Of a stretch of DNA of 64,000 nt, positions 1-64,000 are shown piece after piece. The notes beneath the pieces were generated by a model. That model searched no databases. It had not been told where the DNA came from and saw only the letters and a program-made list of their open reading frames with translations. The translations under genes were made by a program, and so were the position numbers. Source of the DNA: Luscinia megarhynchos (lineage: Eukaryota > Chordata > Aves > Passeriformes > Turdidae); contig CM067590.1 in NCBI GenBank assembly GCA_034336665.1, positions 3,567,748-3,631,747 of the forward strand, read 5' to 3'. How positions within the stretch are numbered: the stretch's first letter is position 1; every line of letters starts with the position of its first letter.

Positions 1-256
1 CAGTGCTGGGTGTTTGGGACCTTTGAAAGATCCCTGAAAACTCATTTTTTTAATGAGTTCACATGGGAGGATGCTCTGGTAGAGCTTTGTGTGGGCTCTT
101 GTTGAAGCAGGAGGTTGACAGAGGTGGTACAGAGGAGAAGCTGGGGTGGAAGAAACTAGAAAGAGAAAGGAAAAACAAAGGAGCAGTAAACCAGACAGGA
201 CTCGAAAGCTGAATCTTTAGCTATTTATACTCCCAGAGCCACAACTTTACACTGGA
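1..256. other. non-coding sequence, nothing recognised
   Basis: AT/GC-mixed sequence without a convincing open frame, splice-site pair or repeat family that I recognise. I looked for F2RL3 exon 1 (a start codon followed by a hydrophobic signal peptide and a phase-1 donor) and found none. Confidence 0.4.
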
Positions 257-530
257 GTGGCTCCAGACCTTCAGATAGTTGTGAAAGCCTGGCAGAGGAA
301 TTGTTCTCTGGATTCCCAGGCCTGTTCATGGAATTGTTCTCTGGATTCCCAGGCCTGTTCATGGAATTGCTCTCTGGATTCCTTGGCCTGTTCATGGCTG
401 TACAGAGGAATTGTTCTCTGGATTTCCAGGCTTGTTCATGGAATTGCTCTCTGGATTCCTTGGCCTGTTCACGGCTGTACAGAGGAATTGGTCTCTGGAT
501 TCCCAGGCCTGTTCATGGCTGTAGAGCACC
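257..530. repeat. 33/44-bp minisatellite upstream of F2RL3 exon 2
   Basis: About six head-to-tail copies of a unit reading roughly GAATTGYTCTCTGGATTCC followed by a CAGGCCTGTTCATG-like end. Most copies are 33 bp; some carry an 11-bp spacer (GCTGTACAGAG), making 44 bp. Because 33 is a multiple of three, the + strand has a repetitive open frame, but composition and lack of any family resemblance argue against coding. It lies in the upstream region or intron 1 of F2RL3. Confidence 0.85.
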
Positions 531-772
531 ACAGTCTATTGTGAGGTGTGGGAAACCACAGGGCAAAGGGTTTGGGGATGTTCTCAGAAAGGTGAGGATG
601 TCTTTTGAGGATGAGGATGTCTCCTGTACTCCTAAAAAAAAGCCAGAAAAAGCCAGCCAGATTTTTCTGCCTGCCACATGCAGCTTTTGCAGAGCACTCT
701 CTGAAAAGACAGAGAGCAGCCTTTGGGGTGAGCTGTGCTTTGGGGTGAGCTGTGTGCTCAGCCTGCCCTGCT

Positions 773-1876
773 GAGTGAGTAACGGGCTGAGTGAGTAACA
801 CACAGTGAGTAACACACAGTGGGTAACACACAGTGGGTAACACACAGTGAGTAACACACAGTGAGTAACATACAGTGAGTAACATACAGTGAGTAACACA
901 CAGTGAGCAACATACAGTGAGCAACATACAGTGGGTAACACACAGTGGGTAACACACAGTGAGTAACACACAGTGGGTAACACACAGTGGGTAACACACA
1001 GTGAGTAACACACAGTGAGTAACATACAGTGAGTAACATACAGTGAGTAACACACAGTGAGCAACATACAGTGAGCAACATACAGTGGGTAACACACAGT
1101 GGGTAACACACAGTGAGTAACACACAGTGGGTAACACACAGTGAGTAACACACAGTGAGTAACATACAGTGAGTAACACACAGTGAGTAACATACAGTGG
1201 GTAACACACAGTGGGTAACACACAGTGGGTAACACACAGTGAGTAACATACAGTGAGTAACACAGTGAGTAACATACAGTGAGTAACATACAGTGAGTAA
1301 CACACAGTGGGTAACACACAGTGGGTAACACAGTGGGTAACACACAGTAACATACAGTGAGTAACACACAGTGTGTAACACACAGTGAGTAACACACAGT
1401 GAGTAACACACAGTGAGTAACATACAGTGAGTAACATACAGTGGGTAACACACAGTGGGTAACACAGTGAGTAACACACAGTGAGTAACACACAGTGAGT
1501 AACACACAGTGAGTAACACAGTGGGTAACACACAGTGAGTAACATACAGTGGGTAACACACAGTGGGTAACACACAGTGGGTAACACACAGTGGGTAACA
1601 CACAGTGGGTAACACACAGTGAGTAACACACAGTGAGTAACACACAGTGAGTAACACACAGTGGGTAACACACAGTGAGTAACACACAGTGAGTAACACA
1701 CAGTGGGTAACACACAGTGAGTAACACACAGTGGGTAACACAGTGAGTAACATATAGTGAGTAACATATAGTGAGTAACATATAGTGAGTAACACAGTGG
1801 GTAACACACAGTGAGTAACACACAGTGGGTAACACACAGTGGGTAACACACAGTGAGTAACACACAGTGAGTAACA
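773..1876 (+). repeat. 14-bp minisatellite with donor-like GTGAGT units, abutting the F2RL3 exon 2 acceptor
   Basis: About 78 tandem copies of a 14-bp unit (AACACACAGTGAGT) fill roughly 1.1 kb. Variants have GTGGGT for GTGAGT, AACATACAGT for AACACACAGT, and some 12-bp units. The array stops about 15 bp before the AG acceptor of F2RL3 exon 2. On the F2RL3 sense strand nearly every unit holds GTGAGT or GTGGGT (intron-start-like) and a TAAC that could serve as a branch site. Four long antisense open frames arise only because the unit lacks stops in those frames. Confidence 0.95.
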
Positions 1877-1891
1877 CTGCCTTCCTCGCAG

Positions 1892-2958
1892 ATTACTCTC
1901 AGAACAGCACCGGCGAGCAGCCCAGCGCCCCAGAGGTCACCCCGTGTCCCCGAGCCATCCCTGGGGACCAGGCCACGGTGAACAACGTCACGTACCTGCT
2001 GGTCCCCGCGGGCACGCGGGCGCAGCTGGGCAGCGCGGTCACCGTGCGCCTCATCCCCGGCCTGTACAGCCTGGTGCTGGCGCTGGGGCTGCCGGCCAAC
2101 GCGCTGGCGCTCTGGGCGCTGGCCACGGCCGAGCGCCGCGCCGCCACCGTCTTCCTGATGAACCTGGCCAGCGCCGACCTGCTGCTCACCGCCGTGCTGC
2201 CCTTCAAGATCTCCTACTACTTCCTGGGCAACCACTGGCCCTTCGGGGAAGCGCTGTGCCGCCTCACCACGGCGCTGTTCTACGGGAACATGTACTGCTC
2301 CGTGCTGCTGCTCACCTGCATCAGCGTGGATCGCTACCTGGCCGTGGCTCACCCCTTCTCGTCCCGCGCTTTCCGCACGCCCTCGCTGGCCGCGGCCACC
2401 TGCGGGGTTGTGTGGCTGTGCTCCGCAGCCCTGACGCTGCCGCTGGCGCTGCAGCAGCAGTCCTACCCGCTGCTCGGGGCAGGCCTCACGCTGTGCCACG
2501 ACGTGCTGCCCCGGCAGGACGACGAAGGCTTTTTCTTCCATTACTTCGTGGCCCTGATCGCCTGCGCCTTCCTGCTGCCGCTGCTGCTGCTGGCGCTGAG
2601 CTCGGGCGCGGTGCTGCGCGTCCTGCTGCGCCGCGGCGGCCGCTACTCGCACGCTGCCAAGCTCACGGCGCTCGTGTTCATCACCCTGGTGCTGTTCTAC
2701 GCCCCCAGCAACATCCTGCTGCTGCTGCACTACTCCAGCCCCTGCTCGCGGCTGCACGGCCGCCTGTACCTCAGCTACATGGTCAGCCTGGCCCTCAGCA
2801 CCTGCAACAGCTGCGCCGACCCCTTCGTCTACTACTACGTCTCCGAGGATTTCCGTGAGAAGGTCAAGCGCAAGGTGTTCGGGGGCAGCAAAAAAACCAG
2901 CACGTCCCTAAAGACCTCCAAGGAGACGCTGCCCCGTTCCAAGCATTCGCTGGTGTGA
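1892..2958 (+). CDS. F2RL3: F2RL3 exon 2: protease-activated receptor 4 (thrombin-type GPCR)
   Basis: Encodes all of a PAR-family class A GPCR except the first (signal peptide) exon; about 355 residues here against 385 for the human protein. The exon starts after the acceptor CTTCCTCGCAG in phase 1. Visible features: N-glycosylation sequons (NST, NVT); a candidate activation site P-C-P-R|A-I-P-G at 1942-1965, aligned with the mammalian PAPR|GYPG site; seven hydrophobic segments; DRY at 2329-2337; the PAR second-loop signature CHDVLP from 2494; the SCADPFVYYY version of NPxxY around 2810-2838; and a Ser/Thr/Lys-rich cytoplasmic tail. Loop wording and a tail-to-tail CPAMD8 neighbour favour PAR4 over PAR1-3. 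In mammals the receptor mediates platelet responses; thrombocytes would be the bird counterpart (inference). An ATG at 1867 extends the frame but lies in the intronic array, so I reject it as the start. Confidence 0.93.
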
Positions 2959-3838
2959 GCCTCCAGCCCGGCTCGCTGCTCCCGGGGTCAATGCAGCACT
3001 GGAATTACACGGGTTTCACCCAGGGCAGCATTTCCCAGGAGCCAAATGCTTCTCCCTGCCTGCACAGATGAGGCTGGATAAACCCAGGTTGTGAGATTCT
3101 CTGCCCACGCTGGACACATCCATCCTTTACTGGGACACTTCTCACACCACCAGGGATGTTCCTCCCCCTACACCTCCCACCCTGGCTGCTCTCTGCCTGC
3201 CAGTCCTGCTCCTGTCCTTGAATGCATCTTCCCTTCCCCTAAAACTGAAAAAGAGCTATCATTGCAAAACCAAATTTCTAAATGTTTCAGAAGATACTCT
3301 CCTAAACTAAACCAAAAGAGTGCAGCGCACTGGCTTGTGCAGCAACAACATTCTTAGCTTGATTTGTAAGAACCCCTCAGCAATGTCAGCCCACTGTGGT
3401 AAAAGATGTAAAAATCCTTTCACTCATCCCTGTTTTTGCAAATCACCCTTGGCATCCATCATGTCTTTGAGGCAAAGGTTGTATTAATGGATTTTGTATA
3501 AAAAGATGCCTCATGAAGGGAAATAGTAAAGTAGGAATGGAGCAAACTTTCTGGTTCTCCACACTCCCTTTGTGCAATGTCACCCGGAGCCAAAAGCTGT
3601 CTCTGATCAAACAGGTGCTCAGGTTTGGTGCTTATTGGAACCTGCTGCAAATCTGACAAAATGCAGCCAGCTCATCTCTCAGACACAACTTGGGCACAGC
3701 CCTATGAGCAGCTGGTAGAAAATGAGCAATAAACCTCTTCAGAGCTCCTTAATTCTTCAGTTTTCCCAGCACAGGCTTGACAAGCTAAAGTGTGAATAAG
3801 AGGCAGAGAGAATTGTCTTAAAATCAGTTTTTAATAAA
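2959..3838 (+). other. F2RL3: probable F2RL3 3' UTR with polyadenylation signals
   Basis: Non-coding sequence after the F2RL3 stop. AATAAA hexamers on the + strand at 3728-3733 and 3833-3838 are candidate polyadenylation signals, implying a 3' UTR of about 0.8-0.9 kb. No transcript data are available to decide between them. Confidence 0.4.
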
Positions 3839-6800
3839 ATATTTATCAGAATCTAAAACGAACACTTTTCTGGACTCAGACTTGCTAAGATGTGTGTGAA
3901 CAAACCAACAACTGGTCAGAGAGCTGTTTGTGTGCACCTGTGTGTGAGGGCAAAGGGCAGGGGAAACACAAAGCTGGGCTCAGGGTGCTGGGCACTCAGT
4001 CAGAAACAGCAGGGACTTAAAAAAACCCCACCCCCAAACCCAAACCCGGGCTGGCAGAGGTTTTCTAAATAGTTGCTCTATTCACAATAATGGGAACCAG
4101 GTTATTGTGCATTAAATATCAACAGTCAGTGTGAGCAAAGCAAGTGCTGGTGTGTCAGGGACGTTCTTCAAGCAAGCTGAACATTCTTCTGGTATTTGCT
4201 TTCTACTGAGGCTGATTAAAAAGGAGGGGAAGAGGCAAGACCAAAACACAGGACAAGAAAGAACAAGGGGAACTATTGCTTTAAAATAAATACCATGGTA
4301 ATGATTACTCTGCATAATGTACAGTTACAAATATATAAATATTAATTTCCTTGGAAGGATTGCAAGCATCAATCACTGCTAACTAGCACTGCTGCAGCTA
4401 TTCAGTCACAGAGCTCGATGGAAGAAACAACTTCTGTGTCTTACAAACCCACTGGCACTTTTCTCCTTTTGCAGTGAGGGACTATCAGGAAAAGGAAAGG
4501 AGAAGCATCTCTCTGACAGAGGAAGGCAAATGTCTCTAAGCCAGAAACAACCCAAAGCAGCAGCAGCTGCTGCTGGCCTTGCTGGCTTTGGCTTTCCAGC
4601 ACCCAGCTGGTGTTTTCCTTGGTGGAAAAACAAAATAAAACCAATCCTTCTCTCTAAACTGACTCTGAGGTGCACAAAGTGGGAGCCTGAGATGTCCTTA
4701 TGCTCTCAGGGACAGGAGGGAGACTGAGCAGCTTCAGAGCCAGAAGTGGGCCAGAGCCTGTGAATGGCTTTGAGTCTGTGCTGTGCCCAGTGGTGCTCAG
4801 GGATCCAGTACTAAATTCTCTGTATTCCAAACAGGATGTTGAAGAATGGAGGAAAAATAATCTCTTTTTTTTCTCCCTAGATAAGAATTAATGATGGTTA
4901 CAAGAAACATGACCATCAAATGGGGGATGGGGAAAGCTCTGGACCCTCAGCTGGGGTAAAGAGAGCAGAGACTTCCTTTATTCCTGTGAGAGGGGAAAAG
5001 GCAGCCCTAGTGGGGTAACTGCAGGTTCCTTGATTCAATTCCTTAAATAAAATCACCTTCTTTCTTTTTAGCTACAAAGAGGAGCTGGTTTGGTGCAGCA
5101 GGAGCAGGGGGAGGCAGAGGCTGCTGAGAGCAGATGCACTGGAGGTGCCAAGGCTGGGAAGGAGCACTGGGGGTGAAGCCAGGACCCAGAAATCCTGTCC
5201 CACCCCCTCCCACACACTGCCCTGCCCTGTCTGCCTCTGAGGACATGAAGGCTGCTCTGCCTTTGCCTTCTGAGGGTCCAGGGCTCTCTGGCTTTACTTT
5301 GAATTGTGAAACAGAAGCCAGACTCCTCTGCCTCCAGCACTGGCTCAGAGACCCCTCAGACAAGGCTCTGATTGATGGGCTGGCACCACCAGCAGGAATT
5401 ATTTACCTGGCAGCAACAGGGGGATGTCTGCATCTGGAATTAGGACATTACATGTGCCAGAGCCTGAGGAAAGTGAAGAAAGCCAGGTTTAACTCTTGGC
5501 TGGAACTCCCCACCCTCACCTCCCTCATCCCCAGAGGGAGCTCTGAGTGCCCAAGGATCTGTGAGAGGACCAAGCAATTTAAAATGACTTCAAATATTTC
5601 TCCAGAAGCATTCACTGGCTGTACAATGGGTGAGAAAGAGCAGGAAAGGGAAACCAGAAAGGGGCTGAGGAATCCAGAGCACAGGTCCCAGCTCCTGGAT
5701 GAAGCCAGTCCCAGACATCACAGGCTGCCCAAATGCCTCATCCTCCCAACTCCCAGCTGAACAGCCTGAACCAGCAAACAGCAGGGTTTGTATTGTGCAG
5801 TTCTGAGCTTTAGAAAAGGAAAAAAAAAAAAAGAAAAAGAAAAAGAAATCTTGTTGCAGCTCACACTAGGCCTGTTATTTACCCAGGGATAAATATTGAC
5901 TCAGCCCGGTGTGTGTACACAATAGCCAGTGCCTGCCAGGACAGTTGCTTGCAGGAGGTGGAATTTAGTTTAAAGGCATTTATTTACCTGCCAGGCAGGA
6001 CTGCAGCTGCCAGGGTGAGGGCAGGATGTGGCCCTGCACACCCCAGACATGGGGCAGGATCCTGGGAGCAGCCACCAGGGAAGGCTGGCAAAGCTGCCAG
6101 CCAGGCAGCTCTGGAACTTCTGGGAACTTCAAGACCCAGACCTTCATCATGTCAACTGCATTCTGCAAATGTCTGGCCCCAGACAAAAAGAACTGCAAAC
6201 TCCACATGCCCAACCTCTGGGATACCTCCTGGTTGTCCCCATGTGGACATTTTTCTGGAAGAAATTTGCCTTTATTCTGGAATGGAATGTCTATACTGGG
6301 ATATATTCTTGTCATGGTTCCTGTGAAAACAAGCCTTAAAAATGAATGGAGCTGGGCTTTTTACTGTTTTTTTTTTTTTTTTTTTTTTTTTTTTCCCATT
6401 TCCATTCACCAATAAACACCCTCAAAAGGAGTTTCCACCCTGCTCTGGGTCCTGGTAACAATAGAAGTGGGAAGATAAAATATTAACACTATTTTGCAAG
6501 AGGCAATTGCATGTAACTCCTCCAAAGAGAACAATGCTGCTCCAGGCAAGAAGGGAAACTCAAAAATCTTGGCTCCTGCACTTTTGGAAAGACAAAGCTT
6601 TTCTTTTTAAGTTTTGCCACGTTGCTTGGGGCAGGTCAGACCGAGGGAGTCCAGCCTGGGATTGGGACTGGCCAGGGCAGGGAGCACCAGGAGCAGAACA
6701 CGCTGTGCTGGATGCCAGTGGGAGCAAAATAAAAGGGGTTGGTGAAGTCAGGCAAGCATCTGAAAGGGCTGTGCCTCAGCCAGGTTCATTTTCAAGCCAG

Positions 6801-7120
6801 ACTTTGAGGAGGAAAGGGGCTGAGAAGGCTGCAAGCAGCCCCTGTCAGCACATAGTGCAACACAAAGAGGGCTCCCCCACCTCACCCCTGCCTCTGCTGG
6901 GGCTGCAAACACCCACCTGAGCCAGCAGACAGCAGCAGACATGAAGCCTTTCAGGCCCTGGCAGTGGATTTCAGTTTTCTCAGGTAAGATGTACCTCCCA
7001 ACAACCTCCCTGAGCTGTGGAGCCACAGGGAAATGTTTCTCTCATGGATGCAGCAGACTGATGGGCTGGGGAAGATGAGCAGCCTCTTGCTGTGTCATAA
7101 TTGGCAAAAAACCACTGATT
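3839..7120. other. intergenic region between convergent F2RL3 and CPAMD8
   Basis: No gene recognised. Contains an A-rich microsatellite (about 5820-5848), a 28-base T run (6367-6394), and several chance open frames (the longest, 5134-5760, has no recognisable domain). In mammals the two genes are also tail-to-tail, so no extra gene is expected here. Confidence 0.5.
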
Positions 7121-7126
7121 TTTATT
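7121..7126 (-). terminator. CPAMD8: candidate CPAMD8 polyadenylation signal
   Basis: TTTATT on the + strand reads AATAAA on the CPAMD8 strand, about 1.3 kb beyond its stop codon. It is the first clear AATAAA I see downstream of the stop. The intervening 3' UTR would include a CR1 remnant. Weak evidence without transcripts. Confidence 0.3.
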
Positions 7127-7879
7127 ATTATAATTTGAGAAAAAAAAAACTTCTCAGCCATCTTTCCTCAAACAGCAGTTCAGCTAAGCACAAGGCCTGG
7201 ACTTAGCTTCTAAGTGTAGCTAGGAAATGGCATTTGCAGAATATCCTGATAGCAGAGAAAACACTTGGAAAAGCTCTATAGGTTTGAATTCCAGCTCCTA
7301 TTTTTCTCACCTAGAGGGCACAGCATCTTGGTCTCTCATCACTGGAAGGGCTCCAAAGAGGATGCACAGAAGGCAGGAAAATGGACAGAAAAATAATGCT
7401 GAGTGTCCCCCTTAGAGCTCCAGAGCTGCCCCGAGGGGCAGCAAAGCCAACAGTTCTGAGGGCATCAGAAGTAGTCATCATTGGGATTCTGTTCTGCAGC
7501 AGGTCTGGAGGAACAAACTCGTACAGGAGTCCATTCTGAGCCTCTTCTGTTCAGTTAAATTATGCATTTCTGTCAGAAGGAGAACACAAGGAAGAAAAGT
7601 CACCTTGCTGTGATGCAGCTTTGGGAGACGTGGGCAGGGAAAATCTGAGAAGGTCACAGAGCTGGGAGGGGCCCCAGGGATGGTCAGAGCAGCCCTGTTC
7701 CTGCCCAGGCTGAGGGACAGGCAGTGCAGGGTTATTTGCATGGCTGCAGTTGTGTTGTGTTAACCTGTAGCAGATGTGCTGGTGGGGCTGGGAGCTGGAA
7801 CCAGCCCCTTCTGCTGAGCCCTGCTTGGGGTCACTGTGGGATTCCTGGGGCCTGGGCTGTGCCTCACTCACCTCTGCCA

Positions 7880-8240
7880 AAGGTGCTGCCAGGAGTCACT
7901 GCCTGGCAGGACACAACTGCAGAGCTGCAAGGGACCCTCAGGGATCAAACCCAGCCCCTGTCCCTGCCCAGACCCCCCAAAATCCCACCCTGAGCATCCC
8001 TGAGAGTGTCCAAAGGCTCCTGCAGCTCTGGCAGCCTTGGGGACCATTCCCTGGGGAGCCTGGGCAGGGCCCAGCACCCTCGGGGGGAAGAACCTTTCCC
8101 TGAGCTCCGTGCCAAGGCCTGGCACAGCTCCAGCCCTTGCTGGGCTCCTGGCCCTGTCCCAGAGCACAGAGCCATGTCCATTCCTCCTCTCCCCCTGTTG
8201 AGACCAATGAGCCTCCCCTCAGCCTCCAGCTGAACACACA
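7880..8240. mobile_element. CR1-type LINE remnant
   Basis: Contains the familiar avian CR1 wording: AGGGACCCTCAGGGATCAAA, then the CCCAGCCCCTGTCCCTGCCC, GTGTCCAAAGGCTCCTGCAG and GGGGAGCCTGGGCAGGGCCC blocks, in the order found in CR1 3' regions. It lies just past the CPAMD8 stop codon, probably in the 3' UTR. Degraded; no coding capacity seen. Confidence 0.6.
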
Positions 8241-8418
8241 AGTGAAAGTTCCCTTCATCCCACTGGGAGTGAAGCCACTGAGGTCACAGAGCCTTTGACA
8301 GCAAGAGCCCATTCCCACTGACCCCTGAAGAGTTGTGAAAACACCCCTTTGTGGGGCACTGACCCAGCAGAAGGGTGCCCCAGGCTGGCTCAGAGCAGAG
8401 CCTGTCCCCAGTGTGTGC

Positions 8419-8594
8419 TCACCACTCTGCTGGGGTGGCCTGTCCCTGGCTGCTGTCCCCCTCCTGCAGAGTCCTGGCCGTGCTCAGCTCCGCCAGCGCC
8501 TCCAACACGTCGGCGTCCAGGGCGAAGGCGTCGGGGTCGTACTCGTAGGAGTAGTAGGACAGGTCTGAGTGCAGGGGGGACCCCTCCTCGGCTG
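8419..8594 (-). CDS. CPAMD8: CPAMD8 exon 42 (acidic tyrosine-rich C terminus, stop)
   Basis: Acceptor TTCCCCCAG followed by CAG (tandem acceptor; start 8594 or 8591, both in frame). Encodes [10 protein letters not shown], then [33 protein letters not shown] and a Ser/Gln-rich end at a TGA, 8419-8421. Four tyrosines among acidic residues suggest tyrosine sulfation (inference). Phase agrees with exons 40-41 and GC content is like other exons. Confidence 0.75.
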
Positions 8595-11500
8595 CTGGGG
8601 GAACCAGAGCTGCAGGAGCTGCACCCCAGCACCACACAGGGCAGGGCAGCCACGAGAAGGAAGGGTTTCAGTCAGAGACACGGGGGAAGCAGCCTGCAGG
8701 TATCAGGGTTTTAGAGACACAAGGGATGGAGGCTGCAGGTATCAGAGTTTTAGGGATGGAGGCTGCAGGTGTCAGCGTTTTATCACAGACACAAAGGAAG
8801 GAGGCTGCAGGTGTCAGGGTTTTAGGGATGGAGGCTGCAGGTGTCACGGTTTTAGAGACACAAGGGATGGAGGCTGCAGGTGTCAGGGTTTTATCACAGA
8901 CACAAAGGAAGGGGGCTGCAGGTGTCAGGGTTTTGGTCACAGATACAAGGGAAGGAGGCTGCAGGTGTCAGGGTTTTGGTCACAGATACAAGGGAAGGAG
9001 GCTGCAGGTGTCAGGGTTTTAGAGACACAAGGGAAGGAGGCTGCAGTTGTCAGGGTTTTAGAGACACAAAGGAAGGAGGCTGCAGGTGCCAGGGTTTTAG
9101 GGAAGGAGGGTGCACGTGTCAGGGTTTTAGAGACACAAAGGAAGGAGGCTGCAGGTGTCAGGATTTTAGGAAGGAGGCTGCAGGTGTCAGGGTTTGGTCA
9201 CAGACACAAGGGAAGGAGGCTGCAGGTGTCAGGATTTTAGGAAGGAAGCTGCAGGTGTCAGGGTTTTAGGAAGGAGGCTGCAGGTGTCAGGGTTTTAGAG
9301 ACACAAAGGAAGGAGGCTGCAGGTGTCAGGGTTTTAGGGAAGGAGGGTGCAGGTGTCAGCAGACCTGCAGGTTTTGCTGGCATTCACAGGGGAGGGGAGA
9401 AGCTGATGCCAAAGCAGTTTTCAATTTGCCAGTCTGAGACCTGGGCACTGGAATAAAATAAAAGGAAAGAGGGGGAGCAAAGAGAGGGGTAAAGGAGAAA
9501 CAAGGAGAGAAAGGGAAAACAAAGGGGGAAGGCAAATAAGGGTGGTAAAAGAAGAAAACAAGGAGGGGAAATGAGAAAACAAGGGGAGAAAGAAGAAGAA
9601 ACAAGGGGAGAAAGGGAAATAAAAGGAGGGAAAGGGCAAGGTAGTCTAAAAAAATCTCCAAGTCTCTTTTTCCAGCATGGAATTAACTGAGGTGCTAAAG
9701 TTCAGACCCATCATCCTGAGGGCTGCACATAGTGAGATAAAAGTGTCATGCAGAGGGCAGATGGCACAGGGGATTCACTCTGAATATCTCTGTTGTGACC
9801 AGGAGAGCCCCATCTGCATGGGGTCATGCCCTGTGTGCCCTCAGCTGTGCATCATTTCATAAAACAAGTGACAAAGCTGGAGGGAGACCCTGAGGGAACA
9901 GCTCTCTTGGTGACTGAGCAGTGCAGGCAGCCAACTTTCTTTCCAGCCCAACAAGTGTGATGATTTAGAGGCCAGGAAGCCACAGCAGAGCCATTGACCC
10001 CAGCCTGAACGAGGAGCTGAGTCCCAGCACGGTCACACAGCACTGAAACTGCATCACTTTGTGCAGGGACAGACCCAGCACAGGCAGGAGCAGGATTTCT
10101 CCTCTTCCCACCCCATACACACCCCACTCACAGCAGGCTGTGCTGGGTGACTGCTCCCCGTCCAGAGGGTAAAACTGCAAGATAAAACTTCTAGGAATAG
10201 CAGCAGATCTGTGTTTAAACTGCTGCTGGAGCCAGCTCAGCTGTGCATCCTTCCTGCTCTCTGTGTACACTGCTCTAATCCAAACCAAAGCACTGAGGCA
10301 GAATTATTGCAGGGAGGAAAAGTCCCCCCCTGCTCAAAGCTGGCTTGATTTAAAGAGAACACTCATCAAGGCCTTTGAAAATGTTTGTTCTCTAGAAAAA
10401 AAATATCTGAGGGATCTTCCCTGTTGCCTCCCACATCCTCCCAGCACTGGGCAGGGGAGTCAGGCTCTGTTCACTCCCTCTTGGCCTCCTCCCTGTGAGA
10501 ACCTGCCAGATCATGAGCTCTTCTATGAATGGGTGATTGCTGTCCACCAGGGCTGGGATGGACATCACAGAACTGCCTCTTCCCAGGAATTCAGTGCTGG
10601 AGTCCAAGCAAAGGGCACAGGCCGACGTTTCCTCTGCACACAAACCACTCCCCAGCCCCAAATGTTTGTGCTGAGGCCAATGTTTGCTGAGCAGTGATGG
10701 GGGGAGAGGAAAAACAGCCCTGTGCCAGTTCAATCAATCCTGGAAGAGCTGCAGCCCTGTGGGGAACACTCCAGCCAGGGAATTTTGGGGATGACTCCAC
10801 CTGGAAGCAGAGCTCAGGCTGATGCTCCTGGTAGGAGCTGGTATGAGTGATTTAATTTAATTAAAAACAGAACAAAACAACCCCAAACAAAACACCACCA
10901 CCAAACAAAACTGTCATAATTCCATCTATAATTTCCTTCCAGTTCCAGCCATTAACCCATCTAATTACAAAAATAAAACTGTGCAAAGGACACAGCTGTG
11001 GGGAGAAGGCAGGGGCCAGAGAGCTGAGCCTTGGGGGGCTTTGGGTTCCAGCAGCACTGGGACCCCCAGCACTGCTGCCCACACACTGGACATTGTTTTC
11101 CACCAGATCCCTGCAGAATCACAGCTCTGTGATGTCAGCACATTGTCCTCCAACACCAGTGCCTGAGCTGTGGCTGTACCTCGAGTGCCTTTGGCAGAGG
11201 AGATTCAGGCAGTTTCAGAAGAGAATTAATGATCATAGCACCACTTCATCAGAGAGATGCTATCAGAGCTACTGGGGATCCCAAAATCCACCCAGATCCT
11301 TGTGGCCAAGGATGACAAGGATCTCAGGAAAGCCACAGCCAGAAGTTCAGGGAGATTCCAGTTAATAACTCAGCTGCTGCTCCAGGGCTTTCTATCCAAA
11401 CAGATACTGCAGCAGGCTGTGAAGGCACACCCTGAGCTGGGTCTGTGCTACTCAGCAAAATCCTGTTCCACCCTTTTGGGACTCAGTCATTCACCTGTGA

Positions 11501-14500
11501 GAAGGAACAGCTGGGGAAGGGGATTCACACAGGAGTTATTTCAGCTGAGTCCTGTCACCCTGCAAGCTTCCCTGCAATCTGAGGATCTACAGATGCAAAG
11601 AGGATCCCACCCATCTGTACAAAAAAAAGCTGCAGTTTTAAGGTCAAACCTGAGCCATTCTGCCTCGCTGCAGACTTTGGGAAAGCATTTTAAAATGTTC
11701 TGACAGCAGCAACAGCTCTGCATCCTGACCTTGCAGGGCCATCTATGCTCAGCTGCTCATCTTGAGCAGCTGGAATTGGTTCCAGCAAACCCAGTGGTGT
11801 GTGTGGAGCTTCCCTGTGGGTGCCAAGGGAGCCCCAACACATGTGCAATTCCCACTCATTGCTGGGAGGCAGCTGCTTGCTCCCAGTGCTGGGTAACACA
11901 GACAAGACCTCAATGACAGCACCCACCAGCCCAAGCTGAGCTGCCCAGTCCCATGGCAAACACAGGAGCCTTCCAGACAGCACAAACGGGCATTTCCTGC
12001 AGATTAACACACCCAGCCTGTTTTACACCAGCCTGCCCTAAGCTTGATTCAGCTCCTGGAGCTCTGCATCCCTTTAGGAAGTCACAGATTTAGGCACGGC
12101 TCAGCAGAGCCCTTGCTGGAGCACCTGAGCCGACTTAACCATCACATGCTCCAGCAGCAGGAGCCCAGGAGGGCGTGGGTGAGGAGGGGCTCATTCATCT
12201 GCTGCCCTTTGATTCATGTCCCGTGTGCTTGACCTGAGAGGAGCCCGCAGGATTAATGAAAATCACATGCTGGGCCCTTTTCCTGCTGCAGGATTTAGTC
12301 AGTTTGATTCCTGAATGCTCACTCTGCCACGGCTGCTCCCAGCTCAGCATCCTCCTGCCAGGAAATTTGGGCACTCCCAGATCCCAGGACAAAGCCAGCT
12401 CCAAGTGCTCCTGCTTTGACAAACATCCTTATGGCACTCATCTAAAATCTGCATAACAATGCCACACAAAATAACCAGATTTTCCCCTTTAGCTCCCTCT
12501 GAGCCAGAACTGTTTCAGTCAACTCAGAACAGAAACCATACAGGGATTTTCCTTTGCAATTATTTCAGAAACTCTGAACATTTTTTTGGATTTTGGATTA
12601 CCATCAAGTTCCATAATTTTTTTTTCCTCAGGTAATCATATCAAATTTTCATTTGAAAATAATGTAATGGCAGTCCCATTTTTGTACATCTCAGTATGTC
12701 CTTCCATTCCAGCAGTGCCCAAATGGAACAGTCTGGAAATGCTGCTTGAAAGGGCTCAGATTGCAGAGTTTTCATGCTGAGCACATGGCATGTGCATGCA
12801 GTAAAAGGCAACAAGATATAGATATATTCACAATAAGAGAAAAAAAAAGGGGGGGAGAAAATAGTAGAGACATTAAACACTAAGACTGGATGACCATTAG
12901 AAACTGTAATAATGGAGTATTCACCATGTTTTTGCATCTTAATAAGAAAATGGTGCTTCAGCTGCTGTCCAGAAGGGAAAGAACAGGATGGTGCCTCATG
13001 TTGGACATGGGTTAGTCTGACCCTGCTGCACAAGGGGGACATGAGGAGGCACAGAGGCTTCTCCTGAAGAATTTAACTGGTTTTACCAATTTATTGGGAG
13101 AGCTGGAGTCCAGGGGAAAAATTAATGAGTGGAAAGCAGCCAGGAAAAATCTAGTCCAGTTTATTTACTAGAAACAGCCCAAAACAAGCTATTCTATTGA
13201 CCCTCCACTGCTTCTTGGTGAGATTTATTGTGAGTTCGACACCAGCCTTGGAAAAAAGTGCATGAACATAAGCACCAAATAAAATGAGCAGCCAAATTCC
13301 TGGCTCCTCCATCCACTGACCTTAACATTTTTGTTCATTAAGGCCCTTTATTCCAAACAGCAGCTCTGACAGAACCAAGGCTGCCAGCTCCATTTCTGCA
13401 CAGAACTGCAGGGACAAAGTTAATCCACCTGGATTCGAGTCCTTACAGTGGTTTGGGCTGTGGTCACGTCCTGCTCAGCTGTTTGTTGGAACATTACATC
13501 AGCCTGGCTTTAAATGGGATCTTTCCAGCTTAGCAGTGGAAGAAAAGATCACAGAGAATGTGTTGTTCGAACACAGCAAGGCTGAGAAAATAGGAGGGTT
13601 GGTTGTCCACTCCTACAAACAATAGTCTAAATCTTGCAGGTGCTGAACTGATTTCCTGAAAGGAAAAAGGACTAGGAGAGCTGCCTGCTACTCAATACCT
13701 CTCATCCTCAGTTTCTTGACCTCTTCATTTTCTTTCTGATTTCTGAATATTCTCACTTTTCTCTAAGATGGAGAAATTCAGCATCTTCACTTAAAATGTG
13801 CTTTAGAGCCACTTGTACTTAATACAGGGATAGGACAAGCTTACTAAAGAGAAAGCTTTTGGATAAATGCAAAGATATTGCATTACCTGCTGGAGTCTGG
13901 GGAACACTGGGCTGCTCAGCTGTGTGGGAGTGTGTCTCCCTTTCTTCTGGCAAGTTCTTGGCTGCAAATACAAAGAAAAATAAACTCATTGGTCACATAA
14001 TTTGTTAAAGCATCTCTAGAAAGTGTTTGCATTTCCACAGGGGGCATAATCAGTTCCCTGCTGCCTTGAAAGCCCATGCAGAATCTCCAAAACATGTTAC
14101 ATTTCATGGATTTAATTTTTATCCAGGAGTATTCACTTCAAATCGAACAGTATCACTGATTTTCTCTTCAATTCATTCTGACTAGTAAAACATGTATTCA
14201 TGAGAACAGAAAACCAGTTATTTCAAGCTGAAAAGCAGCTGCCCTTACCACTTAACCAGCTGTACTATGAACAGCAAAATCACACTGTCCTAGGTTACAA
14301 TGTAAAGATGTGCCCAAAGTCTGTATTCTGTCACCATCTGTCAAACCAGGTGGGACAGTGATCCTTATCTCTGTGGGAGATATCCTCTGCTAATGGGCCA
14401 GCTGTTTAAAACCAGCTGGGGCAGTGTTCTTTATCTTTCCCACGACCCATCCTCCCTGCAGGAGATATCTCCTGTTCATGGCCAGTGAGTCCCAGTGCAT

Positions 14501-17500
14501 GACTGATAAAATTACATCATCCCACTGGGAGATGCTCCAGCCAGGGGAGGAGCCAAGCCTTTCCTGCCCAGATAAAAATCTGAGATTTGGAACACCTAAA
14601 GCAGCCCTTAGCCACTGGTTTCCAGAGGACAAGAGCTACCAGGATCACTGCCAGGATTTCTACAGGATCTTCAACAAGAGCACTTCATCTGGGCTGCTAC
14701 CACCACCCTGACTAGCAGGGTGTCAGATTGTATTCTGACTCTGTCTGTGTTTTTTTCTTTTGTATTATTGCATGTATTTTATTTTTTCTCTTCTTTCCTA
14801 TTAAATTGTACTTCTGACTTGGAGTCTCTCACTGGTTTTGCTTTCAAAACCATTATACACACAGAGCAAGTTTGGAATTCTCCTCCATTCCCTACCACAG
14901 GCACGGAATATTAACCTGCACGAGGATTTGCAACATTCTGCAACCCGACCGTGACAGAAAAGGGAAATAACCAAAACCTACAGGCAGCACACTGAGCCAT
15001 GGGCATCTGCTCGATGCTGGTGTTGTTCCTGCAGGATGCCACCTCCATCTGGCAGTGGTTGGGGTAGATGTGCCCGTCGGAGCCGCAGACGGGCTCCCCG
15101 TCGTAGCCGCAGTCCCGCGAGCACAGGCACTGCTCCAAGGGCTCCTCCTCCAGGCAGCCAAAGATGCTGTTGCAAGGGCCAGAGTGGACAAAGCCTGGGG
15201 ATGCAACAAAGCCAGTTTTGCACAGCACAGAGAAGGTGGGATGGAAATATTTCACTGGTGTCGGTTTTTATGTTGAATTCCCTAAGATTTTGAACAGGAA
15301 TTTACAAACTTGATAGAATTAAAAGCTCTGGGAATGAAGTTGGCTTTTTGAAAGAGCCACGGTGCAACAGCTTCCTGACTTGGGAGAAAGCAAGTTTTTT
15401 GGCCACAGAGCACAGAAAGGAACACATGGTTTCTGGGGAAAATTATTCCTGAAATTGTTCAGTCTTCCTACACACAATTGTGGAACTCCACTGCAAAATA
15501 CTGGATAGAAAGGAAACCAAATTTCATGGTAAAGATTTTTCACCTTTTTGTTTACTGATACATCTCCCCTTGTGCAGGTTCTTGCAGAATTAAACATTTT
15601 ATCTTGCCTCTGAAGCAAATCCCAGCCACTCTGGTGCCTGAAGAGCCCCACTGCTCTGTCATAACTCCACTACTGCAACCCCCCCAAACCTTTGTGAAAC
15701 TTCCACTAACAGAGACAGCGAAACACAACATTGGTCTAAATTCAATTTTGAGCTCAGAACACCTGTGGGTGCCGTTTTTCCAGCTCAGTGTGGTTTTGGG
15801 GTGACTCACCAACCCACTGGCTGGCCGAGCTCTCCACCTCGTTGCAGGTTGTGCCATCGCAGAGCTCCCGGGCCAGGGGGCTGTTCTCACTCACGTTGTA
15901 GAAACGAGTGGCTTCAAAAGCTGCAGCAAGCAGGAGAAATCACAGCTGAGCCTCCTGCCTGCAGGTCTGGTGTCAGCTGGGGTCAAAGGGAAGCTGGCAC
16001 AAACCTGGCTCGTAGTAATCGTACACTTTGATGGGAACAGGGGCTGTTTTCCCAACTATGTGCTCTCTGAAAGCTTGGAACTTCACACAGGTCATGCACT
16101 GGCTGGGGATCTGTGTGAAATGGTGGAAAAGATTCAAAAACTGCACTTGAAGTGAAGAGTGAAACAAATGAACACAGCATGTCCCCAAAGGAACACAAAG
16201 ACACCTCCAAGTACAGGGACAGAGATAATGAATAAAAAGCAAAAGGATGAACTAAACCAGCATGCTCTGCTGACCTTTAAAACACATATTTGCCACAGAG
16301 CAATGGCAAACACTCCTGCTGGGTTCCCACAACCACCAGACAATTTCCTGCTGCTGACCAAGCCAAGAGAGATCTCACCTTCCACTCTCAGGTCTGTGAA
16401 ATCTAAATTATTCTGCATTTAGCATTGCTAGTTATATCTCAAAGTCAGATTATTTCAAAGCAAAAATCTAACTGATATCTACCCAAAAACACTCCATGGT
16501 CTGAAGTGAATCACCTGCCTCTATTATAATTTGGTTTCCAAGCAAAACAACAACAGCCACCTGCAGCAAAAGAGCTCAATAAAAGCTGCAGGGTGATGCT
16601 CACCCCTGAAGGACCCCCAACACTCTGCCTCTGCCTCCTCCCCTGGTCACTTGCCTTTCATTAAAATCCAACATAATTATAAGAAACAAAGCCATTACCT
16701 CATCAAAATAAAACAGGACTTTTCTTCCATCCACTTCATATCTTTTTAACCCAATCTGCTTGTTCATCAATAACTGGGGGTAAAAAACAAATTAAAAATC
16801 ATCATGTTTAGTTTAATCTCATTTTATAGAAAACAGGTAGAAATGAGAGAAAAAGTAAAACTTAGAAAACTGAGGAGACACTGAACTCCAGGGATTTCTT
16901 CTTGTGGAAAGGGTGCTTCCATAAGAGAGGGAAAATGCAAAGAGATTGAAATGACTGAGGGGGAAAAGCCACCCTGTGTCCTTCCCTGGGTCCTGCTGAG
17001 GAATTCTTGCATCAGCTGAGGGCTCCTCCTGCTCCCTGGGGCTCTGCTCATCCATAATCTCATTGAGCAGCTCCCAGACTGCTTTTGAGGCTCCAGCAAG
17101 ACCTCAGAGATCCCAAAGCACTCCACGAAATCTCTCATTTACCCCCCTCAGACCACCAGGGAATCTCCCTGCTGGACTGGGTATTGAAGGTCCCCTCCTC
17201 CCAGCAGCTGAAAAATCCAAAACATTCTTCTGCCAGGAAAATTAATCCACACATTTGAAAAGAGCAGCCATTTGAAAGAGCCCCAGGCACCCTCCCTTTT
17301 GACAAATGGGGTCAGGCCAGGCCTCTGCTCCTCATCTTCTCTCCCTTCGAGGCCCAGGGATTTGGAATTTGGGGCTTGCATTGTACCTACAGACCCACCT
17401 CTCTGCTTTTATTCTGCACAGCTAAAGAACATCTGAACATGATCTAAGGGCACTTCCCACATGTCCAAACCTTTATTTGCTATTTTCCAAAGGTTCCTCC

Positions 17501-20500
17501 TATGATTTCTGCACTTTAAACATCTCAATTCCATGACTGTCCAGCCTGATCAAGCATTATTATTTTGATAATTTATATTTAGAATACATCTGTCACATGG
17601 AAAATATCTAATCCTGAAGCTGGGCAGGATGAGGGTTCGTGGAAAAGGACTTTTGTGCTTTAATCAAAGTTTGGGGAGCCAAGACAGGGCCAGAGCACTC
17701 TATTCTATAATTCTATTCTCCAAACTGTCCCATTAGCTCAACTTCTGTCAGACAATCCCATTTGTAACATAAGGATATTCTCGTGGGGTTTTTTTTTTAG
17801 TTTTTAATATTCTTAAGTTACTTTGAGAACATAGGCTAAAATCTCTGTGGAAAGAGGAACAAATCATTATTATTATTACCATAATAGTTATTATGATAAT
17901 TATTCCTATCATTATTATTTACAATGACACAAAACAAGCAGCATTCCCACCGAAGTTTGCCCAAACCTGCCAGCAGCAGCTTCAGCAGTGACTGCTCAGC
18001 TGAGAGCTCCTCCTTGTAAAACCCTGCTCCTGCTACTCCTCTAACAAGCCAAGCAACGTGTGTTTAAGTCCCACACAATATGGAAAGGGCCAATTTAATT
18101 TGTCCTTATAATTTGAGAGGCCTGCTGGTGGCTGTGGTTGCTCAGACAGAACTTTTATGAGAGCAGGGAGACGCCGGCGCCACCGGGAGCTGCTCAGCCC
18201 AGCTCAGCCCAGCCCAGCTCAAGCTGCATTTTTTCTGGTGAGGTTTGATATATCCCAGCCTGGAGGGACCTCCTGACCCTGTCGACATCCAGCATTATTA
18301 GGGGGATTTGTGGCTGGGGTGTGCACAGAGCTCTCATTAAGCAGCGCTGCCCTGGGGCTGCTCCAGCCTGGGACAGGGAAAAATCCTGATTTCCAGCCCA
18401 GCGCCTCCAGGGCAGGGCAGGGAGTGCTTGGGGTGGCAGGGAAAAGGCAGCAGGGACAAGGAAGGGACCTGCCTCTGCTCTAGGTGGTGTCCAAAACACA
18501 CAGGGGAACTTCAGTGGGGGGATTTCATGTTGGGGTAGCCATGAAGAAATCCCAGAATGGTTTGGATTGGGAGGGACCTCAAAGCCCTGGGAGTGTTCTG
18601 GGCAGAGGGACACTGAGAATAATTGGGAATAAATGATGAACATGAGGATATACTGTCTTCAAGGGGGCACTGGTGCTGGTACCATGATAAACTGGCTGTG
18701 TGATGTCTCAAAACTCTTCTGTTTGCAGTGGATCTCACAACGGTTTGGGTTGGAAGGGACCTCAAAGCTCATCCAGTGCCACCCCTGCCATGGCAGGGAC
18801 ACCTCCCACTGTCCCAGGTGCTCCAGCCCCAATGTCCAGCCTGGCCTGGGCACTGCCAGGGATCCAGGGGCAGCCACAGCTGCTCTGGGCACCCTGTGCC
18901 AGGGCTGCCCACCCTGCCAGGGAACAATTCCTGCCCAATATCCCATCCAGCCCTGCCCTCTGGCAGTGGCAGCCATTCCCTGGGTCCTGTCCCTCCATCC
19001 CTTGTCCCCAGTCCCTCTGTCCAGCTCTCCTGGAGCCCCTTCAGGGACCCCTCCCAGTCCCCCCAGCAGAGGTGGATCTGCACTTTCACTCCCTGCCTAC
19101 AGATACACTTGAGCTTTATCACCACGTTTCATTTTTGAGATGCAGAAGTGTTTCTGCAATAAAAACCCATGGAATTCAGCTTTTCAAGGAGAATGCTTCC
19201 TCTTGAAGACACAAAATCCTTCCCAATTTAGGAAAATCTCCCCTTTTCCAAAGGAAGCAAAAAGAAAAAAAAAAGGAGTACAGGGATCTGTTCCTTAAGA
19301 ACTTTCCTGTTCTGCAGTAAAACCCCTTCATGCTTGACCCTTTCCCTCTGCTCAGAGAACATTCCATAGGTTTCACACCATAAAGATTTCCTGCTGTTCT
19401 CCTCCTGGGACATTTTCAGCTCTTTCTGGTTCTAAGCCAGGTTCTCATCCATATTTTTCCTGCTGTTATTTCCATGAATGACTATGAAAAGGAATGTATT
19501 TGACAGCACTACACGTGTCCATCACTCCAGCACCTTCAGCACAGGAGGGAAAGCAGGAATCAAACCCACTGCAGGCCCCTCACCTACATTTTCTCCTTTC
19601 TCTTGCCCTTTTCCCTTCTTCCTTTTCTTGGAGAACTCCTGCTCCTGGCCTTGCCCCACCTGAACCCACATTCAGTGTGATATTCAGAGAATATCAGACT
19701 CACATAAAAACTGATCCATTTTACATGCTTGGATTTGAAAATAGATTTCTCGACTTGCAGCTTGTGAATGGATATAAATAATTTCAGTTTTTCTCTTTAT
19801 AGGAATAATTTTATATGTGATCCCCAGTTCTGAAAGGATGAAATTGCCTTTCAGGGACTGGTACAAAAGTTTCTTTGGCTACAGAGACACCCCAGGAGAC
19901 ATCTGACAGCAGCTGCTGACATGGTTTTTAAATCCCTCAAGAAGGCTTTTTCCTCCAAGAAAATGCAGTGGTGTTTCAATTATAAACCAGCCAAATCAAG
20001 TGAAATCCTAGAGAAGATAAAGCAATGTGCACTCCTCTTTGAATTATTATATCAAATTAAACTTCACAATGGCTCTACTTTAAAATGCTTTCCTCAGATC
20101 CCTTCCCTTCCCAATATAAAGTTATTAACAGGAGAGGTGTTTTAGAAGACAAATATTTTTTAGCTCTTTACCAGCTCTCAAGGATGAAAAAATTTACACC
20201 TCTTCAATTAAACAGTCCTTAAAAAAAAAATCTTTGCAGCTTAAGAACCCCACCAGTGAATGTAACATTGCACAAAATGTGATGAGTTGTAATGAATGCA
20301 ATGCTCCCACAAACATAAAGCAAAGCTCAGATTAGAGCTGCTCTGCCCTGAAGGGCTGGCTGGGCACGAGGCACATTCTCCACCTCAGCCTGGCTGCAGC
20401 AAACACGATCTTCTCCTAGAGAGAGGGAAAAAAAAAAAAGGGCAAAAAATTCCAAGACACAGAGCCTCCAAAGAAATGGGATCCAGATGTTGGAGATAAC

Positions 20501-23500
20501 ACAGCCCACTAAGCAGCCATAAACAGCTCCTGTTAGAGCACATTTGCACCTCAGCTTTTCCAGAGGGTCTCACTTAATTACTGTGCACTGGCTCAGGAAA
20601 ACCTCGGGTTGGCTTTGCTCAGCCAGCTCAGAACATCTGTTCCCTCATTTCAGAGATTTTCTTGACAAGTGAAATCTCTTCCTCCCCCTTCCCAATTTTA
20701 ATTGCATCTTTTCAGCAGTGCTCTGACACTCAATGGTCTCTTCTTACCCCTGGAAGGGAACCCCTCCCAGTTAGAGATCCACATCCCAGTGCTGCATTCC
20801 CATCCCATCCCATCCCATCCCAGCCCAGCCCCTTACCTGCTCCAGGCTCTCAATATCTGCCCGAAATCCTGAGAACAGAGGCACTTCCAACACAGCCATG
20901 TTTGAGGATCCAGAGTGCAGCCATCTTCCCATGGGAACAAAAAGAGAGAAAATGGGAACAAGCTCAAGATCCAAGACAACAAATGGACAACTCAGAATGG
21001 AGAAACCAACTCCAGAAGAAAAAAAACCAAAAAACCACAACCATATTAAAAGTGCTTTAACATATTAAAAGCACTCTCCTTGTTGTAGTGCTTGTGGAAA
21101 GCCCATTTATTTGGTTTTTTAAAATCCTCTTTTCTGCTTTTATTTAACAAAATCATGCCCAGCTCACAGAGGGTGGAAGATGTCCTGGAACACAGAGGCA
21201 GAAAAGCAGAGGGATGCAGCCACCTGTGGGGCTGCTTGCTTTCTCTTTCAATTAATCACTGAGAAAACGCACTTGGTAAAAGGAAATAAATCCCTGGAGT
21301 AGAAGAAACTTCTGTCCCTCCCTGAGAGGAGAGTGTGGATGGACTGTGGTGGGAGAGGGATGCTCATTCCAACACCAGGCAAGGTCACTCAGCCCTGGGG
21401 TTTCATAAGTGGCTGTTTCAGGCCTGACACTGAGGAAAGGACTTTGCTAACAGTCAGCAAAGTCACTGCCTTGGTGTTAAAGTTCACTGCCTATGTCATC
21501 CTCTAGAGTGTAAATGGAAACGCAGAAAACCCTCTGAAACTGAGTAAAGTGTGCACAAAGACCCCCCACACAGGAAGCTGTGGGGCCATTGCTAAAGTCT
21601 CATTTTTTGCAGCACAGCAGAGCAGCCTCCATCCCAAATCTGCTCCTGAACCCCAGGACCAGGCTCCTTCCCCCTGCACTGCCAGCAGCTCCCATCCCTC
21701 CCTCCCTGGCAGCTCACCTGTCTGCTCAAGTGTGCCCAGCACTGAGAATAAACAATTCCACACTCCCAGCACCGAATTTTCCAGCTCTGAGCTGGCTCCT
21801 CAGGGCCCCCCCAGCTCAGGGGTGGGGGCTGGCTGTGGGTGCCACACCCAGCCCAAGGCTCACGGTAGCAGAGGTGGCCTGGGGACAGAGCCAGCTCTGG
21901 GTGAGGCACTTCAGGGCTCCCAGGGACCTCGTTAAATAAAACTCATTAATTCCCATCTCACTCCATGCTCCACACTCCCTAATAAATCATTCAGGATCCC
22001 TTTGCCTGCATTTCCCTGATCTCTGCTATATATCACAGCTTTTTATTTTCCACCCTGTGCTCTCCCTAAGCCTTCAGCAGTGCCCCAGGGACATCACTGG
22101 GCATGACGACACTTCATTTCATTGAGAACACCCCCAGCCCAAAGTATCTCAGCTGTCATCCTGAGCTGCACTCCTCTCTTCACACTGCCCCAGCAAGATG
22201 CTGATGGAGCTGAGAGCATCATTACAGGAGGAAGGGGAGGAAAGGAAGATTTCATTTGCTTTTGTTTCCTTTCCAAGCAATCCATCTCCTTGCACTGGGC
22301 TTCCTCTCAAATTTCTGTCTCAGCCCCAGCAACTCCCAGTGCAGGAGTTCCAGGACTATCAGCAGGAGGTTGTGCTGATGCAGGGCAGCCTCTTAGCATC
22401 TGACAAGGCTGCAGAATTTTGTCTTCTCCCCAAAACAGGCTGAGGGCTTAGGCAGGGGGAGCACAGTGACATGGTGGCACTTGGGGGGCACAACACGGCC
22501 CCGGGGGCCAGGGAAAACAAAATCCCACCTTGTCCTGGGGCACTGCAGCCCTGCTCAGCTCTGCAGGAAGGAAGGGGACAGAAACTGATACGGGAGCCAG
22601 AGTTTCCATTAAACTCTGACAGCGCAGCCACAATGTTCCATTTCCATCTGAGCCACTCACTGCACTTCTCCTGGGGGGGTCAGTGAAGCAGCAGCCCCCC
22701 CACCTGCCATGCTCCCAGTCACAAACAAGCAAATTATTAATTTCTTGGGAATGGTTTCTCCTGTTGCAGGATGCTGTGAGCCCTCTTTATTTGCTCTGGT
22801 TGTGGCTTTATCTCTCTAGGCTAAGTTCCCAACAACCTCCCTAAAAAATCCAAATGCTTTGTTAAAGAGATCAGCAACCCCTGATGACTGCAGCAGTACC
22901 AAGGTGATTAAACAAAACTTGTAAGTGGATTTAATACAGGTCAGAAACTATTCTTGCTGTTTGTCTGTAGCCAAGCTGTTTTCTCACAATAACCTGAGTT
23001 TTCCAATCTATAAAATGAGACAGAATTGCTCGGGTCTCTGTAAAGTGCTTTGAAAGATAGAAATGAAACTTCTGGATCATGCCAGTTTTAAAAGTTATGT
23101 TACATTTCATTATATGGAGCAAGGAGATAACGCATTTGAGAGTTTATAAATATCTGCGTGAATTGCGCTTTTCACCATAGATTCCAAATTCATACCATAG
23201 CAACAGAATCCTCTGTTAGGTTTTGGTATCCAAAACTGAACCACTAAAGAGTTCAAATAATAAAGTCAAGTCAGCAATGTTTATAAAACTACAGACATAA
23301 TTAAGGTATTAATTAACCAGCTGAATTTACCTTGCTCTTTGAGGTTTTTAAATAAATAAACCAGAACTTTTTCTTTTCATTTTTATACAATCAAATCACA
23401 TCACATTTGTCATTTTCAGGGTTTGGAGAGGCAATAATGAAACTCAGTGATAAAACCTCAAGGTGTTGTTCTAATTTTCTCTACCTATGACACATGCTTA

Positions 23501-26500
23501 GCACTGAAATGATCAAGAATGACCTTGGGGTGACTCTGTCCTACAACCCACTGAAAGTTCTGCCTTACCCTGCTTGGGATCCAGACAGAGCAGCAAGAGA
23601 GAACTTGGTGTTTTCCTGGCCCAGAGGGGCTGATCAGCAAACCCAACGTTCTGTGGGGAGCTGTTGCTATTTGCTAGGAGTGGCAAATAATAGCAACACT
23701 CTTCTTTTTGGGTGAAAGAAGCACTTTATTGAAAACTTGACCTATATTTATAGGATGGTTTGTGAATCTGAGTTAGGACAGCAATTCACTGGGCAACAGG
23801 AGAAAACATCCCATGTCTCATACATCACACACTGTCCCATGGTCAACACCAGCTGCTAATCTCATGTTATTGTCTTGGGTTGCAATGCAGGATGTGACCA
23901 GAAATGTGAATTCTGTCCCCATCTGCTGCAGCCGGGTAGGGCAGTGACCCTTATCTCCTGGCACATATTATCTGCTAATGGGCCAGCTTAAAACCAGCTG
24001 GGGCAATCATCTTTATCTTTCCACAGCCCATCCTCCCTCCAGGAGATATCTCCTGTTAATGGGCCATTGTTAAAAACCAGCTGGGGCAATCATCTTTATC
24101 TTTCCACAGCCCACCCTCCCTCCAGGAGATATCTCCTGTTCATGGCCATTGAGTCCCAGGGCATGGCTGATAAAATTACATCATCCCACTGGGAGATGCT
24201 CCAGTCAGGGGAGGAGCCAAGCCTTTCCTACCCAGATAAAAACTGAGATTTTGGACAGCAAGTTTCCATCTTTCCACTGGATTCCAGAGGAAAACTAGAC
24301 CTTTCCACATCATCCCTTCAGAGGAAAACTGCACCTTCTACAGGAGCACTGCTCCAGCTGAACCACATCTGCCACTGCAGGAGGATGCAGCCACCATTGA
24401 ATGGGACTGCTGCCAACACCCTGCCTGACTGACGGGTGTCAGCTTGGATTCTGACTCTGGCAGTGTTTTGGGATTGTTCTTTGTAATACTGTATTTCTAT
24501 TTTAATTTTCCTAATAAAGAACTGTTATTCCTAATTCCCCAGTCTTGGCCTGAGAGCCCCTTAATTTCAAAATAACAATAATTTGGAGGAAGAGGGTTTA
24601 CATTCTCCATTTCAATGAGAAGCTTCTGCCTTTATTGGCAGACACCTGTCCTTCAAACCAGCACAGTTACTAATTTCTTTCTATCTATAGGAAAGCCATC
24701 ACCCTGAGAAAGCAGTGCCCACAGGGAGCATTCCCTACCTGGTGCAGGTCTCCAGGATGACCTTGTACTCTCGGTGGTCGTGGTCTGAGGCGGGGTCCTC
24801 GTCGTCCCCCAGGGCTCTGTCCCTGTGCAGGGCTGGGGGGCTCTGGGGGGCAGAGCGCAGAGGGGCTGGGGCTGGCAGCTGCTGCTCTGCCTTGGGCTCC
24901 TTCAGGTTCACCAGCAGCTGGAAGGCTGGCTTGGCAATGGGGTCAGGGACATTGTACGTGACATCGATCTGCAGCAGGAGGAGGGAGAAGCAAATCACAT
25001 CAGCAGGGTTTATCACAGCTCCAGTGTTTCAAGGTGTCTGCAAATGTCCCTTAATGTTGCTGTTGGGGTTAGGAGAGTGGTGAAAATAATATAGCAGCAA
25101 AACTTTCTTCATGCAGAAGCAGCAAAAGCCCTTTATTAAAGAAACAAATACACTTATACAGAGTAGATCATGGTAGCAAGGACAGAAGTGATTTCATTGG
25201 TGCAAGGCAGGTAACACCTCTGGTGAATCTGCTTTCACCAAAACATCACATCTCTCACACAGCCTGCAGGTGCATAATCATTGTTATAATTCATTCTCTT
25301 AGCTTTTGCTTGAGCAGCCTGAGAAAATCCAAGCTGGTTCTTCCCTGGCTTTCACCAGTATCCCACACCTTAAGGATCAGCACAGACACAAGATCTCTTC
25401 AGAGGGGAGGAGTGGCAGGCACAGAGAGGCTTTACCACACAGTGATGTCTCTACAAAAGCTCTACCAGAGCTGGTACAGTCACATTGACTTCCTAAATTA
25501 AAGCAACACCACATTATAGAATATTTTGAGAAGAATTCCAAGTGTAAGCCCTTCCTCGCAGCAAAGTGGGACTACAAAAGCAGCAAACAGGCTGTGAGGT
25601 CAGAAGTCATCTGCTCCCATGCTTTCTCCAGCCCCATGACAGCCTTACCTGCATCAGACAGCAGCCTTCACCTTTGGCACTCACAAACAGCCCTGTTGGA
25701 ATACTGGGGATCTGGGGAGAACACACGGGTGAGACACAGACAAGACATGGCACTCAGAATGGAAATGAATATTAAATTTAGCTCTAGTCTGTACAAAATA
25801 CCTTTATAAAGGACACTGCACAAGTGAAGTGAGTGTGGTTTAGTCTCTTCACCACATGCACTTACAATGGCAGAGACAAACAACAGCACAAAATAAACAT
25901 CAGGCATTAGTTATGGTGAAAAATGCCTTTACTCAGGAGTGCTGTCTCCTTCACAGCAGAATCCAGCCACAAACCCACAGAAAGTCCCACAAATCTCAGT
26001 GCTTAACTTGTGCTTTCACCATCACTGATCCAAGTCCCTCATTCAGAACCCAGCTCACGTGGATTGCTTTAAAAACCTGCCTGCACAAAACCACCTACCA
26101 CTGCAGTCTGAAGGACTTTTTTATTCATCTTGTTAAGCTCAAAGGTCTCCTGGTAGTCCAGGTTAGTGGAAGCCAAGGAAATGGTCAGGTTGACTCCTCC
26201 AACATAAGAGAGGATGGCATATTCAGCCAGAGCCTGCAGGGCCACACAGGTGTCCTGGGAAGAGAAGAAGGAGAAACCAGAACAGTGAAGAATACAGGAG
26301 CACAGCAAATTCCAAACAGCTCTGCTCAGCTCCAGGTGGCAGAATCTTCCTTACTAATCCATATGGCAAAATGGATCAGGTTTTGCTCACTTTTCCTATC
26401 AAAGGCACCTGTGAGGACAAAGTCTGGGTTCCTTTCAAATTACCAGCCCAAAGAGGAAGCAGCAAAAGCTCTGGGAAGTTTTTCTTCTTACCAGAACACA

Positions 26501-29500
26501 AACAATTTCTGCCAGGAAGATGGAAACTCTGCATTCCTGATTTAATTGACAATGCATGCACCCCAGCTACCTTTCCCAGAGGCAGCCCACCTGAGTAGAT
26601 GAGAATCCCCCCAGTGCATTCCTCTGCTGTGAGAGCCACTTGACTACAGGGAGGGCAGAGGCCACGTCTCCCAGCAGTGTGTAGGTCAGAAGGGCATAAG
26701 ATGTCATTTCCACTTCTGCAGAGACAACTGAAAGAGGGATGAATTAAAAAAAAAAAAAAATTAAAATATCACCTAGAAGTGAGAATCCAAGCATGTCTAG
26801 AGATAGTTCTATGAGCATTTATAAACTGAAAAATAATTCTAAAAAGTTAAAAGTCTGTAGAAGGTGTTTCACCTCCCTAAGATAATTCTGCTTTCAACAT
26901 AAGCCTCCCTTCATGCAGTAGATAAGCAATAATAAAGATATTCACACAATAGATCAACTCCTTCTGCTTGACTGTATCCCACAAATAATTCCTCCCTCAT
27001 TCCAGTTCTACTCTGCTGCCCACACTCTTGTCCTGCCCTGGAGATTTTCATACAATACCCAGTCAGATCACTCTTGAACATTGCTGCACCTACATCACAT
27101 TCCCCCCCCAAAGAGTCAATGGCTTGAAAATTACAATAATTCACTATTTTTGTGGCTTTGACAGCCCAAGTGTAGAAAAATCAGCTGAAGTGTCAGTGAC
27201 CGTGACACAAATCCTTAGGTCCATTTGAAAACACAAAGATAAATACTTCTAAAATTAAATATACTTAAATTTCCTCAGATTTCCACTTTGAATTATTTCT
27301 CCCTGACAGAAGAGTGAGAGCCACATGGGATTCTGTTTCATAAAACTGGAGTGAAAGCTGAGGAGACAGCTGGGGCTGAAAAACCTGTCCTGTCTGGACC
27401 ACATCTTGTTGTGTCTCTCATTTATTCTTTCAGCATGATTTACCTGCCTTTCCTGAGCTCTCTTTTCTCTGGACCCTCCCCTCAGTGACAATTTTAGAAT
27501 ACTTTATGTTCTATAAACTATTCACTGCAACACATGCAGGCTGTGTGGCAGCCCCTTCCCTTTTCTCTGCCTTTGCACTGCAGGTTCCCAATTACCTGAT
27601 TGAGAGAGTCCATCATTAAACCCCATGAAGGTGTCTTCATCAGTGACAAGGGTTCCTGTGAGGCTCCAGTGAGTGAAGCCATCTAGGAGAAGAGGGCAGA
27701 GGGACACGGGTTTATTAGAGTTATTATAACTCCTACAGAGTTATAGGAGTGCAGCTGAGCCTCTGTACGTGGGAAGAGTCAAATTCCAATTTTGGCTCCT
27801 GTGCCCTGAGCTGCACTGTCCCTCCTTTTGGACACCCAGCCCTGGGCAAGGGGCTCCCTTTGGAACGATAAAGATGACTCAATGTGACAAATTGGATAAT
27901 TCTTGGGGTTTGGATTGAAATACACCATCAGGGAATGAGAGATGTTACAGGGCAAAGGCTGTCACTGTGAGGAGAGCACAGCAGAGCCTCTGAACAGCTT
28001 GAAATCACTCTGCTGGTTAGAGAACAGTGCTGCTGAACACCAGGGCTGTGGCTCTGATCTCTGTGGGGGACATTCACTTAGGAGCTGGTCCCTTGCAATT
28101 CAGGATATTCTGGGATTCTGCTGCACTTGCCTTCCTCCAGCATCACCACATGCATGGAGCCCTCTCCAAAGAGAGCCAGGAGCACCCTTGTCTAACAAAC
28201 CCAAACTGTGCCCCTCACTCCCCAGCAGCTCAAGTGCAGCTCCAGGCTGTGCTTGGCTGTTCCTGTGAGGGTACAGCTGCAGCCCCTACCTTGGGTGATG
28301 GCCATGCTGTTCATCTCCAGCTCTTACCTTGGGTGATGGCCATGCTGTTCATGCCCAGCCCCTACCTTGGGTGATGGCCATGCTGTTCATCCTGAGCTCA
28401 TACCTTGGGTGATGGCCATGCTGTTCATCCCCAGCTCTTACCTTGGGTGATGGCCATGCTGTTCATCCCCAGCCCCTACCTTGGGTGATGGCCATGCTGT
28501 TCACCCTGAGCCCATACCTTGGGTGATGGCCATGCTGTTCATGCCCAGTTCTTACCTTGGGTGATGGCCATGCTGTTCATCCCCAGCCCTTACCTTGGGT
28601 GATGGCCATGCTGTTCATGCCCAGCTCATACCTTGGGTGATGGCCATGCTGTTCATGCCCAGCTCTTACCTTGGGTGATGGCCATGCTGTTCATGCCCAG
28701 CTCTTACCTTGGGTGATGGCCATGCTGTTCATGCCCAGCTCATACCTTGGGTGATGGCCATGCTGTTCATCCCTGAGCTCATACCTTGGGTGATGGCCAT
28801 GCTGTTCATGCCCAGCTCATACCTTGGGTGATGGCCATGCTGTTCATGCCCAGCTCTTACCTTGGGTGATGGCCATGCTGTTCACCCTGAGCTCATACCT
28901 TGGGTGATGGCCATGCTGTTCATGCCCAGCTCTTACCTTGGGTGATGGCCATGCTGTTCATGCCCAGCCCATACCTTGGGTGATGGCCGTGCTGTTCACC
29001 CTGAGCTCATACCTTGGGTGATGGCCATGCTGTTCATGCCCAGCCCATACCTTGGGTGATGGCCATGCTGTTCATGCCCAGCCCCTACCTTGGGTGATGG
29101 CCATGCTGTTCATGCCCAGCCCCTACCTTGGGTGATGGCCATGCTGTTCATGCCCAGCCCCTACCTTGGGTGATGGCCATGCTGTTCATCTCCAGCTCTT
29201 ACCTTGGGTGATGGCCATGCTGTTCATGCCCAGCCCTTACCTTGGGTGATGGCCATGCTGTTCATCCTCAGCTCTTACCTTGGGTGATGGCCATGCTGTT
29301 CACCCTGAGCTCATACCTTGGGTGATGGCCATGCTGTTCATGCCCAGCCCCTACCTTGGGTGATGGCCATGCTGTTCATCTCCAGCTCTTACCTTGGGTG
29401 ATGGCCATGCTGTTCATCCCCAGCCCTTACCTTGGGTGATGGCCATGCTGTTCATGCCCAGCCCTTACCTTGGGTGATGGCCATGCTGTTCATCCTGCGC

Positions 29501-32500
29501 AGTGTGGTGGCTGCAGAGGGGCTGTGCAGCAGGGTCAGGGCGTAGGCACTCAGGGCAGTGGTGTAGGGATCTTCTGCTGAGTACAGGTTGGACTCCAGGA
29601 AGTGTTTTGCTTTGTCAACAGCTCTTCTTTCTTCCTACAATACAGGGGAAAGAGCCCAGACAGATGTACCAGTCTCTGAAGTTAGAATCAATTTATTATT
29701 AGTGACTTTGTGCCCATTAAAAAACAGAAACATCCAAACAAAACCCAACAACAAAATCTAAAAAACTCCCACAATAAACTCAGCAAGATACATTTTGCTC
29801 TCTGTAGAATGGCATTGACACTTTCCTTTCCCTAAGAAAAGCCATGCATCAAAAATTGAAAGGGTACAAACAGCAGAGCAAGAATGATTTAGGCTAACAC
29901 TGAGACACACTTTTCCCCCTAAAGCTGCAGAAATTCCCTGCCCCTGCAAGGCAGCAGATGAACAGGCAGGGGTGAGCTCTGTGCTGGAGGTTTGATTGTG
30001 TTCCTGACACTCCAGAGCGTCTGGCAGACGCCAGAGGATAATAAAGGCCAAGGTTCCCAGGGGTCCCTGCAGCCAACAAACATGTTTTATTAACTCCCCC
30101 AATGACCTCACCATGCAGGAACGTGGCTCTGATAATTTATAGAAACAATTTAATTGGACTTGATGTAATTTGGTTTCCTTTGATTTCCCTGTGGCACTAA
30201 CCTTCCCCTTCCTCATTTCCTAGCTAAGATCATTAGGAGCACTCACAAATCTCCTCTAGGAAAACCATTAGAATGCACAGAAACTGCCCTGCTGGGGCTG
30301 CCTTGACACTCAGCAGCCCAGAGGGAGCATCACATCACTGCTCAGAGGGGACACTGCTGACAGGGAGGCAGGAAGTTGCTCTGTGAGCTCTGCAGGCTTT
30401 CCTGAATTTTTAATAAGGTTGAAAGCCTTCCACTCCAACAAGGACAGGGGGTGAGGGGGTATCTGTCTGCACAGCAGGTCTCACTCTTCAAGCTCCACAG
30501 GGGTGGATGAGGAGTGCTGAGGTTATCAGAGTTCCTGAATGGGCACTGGCTGCTCTGACACCTCCACAAACCCACGGGGCTGTGCCTGAATGGGCCCTTT
30601 TGTCTGAGAGCAGATCACCAGGAGATGCTGCAACACCCACTAACCCTGCTCTTCTCATCTCCCAGCAGTTCTGCCTGTGCCCAGCCAGCACTGCCCTCTC
30701 CCTTGGCTGAGGAGCAAGGCAACATCTGAGGGGAGCATCTTCCCAGCCCCACTTAGTGGGAATGTGTCACTATAATCCTGTATGACATCTCCATTCTAGT
30801 GAGCTGCATGCTGGCAGGAGCACACCAGAGAGCAGCAGCACTGTTTCACCAGGAGTTTTAAGGAGGAATCCCTAAAATACCACTTGTACTGGAAGTTTGG
30901 GGTTTTTTTCCACTGTAACTGGCCATTCCTACATAGCTGCTTCTCTTTTTTGCAGTGTTCCTGCTCTGTCTCATTGCAAAGAACAGAAACATTTTTCTGC
31001 AGAGCCCTCAGTCCAGCAGATTGCAGGAGCTCAGCTCTCCAAAGGCACTGGAATCTAACAGCAGTAGCATTTTGGCCACTGCAGCCAAGCCAGACCACAA
31101 GAGCTCTCTGGATCCCCAAGTTAAACTGCTTTTAGCACCAAGCCAGGATTTCTGAGTCTCTGCAGGCAAGAGACCAGGATCTGCACAGGCTGCACTCACA
31201 GCTTGAGCTAAGAGGCAGAAAACTCTTTTTGCAGCAATTTCTTGGAGAGGCTGAGGGATGGGGCTGCAGGGAAAGTGTTTTGCTCTGGTGGAAGAATCAT
31301 GAGCTGATGGCTGAACCACCTTGAACAACTTCAGAACAGATTCCTTAACCTCAGAACAATCCCAAGGCTTTCCAGCAGCCTCTCTTCCCTGGGTGCTGTC
31401 AGTCATTCTGGAGAGCACAGAACCTCTGAAGGCAAACAGCAGCAAAATGAAGGTTTTATAAAAAAAAAAACAGGCAGAATTTTTGGAGCTGTTTTAACTG
31501 AGATTTTGTTACCTCAGAAGTGACACCTGTTTCCAGAAGAGATGCAACCACATAAGCTGTCAGGGAGATCTTCCCATGGATCCCACCCTGGAAGGGCAAA
31601 CAACACAAATGACTGCAGGAAAACTGGAGAAAAGGATGCTGGAGAAAAAAAAGAGACTCTGAAGCAATAAAAAGGATGTGTTTGAACTAGAGGAGAAGCT
31701 GAAGCATCACCAAATTTCTTTTTGCACACAAGGAGTACAAAATTTAAGAACCCAAGCCCACACTGGTTGGAGCCAGGACCCGGCTGTCCCCGGCCTGAGG
31801 ACACATTTAATTATTTTGTACTAATTCAGTATTTTGTAAGACTTCACACCTTGGTTTCCATCCTCTGGGGACACCCCACAGACAAATTCTGACAGACCTT
31901 TCTAAACTGAAATTCCCCTGGTTCTTCCTGCAGCATTCCGGTCTTTCAAGTGCAAAATTCATATTCAGACTGATCATTCATGCTCTGATAATAACTTTAA
32001 AAATGTCCTTGCTGCAAGTTGAACCTGTGTCGTTTTTACCTGAATGTCCTTGTTTAATATCCTGCCCATAGCAGGGAAAGAACCATCTTCTTTCTGGTGC
32101 TGGATGATCCAATCTTTGGCAGCTGAGAGTTCTTTGGGGTCAATGAAAATAAATCCACGAGACTGAGCAAAGGACTTGAGGACAAAAGCTGTTAACCTGT
32201 AAAAGTTAATTAACCATCTTTTCTGAGAAAACAAATTCAGAATAAAGTACCTGTGAGGAAAAAAAAACCAAACTATATTCTTAAAAAGCACAAATTGAAA
32301 ATAATATTGTTGGGAAACACTAAATATTGTTGTTAAAACTCTCATGGGACATAAAAGCACGTGAAAACTGTCCAGGCTTTGGATAAGAAAAGGATTAAAA
32401 GTCAACAAACTAAACAGAAAAGTAGAACTCAAAGGTGTATTTGTCATAATTAAGGCACACTCTGAAATATAATTCTTTTTTATCCCAAATGACTGAAGTT

Positions 32501-35500
32501 TTTAAGCTGAGAATCAATATTTTAAAATTAAGAATCAATATATTTCTCATAAGAAGTCCAGATCCTTTCCTCAAGCCCGAAGCTGTGTTACACTTTATAC
32601 AGAATTAAGACTTAAGAAAGCACCAGAAGTGATTTTGGAATTCTAAACCTCTGACAACAAGTGTGAGCACTGGCCAGCATTGGGGGATTGAGTCATTGCA
32701 TTTACAAGCCCCTGAGGAATGGGAGGGTAGCAAACACTGCTGCCTGGCAGGGGATTTTTGGAGTGTTGAGTAATTCTGTGTCACCAGATTTCACATGCAG
32801 GGACTGGGAGATGAGAGGAAAGTTCCTGGTCCTGGGAGGAGAGAGGCAGCAGCAGCTCCCCTGAGCTGGGGAGGAAAATCAGGAAAAACCAACCAGGGAT
32901 GGAGCTGAGGGATGGAGCCCAGGGCTGCAGAGCCCCTGGGGTGGTGGCACTCAGGATTAATGTCACACAAAGCTCCCAGGCTCTTGGGGACAGCACTGGC
33001 AGCTGAACCCTGCAGGGTCCCAGCTCTGCCTCTCCTGTCCTGTGACCCAAAGATTTTTTTTATTCCCAGAGCACAAACCCATCCTGTTCCATCCAGGAGG
33101 GAGGGAAAGCACATGGCACAAGGATGACTTTGAGGGGTTTGAGTTGGTTTTGGTGGGTTTTTCACCCACCCTGATAAAGCACCTGTAGGGACAGCACATT
33201 TCCCTGCACCTGCTTCAGGTAAAACTCCATTCCCTAATGGAATTAGGTGCTTAAATGCTCCATAATTGCTACTCCAATTGCAGATATGAAACCTGGACTA
33301 ATCAGCAGGTTTAACTCTAACTGCTCATGAGTCCTGAATCACCTACAACACATCCCCTAATGTAGGCAGAGCACTGCACAGCAATTCTGGAGCCACTGAA
33401 TATTACCGCATTATTTCTGCTCTCCACTGTGTGTGACACCACGAGAGAAGCTGGAAAACCACCCCTCTTTCCCAGCCAATTGTGTGTTTTTCCTGTTTAG
33501 CAAACACTTAGCACTTTTGTAGCTCAGTTTCAGATAACCACTCACCACATGCTGCCTGATGAGTCCCTCTCCCCAAAAGCACTGTAGGAGCCGTCCTGCC
33601 TCTTGTAGGTCAGCTGGCGCTGGTAGCCTGCAAGTCACAGAGGAACTGGGGCAGTCAGAATCTCCTCACACAGAGAAAAACCAGTACTTAAAGTGAATGA
33701 AGCCTCAGAACATCTGGGACATCTGTAAGGGATTCTGCTGCCTGAGGCAGCTCCTTATTCTGTTGTGAGTGAGAGCCAGCTCTGTCGTGCAGTTCATCCA
33801 GAAATCTGCTCAGGATAACATCTGGGACACTGCAGATACTGGAAATGCTAAAAATCTGATTCTTCTCTGATAAAAAATGCATTATCAAAAGGTTTTTACC
33901 TAAGCATACAGCCACTCTCCTTCCATTTTACTTCCATTTACAAATGAAAATGCCTTGCCTGTGACATTACAGCTGGATTCAGGCTTTTCCCAAAGCTGTT
34001 GCTTGGAACAACTTCACGTAGAATAAAAACAACAGCTGTGATCTCAGGGCTGTCCCAGGGCTTCTTTCACACATCATTATTAACAAGGTGAATGCTGAGG
34101 ATAGGAACTCTCACCTGGAATGTCTTCTGAGGTTGAAATTGAAAAAAAGAAAAGGAGTAGAAATGTTCTTTGTACTAGGAAAATGATTTGTTCTCAAACC
34201 TGTTTGTCTACAAGTATGCTTATCCTGACAAAGCCTCCACATGGATAAATACACACCTGAAAAAAGTTCCAAAACCCATTGGAGTCAAACCCTCCAGGAT
34301 GGATATTTCTAATAAAGAAAAGTCCAAACTGTAAGAAAATTGTGTCAAAAGACATTTAATGCCTGCTGAATTCAGCAGCACAGTGTTTTGTTGTACCCCA
34401 CATGACATTTTTATGGCAGTGGAGTTTTGTTTCATTTCCAGAGGTGAATTTCTCTGCTGACCTCTGCAGATACAGGCAGCTCCTCAATCCCTGAGGATTG
34501 CCCATGGCTCCCACATTTCCCAGTGCTCACAGGGAATGGGCTGAAAAACGGGAGGAATGAAGATTGATGATGCTCTTGTAGTCACCACATCTTTATCTGG
34601 GAGTGGTGGGATAGCTACAGATACCTGGCAGAAAGCCCATGTAATGGCATTATTTTTTTCTTCCTCCAAAAAATAAAAAAAATTAAATTAAATCAAATTG
34701 GTTTTTTCCCCCTGCAGCCTTCAGGTATGATTTACTACTGAGCACTTCCTGCTTAAACAGCTCCTCAGTGTTCATTCCCAGTGTGTAAATGGACACATTC
34801 AGTCCTTACATTTTATATCACTCTTCTCATTGTTTCTGTTCTTCTCTTTTTGAGTGTTCATGGTGCCAGTACTGCCAAGGCTGTGGGTCTGACCCTGCAT
34901 GGGCCATTCATTCCAGAGTTGGACTCCACAATCACAGTGGGTCCCTTCCAACTCAGGATATTCTGTGATTCCCTGATTTTGAGCTGAATTATGCTTCATT
35001 GCTCTTGCTGTTATTCTCCCTTTGCTTGTTGGTTGGGAGTGGCACAGACTTCATGCCTTGCTTTCTCTCTGAGCCCTCCTCTTTTCTAAACCCTCCTCTG
35101 GATGTCCTCTCCACTTTTCCCCTGTTCACCTGGTTTTGGTTTTTTTTTTGTGACAAAGTATGAAAAATACTGACTGGCTTAGCCCAGGCCACTTTTAAAG
35201 AGGGAATGCACAGGAATTGTTGGGTATCAGCACTTCCCATGATGGATGATTAAGGGATGAAGAAGTTTTCTGGCTTGGTAAATCACAAAAGCCTTCTAGA
35301 GTGAGCATTTCCCATCTAAACCTTACACTTGGCAGGGCTCCAGTAAACACAGAAGGGTTTAAAACTCTTGGGGGTTTCTTCTGTAAGGGTTAATTAGCAA
35401 ACAGAGTTTGGAGCCAAAAACCTGGAAGGTTTGCAGATTCATAAAAAGAAACAAAAGCAAATGATGTTGCAAAGGAAACACTGACTCGGGCCATTAACAA

Positions 35501-38500
35501 ATTCCCTTTGCCTCAGTGCTCCCAGCAAGCACAGAAAATTACAAGTGAAATCTGGAGCCAAGCAGAGGAAGCAGCACTGGGCTTTTGCTGCTGAACACAA
35601 GAAATATCTCACATATTACATTTTATATTTATATTTTCAGAGGAGAACCACCTAACCCTGTCACCTCTGATTTCATGACATGACTATTGTCTGACTCACA
35701 CACAAGAGAGCTTTGTCCCTTTGGGTCACTCTTGTTTTTAATGATCTCTGAATTCTTACTTGTCCTGAGAATTGCACTTAGTTATAAAACTATTTTGCAT
35801 GTGGCTCTTCCCAAAACAAATGCTGAGAAAAACAGTGGGGAAAAAAAAAGAAAAAAGAAAAAAAGGTTGTTTTGAGCTGTTTAGTAAAGTAGGACAGGAC
35901 ACTGAAAGGAGAGAACCTAGAACCATGCAATGAAGGTTTTTAATGACTTTGGATACTGAATTTTGATTTTTGGTGTGCTAAGAAAATACTATTTTTAAAA
36001 AAGTTATGAAAAGAGTCATAATTCTAGTGACTTAAGGCTTGAAAAGATAATTTATGAATAAGGCAAAAATCCCTACATATACTAATTTTTACTAAATTTC
36101 ATTTTTGAGTCCTTGAGGAAGAACCATCCCTTTACTTTCTAAAATGTTTAAACATAGAAATCAGCAAAGATGAAAAAGAGTGATAAATCAATAAACATCT
36201 GAACTAGGAGTTACTGAAGGGAATCACAGGTTACATATAAAGGGAAAACTTCTTGCCATCAAAATCTGCCAGACTGTGAGACTATCCTGCAAGAAATGAT
36301 GAATCCCCATCACTTGGACTATTCTTGATTAGAAAAAGTGACATTTAAAGGAAAACTATTAATTCAAAGCCTTTTCTCCATCTGTAAATTTAACTGCAAT
36401 GAGTTACCTTGAACAAGGTAATCAGTGGCTTCAGCCTCCACCTCGTGACTGAGCTGCTTGGTTTTCTGCAGGTATTTCAGGACAAAGACATTGGGAGCAA
36501 AATGGATCATGTTCTGCTCCCCACAGCCAAAGGGCAACCTCAGCAGCTTGTCCAGGTTGTTCAGAGTAGGACCCATCACATCTCCTGTTTGAGGAAGAGG
36601 GGAAATGCTCAGGATCAGGCAATTCAGGTTTCCTTTTGGTGTTTTATGATGAATCCCCCCCTGACTGCACTGATGTCTCCTGGCTACCCCAGAGCCAGCT
36701 TAAATAAACTGTGACATAGTGGGAAGTCCTTCAGCTGTTAAATCTCAGCCCTTCAGTCTCTCGTTGGATTAAAGAAATTCCACATTTCAGCCTTTGATTA
36801 TCCATGACTTCCCAGTTTAGAACACAACTTGTGATGAGGATGCCAATGAAATAAATACCATGAACTGTAACAGACAGTGCCCCTGCAAAGCCCCTCCTGT
36901 GGCATCAACTTTAAACCTCTGTCAACCCAAACAGGCTTCAAACAAGCGACAAAGAAACCCCAAGGAATTATCTGCCCCAGAATTAAGCAGCAATAAACCT
37001 TTTTAAATGCCTGTGACTATCTTATCTGGTGTGCATTACTCAGAAGTAACAGCTGGAGCATCTGTTCACATTTGATAAGGGGTACCTAAGTGATACCTCC
37101 TGATAATTGATACCTATTATTGAAGCCGTAGCTCTTTCTGATCCTGGAATTATGTTGTGGGGAACTCCAAGAGTAAATGCTTCATTGTGATTTTCATCAG
37201 TCTCTTCTTTTCTCCAAATTTTAAACTCTCCCATTGACCCCCAGCCTGTGGAAAAGCCAATGTACTTCACCTCAAGCTGTTTGGGGACTGTCCACTCCAC
37301 AATAATAGATTCGTTTAGCACCCGAGTACCGTGGCCAACCTGAAAGGGACAAGAGAGCATGGAGGAGTTCCAGGAGCCAGAGCCTCATGGGCTGGGACAC
37401 CTGCACTGCAGTGCCTCTCTGCTTCCCACCCACAAAACCATCCAAGGAAGCTCAAGGAGGATTCCACAGGCTTGGCTCTCAAGGCTTCCATCACTAAAAA
37501 TACTGGGGGCTGAGGTCCTGAGAAGATAACAGTGGTTATAACAGTGATTTCAATGAGCATCATTTGGGCAAGCTTTGGTCCATATCCCTGCACTTCTTGT
37601 CATCCCATTCACTTTTATAGGGTTTTCACTAGCTTTTGGAATTTTCCCATGATTTTTTTAGCCATTTCATTTTTTAGCAACTTATCAGCAGGCTCTTTTT
37701 TTTTCTTTCTTCCATGATTTCAGGATGTTTTTAGGACTGATTTTAGCAAATTTTGGTCCATTTCCCTGAACCACTTGTCATCCCATTCACTTTCAGTGTT
37801 TTCACTCAGTTTGGGAATTTTGCATTGATTTCTCCTGCCATTTCATTTTTATAGCAACCTCTAAACAGGCTCTATTTTTTCATTTCTTCCTTGATTCCAG
37901 GACGCTTTTAGGAGTAATTTTAGCAAGTTTTGGTCCATTTCCCTGTACTTCTTGTCATCTGAGGCCATTTAAACGTGGTCACCCCATTTCCAAATTTGCA
38001 GATTTGTTGTGACCACAACAACCTCAGGGAGAAAAAGGCAAGGAGTGAAATTCCCACCTCCTACAAGGAAAAACTGGTCTGTGTGTGCTCAAACTCTGTT
38101 TAAAAAGAGACTTCACTCAGGAGAATTCAGTACCTGGATAACTCCATTTTCCCAGCTGATCCAGAAGCTGCGGAACTCATCCCAGGAGAGGATGCCAGGT
38201 GTGTCCCTGCTGGCCACTGGCTCTCCCATCTTGCTGCTGGAGATCCAGGTTCTGGTGTTCTGCTGTCCCCCGAGGACGATCTCTGCCATCTCTGCCATGT
38301 CGTGGGGGCCAGAGGACAGTGCCAGGTGAGCATCATTGTGAGCCTTCACTGCAAGGTCAAAGTGCCTCATCTGGGCTGGCTTCTGCAGGTACTGGTACTC
38401 ATACTTGTTAGGGGTGGAAATATGGATTTTCTCTAGTCAGAAAAACAAGGGAATGTTGTAAGGATGACAGCTCATCTTATAATCATCAAAGACTGACATT

Positions 38501-41500
38501 CAAAGAGATCTTTCCTAAGTATATAGGGGTTTTTTCCAGCTTCTTTTAAAGTATTAAAATACATATGGATGTTTCTTCTCATGTTTTATTTCTGCCCCCT
38601 TCAAGGCAGAAAACCCTTCAAACTGCTCAGCTGAATTTTCACTCAGCAAGTGACTTTTCAGTTCTAATTTAGTGGTCAAAAGCATCTCTGTTTAGCTACT
38701 GGAGCCAACTCTGAGCTATCCAAATCTCTGGCAGAAAGGACAGACTGATTCCAGAACTGAATCTTAAAACACCAGCTGAAAATAAAGTACAGTCCCAGTT
38801 ACTGTCCACAGTGCTGAATACTTAAACTGTTCCATAAAGTAAAGGAATTTAATGGCCACTTCCAGAAATCACTTGGGCAGTTAGAGCAAATTCATAATTA
38901 GCCAGCCAGGTAAGAAAGACTCTTTATTTACAAGTTCTTCCTACACACCATAACTCATCAATCACAGAGAAATGGAAACAAAGATTTTTTTCAATTTTTT
39001 TTTTAAACAAGATGAATCCAAATGCTTCTTTTTAAAACTGATTCAAACAAACTGAATATTTCATTCAAACCATGAACTTACCATTTGGGCAGAAGAACAC
39101 ACTGTAGGTGTATTCTCTGGACAGTCCCTCTGGCTATAGAAAGACAGAAATCCACACATAAACCACAGAGCTTGGATTAGCAAGAATAGATTCCAGTTTT
39201 ACTTGGAAAATACAGGAATTATTTCTGCTGCTGTGCAGTGGTTTATACCCTTTAGAGAAAAGGGATGGCACTGTGTTCTGTTGCTAGAGCAGTGCTAACC
39301 ACTGCCAGAGAACATTCCATTTTATCATATTTCTTAGATTAACGGGGCAAGCTCATCCCATAAAATTTCCATTGCTTTTTCTCCTGAACAGCATTGAAGA
39401 TTCACCAGAGGAGCTCAAATGGGCTCTTTCTGTACAAGTACCACCAAAGCTGATTATTTCCAATCTCCCTAACAGACCACAAATCAGTTGAGGATCTTTA
39501 TAAACCTATCCATGTTTGATTTCACAGTTTTCCCAAGCTTTTTTTCCCCTGAATTATCATAAATTTGTGTTTTCTCACCTCAATAATGACACTGCTGCGA
39601 ACATAATCCACCCCCACAGGGGTCCTTTTGTCCATGTGAGAATCCTCTGAGTGTTTGCCACTCTTCAGGGTCTGCATCCCCTCCTGACAGCAGTTGGTCC
39701 CACCATAGGCAAAAGCTTTTGCTAAGAAACAGAAGGGAAAAGCAGCAGAGATTTTGAGATAGGAAGATCTCTAGAAGTTAGGGACCCAAACTAATTAGAA
39801 ACAGCTGATTAACAATACATCAAGTGCTGTAATTACCTCCCATATTCCCTTTATCCACATCTGAGTGAGCACATCTAAAACTAATCAATATTTGAACAAT
39901 TACGGGGCAACAGAGAAACTCTCTCCTAGTTTTGGGTGTTGCACAGTTTTTACTGGGATTATCTGCACAGAATTTGTTGTTATTCTCTTGTTTAAATATT
40001 TCCTCTGGTCTCTTCAGGGAAATGTAACAGCCCAACCTTGCATGAGCAAATATCACAACAGGAAAAACGATGACCAGAGAATGTCCTGATGTTTGTTTGC
40101 ACATTCTGTGCATCACAGGCAGGAAATTTGTTCCTGCGATAATAAGGTTGAAAAGCCAAGTTGCCATCAAGTGAAATGAAGGAACTGGGAAAATAGGGAA
40201 ATAATAATTTTCTCCTGAGAGAGGAATAAGAAGCACTTGTAAAACCCCTTCAAGCAGCTGCTTTGAGCTCTGTGTACCAGTGATGTTGCTCAGGCCCAGC
40301 TCGTTGAAGGACAGAACGATGGAGGTGGGCTTGGCTTCCCCAGGGGCCACACATTTCTTCCTGGTCAGGTGGTGCTTCCCAGGGTGCCCAACAAACTTGA
40401 TGCCTTTTGGGACAGAAATCTTCACGTGGACCTGTGAAAGTTTTGGAAATGTCATTTATTGGAAATGTCATTTATTGGAAATGTCAGCTGCAAAGCCAAA
40501 CTGATCTATAATCAGTGAATGATGTGAAACCCACAGAATTCTACATAAAAAATTTCAGAATGCAGATATTCATTCTTCAAAGTTTCTAGCCATGGGTTTG
40601 ACTGCTCAGCAATTCTGCAATGGGAGATGCTATTGGATCCTGGGAAGATGGGGAGTGTGAGAAGAAAACACCAAGGGAGATGGAATTTCTTGGGGAAAAA
40701 AATCCACCAAAATAATCTATTTGTGGCAGCTTTTTGATTATGCAGGAAATCCTTCTTTGTGGTTCTGCACGATATTCCAAATTGTCTTCCCTGCCTGTTT
40801 CAATATTTGCTTTTCTGAAGTGCTGGAAGACACTTCAGCCCACTACATGTGTCTCAAACTGAAACTAAATAAAGTGATGATGTTTATTTGAGCTGAGAAC
40901 AGCAATATTTATCTCCTGAGAACATCTCTGCTGACCTGAGCTCTCTGTTAGCCTGGTACCTTGTCTACTGTGACTCAGCTCACCAACGAACCCTGGTGAT
41001 AATTGTCCTGGGTTACAGTGTAAAGATGTGCCCAAAGTCTGTATTCTGTCACCATCTGTCAAACCAGGTGGGACAGTGATTCTTATCTCTGTGGGAGATA
41101 TCCTCTGCTAATGGGCCAGCTGTTAAAACCAGCTGGGGCAGTGTTCTTTATCTTTCCCAGGACCCATCCTCCCTCCAGGAGATATCTCCTGTTAATGGCC
41201 ATGGAGTCCCAGTGCATGACTGATAAAATTACATCATCCCACTGGGAGATGCTCCAGCCAGGGGAGGAGCCAAGCCTTTCCTACCCAGATAAAAACTGAG
41301 ATTTGGAACACCTAAGCAGCCCTTAGCCACTGGTTTCCAGAGGACAAGAGCTACCAGGATCACTGCCAGGATTTCTACAGGATCACTGCTTTGAGCAGAT
41401 CAATTCATCTGGACTGCTATCACCACCCTGACTAGCAGGGTGTCAGGTTGTATTCTGACTCCGCCAGTGGTTTTTGCTTTTGTATTATTGCATTTATTTT

Positions 41501-44500
41501 ATTTTTCTCTTCTTTCCTATTAAATTGTACTTCTGACTTGGAGTCTCTCACTGGTTTTGCTTTCAAACCATCACAATAACCCAGAGTGAGGGCTGAGCTG
41601 TTACCTCTGCACACACGGCCAGGTAGTTGTAGACAGTGAGGGGGATCTTGGTCTGCTCGCCCCGGATGACGTGGTAGGGCAGAGTGAAGTCGATGAAGAA
41701 AGGTTTGAAGGTTTTCAGCTCTGTCTGCCTGGCAATGCCCAGCCCCTTCTCCTCAGACACAGCCACAGCCTCCGTGATCCACGTGGTGATGGAGTCAGGC
41801 ACCTCCATCTGCAGCTGGGCTTCCCCCGAGCTGTTACTGCCAAAGCAACAGAGAAAAATTGAGTTCATCACGTTAATTAGATGATTTTTTAATGGAGTGC
41901 CCAAACATTTTGGGGAATTCCCTCCAGATCCAGATTTATAAGACAGCATCATCTGCTTTGAACTTTGCAATAGGCTCCCTATTTTCTATCAGTTTTGAGA
42001 CCTGCAAATATTTATAAGCAGCAGGAAAGCAAATAGTTACTTCTGCAAAACACAAATTCTTCCTGGATTAAAAACTTCATTTGTAGCCTCATTTTAAAGT
42101 CACTTCTTTTAGAGGCAAATGTCTGCACTAAGTTAAAAAAAAAAATCTAAAGAAAACTCTGAAACAACCCCCAAAATCTAAAAAGAAAGGCAAGAAATAG
42201 TGCCAGACCAAAGTCTTGGATAAAAACAATATTTAATAATTAGTGAAATAAAAGTAGCTTTTGTTGGAACTCATTGTCCCTGTGTCCAGTGCCACACTGC
42301 AGACTCTGCTTGAACACAGGACAGATGAGAAACTTTCTAAACACCCAGCTCAGCAACTGCTTGTTTAGGTTCAGAAACATTTTGGTTTACTCAGTTTTGG
42401 AATGATCAACTTAGGTTTGGAAATTTTCTATCATTTTCTTTCAATGAGGGTTGAAATTATTTATTAAAAATCAAATCTCTGAGTATTTAGCTTTCCTGTG
42501 CATAGCATGACAGGATATCAAACCTGGTATCCTCTTCCATTCTTTATAATAATAAAAATTCAGTTTTGTTCTTCAGACTTTGCTATTTCCCTCCTGCAAA
42601 GCAGCTTTGGCCCTGCCTGGAACAGAAAATATTTCTTCTAACACAAGAACAAAAGCTGTTTCATGGCTCAGCTGGCAGGATGATTGGTGCAGTTGTGAGA
42701 ACACCCTAAGGTTGTTTTTTTCTCTGGAGCCCTTATTTATTCCCCAGAGTTTGACACAGATGCTTTGGGGGCATGGAAAAGGAGAAGGGGAAGTTTTCAG
42801 AAGAAGCCCTGCAAGTGCCCAGCACAACTGTCCCCATGTGCAGAGGTGCCTGATGCACAGCCAGAACACAGCCAGGAGCTGCACTTCCACTGCTCTTCAG
42901 ATAAAGTTTGTCACTCTTGAGGCACCACTGAAGCACTTTTGCTTTGCTCCTCTAGATGAATTCCAGTCAGCCTGGAGCTGTTGCTCCTGTCAGGAGCCAG
43001 GCAGGTCATCAGGAACTCATCTCTGTGTTTGTATTATAAAGGGAAAGGATCACAAGAATGAAGAGAGTGGAGATAGCAAGAATAAAAAGAGTGGGGACCA
43101 CAAGAATGGAGAGTGGGGGGGTGACAAGAATGGAGAGTGAGGATCACAAGAATGGAGAGTGGGGGGACCACAAGAATGGAGAGTGAGGACCACAAGAATG
43201 GAGAGTGGGGGGGACCACAAGAATGGAGAGTGGGGGGGACCACAAGAATGGAGAGTGGGGGTCACTGTGCTTTTTATACGTTCAGTCAGACTCCAAGCTG
43301 GTGAATGTGGTTCCTCCAGCTCAAACTCCAGAGGGAAAAGCCCTGGGAAATGCACTTGTATCATAGAAATATGGAATGGTTTGGGTCAGAAGGGACCTCA
43401 AAGCCCATCCAGTGCCACCCCTGCCCTGGCAGGGACACCTCCCACTGTCCCAGGCTGCTCCAGCCCCAGTCTGTCCTTAGACATTTCCAGGGATCCAGGG
43501 GCAGCCACAGCTGCTCTGGGCACCCTGTGCCAGGGCTTCACCCACCTCAGAGAAAGATTTCTTCCCAATATCCAATCTAAACCTACGTAAAGGTTGAAGT
43601 GATTTTAACTCCTTTTAAGCAGAGTGGCTCCCTAACCCTGGCTGGAGCTCTGCAGTGATGCTCAGCCCTGAGGAGCAGGCACAGGGGTGGAAGGGTGTCC
43701 TGGCAATATTCCAGCCTGTTTAACCGGACAATTTGTTGCAGCTGATGTTCTTTCCACTGGGATTTCAGCCCATAACCAGCATTAACATTATTTTCACACA
43801 TGAGGGCACTTACTCTTCTGGGCACAGGGCCAAAGTACACACTCATTTCCAGCCATTAGACCCTCCAGCCAGGCTCTAGGAATTCTTAGAATTGGTTTGG
43901 GAAGTTGACATTAGGCTTTTGTTTCTCTTTTTTTTTTTTTTTTTGTTTTGTTTTTGTTTTAAGGATTGTATATTATAATTAAAAATGGTAGAAGAAAAAA
44001 AAAAAATTCTTCCTGTTCAAGAGAGTGGAAATTAAGGAATGCTCCAACTCAGTTGTTTCTAATGAAATGAAGTGGAGAAAATGCAATCTGCAACTTTTTA
44101 TTCCACACTCTCCCACTTATAATTAACTGCCCCAGCTTGCTGAGGCCCAAACAGGCACTTCTGGAATTCTTTGTGTATTTCTACAAAGCATATTTCATGC
44201 TCAATTGAACAGATTTGAATACACTTGCTCCAAGTTCCTGTCAAATTTAATTTACCATCATTTATTGAGAATGAAGTTTACTTGCAAACCTGGAGAAGCC
44301 TTTTAATAATTGCTTCAAATTATCCTAGATGTGCTGTTGTGGGACAGATGAGTTATCTCTTTAGTAATTTTTTTTTTAGTTCCAGCTGTACCCAGAGGAA
44401 ACCAGGATTTGTGAGGCAGCAGACTGAGGTCTGAGGGAGATGTTCTGGCAGGAGATGGCAGAGAAAAGAGGGGTCTGTGAAATTTGAAAAGCAATCCATA

Positions 44501-47500
44501 GAGAATCAATGCACACACAGCTGGCAGGTCCAGCTTGAAGCAAGGGAACACTCTTCAGGAACAGAAGAAATGATGCAGAGATTGAAGTGGTAATGAAGAA
44601 AAAACAACAACAATAGGGGGAAAGTAATTTTTTTTTTAACCAGAAATGCCAGTGTAACTCATTAGATTTTCCAGAGCTTTGTTTTCTGTAGCTGAAGAGA
44701 ACACAACCCCCTGGATATAATTAAATTCAATACCTGACATTGAGGCAGTGCCAAATCCACGTCTCAGGGAAGAAGGTTCTTTTCCTCTTCTCTGCTCTGC
44801 TAGAACAATAAATAAATCCTTGCAAATTGATTATTTTCATAAGATATTTTCAGCAGCCACTGATAAATCAGTTATCACCTGACTCTGGCTCACAGGACCA
44901 GAACTCTGCCTGCTGCAGACTCATTAAGGAGTGAATGGGTGATCACTCATAACACAAATTACACAGTCTTTGAAACAATCCCTTTGTGTGCACACACTCT
45001 GCAGACAGAAACAGGAATCTAAAAAAATAGTACAAGTAAGAAAATCTTTGAAGCTAGCAGAAATTAATGTAATCTAAAATAAAATTGGTTTGTGATCTAA
45101 ATTCTTTCAAATGGAATCAAGGGGAACAAATACAACACTTCCAACAGCACTCACTGCAATCACTCCTCTATATCTTTCTCCATCCCTTCTCTCTGAATTG
45201 TCTTGATTTCTAACACTTTAATAATTTAAATCAGCTTTTCACTCTACCTGTTATGCTTGGCTATCTATTTCTTAACTAACCCCAGAACTTTCTCTGCTAA
45301 GAGAGGCTCCCAGGAAGTTCAGGTTGCACAGGGAAGCTGCAGAATCCATCTCTTGTAGAGCTTCACAGCCTTTCCTTCCTGCAGACTCTCATTCCATGGA
45401 TTTTGGCCACCTGAATGGTCCAAATCATGAGCCATGAGTGGCTCTGCAAAAACAGCTGTGGCTTGCAAATATTCCAAGAAATTCAAAGCAAATTGCAAAG
45501 AAATATTCTTCAAAATGATCATTTAGGATTCTTTGCACGTGTCATTTTTCCAGAATTAAATTTCACAAAGCAGAATCAGATAATTTTTTTTTGCATCTAC
45601 CAAGCCACTGAAAGAATTTCCCATCACTGCCTTGTCTAAACCTGGGGGCATGGAGGTGGAAAAGAGCTGAGAATAGAGAAAAAAAACAGCTAGGAGCATC
45701 ACAGACAATAGATATTGAACTCTAAATGTTACCTTGGTGCTATTTTGGAATGCATGGTGGCCACCAAGGTGCCAGTGTGTGGCTGGAAGGCTGGGACAGC
45801 CTCGTCTGTGTACATCCCTCCATTCTGCCTGTGGTTCAGGCTGACTATGTCAGTCATCACCACCAAGCCAGTTTCCTAGACAATGAAAAATCAACACCAC
45901 AAAACAAAAGCCAGCAAAGAAAAAAAAAAAGGAAATAAATAATTAAAGAAAAATAATTAAATGTGCACTGATTTTTTTTTAATAGAATCCCTCAATTCTA
46001 TTTTCACATTTACAGGGGAAATCTCAATTGAATCTTGAGGAATTTTTTAAAGCTTAGTATAAAAATGACTGTTAATGTGAAGGTGCATGGGCAGAGGCTT
46101 TATGAGAAATCTCTTGCCTGCTTGGAAAATGCATTTAAATCAGTATCTAACATTAGTGATTAAAGTGTGACAGGTGAAAAAGAAAAATCCTTACACGCTT
46201 CTTTCCCCTAGAATATAACATTACAGCTTTTCACCCTTCCTAAAAGTTTCCAGTGTGCTGTGCTGCAGTGAGCAGCTCTCTCATCAGGCATCACCAGCTC
46301 TGCCCTGCCAGGGATGCCAAGCAAAATGAAAAGTGTCCACACAGAGCTCCTGAGGAAGCTGCCAGCTCTGTCCCCTAAATGCTCTCATTCATAAGAGACA
46401 GCAGCTCCCATAGCAGGGGAGAAGGAGCTTTGTTCTCTGCACACACCCCCAGGTGTGCAGCCCCTGCATTCACACCAGCCCCCCAAAAATGAACCCAAGA
46501 GTTTACAGCTCTCAGTAAGGATAAAAAAAAGCTGCATGAGAGAAAAACTCCCTCAGACCCCAGGGGGAGAAGCAGCAGTGGACAGAAATGAGGATTTAGA
46601 GTTTGTAATTAAGAGACTGAGGCATTGGGGGAACGTGTGAAAGCCTCTGGGGTTTAAGGCAAAATAATAAAACAATTTAGGTAAAATCAGAGGAAAAACA
46701 AAGAATGGAGAGATGGGGGATCTGCAGGAAGCAAGGATCAGCATTATCAGCAGTTATGTGGATTCAAAAGATCAGAGCTGTGACACTGGTTGTCCAGGCC
46801 AGTCTGCATTTCAGAGGAACAGCAGGAGAAGATGCTGATATTGAAGAATATCAAACATTTACAGCTCAGCCTTTCCCAAGCATCTCCTTGTCTCAGGGAG
46901 CAGAGGTTACACCTGCAGTGGGGTGGAGAGCACAGAAGGGATGTGAGCAGAGCCTGAAAGGTGGATGGACTCTGCTGTAGGAAGGAAGTAAAGAGGCAAA
47001 CAAGCAGAACTTCTCAAATAGATGAGGGAACCCCCATTTCAAACAAAAGCAGAGTAAAAAGCTCATGGAAATAGCAGTGTGTCTTAAGAGCTACAATTGA
47101 CTTTTTCAGGTTAAAAGGCTGCACTGTTAGTATGCAAAGCAATGAAGAAATGAATTCGTGCATGAGTTCATTAAAAAACCCAATTTGTTTTAAATGTTCA
47201 ACTTGCAACTCAATTCAAATGCACAGCACAGATCAAAGGAAATCAGACTTTTAAAATCTGGCCAGGTTTAACTGTGGAAACACACCAAGTAACTATAAAT
47301 ATATGGCATTTGAAGTGACCTGATCAAGGATATAAAGGTCTTTCATGCAGATGGCAACAGAAGCTGGGAGAACCAGGGCAGGAAAGAAATTGAAATGATT
47401 TCCAAAGGACAGTCCAAAAGGCTACAAGGGAAGATCCATGTTCCACCTTGCTTCCCTGTTGGAGCAGCTGCAGAAGAGCTCTGCAAGCCCACTCATGCTT

Positions 47501-50500
47501 GGGGGAACCTTCTGGTCCCTGTCTGATTCTCCAGAGCATCAGCATGAATTCCTTCACCCAGCAGGATAACTGCTCCTCCCAAAAATCAAACCATGTTTCT
47601 CAAATATCTTCGCTGGAACATACTCTGCTCTCAAAAATTACTTTTCATCCCACCCGCCCTGGAGAAACAGCAATGAAGTGGGGAGCCTGTGGAGCTGCAG
47701 AGGCAGGAAAAGCAAGGAGGAAAGGCCAGCAGGGCCCTGCAGAGGGAGGGGGTAGTTCTCCTACTGTGAAGGCGAAGCGAGCGTCCTTGGTGACATCCCA
47801 GTGCCAGGGGAAGACGGAGGAGCGGCGCCGCCGGGAGCTCAGGCCTGGCCACCAGAAGTGCCCTTCTTCCTTCGGGGCTCCAAAGGCATCAGACACATCG
47901 AACTCTGCCAGCTCCTGGAACACCTGCAGGCACGGGGCAGGGCTGCTCTCCTTGGCTGCTTCCTCCAGCGGGGTGGGGGTCACAGCAGGGGGAAAAGGAG
48001 GGGCTAAAGGTGCCTCTACCTGGCTGGCTGTGAGCTGGAAGCCTGGCTTGAGCAGGTGAACACTCTTGTCCACCGAGGCAATGCAGACACAGCTCCCCTT
48101 TGCAGCTCTCACCCTGATGTTCACAACATCTCCAGGTCTGGTCTCGTTGGCCGACAGCGCCACGGCAACCTGGGAAGGGAAATCCGGTTAAATCCCGTGA
48201 TTATCCCAAAAACCAGAGAGCAGCGAGGCAGCAGCCCTGGCTGTGCAGTACCTGGTTCTCGAAGGAGGAGCTGACAGGGAACTGCAGGCTGTCAGTGACC
48301 CCCTCTCCGTTCTCCCTGACGTAGAAGACGAGCAGCCGGCCCAGGGGAGCCATGGAGTGCAGGACCCCGAAGCGCAGGAAGGTCACACACACCTCAACCT
48401 CTGCTGCAGGTGGGCTGGGGGGGGCTGGAACAGCAATGGGGAGAAAAACACCTTCATTTATCCCTGCCACTCCCTTCCTGCGCCCCTCCTGATGCTGCCA
48501 GGCACAGGACTGCCCATTCTTCCCCTGTTCCTGTTGCACACCTTGAGTTCAGCATTCCTTTTCCTTCTCTTTGTGAAAGGTAATTAGCACTCATAATTTA
48601 ATGAGCAGCATGGAGGAGGTGGGTAGGGAAGGACTACTCTGTTTTTCCAGCCAAGAAATCAAGAAACACAGTTAAGTTACCAAGCTGTTTAAAATAAACA
48701 GAAAATGTTATCTGGAGAACAATGATGAGAGAAAAGGAGTAATTTTGAAAAAGGTTTATAGAGCAGAGAATCACTGGAGCTGTTAAACAGGATCACAGAA
48801 TGGTTTAGGTTGAAGGGACTTTTAAAGATCCCCCACTTCCAGCTGTGGATAAGGATGTCTTTCACCAGACCAGGTTACCCAAAGTCCCACACAACCTGGC
48901 CTTGAGCTCCTCCAATGACAGAGCAATCACAAAGCCTCTGAGCAAGGTAAATGCAACAGCTCAGAACAAACCTTCAGTGCAGAAAATCACCACAAATCTG
49001 AAATTACTGATTGCCAGAAGCTCGGTGGGGACATGGAGGGAGGTTCTTGTTATTCTTTCCCCAAACTTTTCCTTTGGCAGATGTTTTATGCATCTTTCCA
49101 ATCCCACCATTTTTTACCTTCCTGCTCTCCAAATCCACCAGATCTGTGTATTTCTGTTACTCCTTGTACAGACCAGGAGTCCACATTTATTTCCCTTCCC
49201 CCTGTGGGCTGTGTGATCTCCTTTATCAGTCCATTAAATTTTCTCTTTCCATCTAACATCCCCTTCTCAGTTTAAGCTCAAACAATTTAACCAACTGCCC
49301 CAGCCCTGCCCTACACTCCAAGCAAATATTAGACTTTTCTCAACTGACTAAAGCTGCAGAAAGACCAAAGAAAACTCCCCTCTTGGAGAATTTTTTTACA
49401 TGACTGAGAGCAATGAATTTCACTATTTTTCTTGCATAAAATTATCAATGTTCTTTAACAAAAAGGTTGTGGGAAGGTTGCTTTTGCTGAAAATAGAGGT
49501 GAGCTGCATTTCTGGTGCTGGTACCTGTTCCTGGGAAGTGTGTGAGGTCAATGTTCCTCTCAAAGGGAGTGGTGGCTCTTCTGCTCCTCTGCTGGATGAC
49601 ACTGCTGGGCTGCAGCCCCGACAGGACAATGTTCCCTCGTGATGCCACCTCATAATGGAGAGTGAAATTGCAAGGACATGTGGACTTGACTGCAATCCAG
49701 GCGTCCTCTCCCACCTGCAGGACAGAAAAGCCAAAGATCTGCTCTGTATTGAGCTTTTGGGTGCTACAGCACAGAAACCTGCTTGGGTTCCAGGCAACAG
49801 GAGGTGTGAGCCCTCTGCTAACAAATGGAAGCATTGAAAAGTGTATTATTACACCAGCACTGTTCTCAGGGACTTTCTCCACAATAAAAAGGGGTCTGTG
49901 TTCAGCTCTCCACTCGCTGCAAATCTACAGGAGAATGAGCTGGGGGTTGTGTGCATTAATGAAACAATAAAGGAATCTCTGGAATCCTGAAAGTTAAGCC
50001 TTTTGGCACAGAGCAGCTGTCAGAATTGGTTGAATTTTAGACACCCCTTCAGTAGCCCAGCCCAAAAAAGGAAAGAGTTGGGTTGGGGGTGGGAAGAGAA
50101 ATGTGTTTGATAGTCTTTGCAGTTTAATTGTGATTACATTCATCTGGCAAATACCAATACATAACCATGGAATGGCTGGGAAGAGATCCGAGGGAAAATG
50201 TTTTCAAATCACACAAAGTCGTGATAACAACTTGTAAGTTGGGCACTCAGGGAGGTGTCAAACACACAAATAAATGAAAGAAAGCTTTTTTTTTTATATG
50301 GGAAACTCATCTAATGCCTGCAATAAGTTCCACCTGGGCACTGAACACCCCCAAGAAAATCCCCCAAATCCCAAGAGAACAGACATCAGCCATGGGATCA
50401 GCACTGGTGGTGTCTGGCTGAGAAATCATCTCTCTGTGGAGCAGCAGACTTTCCTAGGAACACAAACTCCTTCCTTCTGGGATCTGAGGAGTGCCTGACA

Positions 50501-53500
50501 CTTGTGCTCAGCAGGATTCCTTCACCTTCCCCTCCTCACCCTCCTGACATTTAAATTCCCAACTAAAACCATCCAGGCTTGACAGAAAATCCCAAAGAAA
50601 TGTTTTGGAAAAAAATCTCTTTTTTTTTCAGCTGCAAGTGTTCTCCTGCAGAATGCACACAGGGCACAAACCAAAAGGGCTGAACTGGAACACAAGGAGC
50701 TGCTGATGGTTAAATACAGTGAGAATGCCACAGAGTCCAAGAGGTGCCTCGTGACATCAAATATTTGAAGTATTAAGAATTCCCCAGTGCAAATGATGAA
50801 ACAATTCATTAAAAAATGAATGTAGCTAATTGGAACACCCAGTAAGAGCTGGCAGTGCATGGAAACAGTTCCCACATCAGCTGGTCATCCAGCTCCAAGC
50901 TTTCCCACAGAAGAATTAGTTCTAATCAGGTTATAATAAGAACAATGTGTTCAGATTAGCAGTGTATAATCCCCTTTCCATACCTCAGGAAACTTGTAAA
51001 AGATTAATTAGCCATTAAACTTCCATGAAATGCAATGATAAAAAAATGCTCTTATTTGGATACAAAGAGTCTGAAACCAACCTGACAGACCTACTGATAA
51101 TAAATCTCAGTGTGCTTATTGCCAAAACCCAAGGTTTCTTTTTTCCACTGAGCAATATGCAGACCTTTAAGAACTTTTTCTAGGGTAAGAAAAATAGTCT
51201 GAACAACTCTCAGAAAACATCATGCAACAGGAATCATGGTTAACATCAGATCTTTTCTCTAGGAGAGAAATCACAACAACTTTTATAGGGCAGGATTACA
51301 GTTTTAGAGAGGCTCCTACAAAACCTACCAAAGACAAGGCAATCATGTTCATAGTTCAATAACTGGAAGATTGGACAGATCCAGTTAAGAACTAAACTGC
51401 AAATTCCAGTGAGACTACACAGCCTTAACTTTGGTCTTTAGTAATTCAGCCACTCCCACTAACATCACTTCCAATCATTTTCAGCAAACAATCCATGTCT
51501 GAGCCTTACACAGAACACATTCAAAGATAAAAACTGCAGTGTTTTCCCTGCCTGCACCCACCCCCTCTCTGAACAGAAAGGGTTGGAAACAAGGTGCACA
51601 GAGCACCAAGGGAGTTTTGCTCAGCTCACATTCAACAATTATTTGGTGGCTCAAGTGCAGCTCCTTCATCCTTTGTGATGGAAACAGCAACAGCTCAGGA
51701 TCCCAGAATCAGGAATGTCCAGAAATAATTAATTAGAGCAAAGCACTCTAAGCAGTGCAGTGGTTTCCATGATGGAATGTGAAGTCAACATACCTGGAAA
51801 GGTTTATCTGGTGCCTGGAGCTGGATGTGACACTTGCTGGGCGAGTACCAGCTGCTGATGGACAAGTAGTTGGGCAGATATTGATCCCCAGAGGGTTTCC
51901 CATCAATTGCTATTACTTTGGTCTTGAAAAAAGAAAAAAAAGTTACATCTGAATTTTATGTATAGAAAGCTCATTTTGTTCAATCTCTACTTTCTTCTCC
52001 CATTTTATACCTTCCACCTTCCATCTCTTGACATCTTTACTCCCCAAATATTGGGCCCCTCTACCCATGTTAAGCTGTGTTTGGAGAAGCATCTTTTCCT
52101 GGGGGTTATCAACATCAGATCTCTCAGCAGCAAGAAACAAGCCAGTGTTTGCTGTGTTGAAACTCAGAAGCTGGAGCTAAAAGGCACTGATTTCCTGTTT
52201 GTAGCACTGATTTATAAAGTGCAGGTTTGACAAGATTACTTACATTAAAACCTGCTAATCCCATAAGGAGCTTTTACCCACCTCCAGCCAGACATACTGG
52301 GCAGCTGTGGGGATGGAGGGGATTTCAAACTCCACCAGGCCCATTCCTTGAGACCAGTTCACTCGTGTAAACGTTGTCCTTGGGTGTGAGCTCAGCTTTA
52401 ATTCGGATGGTGACTCTGTCAGCTGGACTTCCATCGGGGTAAGTGACTTCCACCTGCACAGTGGGGCATTTATAGAACAATTTGATTTGAAATTATCAGC
52501 AATTCCAGTCAATGACAGGTGGGGAAAATAAAATAAATCACTGGGATCAAGTCAGTACAACTTCAAACCAGCCACATGTCCATGGCTCTTCTTTTAATCT
52601 CACCTTGCCTTTGTAAGGCAGTCCAGGTTTGAACTGTTTTCTGGTGTCCTTGGAGTACTTGATATCAATCAGCTGCTTCTGGACAGGTGTGGAGTCATCA
52701 AAAGTCACCTGCTTGCTGCCATCAGAGCTGATCACCGTGGCCCAGATGTTGACTGTGCCTCGGAAGTGCTCGGGCACATCTGCTGGCATCATGTCCTTGA
52801 CACACACATCAAACACGGCAGAGCCATCCATCTGTGAGAGGGGAGCAGAAAGGGAAGGTGCATTTCACACCCAGACAGGGCCCAGAAACCAGAGCTGAGG
52901 CACAGGAACCTGCTGGGAGTGGAGAGGAAAGGGGAAAGGGGGAGAGGAAACTCTCTGATCTCCCATCAGCAACAACAGAGCTGGGGGATAAATGTTCAAG
53001 GAGACAGATCAGGCATTTTATCACAGGTGAGCCCATGGTCTCCCTCACCTGGGTGGTCTTGAGGACAGGGTGTCCCACTTCATGTCTGTAGTACCCAACA
53101 CCATTTATAGTCATATTGACAATTAACTTCCCTGTCACTGGTTTTCCAAATGTGTATCTGAAATGCAAAGAAGATGATTAATAACTTCCAGCTGGTTTCT
53201 GTTCTTCTGGTTTGTATAAAGACAATTACCATGTTACCTGCACATCTAGAAAACAGTGCCACAGGAAGTTTTCCAGACTGTTATTTTTATCATGTTTTTG
53301 AAGGCTCCTACATCAGAAAGCTTCTGATGATGATTAGAAATCATCTGAAAACTCTGCAGCAGGCAGCTCCATTGACTGCACTACAACCCACAGCAGTGAA
53401 ACTTGGTTTGGGACACACTCCTACCTGGCATGGACAGTTCCTTTTTCACACAGTGAAAGGTCCCGAATGTAGCGAGGGGGGTCGATCAACAACTCAAACT

Positions 53501-56500
53501 TTGGCAACACTACAATGAAAAGAAACAGAGCAGAATCTTTTCAAGCAGATCTCATTGCCCAGGCTATAGCAAAAGTCCCCACAGCTCTGATTTCCCAGGG
53601 TAACACCCAGAAAAGGGTCAATCAGCAACAGCAGCAAACCAAAACCACCTTGGCAAGGTGACCTTAGCACAGCTCTCAGTCAGCAGGGTCTGCATCCCTG
53701 AAATACATGGCTCTGAAGAATTTTTCTTCATGGCATTTTAAATGCACTGTTTCAGGTGTTTCAATCTCAAGTGAAAGCATTTCAGTGTTCTGTGCTTCCA
53801 AAAGCACCTGGGTTAGGGTCGACTCACCGTATTTCTGCACCTCAAAGGATTTGTTGTAAGTGTGTCCCTGCATCTCAGCAAAGATGAGCCACTCCCCAAA
53901 CACTGGCTGATCAGACAGAGGAAAAGTCATATTGACAATGCCTAGAGAAGGAAACAACACTCTGAGAACTCTGTCTGTCACTCCCCAGCCTTGCCAAACC
54001 TTACTGAGCACGACTCAGTGGAAACAGAAGCAAAGGCAAATCAAAGTATACAGAGGAAAAAAAATAAATAATCTGGAACTTACCACAACAGAATGGCTTC
54101 AGGTTATTCCATTCTATCATCCGAGACCCCCGAGGATCCTGCAGGGTGGTTCAGGGAGGAGAAACATCACAGTGAACATGGGAATCATTCATTCAGTTTG
54201 CAACAAAGAGCTTCCTTTTGTAATATGCACACCTCACTAAAGCTCAGATGTCACCAATACCTGTCAAACGTGTTCCCAAAAGTACCTCAGCAGGGGTATT
54301 TGCTTTCTGGAATTATTTAAGAGCTCTGCTCCTGTAAGCAGCAGATCTTTCTCAGCTAAGACATCAGTCCTGCATGGGATGGACTGACCTCTGGAGACAC
54401 TCAATTCCTAAAGGGAGCTGTACAACCACAAAGACAAATCTTAGCTGACAAACTCAGATGAAATGAATCTTGCTGGTTTTGTCAGCATTAAATCCTTCTG
54501 CTTTCTGACAGGTAGTTTTTATTAAAAAAAAAAAAAAAGAAAAAGAAAAAGGACCAAACACAGAAGGAACCTCTCATTCCTCTCATTCACCTCATAAGGA
54601 AGAGGACAGCAGAACCCTTTCCTTTCCCATGAGTTTCTCCTGTGCACTGTCTCTGTTTGGGTGCAGAGGTGAGGGTGGCCCTGCTCTGCCAGCCCAGCAC
54701 AGGAAGGGTAGGAGTGGGTGGGCATTGAAAAGAAGGGAGGGGAAGTGGGGCTGTCACAGTTATAAATCCCAGTGAGTCAAGCCAATTCTTCTCAGGCTGA
54801 AAAATGGGAATGGGTTTCTGAAACTGAAGGAGAAAACAAGGATATTTGCTGGTGACAGCAAAAAAGCAAAACACAGAGACCAGATAAAGACTTGGGGATA
54901 GAGAATTGCATAGGTTAGGGGTGGGAATGGCCATAGTGGATAGGAAAGGCACAAATTTGTTCCTTTAAAGGCTACACAAACCTTGTACCTCTACAGGACA
55001 CATGCTAGATGGGCACACAGATACTCACCACCACATAAGCTTCAATCTGAAAGAAAAAAGAAAAATAAAAGGCTTTATGAATCAACAACTCTGCTTTTTG
55101 TTGTGATGAAGTGTTGAGTCAACACAAGCAAGGTGTGAGACCCAAAGTGTTTGAACATTTCTTCTCTGCTAAGAGTAGCCTGAGAAACACACATTTAATT
55201 CAGACATCTAACTGGAAAAGTGTTAATTTACATATCTGTGCACTACCTTAAATAAGGTGCAAGTCCCTGAAAATATCTTGCCTCTGCTCTGGCAGAGCTG
55301 CCTCCTATTTGTCAGCACTCCAAAAATTTGTATTCTTCTCCAACAGGAATATGACCAAGTGAAAAAAGGCTAAATTACAAATAGAAGAAACTATCACAAG
55401 CTTTGCCTAAATAGTTTAAAAATCCAGTTCTGTTTCTGCATGTGTACATTTGAATAAAATGCAGGCTACCAAATATTGCATCATACTGCAGAGTGTGAAA
55501 GAAAACTCTTTTCTTTACCCTTTCGTTGACTGGCCTCAGGTCAGAAGTCACCATAAAGAGGTTTATCAACACTAAAAAAGGAAAAGAGAATTTATCAGTC
55601 ACAGAGCTGAGACTGAGCAGAAGAGCTCATCCTAAAACTACCCTTGAAAGCAGCCCCAGCATCTGGCAAATTGTCCAAGATGACTTTACCTTTCTGCTTG
55701 GGTTTGTAGACAGGTTTGTCAGTCTGGATGAACACTGAGGAGCCCTTGCTGTCGATGGTGACTGTGGTGTAGTTGTGGAAAATGTACCCTTCCTCTGCCA
55801 GGTGCCTGTTGCCCCAAACCTTCAGGTGTGCTTGTCCACGAAGTCCTGAAGGCACCTAAAAACACACCAGGAGGTGAGGAGCACACAGAAAAGCCTTTGA
55901 GCTTTTGGGGAATGTAATATTGGCACTGAGGTGAGCAAGAAGAGCCACCTGCTGCACGTGGGTGTAAATGTGTGTTAGCAGTGAAAAGAAAATTTAGGAC
56001 ATTCTAGATTTTCTACAATAGATAAACTTCAAAGGAGGTAAATTCATGCTGAAAACATGGCAGGAAATTCTCTTCTGCCCTTGATCACTCAAGCAAAGTG
56101 ATGGCTGATCCATGATCTACATGTACAGCCTCCAGCACAGAAGGTGTATTACATGGGGAAATCAACCCCCAGCGGGAAAAACCCCAAGGACCAATAAAAA
56201 AGTCCCCAAAACAAAAAGTGCAGGCATGTACATGTTCAAACAGTTGCTCAGAGAAATAAGTACTTTAAAATTAGTTCCGAATTAAAAGTGACAAAGTAAA
56301 AAAATCTGATACCATTCCCGATGCAGATCACAATTGAATATTTTGTTCCACCACCCCCTTTAACATCCCAAAGATGACAAGCCCAAATTAAGTCCTAGGT
56401 TAAGAAACCAAATACTTTTAAGGGCTTGTTCTTCTAGTCCAGCTCCATTTTTCCAACAATTGGAATCCTAACCCCACAGAGAATTCTGTACTGCCATTCT

Positions 56501-59500
56501 TATAAAATAACCCCAACACAGAAATTTATGTGGAACCATGAGCCACTGATTTTCTTTAGTAGGGTAAGGGCCTGGCAGGTGAGCCGACAGAATTAAACTC
56601 AAAAATTGAGCTTTGTTGTTTTCACTCTCCCCTTTTCCTCTGGTGAAGGCTGTGTCCTCCTCAGAGTGTGGTCCAGAATGTGACATTTATTTGTGCCAGA
56701 GAGCAATGCTTGATGGGGCTGAGGGAAGGTCCCTTACACCCAAAACATTTTACAATGTTCACCCAAAACATCTTAAAATAATTGGCACTCACCTTCAGCT
56801 TTATTGTTCCTTTATCTAAAATACAAGAGAGAGAGAGAGAGCAAGCAAGAGTTATTCTCAAGGTAAGGCACTAAGACTTTAGATATTTGCAGTTGAGTGA
56901 AGGAAGACCCCACACCACAGAGCTGCTCCCTTTGTTATGATTTCACCTGAAGCAGTTTTCCTGTACTGTGTAAAACAGACTGCAGGGCAAGTCAGACCCA
57001 GTAGTTCTCTCCAAAATAAACCTGGTCCACATTTATTTACAATTTTTGCCCAACATAAGCTGCAAAGTGCTCTGTGATTGGAGAGCACCCCCAAGGCACA
57101 GGGCAGCCTGTGCCTACAGAAGTGTGTTGCTGTAAAAAGGACCTGGCCTCTTTTGGGTCTTAAACAATTCTCAAAATCAACACTCATGGGATCTCTTTGG
57201 ATTGCTGGGCACAGCCATACCCAGGAGATCTCTTGAGCATTTGCTGTCCCCATGTGTCAGCATCACTCCTTTGAATTGCTTTGCAATTGTCAGCCACTTT
57301 CCAAGAATCAAGGAGAGGACAAAACCAGAGACAATCTGCTCCAAGAAATGGAATGGCTTTCATGCAACTCCCAGTTTTAACATGCAGAAGGGTTAAAGAG
57401 CATGATTACCTCGACCACACTACAGCTTCCACCACTGCTGACAGTGCTACAACAGGGTGATGGATTTCACTTTCTCCAGTGTAAATTCACCCAGTATTAG
57501 GTTAGATATTATCAAATCATATTGCTTTTTCTCACAGGACAGAGGTGTCTGGCTTGGATTTTAAAGCCTTATCCAACTACACAAACATTACCACCTCTCT
57601 CAGCAATACCCAGTCCTGAGGATGGGGAGATTTGTGTTCCCAGCACTCATTTTGGAGAGAAGAATTTGATGATGCAGATTTTATATTTTTCTTTAAAATA
57701 AACTTATCTTATTCCTTATATAGCCCCCCACTGATAAGTATTCAGGCATCAAAAGGAAGTATAATCACTATAAAACTCTAGAGTATCAGTTATACTGGTT
57801 CTCTGTATGTGTTCCAAAGTTATCAGCCTTACATGTTTGAGATCACACACATCAAACCCACTTCAGCACAACCAGCTGAGAAGTTGCAGCAGCAGCAAAT
57901 CAATTCGTTTGAGTCCTTTATCACCTAAAGCAATTCTTTAGGAGATACCAACTCCTAAAGGCCAGGAGCTCACCCAGGACGGTCCCGTGGCTCCGTGACA
58001 CCGTCTCTCCTTTCACCACCAGCTGGATCTGCACCGTGGTCTCCTTGGCAGGGTTGAAGATGGTCACACTTATGGCTTCCTCCACCCCAGAGCGGAAAAC
58101 AGAAGGTGCTGCAATCAAATAACCCCTGAGGAGCACAATTGGAAGGGGTCAGTCAAGACAGCCACAAGAGTTACCCAACCACAATGTGACATTCACTTGT
58201 GAGACACTTTTTGTGCAGCAAAAGGAAAAGAACAAATCTCTGATGTGTTTGCCCCTGTAGGGTCACATTTGTTGCCACCAGCAGTCTAAGCCTGTATCTA
58301 ATATGTATAAATGAACAAACAGAGCCTAAGTGGCTACAAATGGCTTACAGATCCTCAGGAGTTAAACAAAAACAGTAATATATCAATGCTTATTGCATCT
58401 ATAATGGCAAATACATTCATTTATGTAACAAACTCCATGTACAACCAGCTAAACATAAGGGAGCTAAAGTTCATGAAGGAATAAGGAGGTATCTGAACCT
58501 CTCATAGTTTTATAGCCAATGCTTTCTTTGAGTAAAAAATATCTAAATTGTTTCAATCATACAGCTCCATTTTCATAGCTCAGCTTCATGTAGGAGGAAT
58601 GAAGGGATTTTCAGAGCTTTCTAAATGTCAGACTCAACTCATGGAACACACCTGAATTTACAGTTTATACAGAAGCAGCCCAGAAACTGCAGCTACAAAA
58701 CTGGCCTCGAATTCCCAGCTCTACTACCACCACATTCTTGTTCAAACAATTAGATCCTGCCAGTTTACAAAAGGCATTATTTTAGAAGGCACACAGAGAG
58801 CTTTAAAGCCACCCAAAACGACCTCCCATAGATGCTGCAATGCGAGAGTTTCTGAATGGAATCTGCACCACTCCTCTGTGAATGGCACCATGCCATGAAC
58901 TTGTCAGCTAAAAGCATTGCAGGCTCTGAGCTCTAAGATGCACTGGGCTGGAAGCAACACATCTATATTCTCTTCATGACACACCTTTCTGGGTTTTTTT
59001 CCCCACCCCAAAAGGATTTTTTTAACGCGAGGCAATTCCTCAAATGCCTTTTCAAGCCAAATTTCTCAGCCCATTCCTTTCTGCAGTCCCATGAGCCAGG
59101 TTGCTTTAGCTTGTGATTAATTATCACTTTGGGATGAGGATGATGGTGTTTTACAGCCCCCAAGTAATCTTTTATCAAATTCCAAGCCCATGTTCCTCTC
59201 TCAGCAGGCCTCATTGCCATGGAGATCCCATTACCCCCAAAGGAAGTTCAGAACTCTGTGGCATTTGAGTTAAATTGCACGGGGTACTTGCAGATTCAAA
59301 ACCTTATGGCTGCCAGGTTTGAACATTCATCAGAATGGTAATAAATAACAATAAAAAGTTACTACTGAGCCTGCAAACCCTTGGTAAGAGAGATAGCTGA
59401 TTTAGCTGCAGAGGGAGAAAGAGCACCAGCTGCATTCAGATGAAATGATCAGATTTAAACTGTCATAAGCCCAGCACTGCAGTGCCATATGTGAAGCACA

Positions 59501-60291
59501 TGTACTCACATTGTTCTGAATTGCTGAAACTCTTTCTGAAGTATCAGTCCCTTGATACAATTATTTAAATCACTTAATAAGTGGCATTTGAAAGTTAAAT
59601 ATTTAACTTGGCAATTAAAGAGTTAACTTGACAGGGACCGGACAGATGCTTTAGGCACTTTTAACTACCAGCTCTGTCAGGTTACACCAAAGCTTAACAG
59701 GACGTGAAATGTTTTCTAGTAAGCAAGTGAGAATAAGTTCTCCACGGCACTCAGTTAATGCAGCTATTCACGATGCTGACGGGCTATAATAACCCAGGGA
59801 TAACGAACAAAGCAAAACTTAATCAAAATTAACCTAAACATACAGGAAAAGAGCTACGGATTCAGTTTCTAAAAGTCAGAGAACTTTCCCCGCACTTTCT
59901 CCCCAGGAGAAAAAAAAAGTCTTCACACGCTGCTCAGGAGCGCCCGACGCTACCTTCAACCACCCCCCAGCACCGCAGCACCGGATTCCTCAAATAACTG
60001 CCGGCAGATAAAAGCTGCGGGGCCGCTCTGCGGGGCAGCTGGGGGCAGGTAGGGCACGGGAGCTTTCTGCTCTCTGTCCCCTCTCTCTGCGCTTGGGGAC
60101 ACCGGGCAGCGCCGCTTTGTTCCGCGGAGCCCCCGGAGCCGCGGCCGAGCGGAGCCGCTTCTCCCCCGCTCCCTGCCCAGGGATGCTGCGCAGGGTCCCG
60201 GTACTTACTGGCGGGGCTGGGCAGCGCTCAGGCTGCAGAGGGCGAGCAGCAGCAGCAGCGGCCGGGCGCGGCGGGGCTCGCAGCCGGACAT
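8419..60291 (-). CDS. CPAMD8: CPAMD8: C3/PZP-like alpha-2-macroglobulin-domain protein 8 (42 coding exons)
   Basis: Whole-gene entry; the exons follow separately. All 42 exons have GT donors and AG acceptors, and phases agree throughout except inside exon 12. Total about 1,848 codons, close to the human protein. Domain order: signal peptide (exon 1); macroglobulin domains with [11 protein letters not shown] (exon 4); RSRR, RRRR and KRKR basic sites (exons 14, 17, 19); [10 protein letters not shown] of the A2M domain (19); farnesoic-acid-O-methyltransferase-like segment (about 24-25); thioester domain with GCGEQ (26); receptor-binding domain (about 35-38); Kazal domain with VCGSDG (40); acidic tyrosine-rich tail (41-42). 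Family members are secreted and may couple covalently through the thioester; human CPAMD8 variants cause anterior segment dysgenesis of the eye. Exon 12 carries a one-base excess and early stop, so as read here the frame is broken. Identification is very secure because the Kazal domain and F2RL3 neighbour are specific to CPAMD8 in this family. Confidence 0.95.
8690..9360 (-). repeat. minisatellite with 3'-splice-like units in CPAMD8 intron 41
   Basis: About 19 units of 28-43 bp. On the + strand each has GGAGGCTGCAGGTGTCAGGG then TTTTAG and a variable GAGACACAAAGGAA part. On the CPAMD8 strand this reads CCCTGACACCTGCAGCCTCC, i.e. a CTGAC branch-point-like motif followed by CAG. The array begins about 100 bp before the last exon's acceptor. 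Confidence 0.93.
9455..9645. repeat. homopurine-rich tract in CPAMD8 intron 41
   Basis: Almost uninterrupted A/G on the + strand, with imperfect copies of AAACAAGGGGAGAAAG-type units about 30-40 bp apart. Polypyrimidine on the CPAMD8 strand. Confidence 0.8.
13887..13961 (-). CDS. CPAMD8: CPAMD8 exon 41 (linker after Kazal)
   Basis: Acceptor ATTTGCAG, donor GTAATG. In the phase set by exon 40 it reads [20 protein letters not shown] then PQTPA without stops, a hydrophilic linker. The phase matches exon 42 (1 in, 1 out). No recognised domain, so the call rests on splice sites and phase. Confidence 0.72.
14286..14857 (+). mobile_element. solo LTR of an endogenous retrovirus-like element (copy A)
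   Basis: 572 bp beginning TGTCCTAGGTTACA, flanked by a perfect 5-bp repeat CACAC (14281-14285 and 14858-14862). Contains an AGATAAAA TATA-like box and a late TATTAAATTGT polyadenylation-like signal on the + strand. Closely similar to the copy at 41004-41575. No internal retroviral genes. It lies in CPAMD8 intron 40, antisense to the gene. Confidence 0.78.
14982..15194 (-). CDS. CPAMD8: CPAMD8 exon 40 (Kazal domain)
   Basis: Acceptor ATCCCCAG, donor GTAGGT. Encodes [55 protein letters not shown] and PMAQCAA. The PVCGSDG-x-Y-x-N-x-C core and spacing of cysteines define a Kazal-type protease-inhibitor fold, unique to CPAMD8 within the A2M family. Phase 1 both sides. Confidence 0.95.
15810..15920 (-). 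CDS. CPAMD8: CPAMD8 exon 39
   Basis: Acceptor CTTGCTGCAG, donor GTGAGTC. Encodes [20 protein letters not shown] then [17 protein letters not shown], the cysteine-containing link between receptor-binding domain and Kazal domain that is specific to CPAMD8. Phase 1 both sides. Confidence 0.93.
16005..16110 (-). CDS. CPAMD8: CPAMD8 exon 38
   Basis: Acceptor TTCACACAG, weak donor GTTTGT. Encodes [20 protein letters not shown] then [21 protein letters not shown] and V-VYDYYEP end the receptor-binding domain. Phase 0 in, 1 out. Confidence 0.95.
16699..16773 (-). CDS. CPAMD8: CPAMD8 exon 37
   Basis: Acceptor CCCCAG, donor GTAATG. Encodes [20 protein letters not shown] then FYFDE, the K-YE-----V--YFDE strand of the receptor-binding domain. 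Phase 0 both sides. Confidence 0.94.
17855..17925. repeat. ATT-rich microsatellite
   Basis: Imperfect (ATT)n/(ATA)n repeats in CPAMD8 intron 36. Confidence 0.7.
18540..19080. mobile_element. two CR1-type LINE remnants
   Basis: A short piece at about 18550-18620 and a longer one from about 18725, each with the TGGTTTGGRTTGGRAGGGAC and CCTCAAAGC wording that marks the complement of avian CR1 3' ends. Located in CPAMD8 intron 36, CR1 3' end toward lower coordinates (CR1 on the - strand). Confidence 0.75.
20795..20830. repeat. (CCCAT/CCCAG)n pentamer repeat
   Basis: Several tandem CCCAT then CCCAG pentamers just outside the donor of CPAMD8 exon 36 (intron side). Confidence 0.75.
20837..20924 (-). 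CDS. CPAMD8: CPAMD8 exon 36
   Basis: Acceptor GGGAAG, donor GTAAGGGG. Encodes [20 protein letters not shown] then [20 protein letters not shown] is the receptor-binding-domain signature. Phase 2 in, 0 out. Confidence 0.95.
23500..23870. mobile_element. possible LTR-derived sequence
   Basis: Contains GAAAGAAGCACTTTATTGAA, which on the - strand gives an AATAAA signal like that of a reverse-oriented LTR, next to LTR copy B. Family not recognised; tentative. Confidence 0.3.
23871..24580 (+). mobile_element. diverged solo LTR (copy B) with an internal duplication
   Basis: Related to the LTRs at 14286 and 41004: starts TGTCTTGGGTTGCAATG, keeps the AGCTGGGGCAATCATCTTTA, GGAGATATCTCCTGTT and GGAGATGCTCCAG blocks, and ends after CCTAATAAAG. 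An 85-90-bp segment containing the GGAGATATCTCCTGTT block is tandemly duplicated (about 23990-24150). CPAMD8 intron 35, antisense. No clean flanking repeat found. Confidence 0.65.
24739..24968 (-). CDS. CPAMD8: CPAMD8 exon 35 (receptor-binding domain, with Pro/acidic linker)
   Basis: Acceptor CTGCTGCAG, donor GTAGGG. Encodes [20 protein letters not shown], a linker rich in Ala, Pro and Asp ([18 protein letters not shown], then [12 protein letters not shown]), then [10 protein letters not shown]. Typical V-YN-P and the C-R end frame a low-complexity insertion. Phase 0 in, 2 out. Confidence 0.93.
25050..25565 (-). mobile_element. possible reverse-oriented solo LTR
   Basis: Starts near TGTTGGGGTTAGGAGAGTGG and includes AGCAGCAAAAGCCCTTTATT (AATAAAGGG on the - strand), an arrangement seen in avian LTRs read backward. 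Lies in CPAMD8 intron 34. Ends not determined and no flanking repeat verified. Confidence 0.35.
25649..25711 (-). CDS. CPAMD8: CPAMD8 exon 34
   Basis: Acceptor CCCCAG, donor GTAAGGC. Encodes [20 protein letters not shown] plus Q, the family P-G--VSA-G-GC-L-Q strand leading to the receptor-binding domain. Phase 0 both sides. Confidence 0.94.
26099..26254 (-). CDS. CPAMD8: CPAMD8 exon 33
   Basis: Acceptor CTTCCCAG, donor GTAGGTGG. Encodes [39 protein letters not shown] and [23 protein letters not shown] is the end of the thioester domain, followed by a CUB-like segment. Phase 0 both sides. Confidence 0.95.
26591..26727 (-). CDS. CPAMD8: CPAMD8 exon 32
   Basis: Acceptor TTTCAG, donor GTGGGC. 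Encodes [20 protein letters not shown] then [18 protein letters not shown]. The VE-T-YALL and WL--QRN--GGF-STQ motifs are universal in A2M-family thioester domains. Phase 1 in, 0 out. Confidence 0.96.
27596..27682 (-). CDS. CPAMD8: CPAMD8 exon 31
   Basis: Acceptor CTCCTAG, donor GTAATT. Encodes [20 protein letters not shown] then GFNDGLSQS, joining ITQ-DGF--WSL. Phase 1 both sides. Confidence 0.92.
28060..28130 (+). mobile_element. CR1 3'-end fragment
   Basis: GGTCCCTTGCAATTCAGGAT and ATTCTGGGATTCT resemble the 3' end of CR1 on the + strand. Short, in CPAMD8 intron 30 beside the donor array. Confidence 0.45.
28283..29490 (-). repeat. CPAMD8: 38-bp minisatellite of duplicated exon-30 end plus 5' splice site
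   Basis: About 32 contiguous copies, counting the genuine exon end. On the CPAMD8 strand each is a 22-base exonic part (ends ATGGCCATCACCCAAG) plus a 16-base intronic part beginning GTAAG, GTAGG or GTATG. The exonic part and GT are almost invariant (one copy has GGCCGT on the + strand); substitutions cluster in the intronic half, giving several unit variants interleaved along the array. The array is the proximal part of intron 30. Confidence 0.97.
29469..29634 (-). CDS. CPAMD8: CPAMD8 exon 30, whose end seeds a donor minisatellite
   Basis: Acceptor TATTGTAG, donor GTAAGG. Encodes [20 protein letters not shown], then [20 protein letters not shown] and [10 protein letters not shown]. The final 22 bases (coding NSMAITQ plus one base) with the donor are the first copy of a 38-bp unit repeated through the following intron. 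Only this first donor gives a readable product: continuing into the intron meets TGA after five codons. Phase 0 in, 1 out. Confidence 0.94.
31513..31587 (-). CDS. CPAMD8: CPAMD8 exon 29
   Basis: Acceptor CCTTCCAG, donor GTAACA. Encodes [20 protein letters not shown] then GVTSE; the V-LTAYV--ALLE helix of the family. Phase 0 both sides. Confidence 0.94.
32040..32196 (-). CDS. CPAMD8: CPAMD8 exon 28
   Basis: Acceptor TTTTACAG, donor GTAAAAAC. Encodes [20 protein letters not shown] then [19 protein letters not shown] and [18 protein letters not shown] is the standard thioester-domain helix. Phase 2 in, 0 out. Confidence 0.95.
33546..33627 (-). CDS. CPAMD8: CPAMD8 exon 27
   Basis: Acceptor CTTGCAG, donor GTGAGTGG. 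Encodes [20 protein letters not shown] then RDSSGSMW, the [12 protein letters not shown] motif of thioester domains. Phase 1 in, 2 out. Confidence 0.94.
34850..34985 (+). mobile_element. CR1 3'-end fragment
   Basis: AGAGTTGGACTCCACAATCA, GTGGGTCCCTTCCAACTCAG and ATTCTGTGATTCC match the usual CR1 3' terminus on the + strand. CPAMD8 intron 26. Confidence 0.6.
36408..36584 (-). CDS. CPAMD8: CPAMD8 exon 26 (thioester exon)
   Basis: Acceptor CAAACAG, donor GTAACTC. Encodes [39 protein letters not shown]. The GCGEQ thioester motif is intact at 36514-36528 (about residue 1143): cysteine codon 36523-36525, glutamine codon 36514-36516. Phase 1 both sides. Confidence 0.96.
37114..37339 (-). CDS. CPAMD8: CPAMD8 exon 25 (methyltransferase-like insert, end)
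   Basis: Acceptor CCTTTCAG, weak donor GTATCA. Encodes [38 protein letters not shown] and, at the end, [20 protein letters not shown], the segment just before the thioester domain. A second AGGTATCA lies 16-17 bp downstream in the intron. Phase 0 in, 1 out. Confidence 0.92.
37550..37965. repeat. about 177-bp tandem repeat, 2.3 copies
   Basis: The phrase TTTGGTCCAT-TCCCTG followed by CTTGTCATCCCATTCAC recurs near 37575, 37752 and 37928. Each is followed by a similar TTTTCACT, CCATTTCATTTTT, CAGGCTCT and TTCAGGA series. In CPAMD8 intron 24, just inside the exon 25 acceptor side. Confidence 0.8.
38134..38432 (-). CDS. CPAMD8: CPAMD8 exon 24 (methyltransferase-like insert, first part)
   Basis: Largest coding exon. 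Acceptor TGACTAG, donor GTACTG. Encodes [16 protein letters not shown], then [20 protein letters not shown] and [20 protein letters not shown]. Its A-H-D-A-H-L-A-L and FW-SW-G pattern fits the farnesoic acid O-methyltransferase-like fold, probably lectin-like here and not enzymatic. Phase 1 in, 0 out. Confidence 0.92.
39082..39133 (-). CDS. CPAMD8: CPAMD8 exon 23
   Basis: Acceptor TTCTATAG, donor GTAAGTTC. Encodes [17 protein letters not shown], the [11 protein letters not shown] opening found in CPAMD8 but not in A2M. Phase 0 in, 1 out. Confidence 0.92.
39579..39721 (-). CDS. CPAMD8: CPAMD8 exon 22
   Basis: Acceptor TTTCTTAG, donor GTGAGAAA. Encodes [20 protein letters not shown] then [16 protein letters not shown]; the [13 protein letters not shown] sequence corresponds to the strand before the thioester region. 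Phase 1 in, 0 out. Confidence 0.9.
40278..40431 (-). CDS. CPAMD8: CPAMD8 exon 21
   Basis: Acceptor TTTCACAG, donor GTACACAG. Encodes [20 protein letters not shown] then [20 protein letters not shown] and [11 protein letters not shown]. Phase 0 in, 1 out. Confidence 0.92.
41004..41575 (+). mobile_element. solo LTR (copy C), 29 bp from the CPAMD8 exon 20 donor
   Basis: 572 bp, same length and nearly the same sequence as copy A; starts TGTCCTGGGTTACAGTG, ends CCATCACA. Flanks ATAAT (left) and ATAAC (right) fit a 5-bp target duplication with one change. Same + orientation, antisense to CPAMD8. TATA-like AGATAAAA and TATTAAATT signals visible. Confidence 0.8.
41605..41836 (-). CDS. CPAMD8: CPAMD8 exon 20
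   Basis: Acceptor TTTGGCAG, donor GTAACA. Encodes [20 protein letters not shown] then [18 protein letters not shown] and [20 protein letters not shown], the A2M-domain sequence DSITTW-AV and FF-DF-LPY-V-RGEQ. Phase 2 in, 0 out. A solo LTR begins only 29 bp beyond its donor. Confidence 0.94.
43030..43262. repeat. 24-27-bp minisatellite
   Basis: About nine copies of GACCACAAGAATGGAGAGTG with a G-run of 3-7 bases between them; the first two are diverged. In CPAMD8 intron 19. Confidence 0.9.
43362..43590 (-). mobile_element. CR1-type LINE 3'-end fragment
   Basis: Begins TCATAGAAATATGGAATGGT, TTGGGTCAGAAGGGACCTCA, then the CATCCAGTGCCACCCCTGCC and TCCAGGGGCAGCCACAGCTG blocks, the complement of the avian CR1 3' region. 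Adjacent to the minisatellite, in CPAMD8 intron 19. Confidence 0.85.
44734..44799 (-). CDS. CPAMD8: CPAMD8 exon 19 (A2M-domain core, tandem acceptor)
   Basis: Encodes [27 protein letters not shown] is the hallmark of the alpha-2-macroglobulin domain. The acceptor is a tandem TAGCAG, so the exon can start at 44799 or 44796, adding or dropping one serine; both keep the frame. KRKR is another basic site. Donor GTATTG. Phase 2 in, 2 out. Confidence 0.92.
45733..45875 (-). CDS. CPAMD8: CPAMD8 exon 18
   Basis: Acceptor TTGTCTAG, donor GTAACA. Encodes [20 protein letters not shown] then [20 protein letters not shown] and MHSKIAPR, a sequence characteristic of CPAMD8. Phase 0 in, 2 out. Confidence 0.93.
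47765..47923 (-). CDS. CPAMD8: CPAMD8 exon 17, with an RRRR site
   Basis: Acceptor TGCCTGCAG, donor GTAGGAG. Encodes [20 protein letters not shown] then [19 protein letters not shown] and TKDARFAFT (53 codons). RRRR at about residue 665 sits near where C3 is cut between its chains, so it may be a processing site in the bait-like region (inference). Confidence 0.92.
48020..48169 (-). CDS. CPAMD8: CPAMD8 exon 16
   Basis: Acceptor TTCCCAG, donor GTAGAGG. Encodes [20 protein letters not shown], then [20 protein letters not shown], with the SVDKSV motif shared with A2M and C3. The open frame runs on past this donor into exon 17, but the family sequence LTA-Q-VFQEL supports splicing here. Phase 0 both sides. 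Confidence 0.9.
48252..48424 (-). CDS. CPAMD8: CPAMD8 exon 15
   Basis: Acceptor GTTCCAG, donor GTACTG. Encodes [20 protein letters not shown] then [20 protein letters not shown] and [13 protein letters not shown]. The [12 protein letters not shown] and SFENQ motifs are typical of the fifth and sixth macroglobulin region. Phase 1 in, 0 out. Confidence 0.93.
48785..48920 (-). mobile_element. CR1-type LINE 3'-end fragment
   Basis: GATCACAGAATGGTTTAGGT followed by TGAAGGGACTTTTAAAGATC and CAGACCAGGTTACCCAAAG: another CR1 end, more diverged. CPAMD8 intron 14. Confidence 0.75.
49525..49714 (-). CDS. CPAMD8: CPAMD8 exon 14, with an RSRR basic site
   Basis: Acceptor CCTGCAG, donor GTACCAGC. Encodes [20 protein letters not shown], then [18 protein letters not shown] and [16 protein letters not shown] fits the furin consensus. 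N-F-T is a sequon. Phase 0 in, 1 out. Confidence 0.92.
51794..51922 (-). CDS. CPAMD8: CPAMD8 exon 13
   Basis: Acceptor TTTTCAAG, donor GTATGTTG. Encodes [20 protein letters not shown] then [16 protein letters not shown] and APDKPFQ; matches the A2M/CPAMD8 YLPSYLSL-SWYSPS stretch. 43 codons, phase 0 both sides. Confidence 0.93.
52282..52453 (-). CDS. CPAMD8: CPAMD8 exon 12, with a one-base frameshift
   Basis: Acceptor GTGCAG, donor GTGGGT. Begins [20 protein letters not shown] and reaches [10 protein letters not shown] in the expected frame; the second half, [20 protein letters not shown], is in another frame. Length is 172 bp while both neighbours need a multiple of three (171 expected from the human exon as I recall it). 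One extra base near 52344-52345 (a TT on the + strand) would explain this. Read literally, the frame ends at TGA, 52325-52327. This could be an assembly error, a polymorphism or a true null change. Confidence 0.9.
52604..52831 (-). CDS. CPAMD8: CPAMD8 exon 11
   Basis: Acceptor CTCACAG, donor GTGAGA. Encodes [20 protein letters not shown] through KPGLPYKGK (76 codons, exactly in frame). The KPGLPYKGK motif marks the start of macroglobulin domain 4. Confidence 0.93.
53049..53157 (-). CDS. CPAMD8: CPAMD8 exon 10
   Basis: Acceptor CATTTCAG, donor GTGAGG. Encodes [20 protein letters not shown] then [17 protein letters not shown]. The YTFGKPV-G motif is typical of macroglobulin domain 3. Phase 2 in, 0 out. 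Confidence 0.93.
53425..53509 (-). CDS. CPAMD8: CPAMD8 exon 9 (start of MG3-type domain)
   Basis: Acceptor TTGTAG, donor GTAGGAG. Encodes [20 protein letters not shown] and CEKGTVHA, the family YVLPKFEV-like opening of macroglobulin domain 3. Phase 1 in, 2 out. Confidence 0.93.
53828..53941 (-). CDS. CPAMD8: CPAMD8 exon 8
   Basis: Acceptor TCTCTAG, donor GTGAGTC. Encodes [19 protein letters not shown] then [19 protein letters not shown], with N-M-T and N-K-S sequons. Phase 1 on both sides. Confidence 0.93.
54084..54138 (-). CDS. CPAMD8: CPAMD8 exon 7
   Basis: Acceptor CCTGCAG, donor GTAAGTTC. Encodes [18 protein letters not shown], within macroglobulin domain 2. Phase 0 in, 1 out. Confidence 0.92.
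55029..55046 (-). CDS. CPAMD8: CPAMD8 exon 6 (18-bp microexon)
   Basis: Acceptor TTTCTTTCAG, donor GTGAGTAT. Encodes only IEAYVV, which bridges exon 5 (PVNER) and exon 7 (DPRGSRM) as in the family. Phase 0 on both sides. Confidence 0.88.
55519..55571 (-). CDS. CPAMD8: CPAMD8 exon 5
   Basis: Acceptor TTTTTTAG, donor GTAAAG. Encodes [18 protein letters not shown], the usual continuation of macroglobulin domain 2. Phase 1 in, 0 out. Confidence 0.9.
55690..55855 (-). CDS. CPAMD8: CPAMD8 exon 4 (end MG1, start MG2)
   Basis: Acceptor TTTTAG, donor GTAAAG. Encodes [15 protein letters not shown], an N-Y-T sequon, and the family hallmark [16 protein letters not shown] that opens macroglobulin domain 2. 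Phase 0 in, 1 out. Confidence 0.93.
56793..56815 (-). CDS. CPAMD8: CPAMD8 exon 3 (23-bp microexon)
   Basis: Acceptor TTATCTAAA in reverse (TTTAG), donor GTGAGTGCC. Adds DKGTIKLK, which continues the human-like sequence [20 protein letters not shown]. Phase 1 in, phase 0 out, which fixes its boundaries although it is very short. Confidence 0.88.
57974..58125 (-). CDS. CPAMD8: CPAMD8 exon 2 (macroglobulin domain 1)
   Basis: Acceptor CTCCTCAG, donor GTGAGC. Encodes [20 protein letters not shown], then the first macroglobulin-domain strands ending GTVL-G. Enters in phase 2 and leaves in phase 1. Confidence 0.92.
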
Positions 60292-60730
60292 GGTGCCGGG
60301 CAGCCCGGGCACGGCGCTGGGCGCGGGCAGCAGGAGCCTTTTGTTCCCGGCGAGCGCAGCCCGAGGCTCCGCCGCCCCGCGCCCGGGCTCGGCTCGGCTC
60401 CCCGGTGCCTCTGGCCGCCGCCCCCGCCGCGTCCCCGCCCCCGGGCCGCCCCCTCCCGGCCCCGGTGCCCGCTCGGCCCCGGCTCTTTGTCTGCGGCTCC
60501 CCGCCCGCTCCTGACAGCGCGCACCGGGGAGGGGGCGAGGGGAAGGGGCCGCGCCCCGCCCGCAGCCCCGCCCGGCCCCAGGTGCGCTGAGCCCGGTCCC
60601 AGCCGCTCCTCACCTTCCCCGGAGCGCTGCTTGAGCTCCTCGCCTTCCTCCGGAAAAAGCCAAGGTCCGACGGAACGGGACCGGGCACGGCACCCCCGGC
60701 ACGGTCCGGTCCCGGTGACTGAGCCTCAGG
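60000..60730 (-). promoter_or_regulatory. CPAMD8: CpG island / CPAMD8 promoter and first exon
   Basis: Strong rise in CpG density around exon 1, with several CCGCCC/GGGCGG Sp1-type boxes between about 60360 and 60580. No clear TATA box, as is usual for such promoters. The 5' UTR and start site cannot be placed exactly. A 395-residue antisense open frame here results from GC richness. Confidence 0.75.
60209..60291 (-). CDS. CPAMD8: CPAMD8 exon 1 (start codon, signal peptide)
   Basis: ATG at 60291 in a good initiation context (CACCATGT). Encodes [11 protein letters not shown] then a leucine core [13 protein letters not shown], a typical secretory signal peptide, ending after CCCCGCCA at a strong donor GTAAGTAC. 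Phase 2 at the 3' end joins in frame to exon 2 (Q-G-Y-L-I). Inside a CpG island. Confidence 0.88.
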
Positions 60731-63700
60731 GACTCCACGGGGCGCTGCCCGGGAACCGCTTTCCAACCCCAAATCCGTGCCAGCGCTGATGCTCCTCCAT
60801 CCCCCTCGCTCCCTAGGCCCTGCTCTGTCCCTCTCCATCCCTCTGTCCCGCGGTTCCAGGGGCTTGGGACAGGAGAGGGAGCTCTCACCGCGCCAGCCTG
60901 AGGAAGAGCGGAGCTCACACAAATCGGGAAAAGCAAACCCAAGGCGACAGCAGAGCCGAGGTGACAGAACAAATGGCATCTGCCACTGCATCAAGGAATG
61001 ATTCCTCTGATCCCAGGCACACCAGGATCCCAGATGCGTTTCAGAGGGGAATTCTTGCCCCAGCAATAAATGAAAACCCTCAATGTAGGTAGTTTGAATA
61101 ACATTTTCCCCCAATACACCTGGCTTACACACACAGATAGTGCTTGAGTTTTTATCTTGTGTGAAACTGACACTCATTTTGATGTATTATCTAAAAAAAT
61201 AAAGTAACTAACTCAGCAGCTTTTTGATAAATTCAGATTATTTTTAATAATGGCTAATGCTGTGAGATGTGGCTACATTTCCCTACTTAAATCTATCCTA
61301 AACCAGCACTGACTCATTTTTTGTGGAGGCAGAACAAGCCTAAAAAAAGAACAAATGCTTTTCAACAAATTAGGTGAGACTCTAGAAGAACAGGGGTCAC
61401 TTCCCTAAGAAATGACGAGCTAGGAACTATGAGAAGGAACTTACAAGAAAGTACATTAAAGTGGAATGGTTTAGATTTTAGTTGTTTGGTGGGTTGGTTG
61501 GGGGTTTTTTTGAGACAAACTGAACCAGGCAAAGAAAAAATCTAATAACTCAAATTTTTTCCCCAGTTTCTTCCTATTCTCAGCTCCACACACAGAACCC
61601 TGCCTGCCTCAGTGTTTCCCTCTCTGCAGAGCAGCTGTGCTGATCCAGCCTCTCCTTAGGGTGACACTTCAGGGGATGTTGGGATCCTTTGATTAAAGAT
61701 TAAAGGAGGCAAAATGAAAAAGAAGCACCTTTGCTGTTCCCATGGCATGGCAGAGATCAGGTATGTTTGGGCTGAAACAGCATCATGCTTTCAAAAATAT
61801 TAATTCATTAATTACTTCCATACTCAATCCATAGATTTCTAGAGCAAACTACAAATGGTTCATTACAAACTCATACGTGAGGTCTATGGGGAATGTACCA
61901 AAAAACCCACAAAATGCCACTAAACACCCATCCTGCCAACCACAGGAAAGAGCTTTGAAAAAGCTCTGGGTAAGGGCTTTGAACAAGCAACAGGATTCAG
62001 CAATGGACTGATGAACATAGCAATGGGCAGTTCTAAAATGGAGCTCCATCATCCTCAGAGTAAGACACAAATGTGTATTTCTACATCTCAAAAAGCACAG
62101 ATAGAAATCACCCTAAAGTGAAGTCCAGCCCTTTTGAGTTGCTCACTCTTTTAAAGGAGAGATTTCTCCTAAATTGAAGATTTTCCATTTGATATTTACT
62201 GACTACAAGAAATCTTAGGCAATTACAGCCTTTGAAGAGTCCAAACCATCTTCTAATTATGAAGGTATGTGCAATCCTGTAAATAAGGCTGGAATCAGCT
62301 TGATCTGAAAGAAAGAAAAAAAAAAAAAAAAAAAAAGGAGGCTTTAGATATAATTTCAAACTATTTACTTACTGAAATGGAATTTTCTGTGCTTGCCAAA
62401 ATGAATCCCATTCAGTGTGATGCAACAGGTGTTGGAATTCCAACAGCCGCCTGCAACCCACATCTGGTAATGGTTAGGAGTTAAAAGGAAGTTCTGTAAG
62501 AGCTGCTCATGTATAAAAACTATTCATCAGTCAGATCTATGGGCCATATTCACCCACCCGCTTGCACTGTGCATAGCTCAGATTTTTATTTCGTTTACAG
62601 AAAACGTAATTCTGCTCCTCATAAAGTCTCAGGAATCTCAGGCACTTGAGAGCATGTGGGGGATTGGTGTTGGCCATGCTGGTGGCAGAAAGGTGAGGGA
62701 GGGACAGGGGTTTAGAGAACAAGGTGTGAATACATCTGTATTGGCTCTAATTCACACCCTGATCACTTGTACAGCCTCATCATCACTCTGCAGGAAGGAA
62801 TCCTTCCCCATGCCCCAAATACCTCATTAAAAAAACCTTTGTAATGTGGAAATTATCAGACAGGGATTTGTCAAGCAAAAAATAATAATTCTCAAGTACT
62901 GCCACTCTCAGCTGGGAATCCTTCAGCTTTTTGCCACCTACCTCAATTGGCAGATTGAAATTAGTGACAACTCCAGCTCACAGGAAACAATTGGTAGGAC
63001 CATGCCATCCATAATTAGCCCTTGCTAAGTGCCTCAGCATGAGTGGTGTCACTAACTTGTCACTCAGATGATCAGATCCAAAGGTATAAAAGGTAATTCT
63101 CACTTGCTTTAAAGATTTTAATACATGTAAATTGTGCACATTAAACATACTGTACTAAAGCCCAAGGCTATTAATCACTGAGTTTTGTGTTAAGTTCCAT
63201 ACACACTAGATTTCAGTAGAAGGTGGGTGAAAAATAAAAACATCATCTATTTCCAGAATAATTTCTCCCCCTTTCCCAATGGAAAAACATTAATCTCAGT
63301 CATTACACACCACCAGACAAGAACAAGGCCTTAGTTAATTTTTACAGCATTATATTCATGGTAAAAAAACCACCACACCTATTCTTTAACTCTGAGTTTT
63401 GTTCTCCCTTCATGTTTCTGTGACAGCCAGAGATAGCAAAAGCAGAAACTGATAACACCAAAAGTGTCCAGGCTTTGTCACACTCCTGCACCTCACCAGC
63501 ACTGAAGAAAATGGTTTAACAGAAACTACATCAGTCCAGACAGAGTGGCAGAAACCAGACTGATCCTGTCCCCCAGGAATACAAACATCTCTAAAAGAAA
63601 TTATAGGGAAAGAATAATTAAAGAGCACTTTTCAACTAAGACTGTAATCTAAGTAGCATATAACAGGATAATGATATTGAGAACACAACTATTAAATAGC

Positions 63701-64000
63701 TCTGTCAAAAATGGTTATTATTCACCTACAGAGCAGGAGAGTCTGATCTTTTACAGTAATATAACATTTGTAATTCCTGACAAAGTGACTGAAATACTAC
63801 TAGGAAAGCATTGAAATGGAAGATTTTGAATGATTTAGAAGGAAGAGCACTGTGCTTATCAGAAGGGGCTGTCATTCACACGTTTAGTCAGAAATAATTT
63901 CCCAATTCCCTTCTCAGCTCCTACATGGACAGATGAAATACAATTTGTGCATAGTCTGACTGAACAGTAGATCCACCTTCCATAAGCAAGAGATACTAAA
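60731..64000. other. non-coding sequence upstream of CPAMD8
   Basis: AT-rich sequence with a 21-base or longer A run near 62313-62337 and only short chance open frames. In mammals the next gene is HAUS8; I see no exon I can assign to it. Confidence 0.45.

Follow-up and report, generated by a model that had tools for sequence, protein, structure and literature searches.

The stretch of DNA examined here, 64,000 nucleotides from Luscinia megarhynchos that we call the window, is crossed on its minus strand by CPAMD8, a gene linked to eye development in people. The bird protein P0006 aligns with 37 stretches of the window, from 58.1 down to 8.4 kb, and among these are both of the exons that flank the feature that concerns us: a 38-bp unit present in 32 copies, head to tail on the minus strand from 29497 to 28281, whose first copy straddles the end of one exon and the beginning of the intron that follows (Table 1). 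That exon starts in phase 0 and ends after codon position 1, and its acceptor (ttgtag/GAAG) and donor (CAAG/GTAAGG, the slash marking the exon-intron boundary) can be read directly from the letters. Pfam places it in the alpha-macroglobulin thioester domain (TED_complement, 2.2e-07), bird CPAMD8 proteins align by tblastn to 29634-29470, and a Methyltransf_FA domain, which is also listed for relatives of CPAMD8, is found by Pfam in two exons upstream.

Table 1. Features of the array-bearing part of CPAMD8 (positions in the window)
Feature	Positions	Strand	Evidence or remark
CPAMD8 exon ("exon 30" of the earlier note), 166 nt, EERRAVDK..., thioester (TED) domain	29469..29634	-	Pfam, tblastn, splice sites read
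Copy 1, exonic part: last 29 exon bases, CAGGATGAACAGCATGGCCATCACCCAAG	29469..29497	-	the same 29 bases stand unchanged in copy 30
Copy 1, intronic part: functional donor, GTAAGGGCT	29460..29468	-	U1 duplex -10.0 kcal/mol; protein continuity
Later array copies (2-32), with another 31 CAAG/GTA donors	28281..29459	-	
In-frame TGA if donor 1 is skipped, intron +15 to +17	29452..29454	-	translation
Array-containing intron (length 1785 nt; array, 1186 nt or 66%)	27684..29468	-	acceptor ttctcctag/ATGGC
Next CPAMD8 exon	27597..27683	-	tblastn, 100% over 29 aa with P0006

With the joined exons as the query, 5908 relatives were found, and we examined the best 120, which are mostly gene predictions, include seven with bird names and list some species in several rows. 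Top-ranked by E-value is P0001, which carries a sturgeon label ("UNVERIFIED_CONTAM") and has 89% identity; our reading of the gene as avian rests on P0002-P0006, which are bird proteins with 97-98% identity over the thioester region, four of them CPAMD8 by name and one hypothetical. Lamprotornis superbus gave the highest crude identity among the eight proteins compared. In all 120 of the best 120 of the 5908 relatives, the 14 residues across the copy-1 junction are contiguous, with no insertion, and because the protein runs over that junction uninterrupted, copy 1 must be the true end of the CPAMD8 exon. The earlier note had put the functional donor at 29469/29468, and there it is. Translation past donor 1 reads ...AITQGKGWA and then stops, so the use of any later donor adds an in-frame TGA, exactly as had been claimed when it was said that TGA is met within one unit and that only the first donor is productive. 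Elsewhere in the gene, a 21-residue peptide at 25631-25711, which the predictions for Lamprotornis and Melospiza include as coding sequence, also has an open frame in the window; it could be an optional exon, or else an artefact of gene prediction.

The array itself is not subtle. TRF reports it as a single array (28280-29493, period 38, 31.9 copies, 92% matches), and cutting unit by unit at a conserved word gives 32 copies, with steps between copies of 38 bp in 30 of 31 cases and 39 bp in the other. A 25-base core, AACAGCATGGCCATCACCCAAGGTA, occurs exactly 31 times and never in 100 dinucleotide shuffles; copy 14, with one T-to-C change, is the only copy without it. The word CAAG/GTA is present in all 32 copies, and the donors so formed span 29468 to 28289. 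The assertion with which this work began, that a 5′ splice site had been amplified into about 32 near-copies all carrying CAAG/GTA, therefore stands. A short unit in many copies, placed on an authentic exon-intron boundary and repeating a splice signal, is what one would call a boundary-spanning minisatellite, and the broader proposal that a minisatellite made of an exon end and its donor could affect splicing of CPAMD8 is likewise supported. An open reading frame within the array was considered and rejected (none of the six frames stays free of stops for more than 50 aa, and each contains 11 to 26 of them), as was an already described structured RNA (Rfam has no match at the gathering score in 27600-29700). 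The exact 25-base core has no match in the viral or the prokaryote genome collections, as is expected for vertebrate DNA.

What is the unit made of? The 29 bases that close the exon, CAGGATGAACAGCATGGCCATCACCCAAG, running from CAGGATG to CAAG, occur without change twice only, in the exon itself and in copy 30. Because copy 30 carries these 29 bases intact, the unit is 29 exon bases plus 9 intron bases, the latter reading GTA-N-G-R-G-C-T in all 32 copies but one, copy 25, whose base at +7 is A, and since 29 + 9 = 38, exon end and intron start account for the whole of it. The earlier note had correctly seen exon end, donor and intron start in the unit, but it had divided them as 22 exon and 16 intron bases; judged from the alignment of copies, the outermost exon-derived bases have diverged in the later copies other than copy 30, and the 22 + 16 split mistakes these diverged exon bases for intron. 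The tetranucleotide GCAG lies near both presumed breakpoints, in the intron after the last copy (GGGCT-GCAG-CTG) and in the exon (CTGC-GCAG-GATG), and we infer that the initial duplication may have started from this short stretch of microhomology.

The copies differ from one another in a peculiar way. Nine of the 38 columns are polymorphic (-29 to -25, -15, +4, +6 and +7), and these are spread over exon-derived and intron-derived columns in proportions that do not differ (6/29 versus 3/9, Fisher P=0.66), which leaves the claim that the exonic half is nearly invariant while the intronic half varies without support. What the variation does instead is cluster where one unit meets the next. From -24 to +3, one column in 27 is polymorphic, whereas in the 11-bp stretch at the unit-to-unit junction 8 of 11 are, a difference with Fisher P=2.8e-5 for boundaries that were picked after seeing the data. 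A permutation over all 11-column arcs gives P=8e-4 (7e-4 without the two singleton columns), and counting columns -29 to -26 as one event gives P=0.019 (0.024 without singletons). All copies but one of the 32 are identical over the last 24 exon bases. The uniformity of the core, -24 to +3, is unusual, and the effect is moderate; at least three explanations may account for it. The junction, which is rich in G, may be more mutable; homogenisation may have the coding exon as its anchor; or the donors may be under selection. As for the order of the copies, the 31 spacers between cores fall into 15 sequence types arranged irregularly, adjacent identical pairs number 3 against 1.8 in shuffles (P=0.27), and a search for a higher-order repeat of units found no repeated triplet among spacer types.

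A spliceosome arriving at this intron would be offered 32 donors, and one may reasonably ask whether the first has anything, apart from being first, to recommend it. We calculated U1 duplex energies with an 11-base U1 end, its modified bases treated as U. Predicted pairing is -10.0 kcal/mol for donor 1 and for three others, and -9.5 to -9.7 kcal/mol for 17 more, which makes 21 of 32 strong; the remaining 11 have T at +4, and their predicted pairing is weakened to between -5.7 and -6.2 kcal/mol. Of the 31 donors after the first, 20 thus differ from it by no more than 0.5 kcal/mol. Five donors of other exons range from -6.5 to -9.9 kcal/mol, and having been picked by hand, they prove little. Folding offers no help either. 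The predicted probability that the donor 9-mer is unpaired is 0.022 for donor 1, and over the array it has a median of 0.043, a mean of 0.052 and a range of 0.001 to 0.144, the 9-mers of copies 27, 30 and 32 being at the low end (0.001-0.003); in a control of 154 GU sites from another intron stretch the mean is 0.034 and the median 0.008. The idea that the later donors are hidden by RNA structure is thus unsupported, mean accessibility being 0.052 in the array versus 0.034 in the control. Because neither U1 pairing nor accessibility singles out donor 1, it would be picked by position alone. Donor 1 is the donor nearest to the acceptor of its exon, and its use makes an exon of 166 nt, compared with 1345 nt for an exon ending at donor 32.

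We think it probable, on the sequence and its parallels, that the array is a minisatellite of the kind called a "mirage" in amphioxus, born from a tandem duplication over an exon-intron boundary and later amplified, in which splicing takes donor 1 and for the most part disregards the rest, or makes with them transcripts prone to NMD, and the whole is tolerated rather than selected. On this account, a short tandem duplication in an avian CPAMD8 would have happened to span the boundary, and ordinary minisatellite turnover, by slippage or unequal exchange, would have brought it to 32 copies. Copy 1 would have remained the end of the exon and the provider of the working donor, and the other 31 donors, lying inside a 1785-nt intron, would mostly be passed over because the exon is presumably defined by its own acceptor and body, to which copy 1 is nearest, and because copy 1 is the first to be transcribed. 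Messenger RNAs with a premature stop and many exons downstream are lost by NMD. Transcripts made with a later donor, which meet the TGA at +15 after donor 1, would be such targets, and there may be a cost of mis-splicing that grows with length, as in the VNTR of human ABCA7. Exon definition is described as predominant on human pre-mRNAs in PMC6035042. Four things speak against this account: most of the later donors are not weak, predicted accessibility does not mark out donor 1, polymorphism avoids -24 to +3 in a way that simple neutral divergence does not predict (P of about 0.02 with conservative counting of events), and the known precedents are not all benign.

Those precedents deserve a closer look, for arrays of splice donors that span a boundary are already known from human CBS, human ABCA7 and amphioxus, and the bird CPAMD8 array is a striking new example of them. 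The CBS 31-bp VNTR is located at exon 13/intron 13 (PMC1395315), and PMC2630376 names it c.1444_1467+7(16_21) and mentions single-base differences among its units. By our own reading of that name, the unit takes 24 bases from the exon and 7 from the intron and is present in 16-21 copies. Like the CPAMD8 array, then, it has a unit that lies across a 5′ splice site in many slightly differing copies; it differs in being human, with lengths that are polymorphic in people, whereas ours is known from one assembly, with 32 copies of 29 + 9 bases. PMC2630376 also describes a two-copy duplication of the CBS intron 7/exon 8 boundary in which splicing favours the more distal copy, which counts against any simple rule that the first copy wins.

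The ABCA7 VNTR in intron 18 has a 25-bp unit, the first two bases of which are the donor of exon 18, and about 12 to 427 copies (PMC5954066, as are the figures that follow). It resembles the CPAMD8 array in beginning at the donor of an exon, in its slightly varying copies and in the frameshift that follows when the donor one unit further on is used, and it differs in that its unit is intronic, starting at GT, whereas that of CPAMD8 has 29 exon and 9 intron bases. The transcript that retains one unit amounts to about 2%, as read from the order of two values in the text; skipping of exon 19 rises and expression falls with a longer array, and alternative transcripts, chiefly those that skip exon 19, exceed the canonical one in 90% of samples from one brain area. 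The earlier note had posed a dilemma: either the outermost of 32 donors must be picked, or much of the transcript is lost. The ABCA7 data answer it in part: slipping to the next donor is rare there (the 2% just mentioned), but other mis-splicing is common and grows with length.

In amphioxus, the "mirages" of Adh3, the globins and TnC, with similar repeats in PGBD5, are reported in PMC3087553 and PMC3902484 to leave regular splicing undisturbed. Like our array, they are described there as minisatellite-like tandem duplications over exon-intron boundaries, on the 5′ or the 3′ side; they belong to a cephalochordate, have 6 and 3 units in two BflGb6 haplotypes and have been proposed as raw material for intron gain. 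Also close are the Rogers model, in which introns are gained by tandem duplication of AG/GT proto-splice sites (cited in PMC3087553), and the potato RdRp gene, where such a gain by AG/GT tandem duplication is described (PMC4974935). There, as here, a segment containing AG/GT is duplicated in tandem; unlike those cases, the CPAMD8 copies sit inside an existing intron, and no new intron is evident. Judged by title and the start of the abstract, the papers found on CPAMD8 together with tandem repeats describe no such array and those found on minisatellites at splice sites in birds include no bird case, and we claim no wider absence.

If the first donor is used and the others are merely carried along, why should the core have stayed so uniform? 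One answer, which we hold tentatively and at rather less than even odds, is that exchange or conversion with copy 1, itself constrained by the protein, keeps homogenising the exon-like core while the bases at the junction drift. This refines the tolerated minisatellite rather than opposing it, and the confidence that we place in the two overlaps. The identity of 31 of 32 copies over the last 24 exon bases and the location of the variation at the unit junction are as one would wish. However, the C that copy 1 has at -29 is replaced by G in 25 of the 31 copies after it, so the complete exon end is not being copied afresh into the array; spacer types show no recurring run of three or more; and a G-rich stretch that is locally more mutable would give the same pattern. 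A bolder answer is that selection has kept the extra donors, as a U1-binding cluster that aids exon definition, as fail-safe donors or as a means of setting CPAMD8 dosage through NMD. Were this so, the length of the array would set how strongly the exon is defined or what share of transcripts NMD removes, and the near-invariance of -24 to +3 in all copies would be its signature. We consider it unlikely. That core is indeed nearly invariant in 32 copies while 11 junction columns vary, GTA and the G at +5 are intact in every copy, and two-thirds of the donors (21/32) pair well with U1. Yet a third (11/32) carry T at +4, with predicted pairing cut to between -5.7 and -6.2 kcal/mol, the invariance of +1, +2, +3 and +5 has a chance probability of 0.12 given three polymorphic columns among nine intronic ones, columns +8 and +9 are just as invariant, and fail-safe use would yield a stop codon. 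Nor do the particular roles suggested beforehand gain from our analysis: we found no positive evidence for a sponge for U1 snRNP, nor for a tunable splicing VNTR, although ABCA7 offers a human parallel for the latter, and protection from early polyadenylation we judge unlikely, for the array intron has a single AATAAA, some 33 nt short of its acceptor, compared with 35 over the gene as a whole (60200-8400).

More radical readings fare worse. Tandem arrays are known to be prone to misassembly, and the true locus might have one or a few copies that were inflated or mis-joined; but 15 spacer types in irregular order with no repeated triplet are not what simple duplication errors would be expected to leave, both flanks run cleanly into exon and intron, and we regard an artefact as very improbable. 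Less probable still is a recursive splicing ratchet in which each CAAG/GTA acts as an AG/GT acceptor that regenerates a donor, so that the intron is removed stepwise. AG does directly precede GT in every unit, and multiples of at least two units could conceivably serve as small introns, but the bases before the AG (UGAACAGCAUGGCCAUCACCCAAG) contain no polypyrimidine tract. The tolerated, boundary-spanning minisatellite remains our preferred account, and it makes of CPAMD8 something like a natural competition experiment, in which near-identical donors follow, in 31 of 32 copies, the same 24 exonic bases and differ mainly in position. The way in which the array intron is spliced would reveal to what extent a 5′ splice site is chosen by position and exon definition as opposed to sequence. 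With it, a bird gene joins those of humans and lancelets in which a minisatellite encloses a splice site and expression can depend on length.

The window holds other repeats. A second CPAMD8 minisatellite, at 8674-9360, in which ACACCTGCAG occurs 13 times on the minus strand, ends some 85 bp upstream of the last mapped exon; all 17 of its AG dinucleotides fall within CTGCAG, which places acceptor-like sites just upstream of a real acceptor, and it has no visible derivation from that exon. At 40443-40486, a 16-bp unit (ATGACATTTCCAATAA, minus strand) is repeated 2.8 times, with two AATAAA words, and abuts TTTCACAG, the acceptor of the CPAMD8 exon that follows it; at 37574-37959, in the intron between the two Methyltransf_FA exons, there are 2.2 copies of a 177-bp unit. 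A further array, at 790-1877, consists of about 79 copies of the 14-bp unit AGTGAGTAACACAC; its nearest mapped CPAMD8 exon is 6.5 kb off, its plus-strand consensus contains the donor-like word GTGAGT, and its minus strand is open in all three frames over most of its length.
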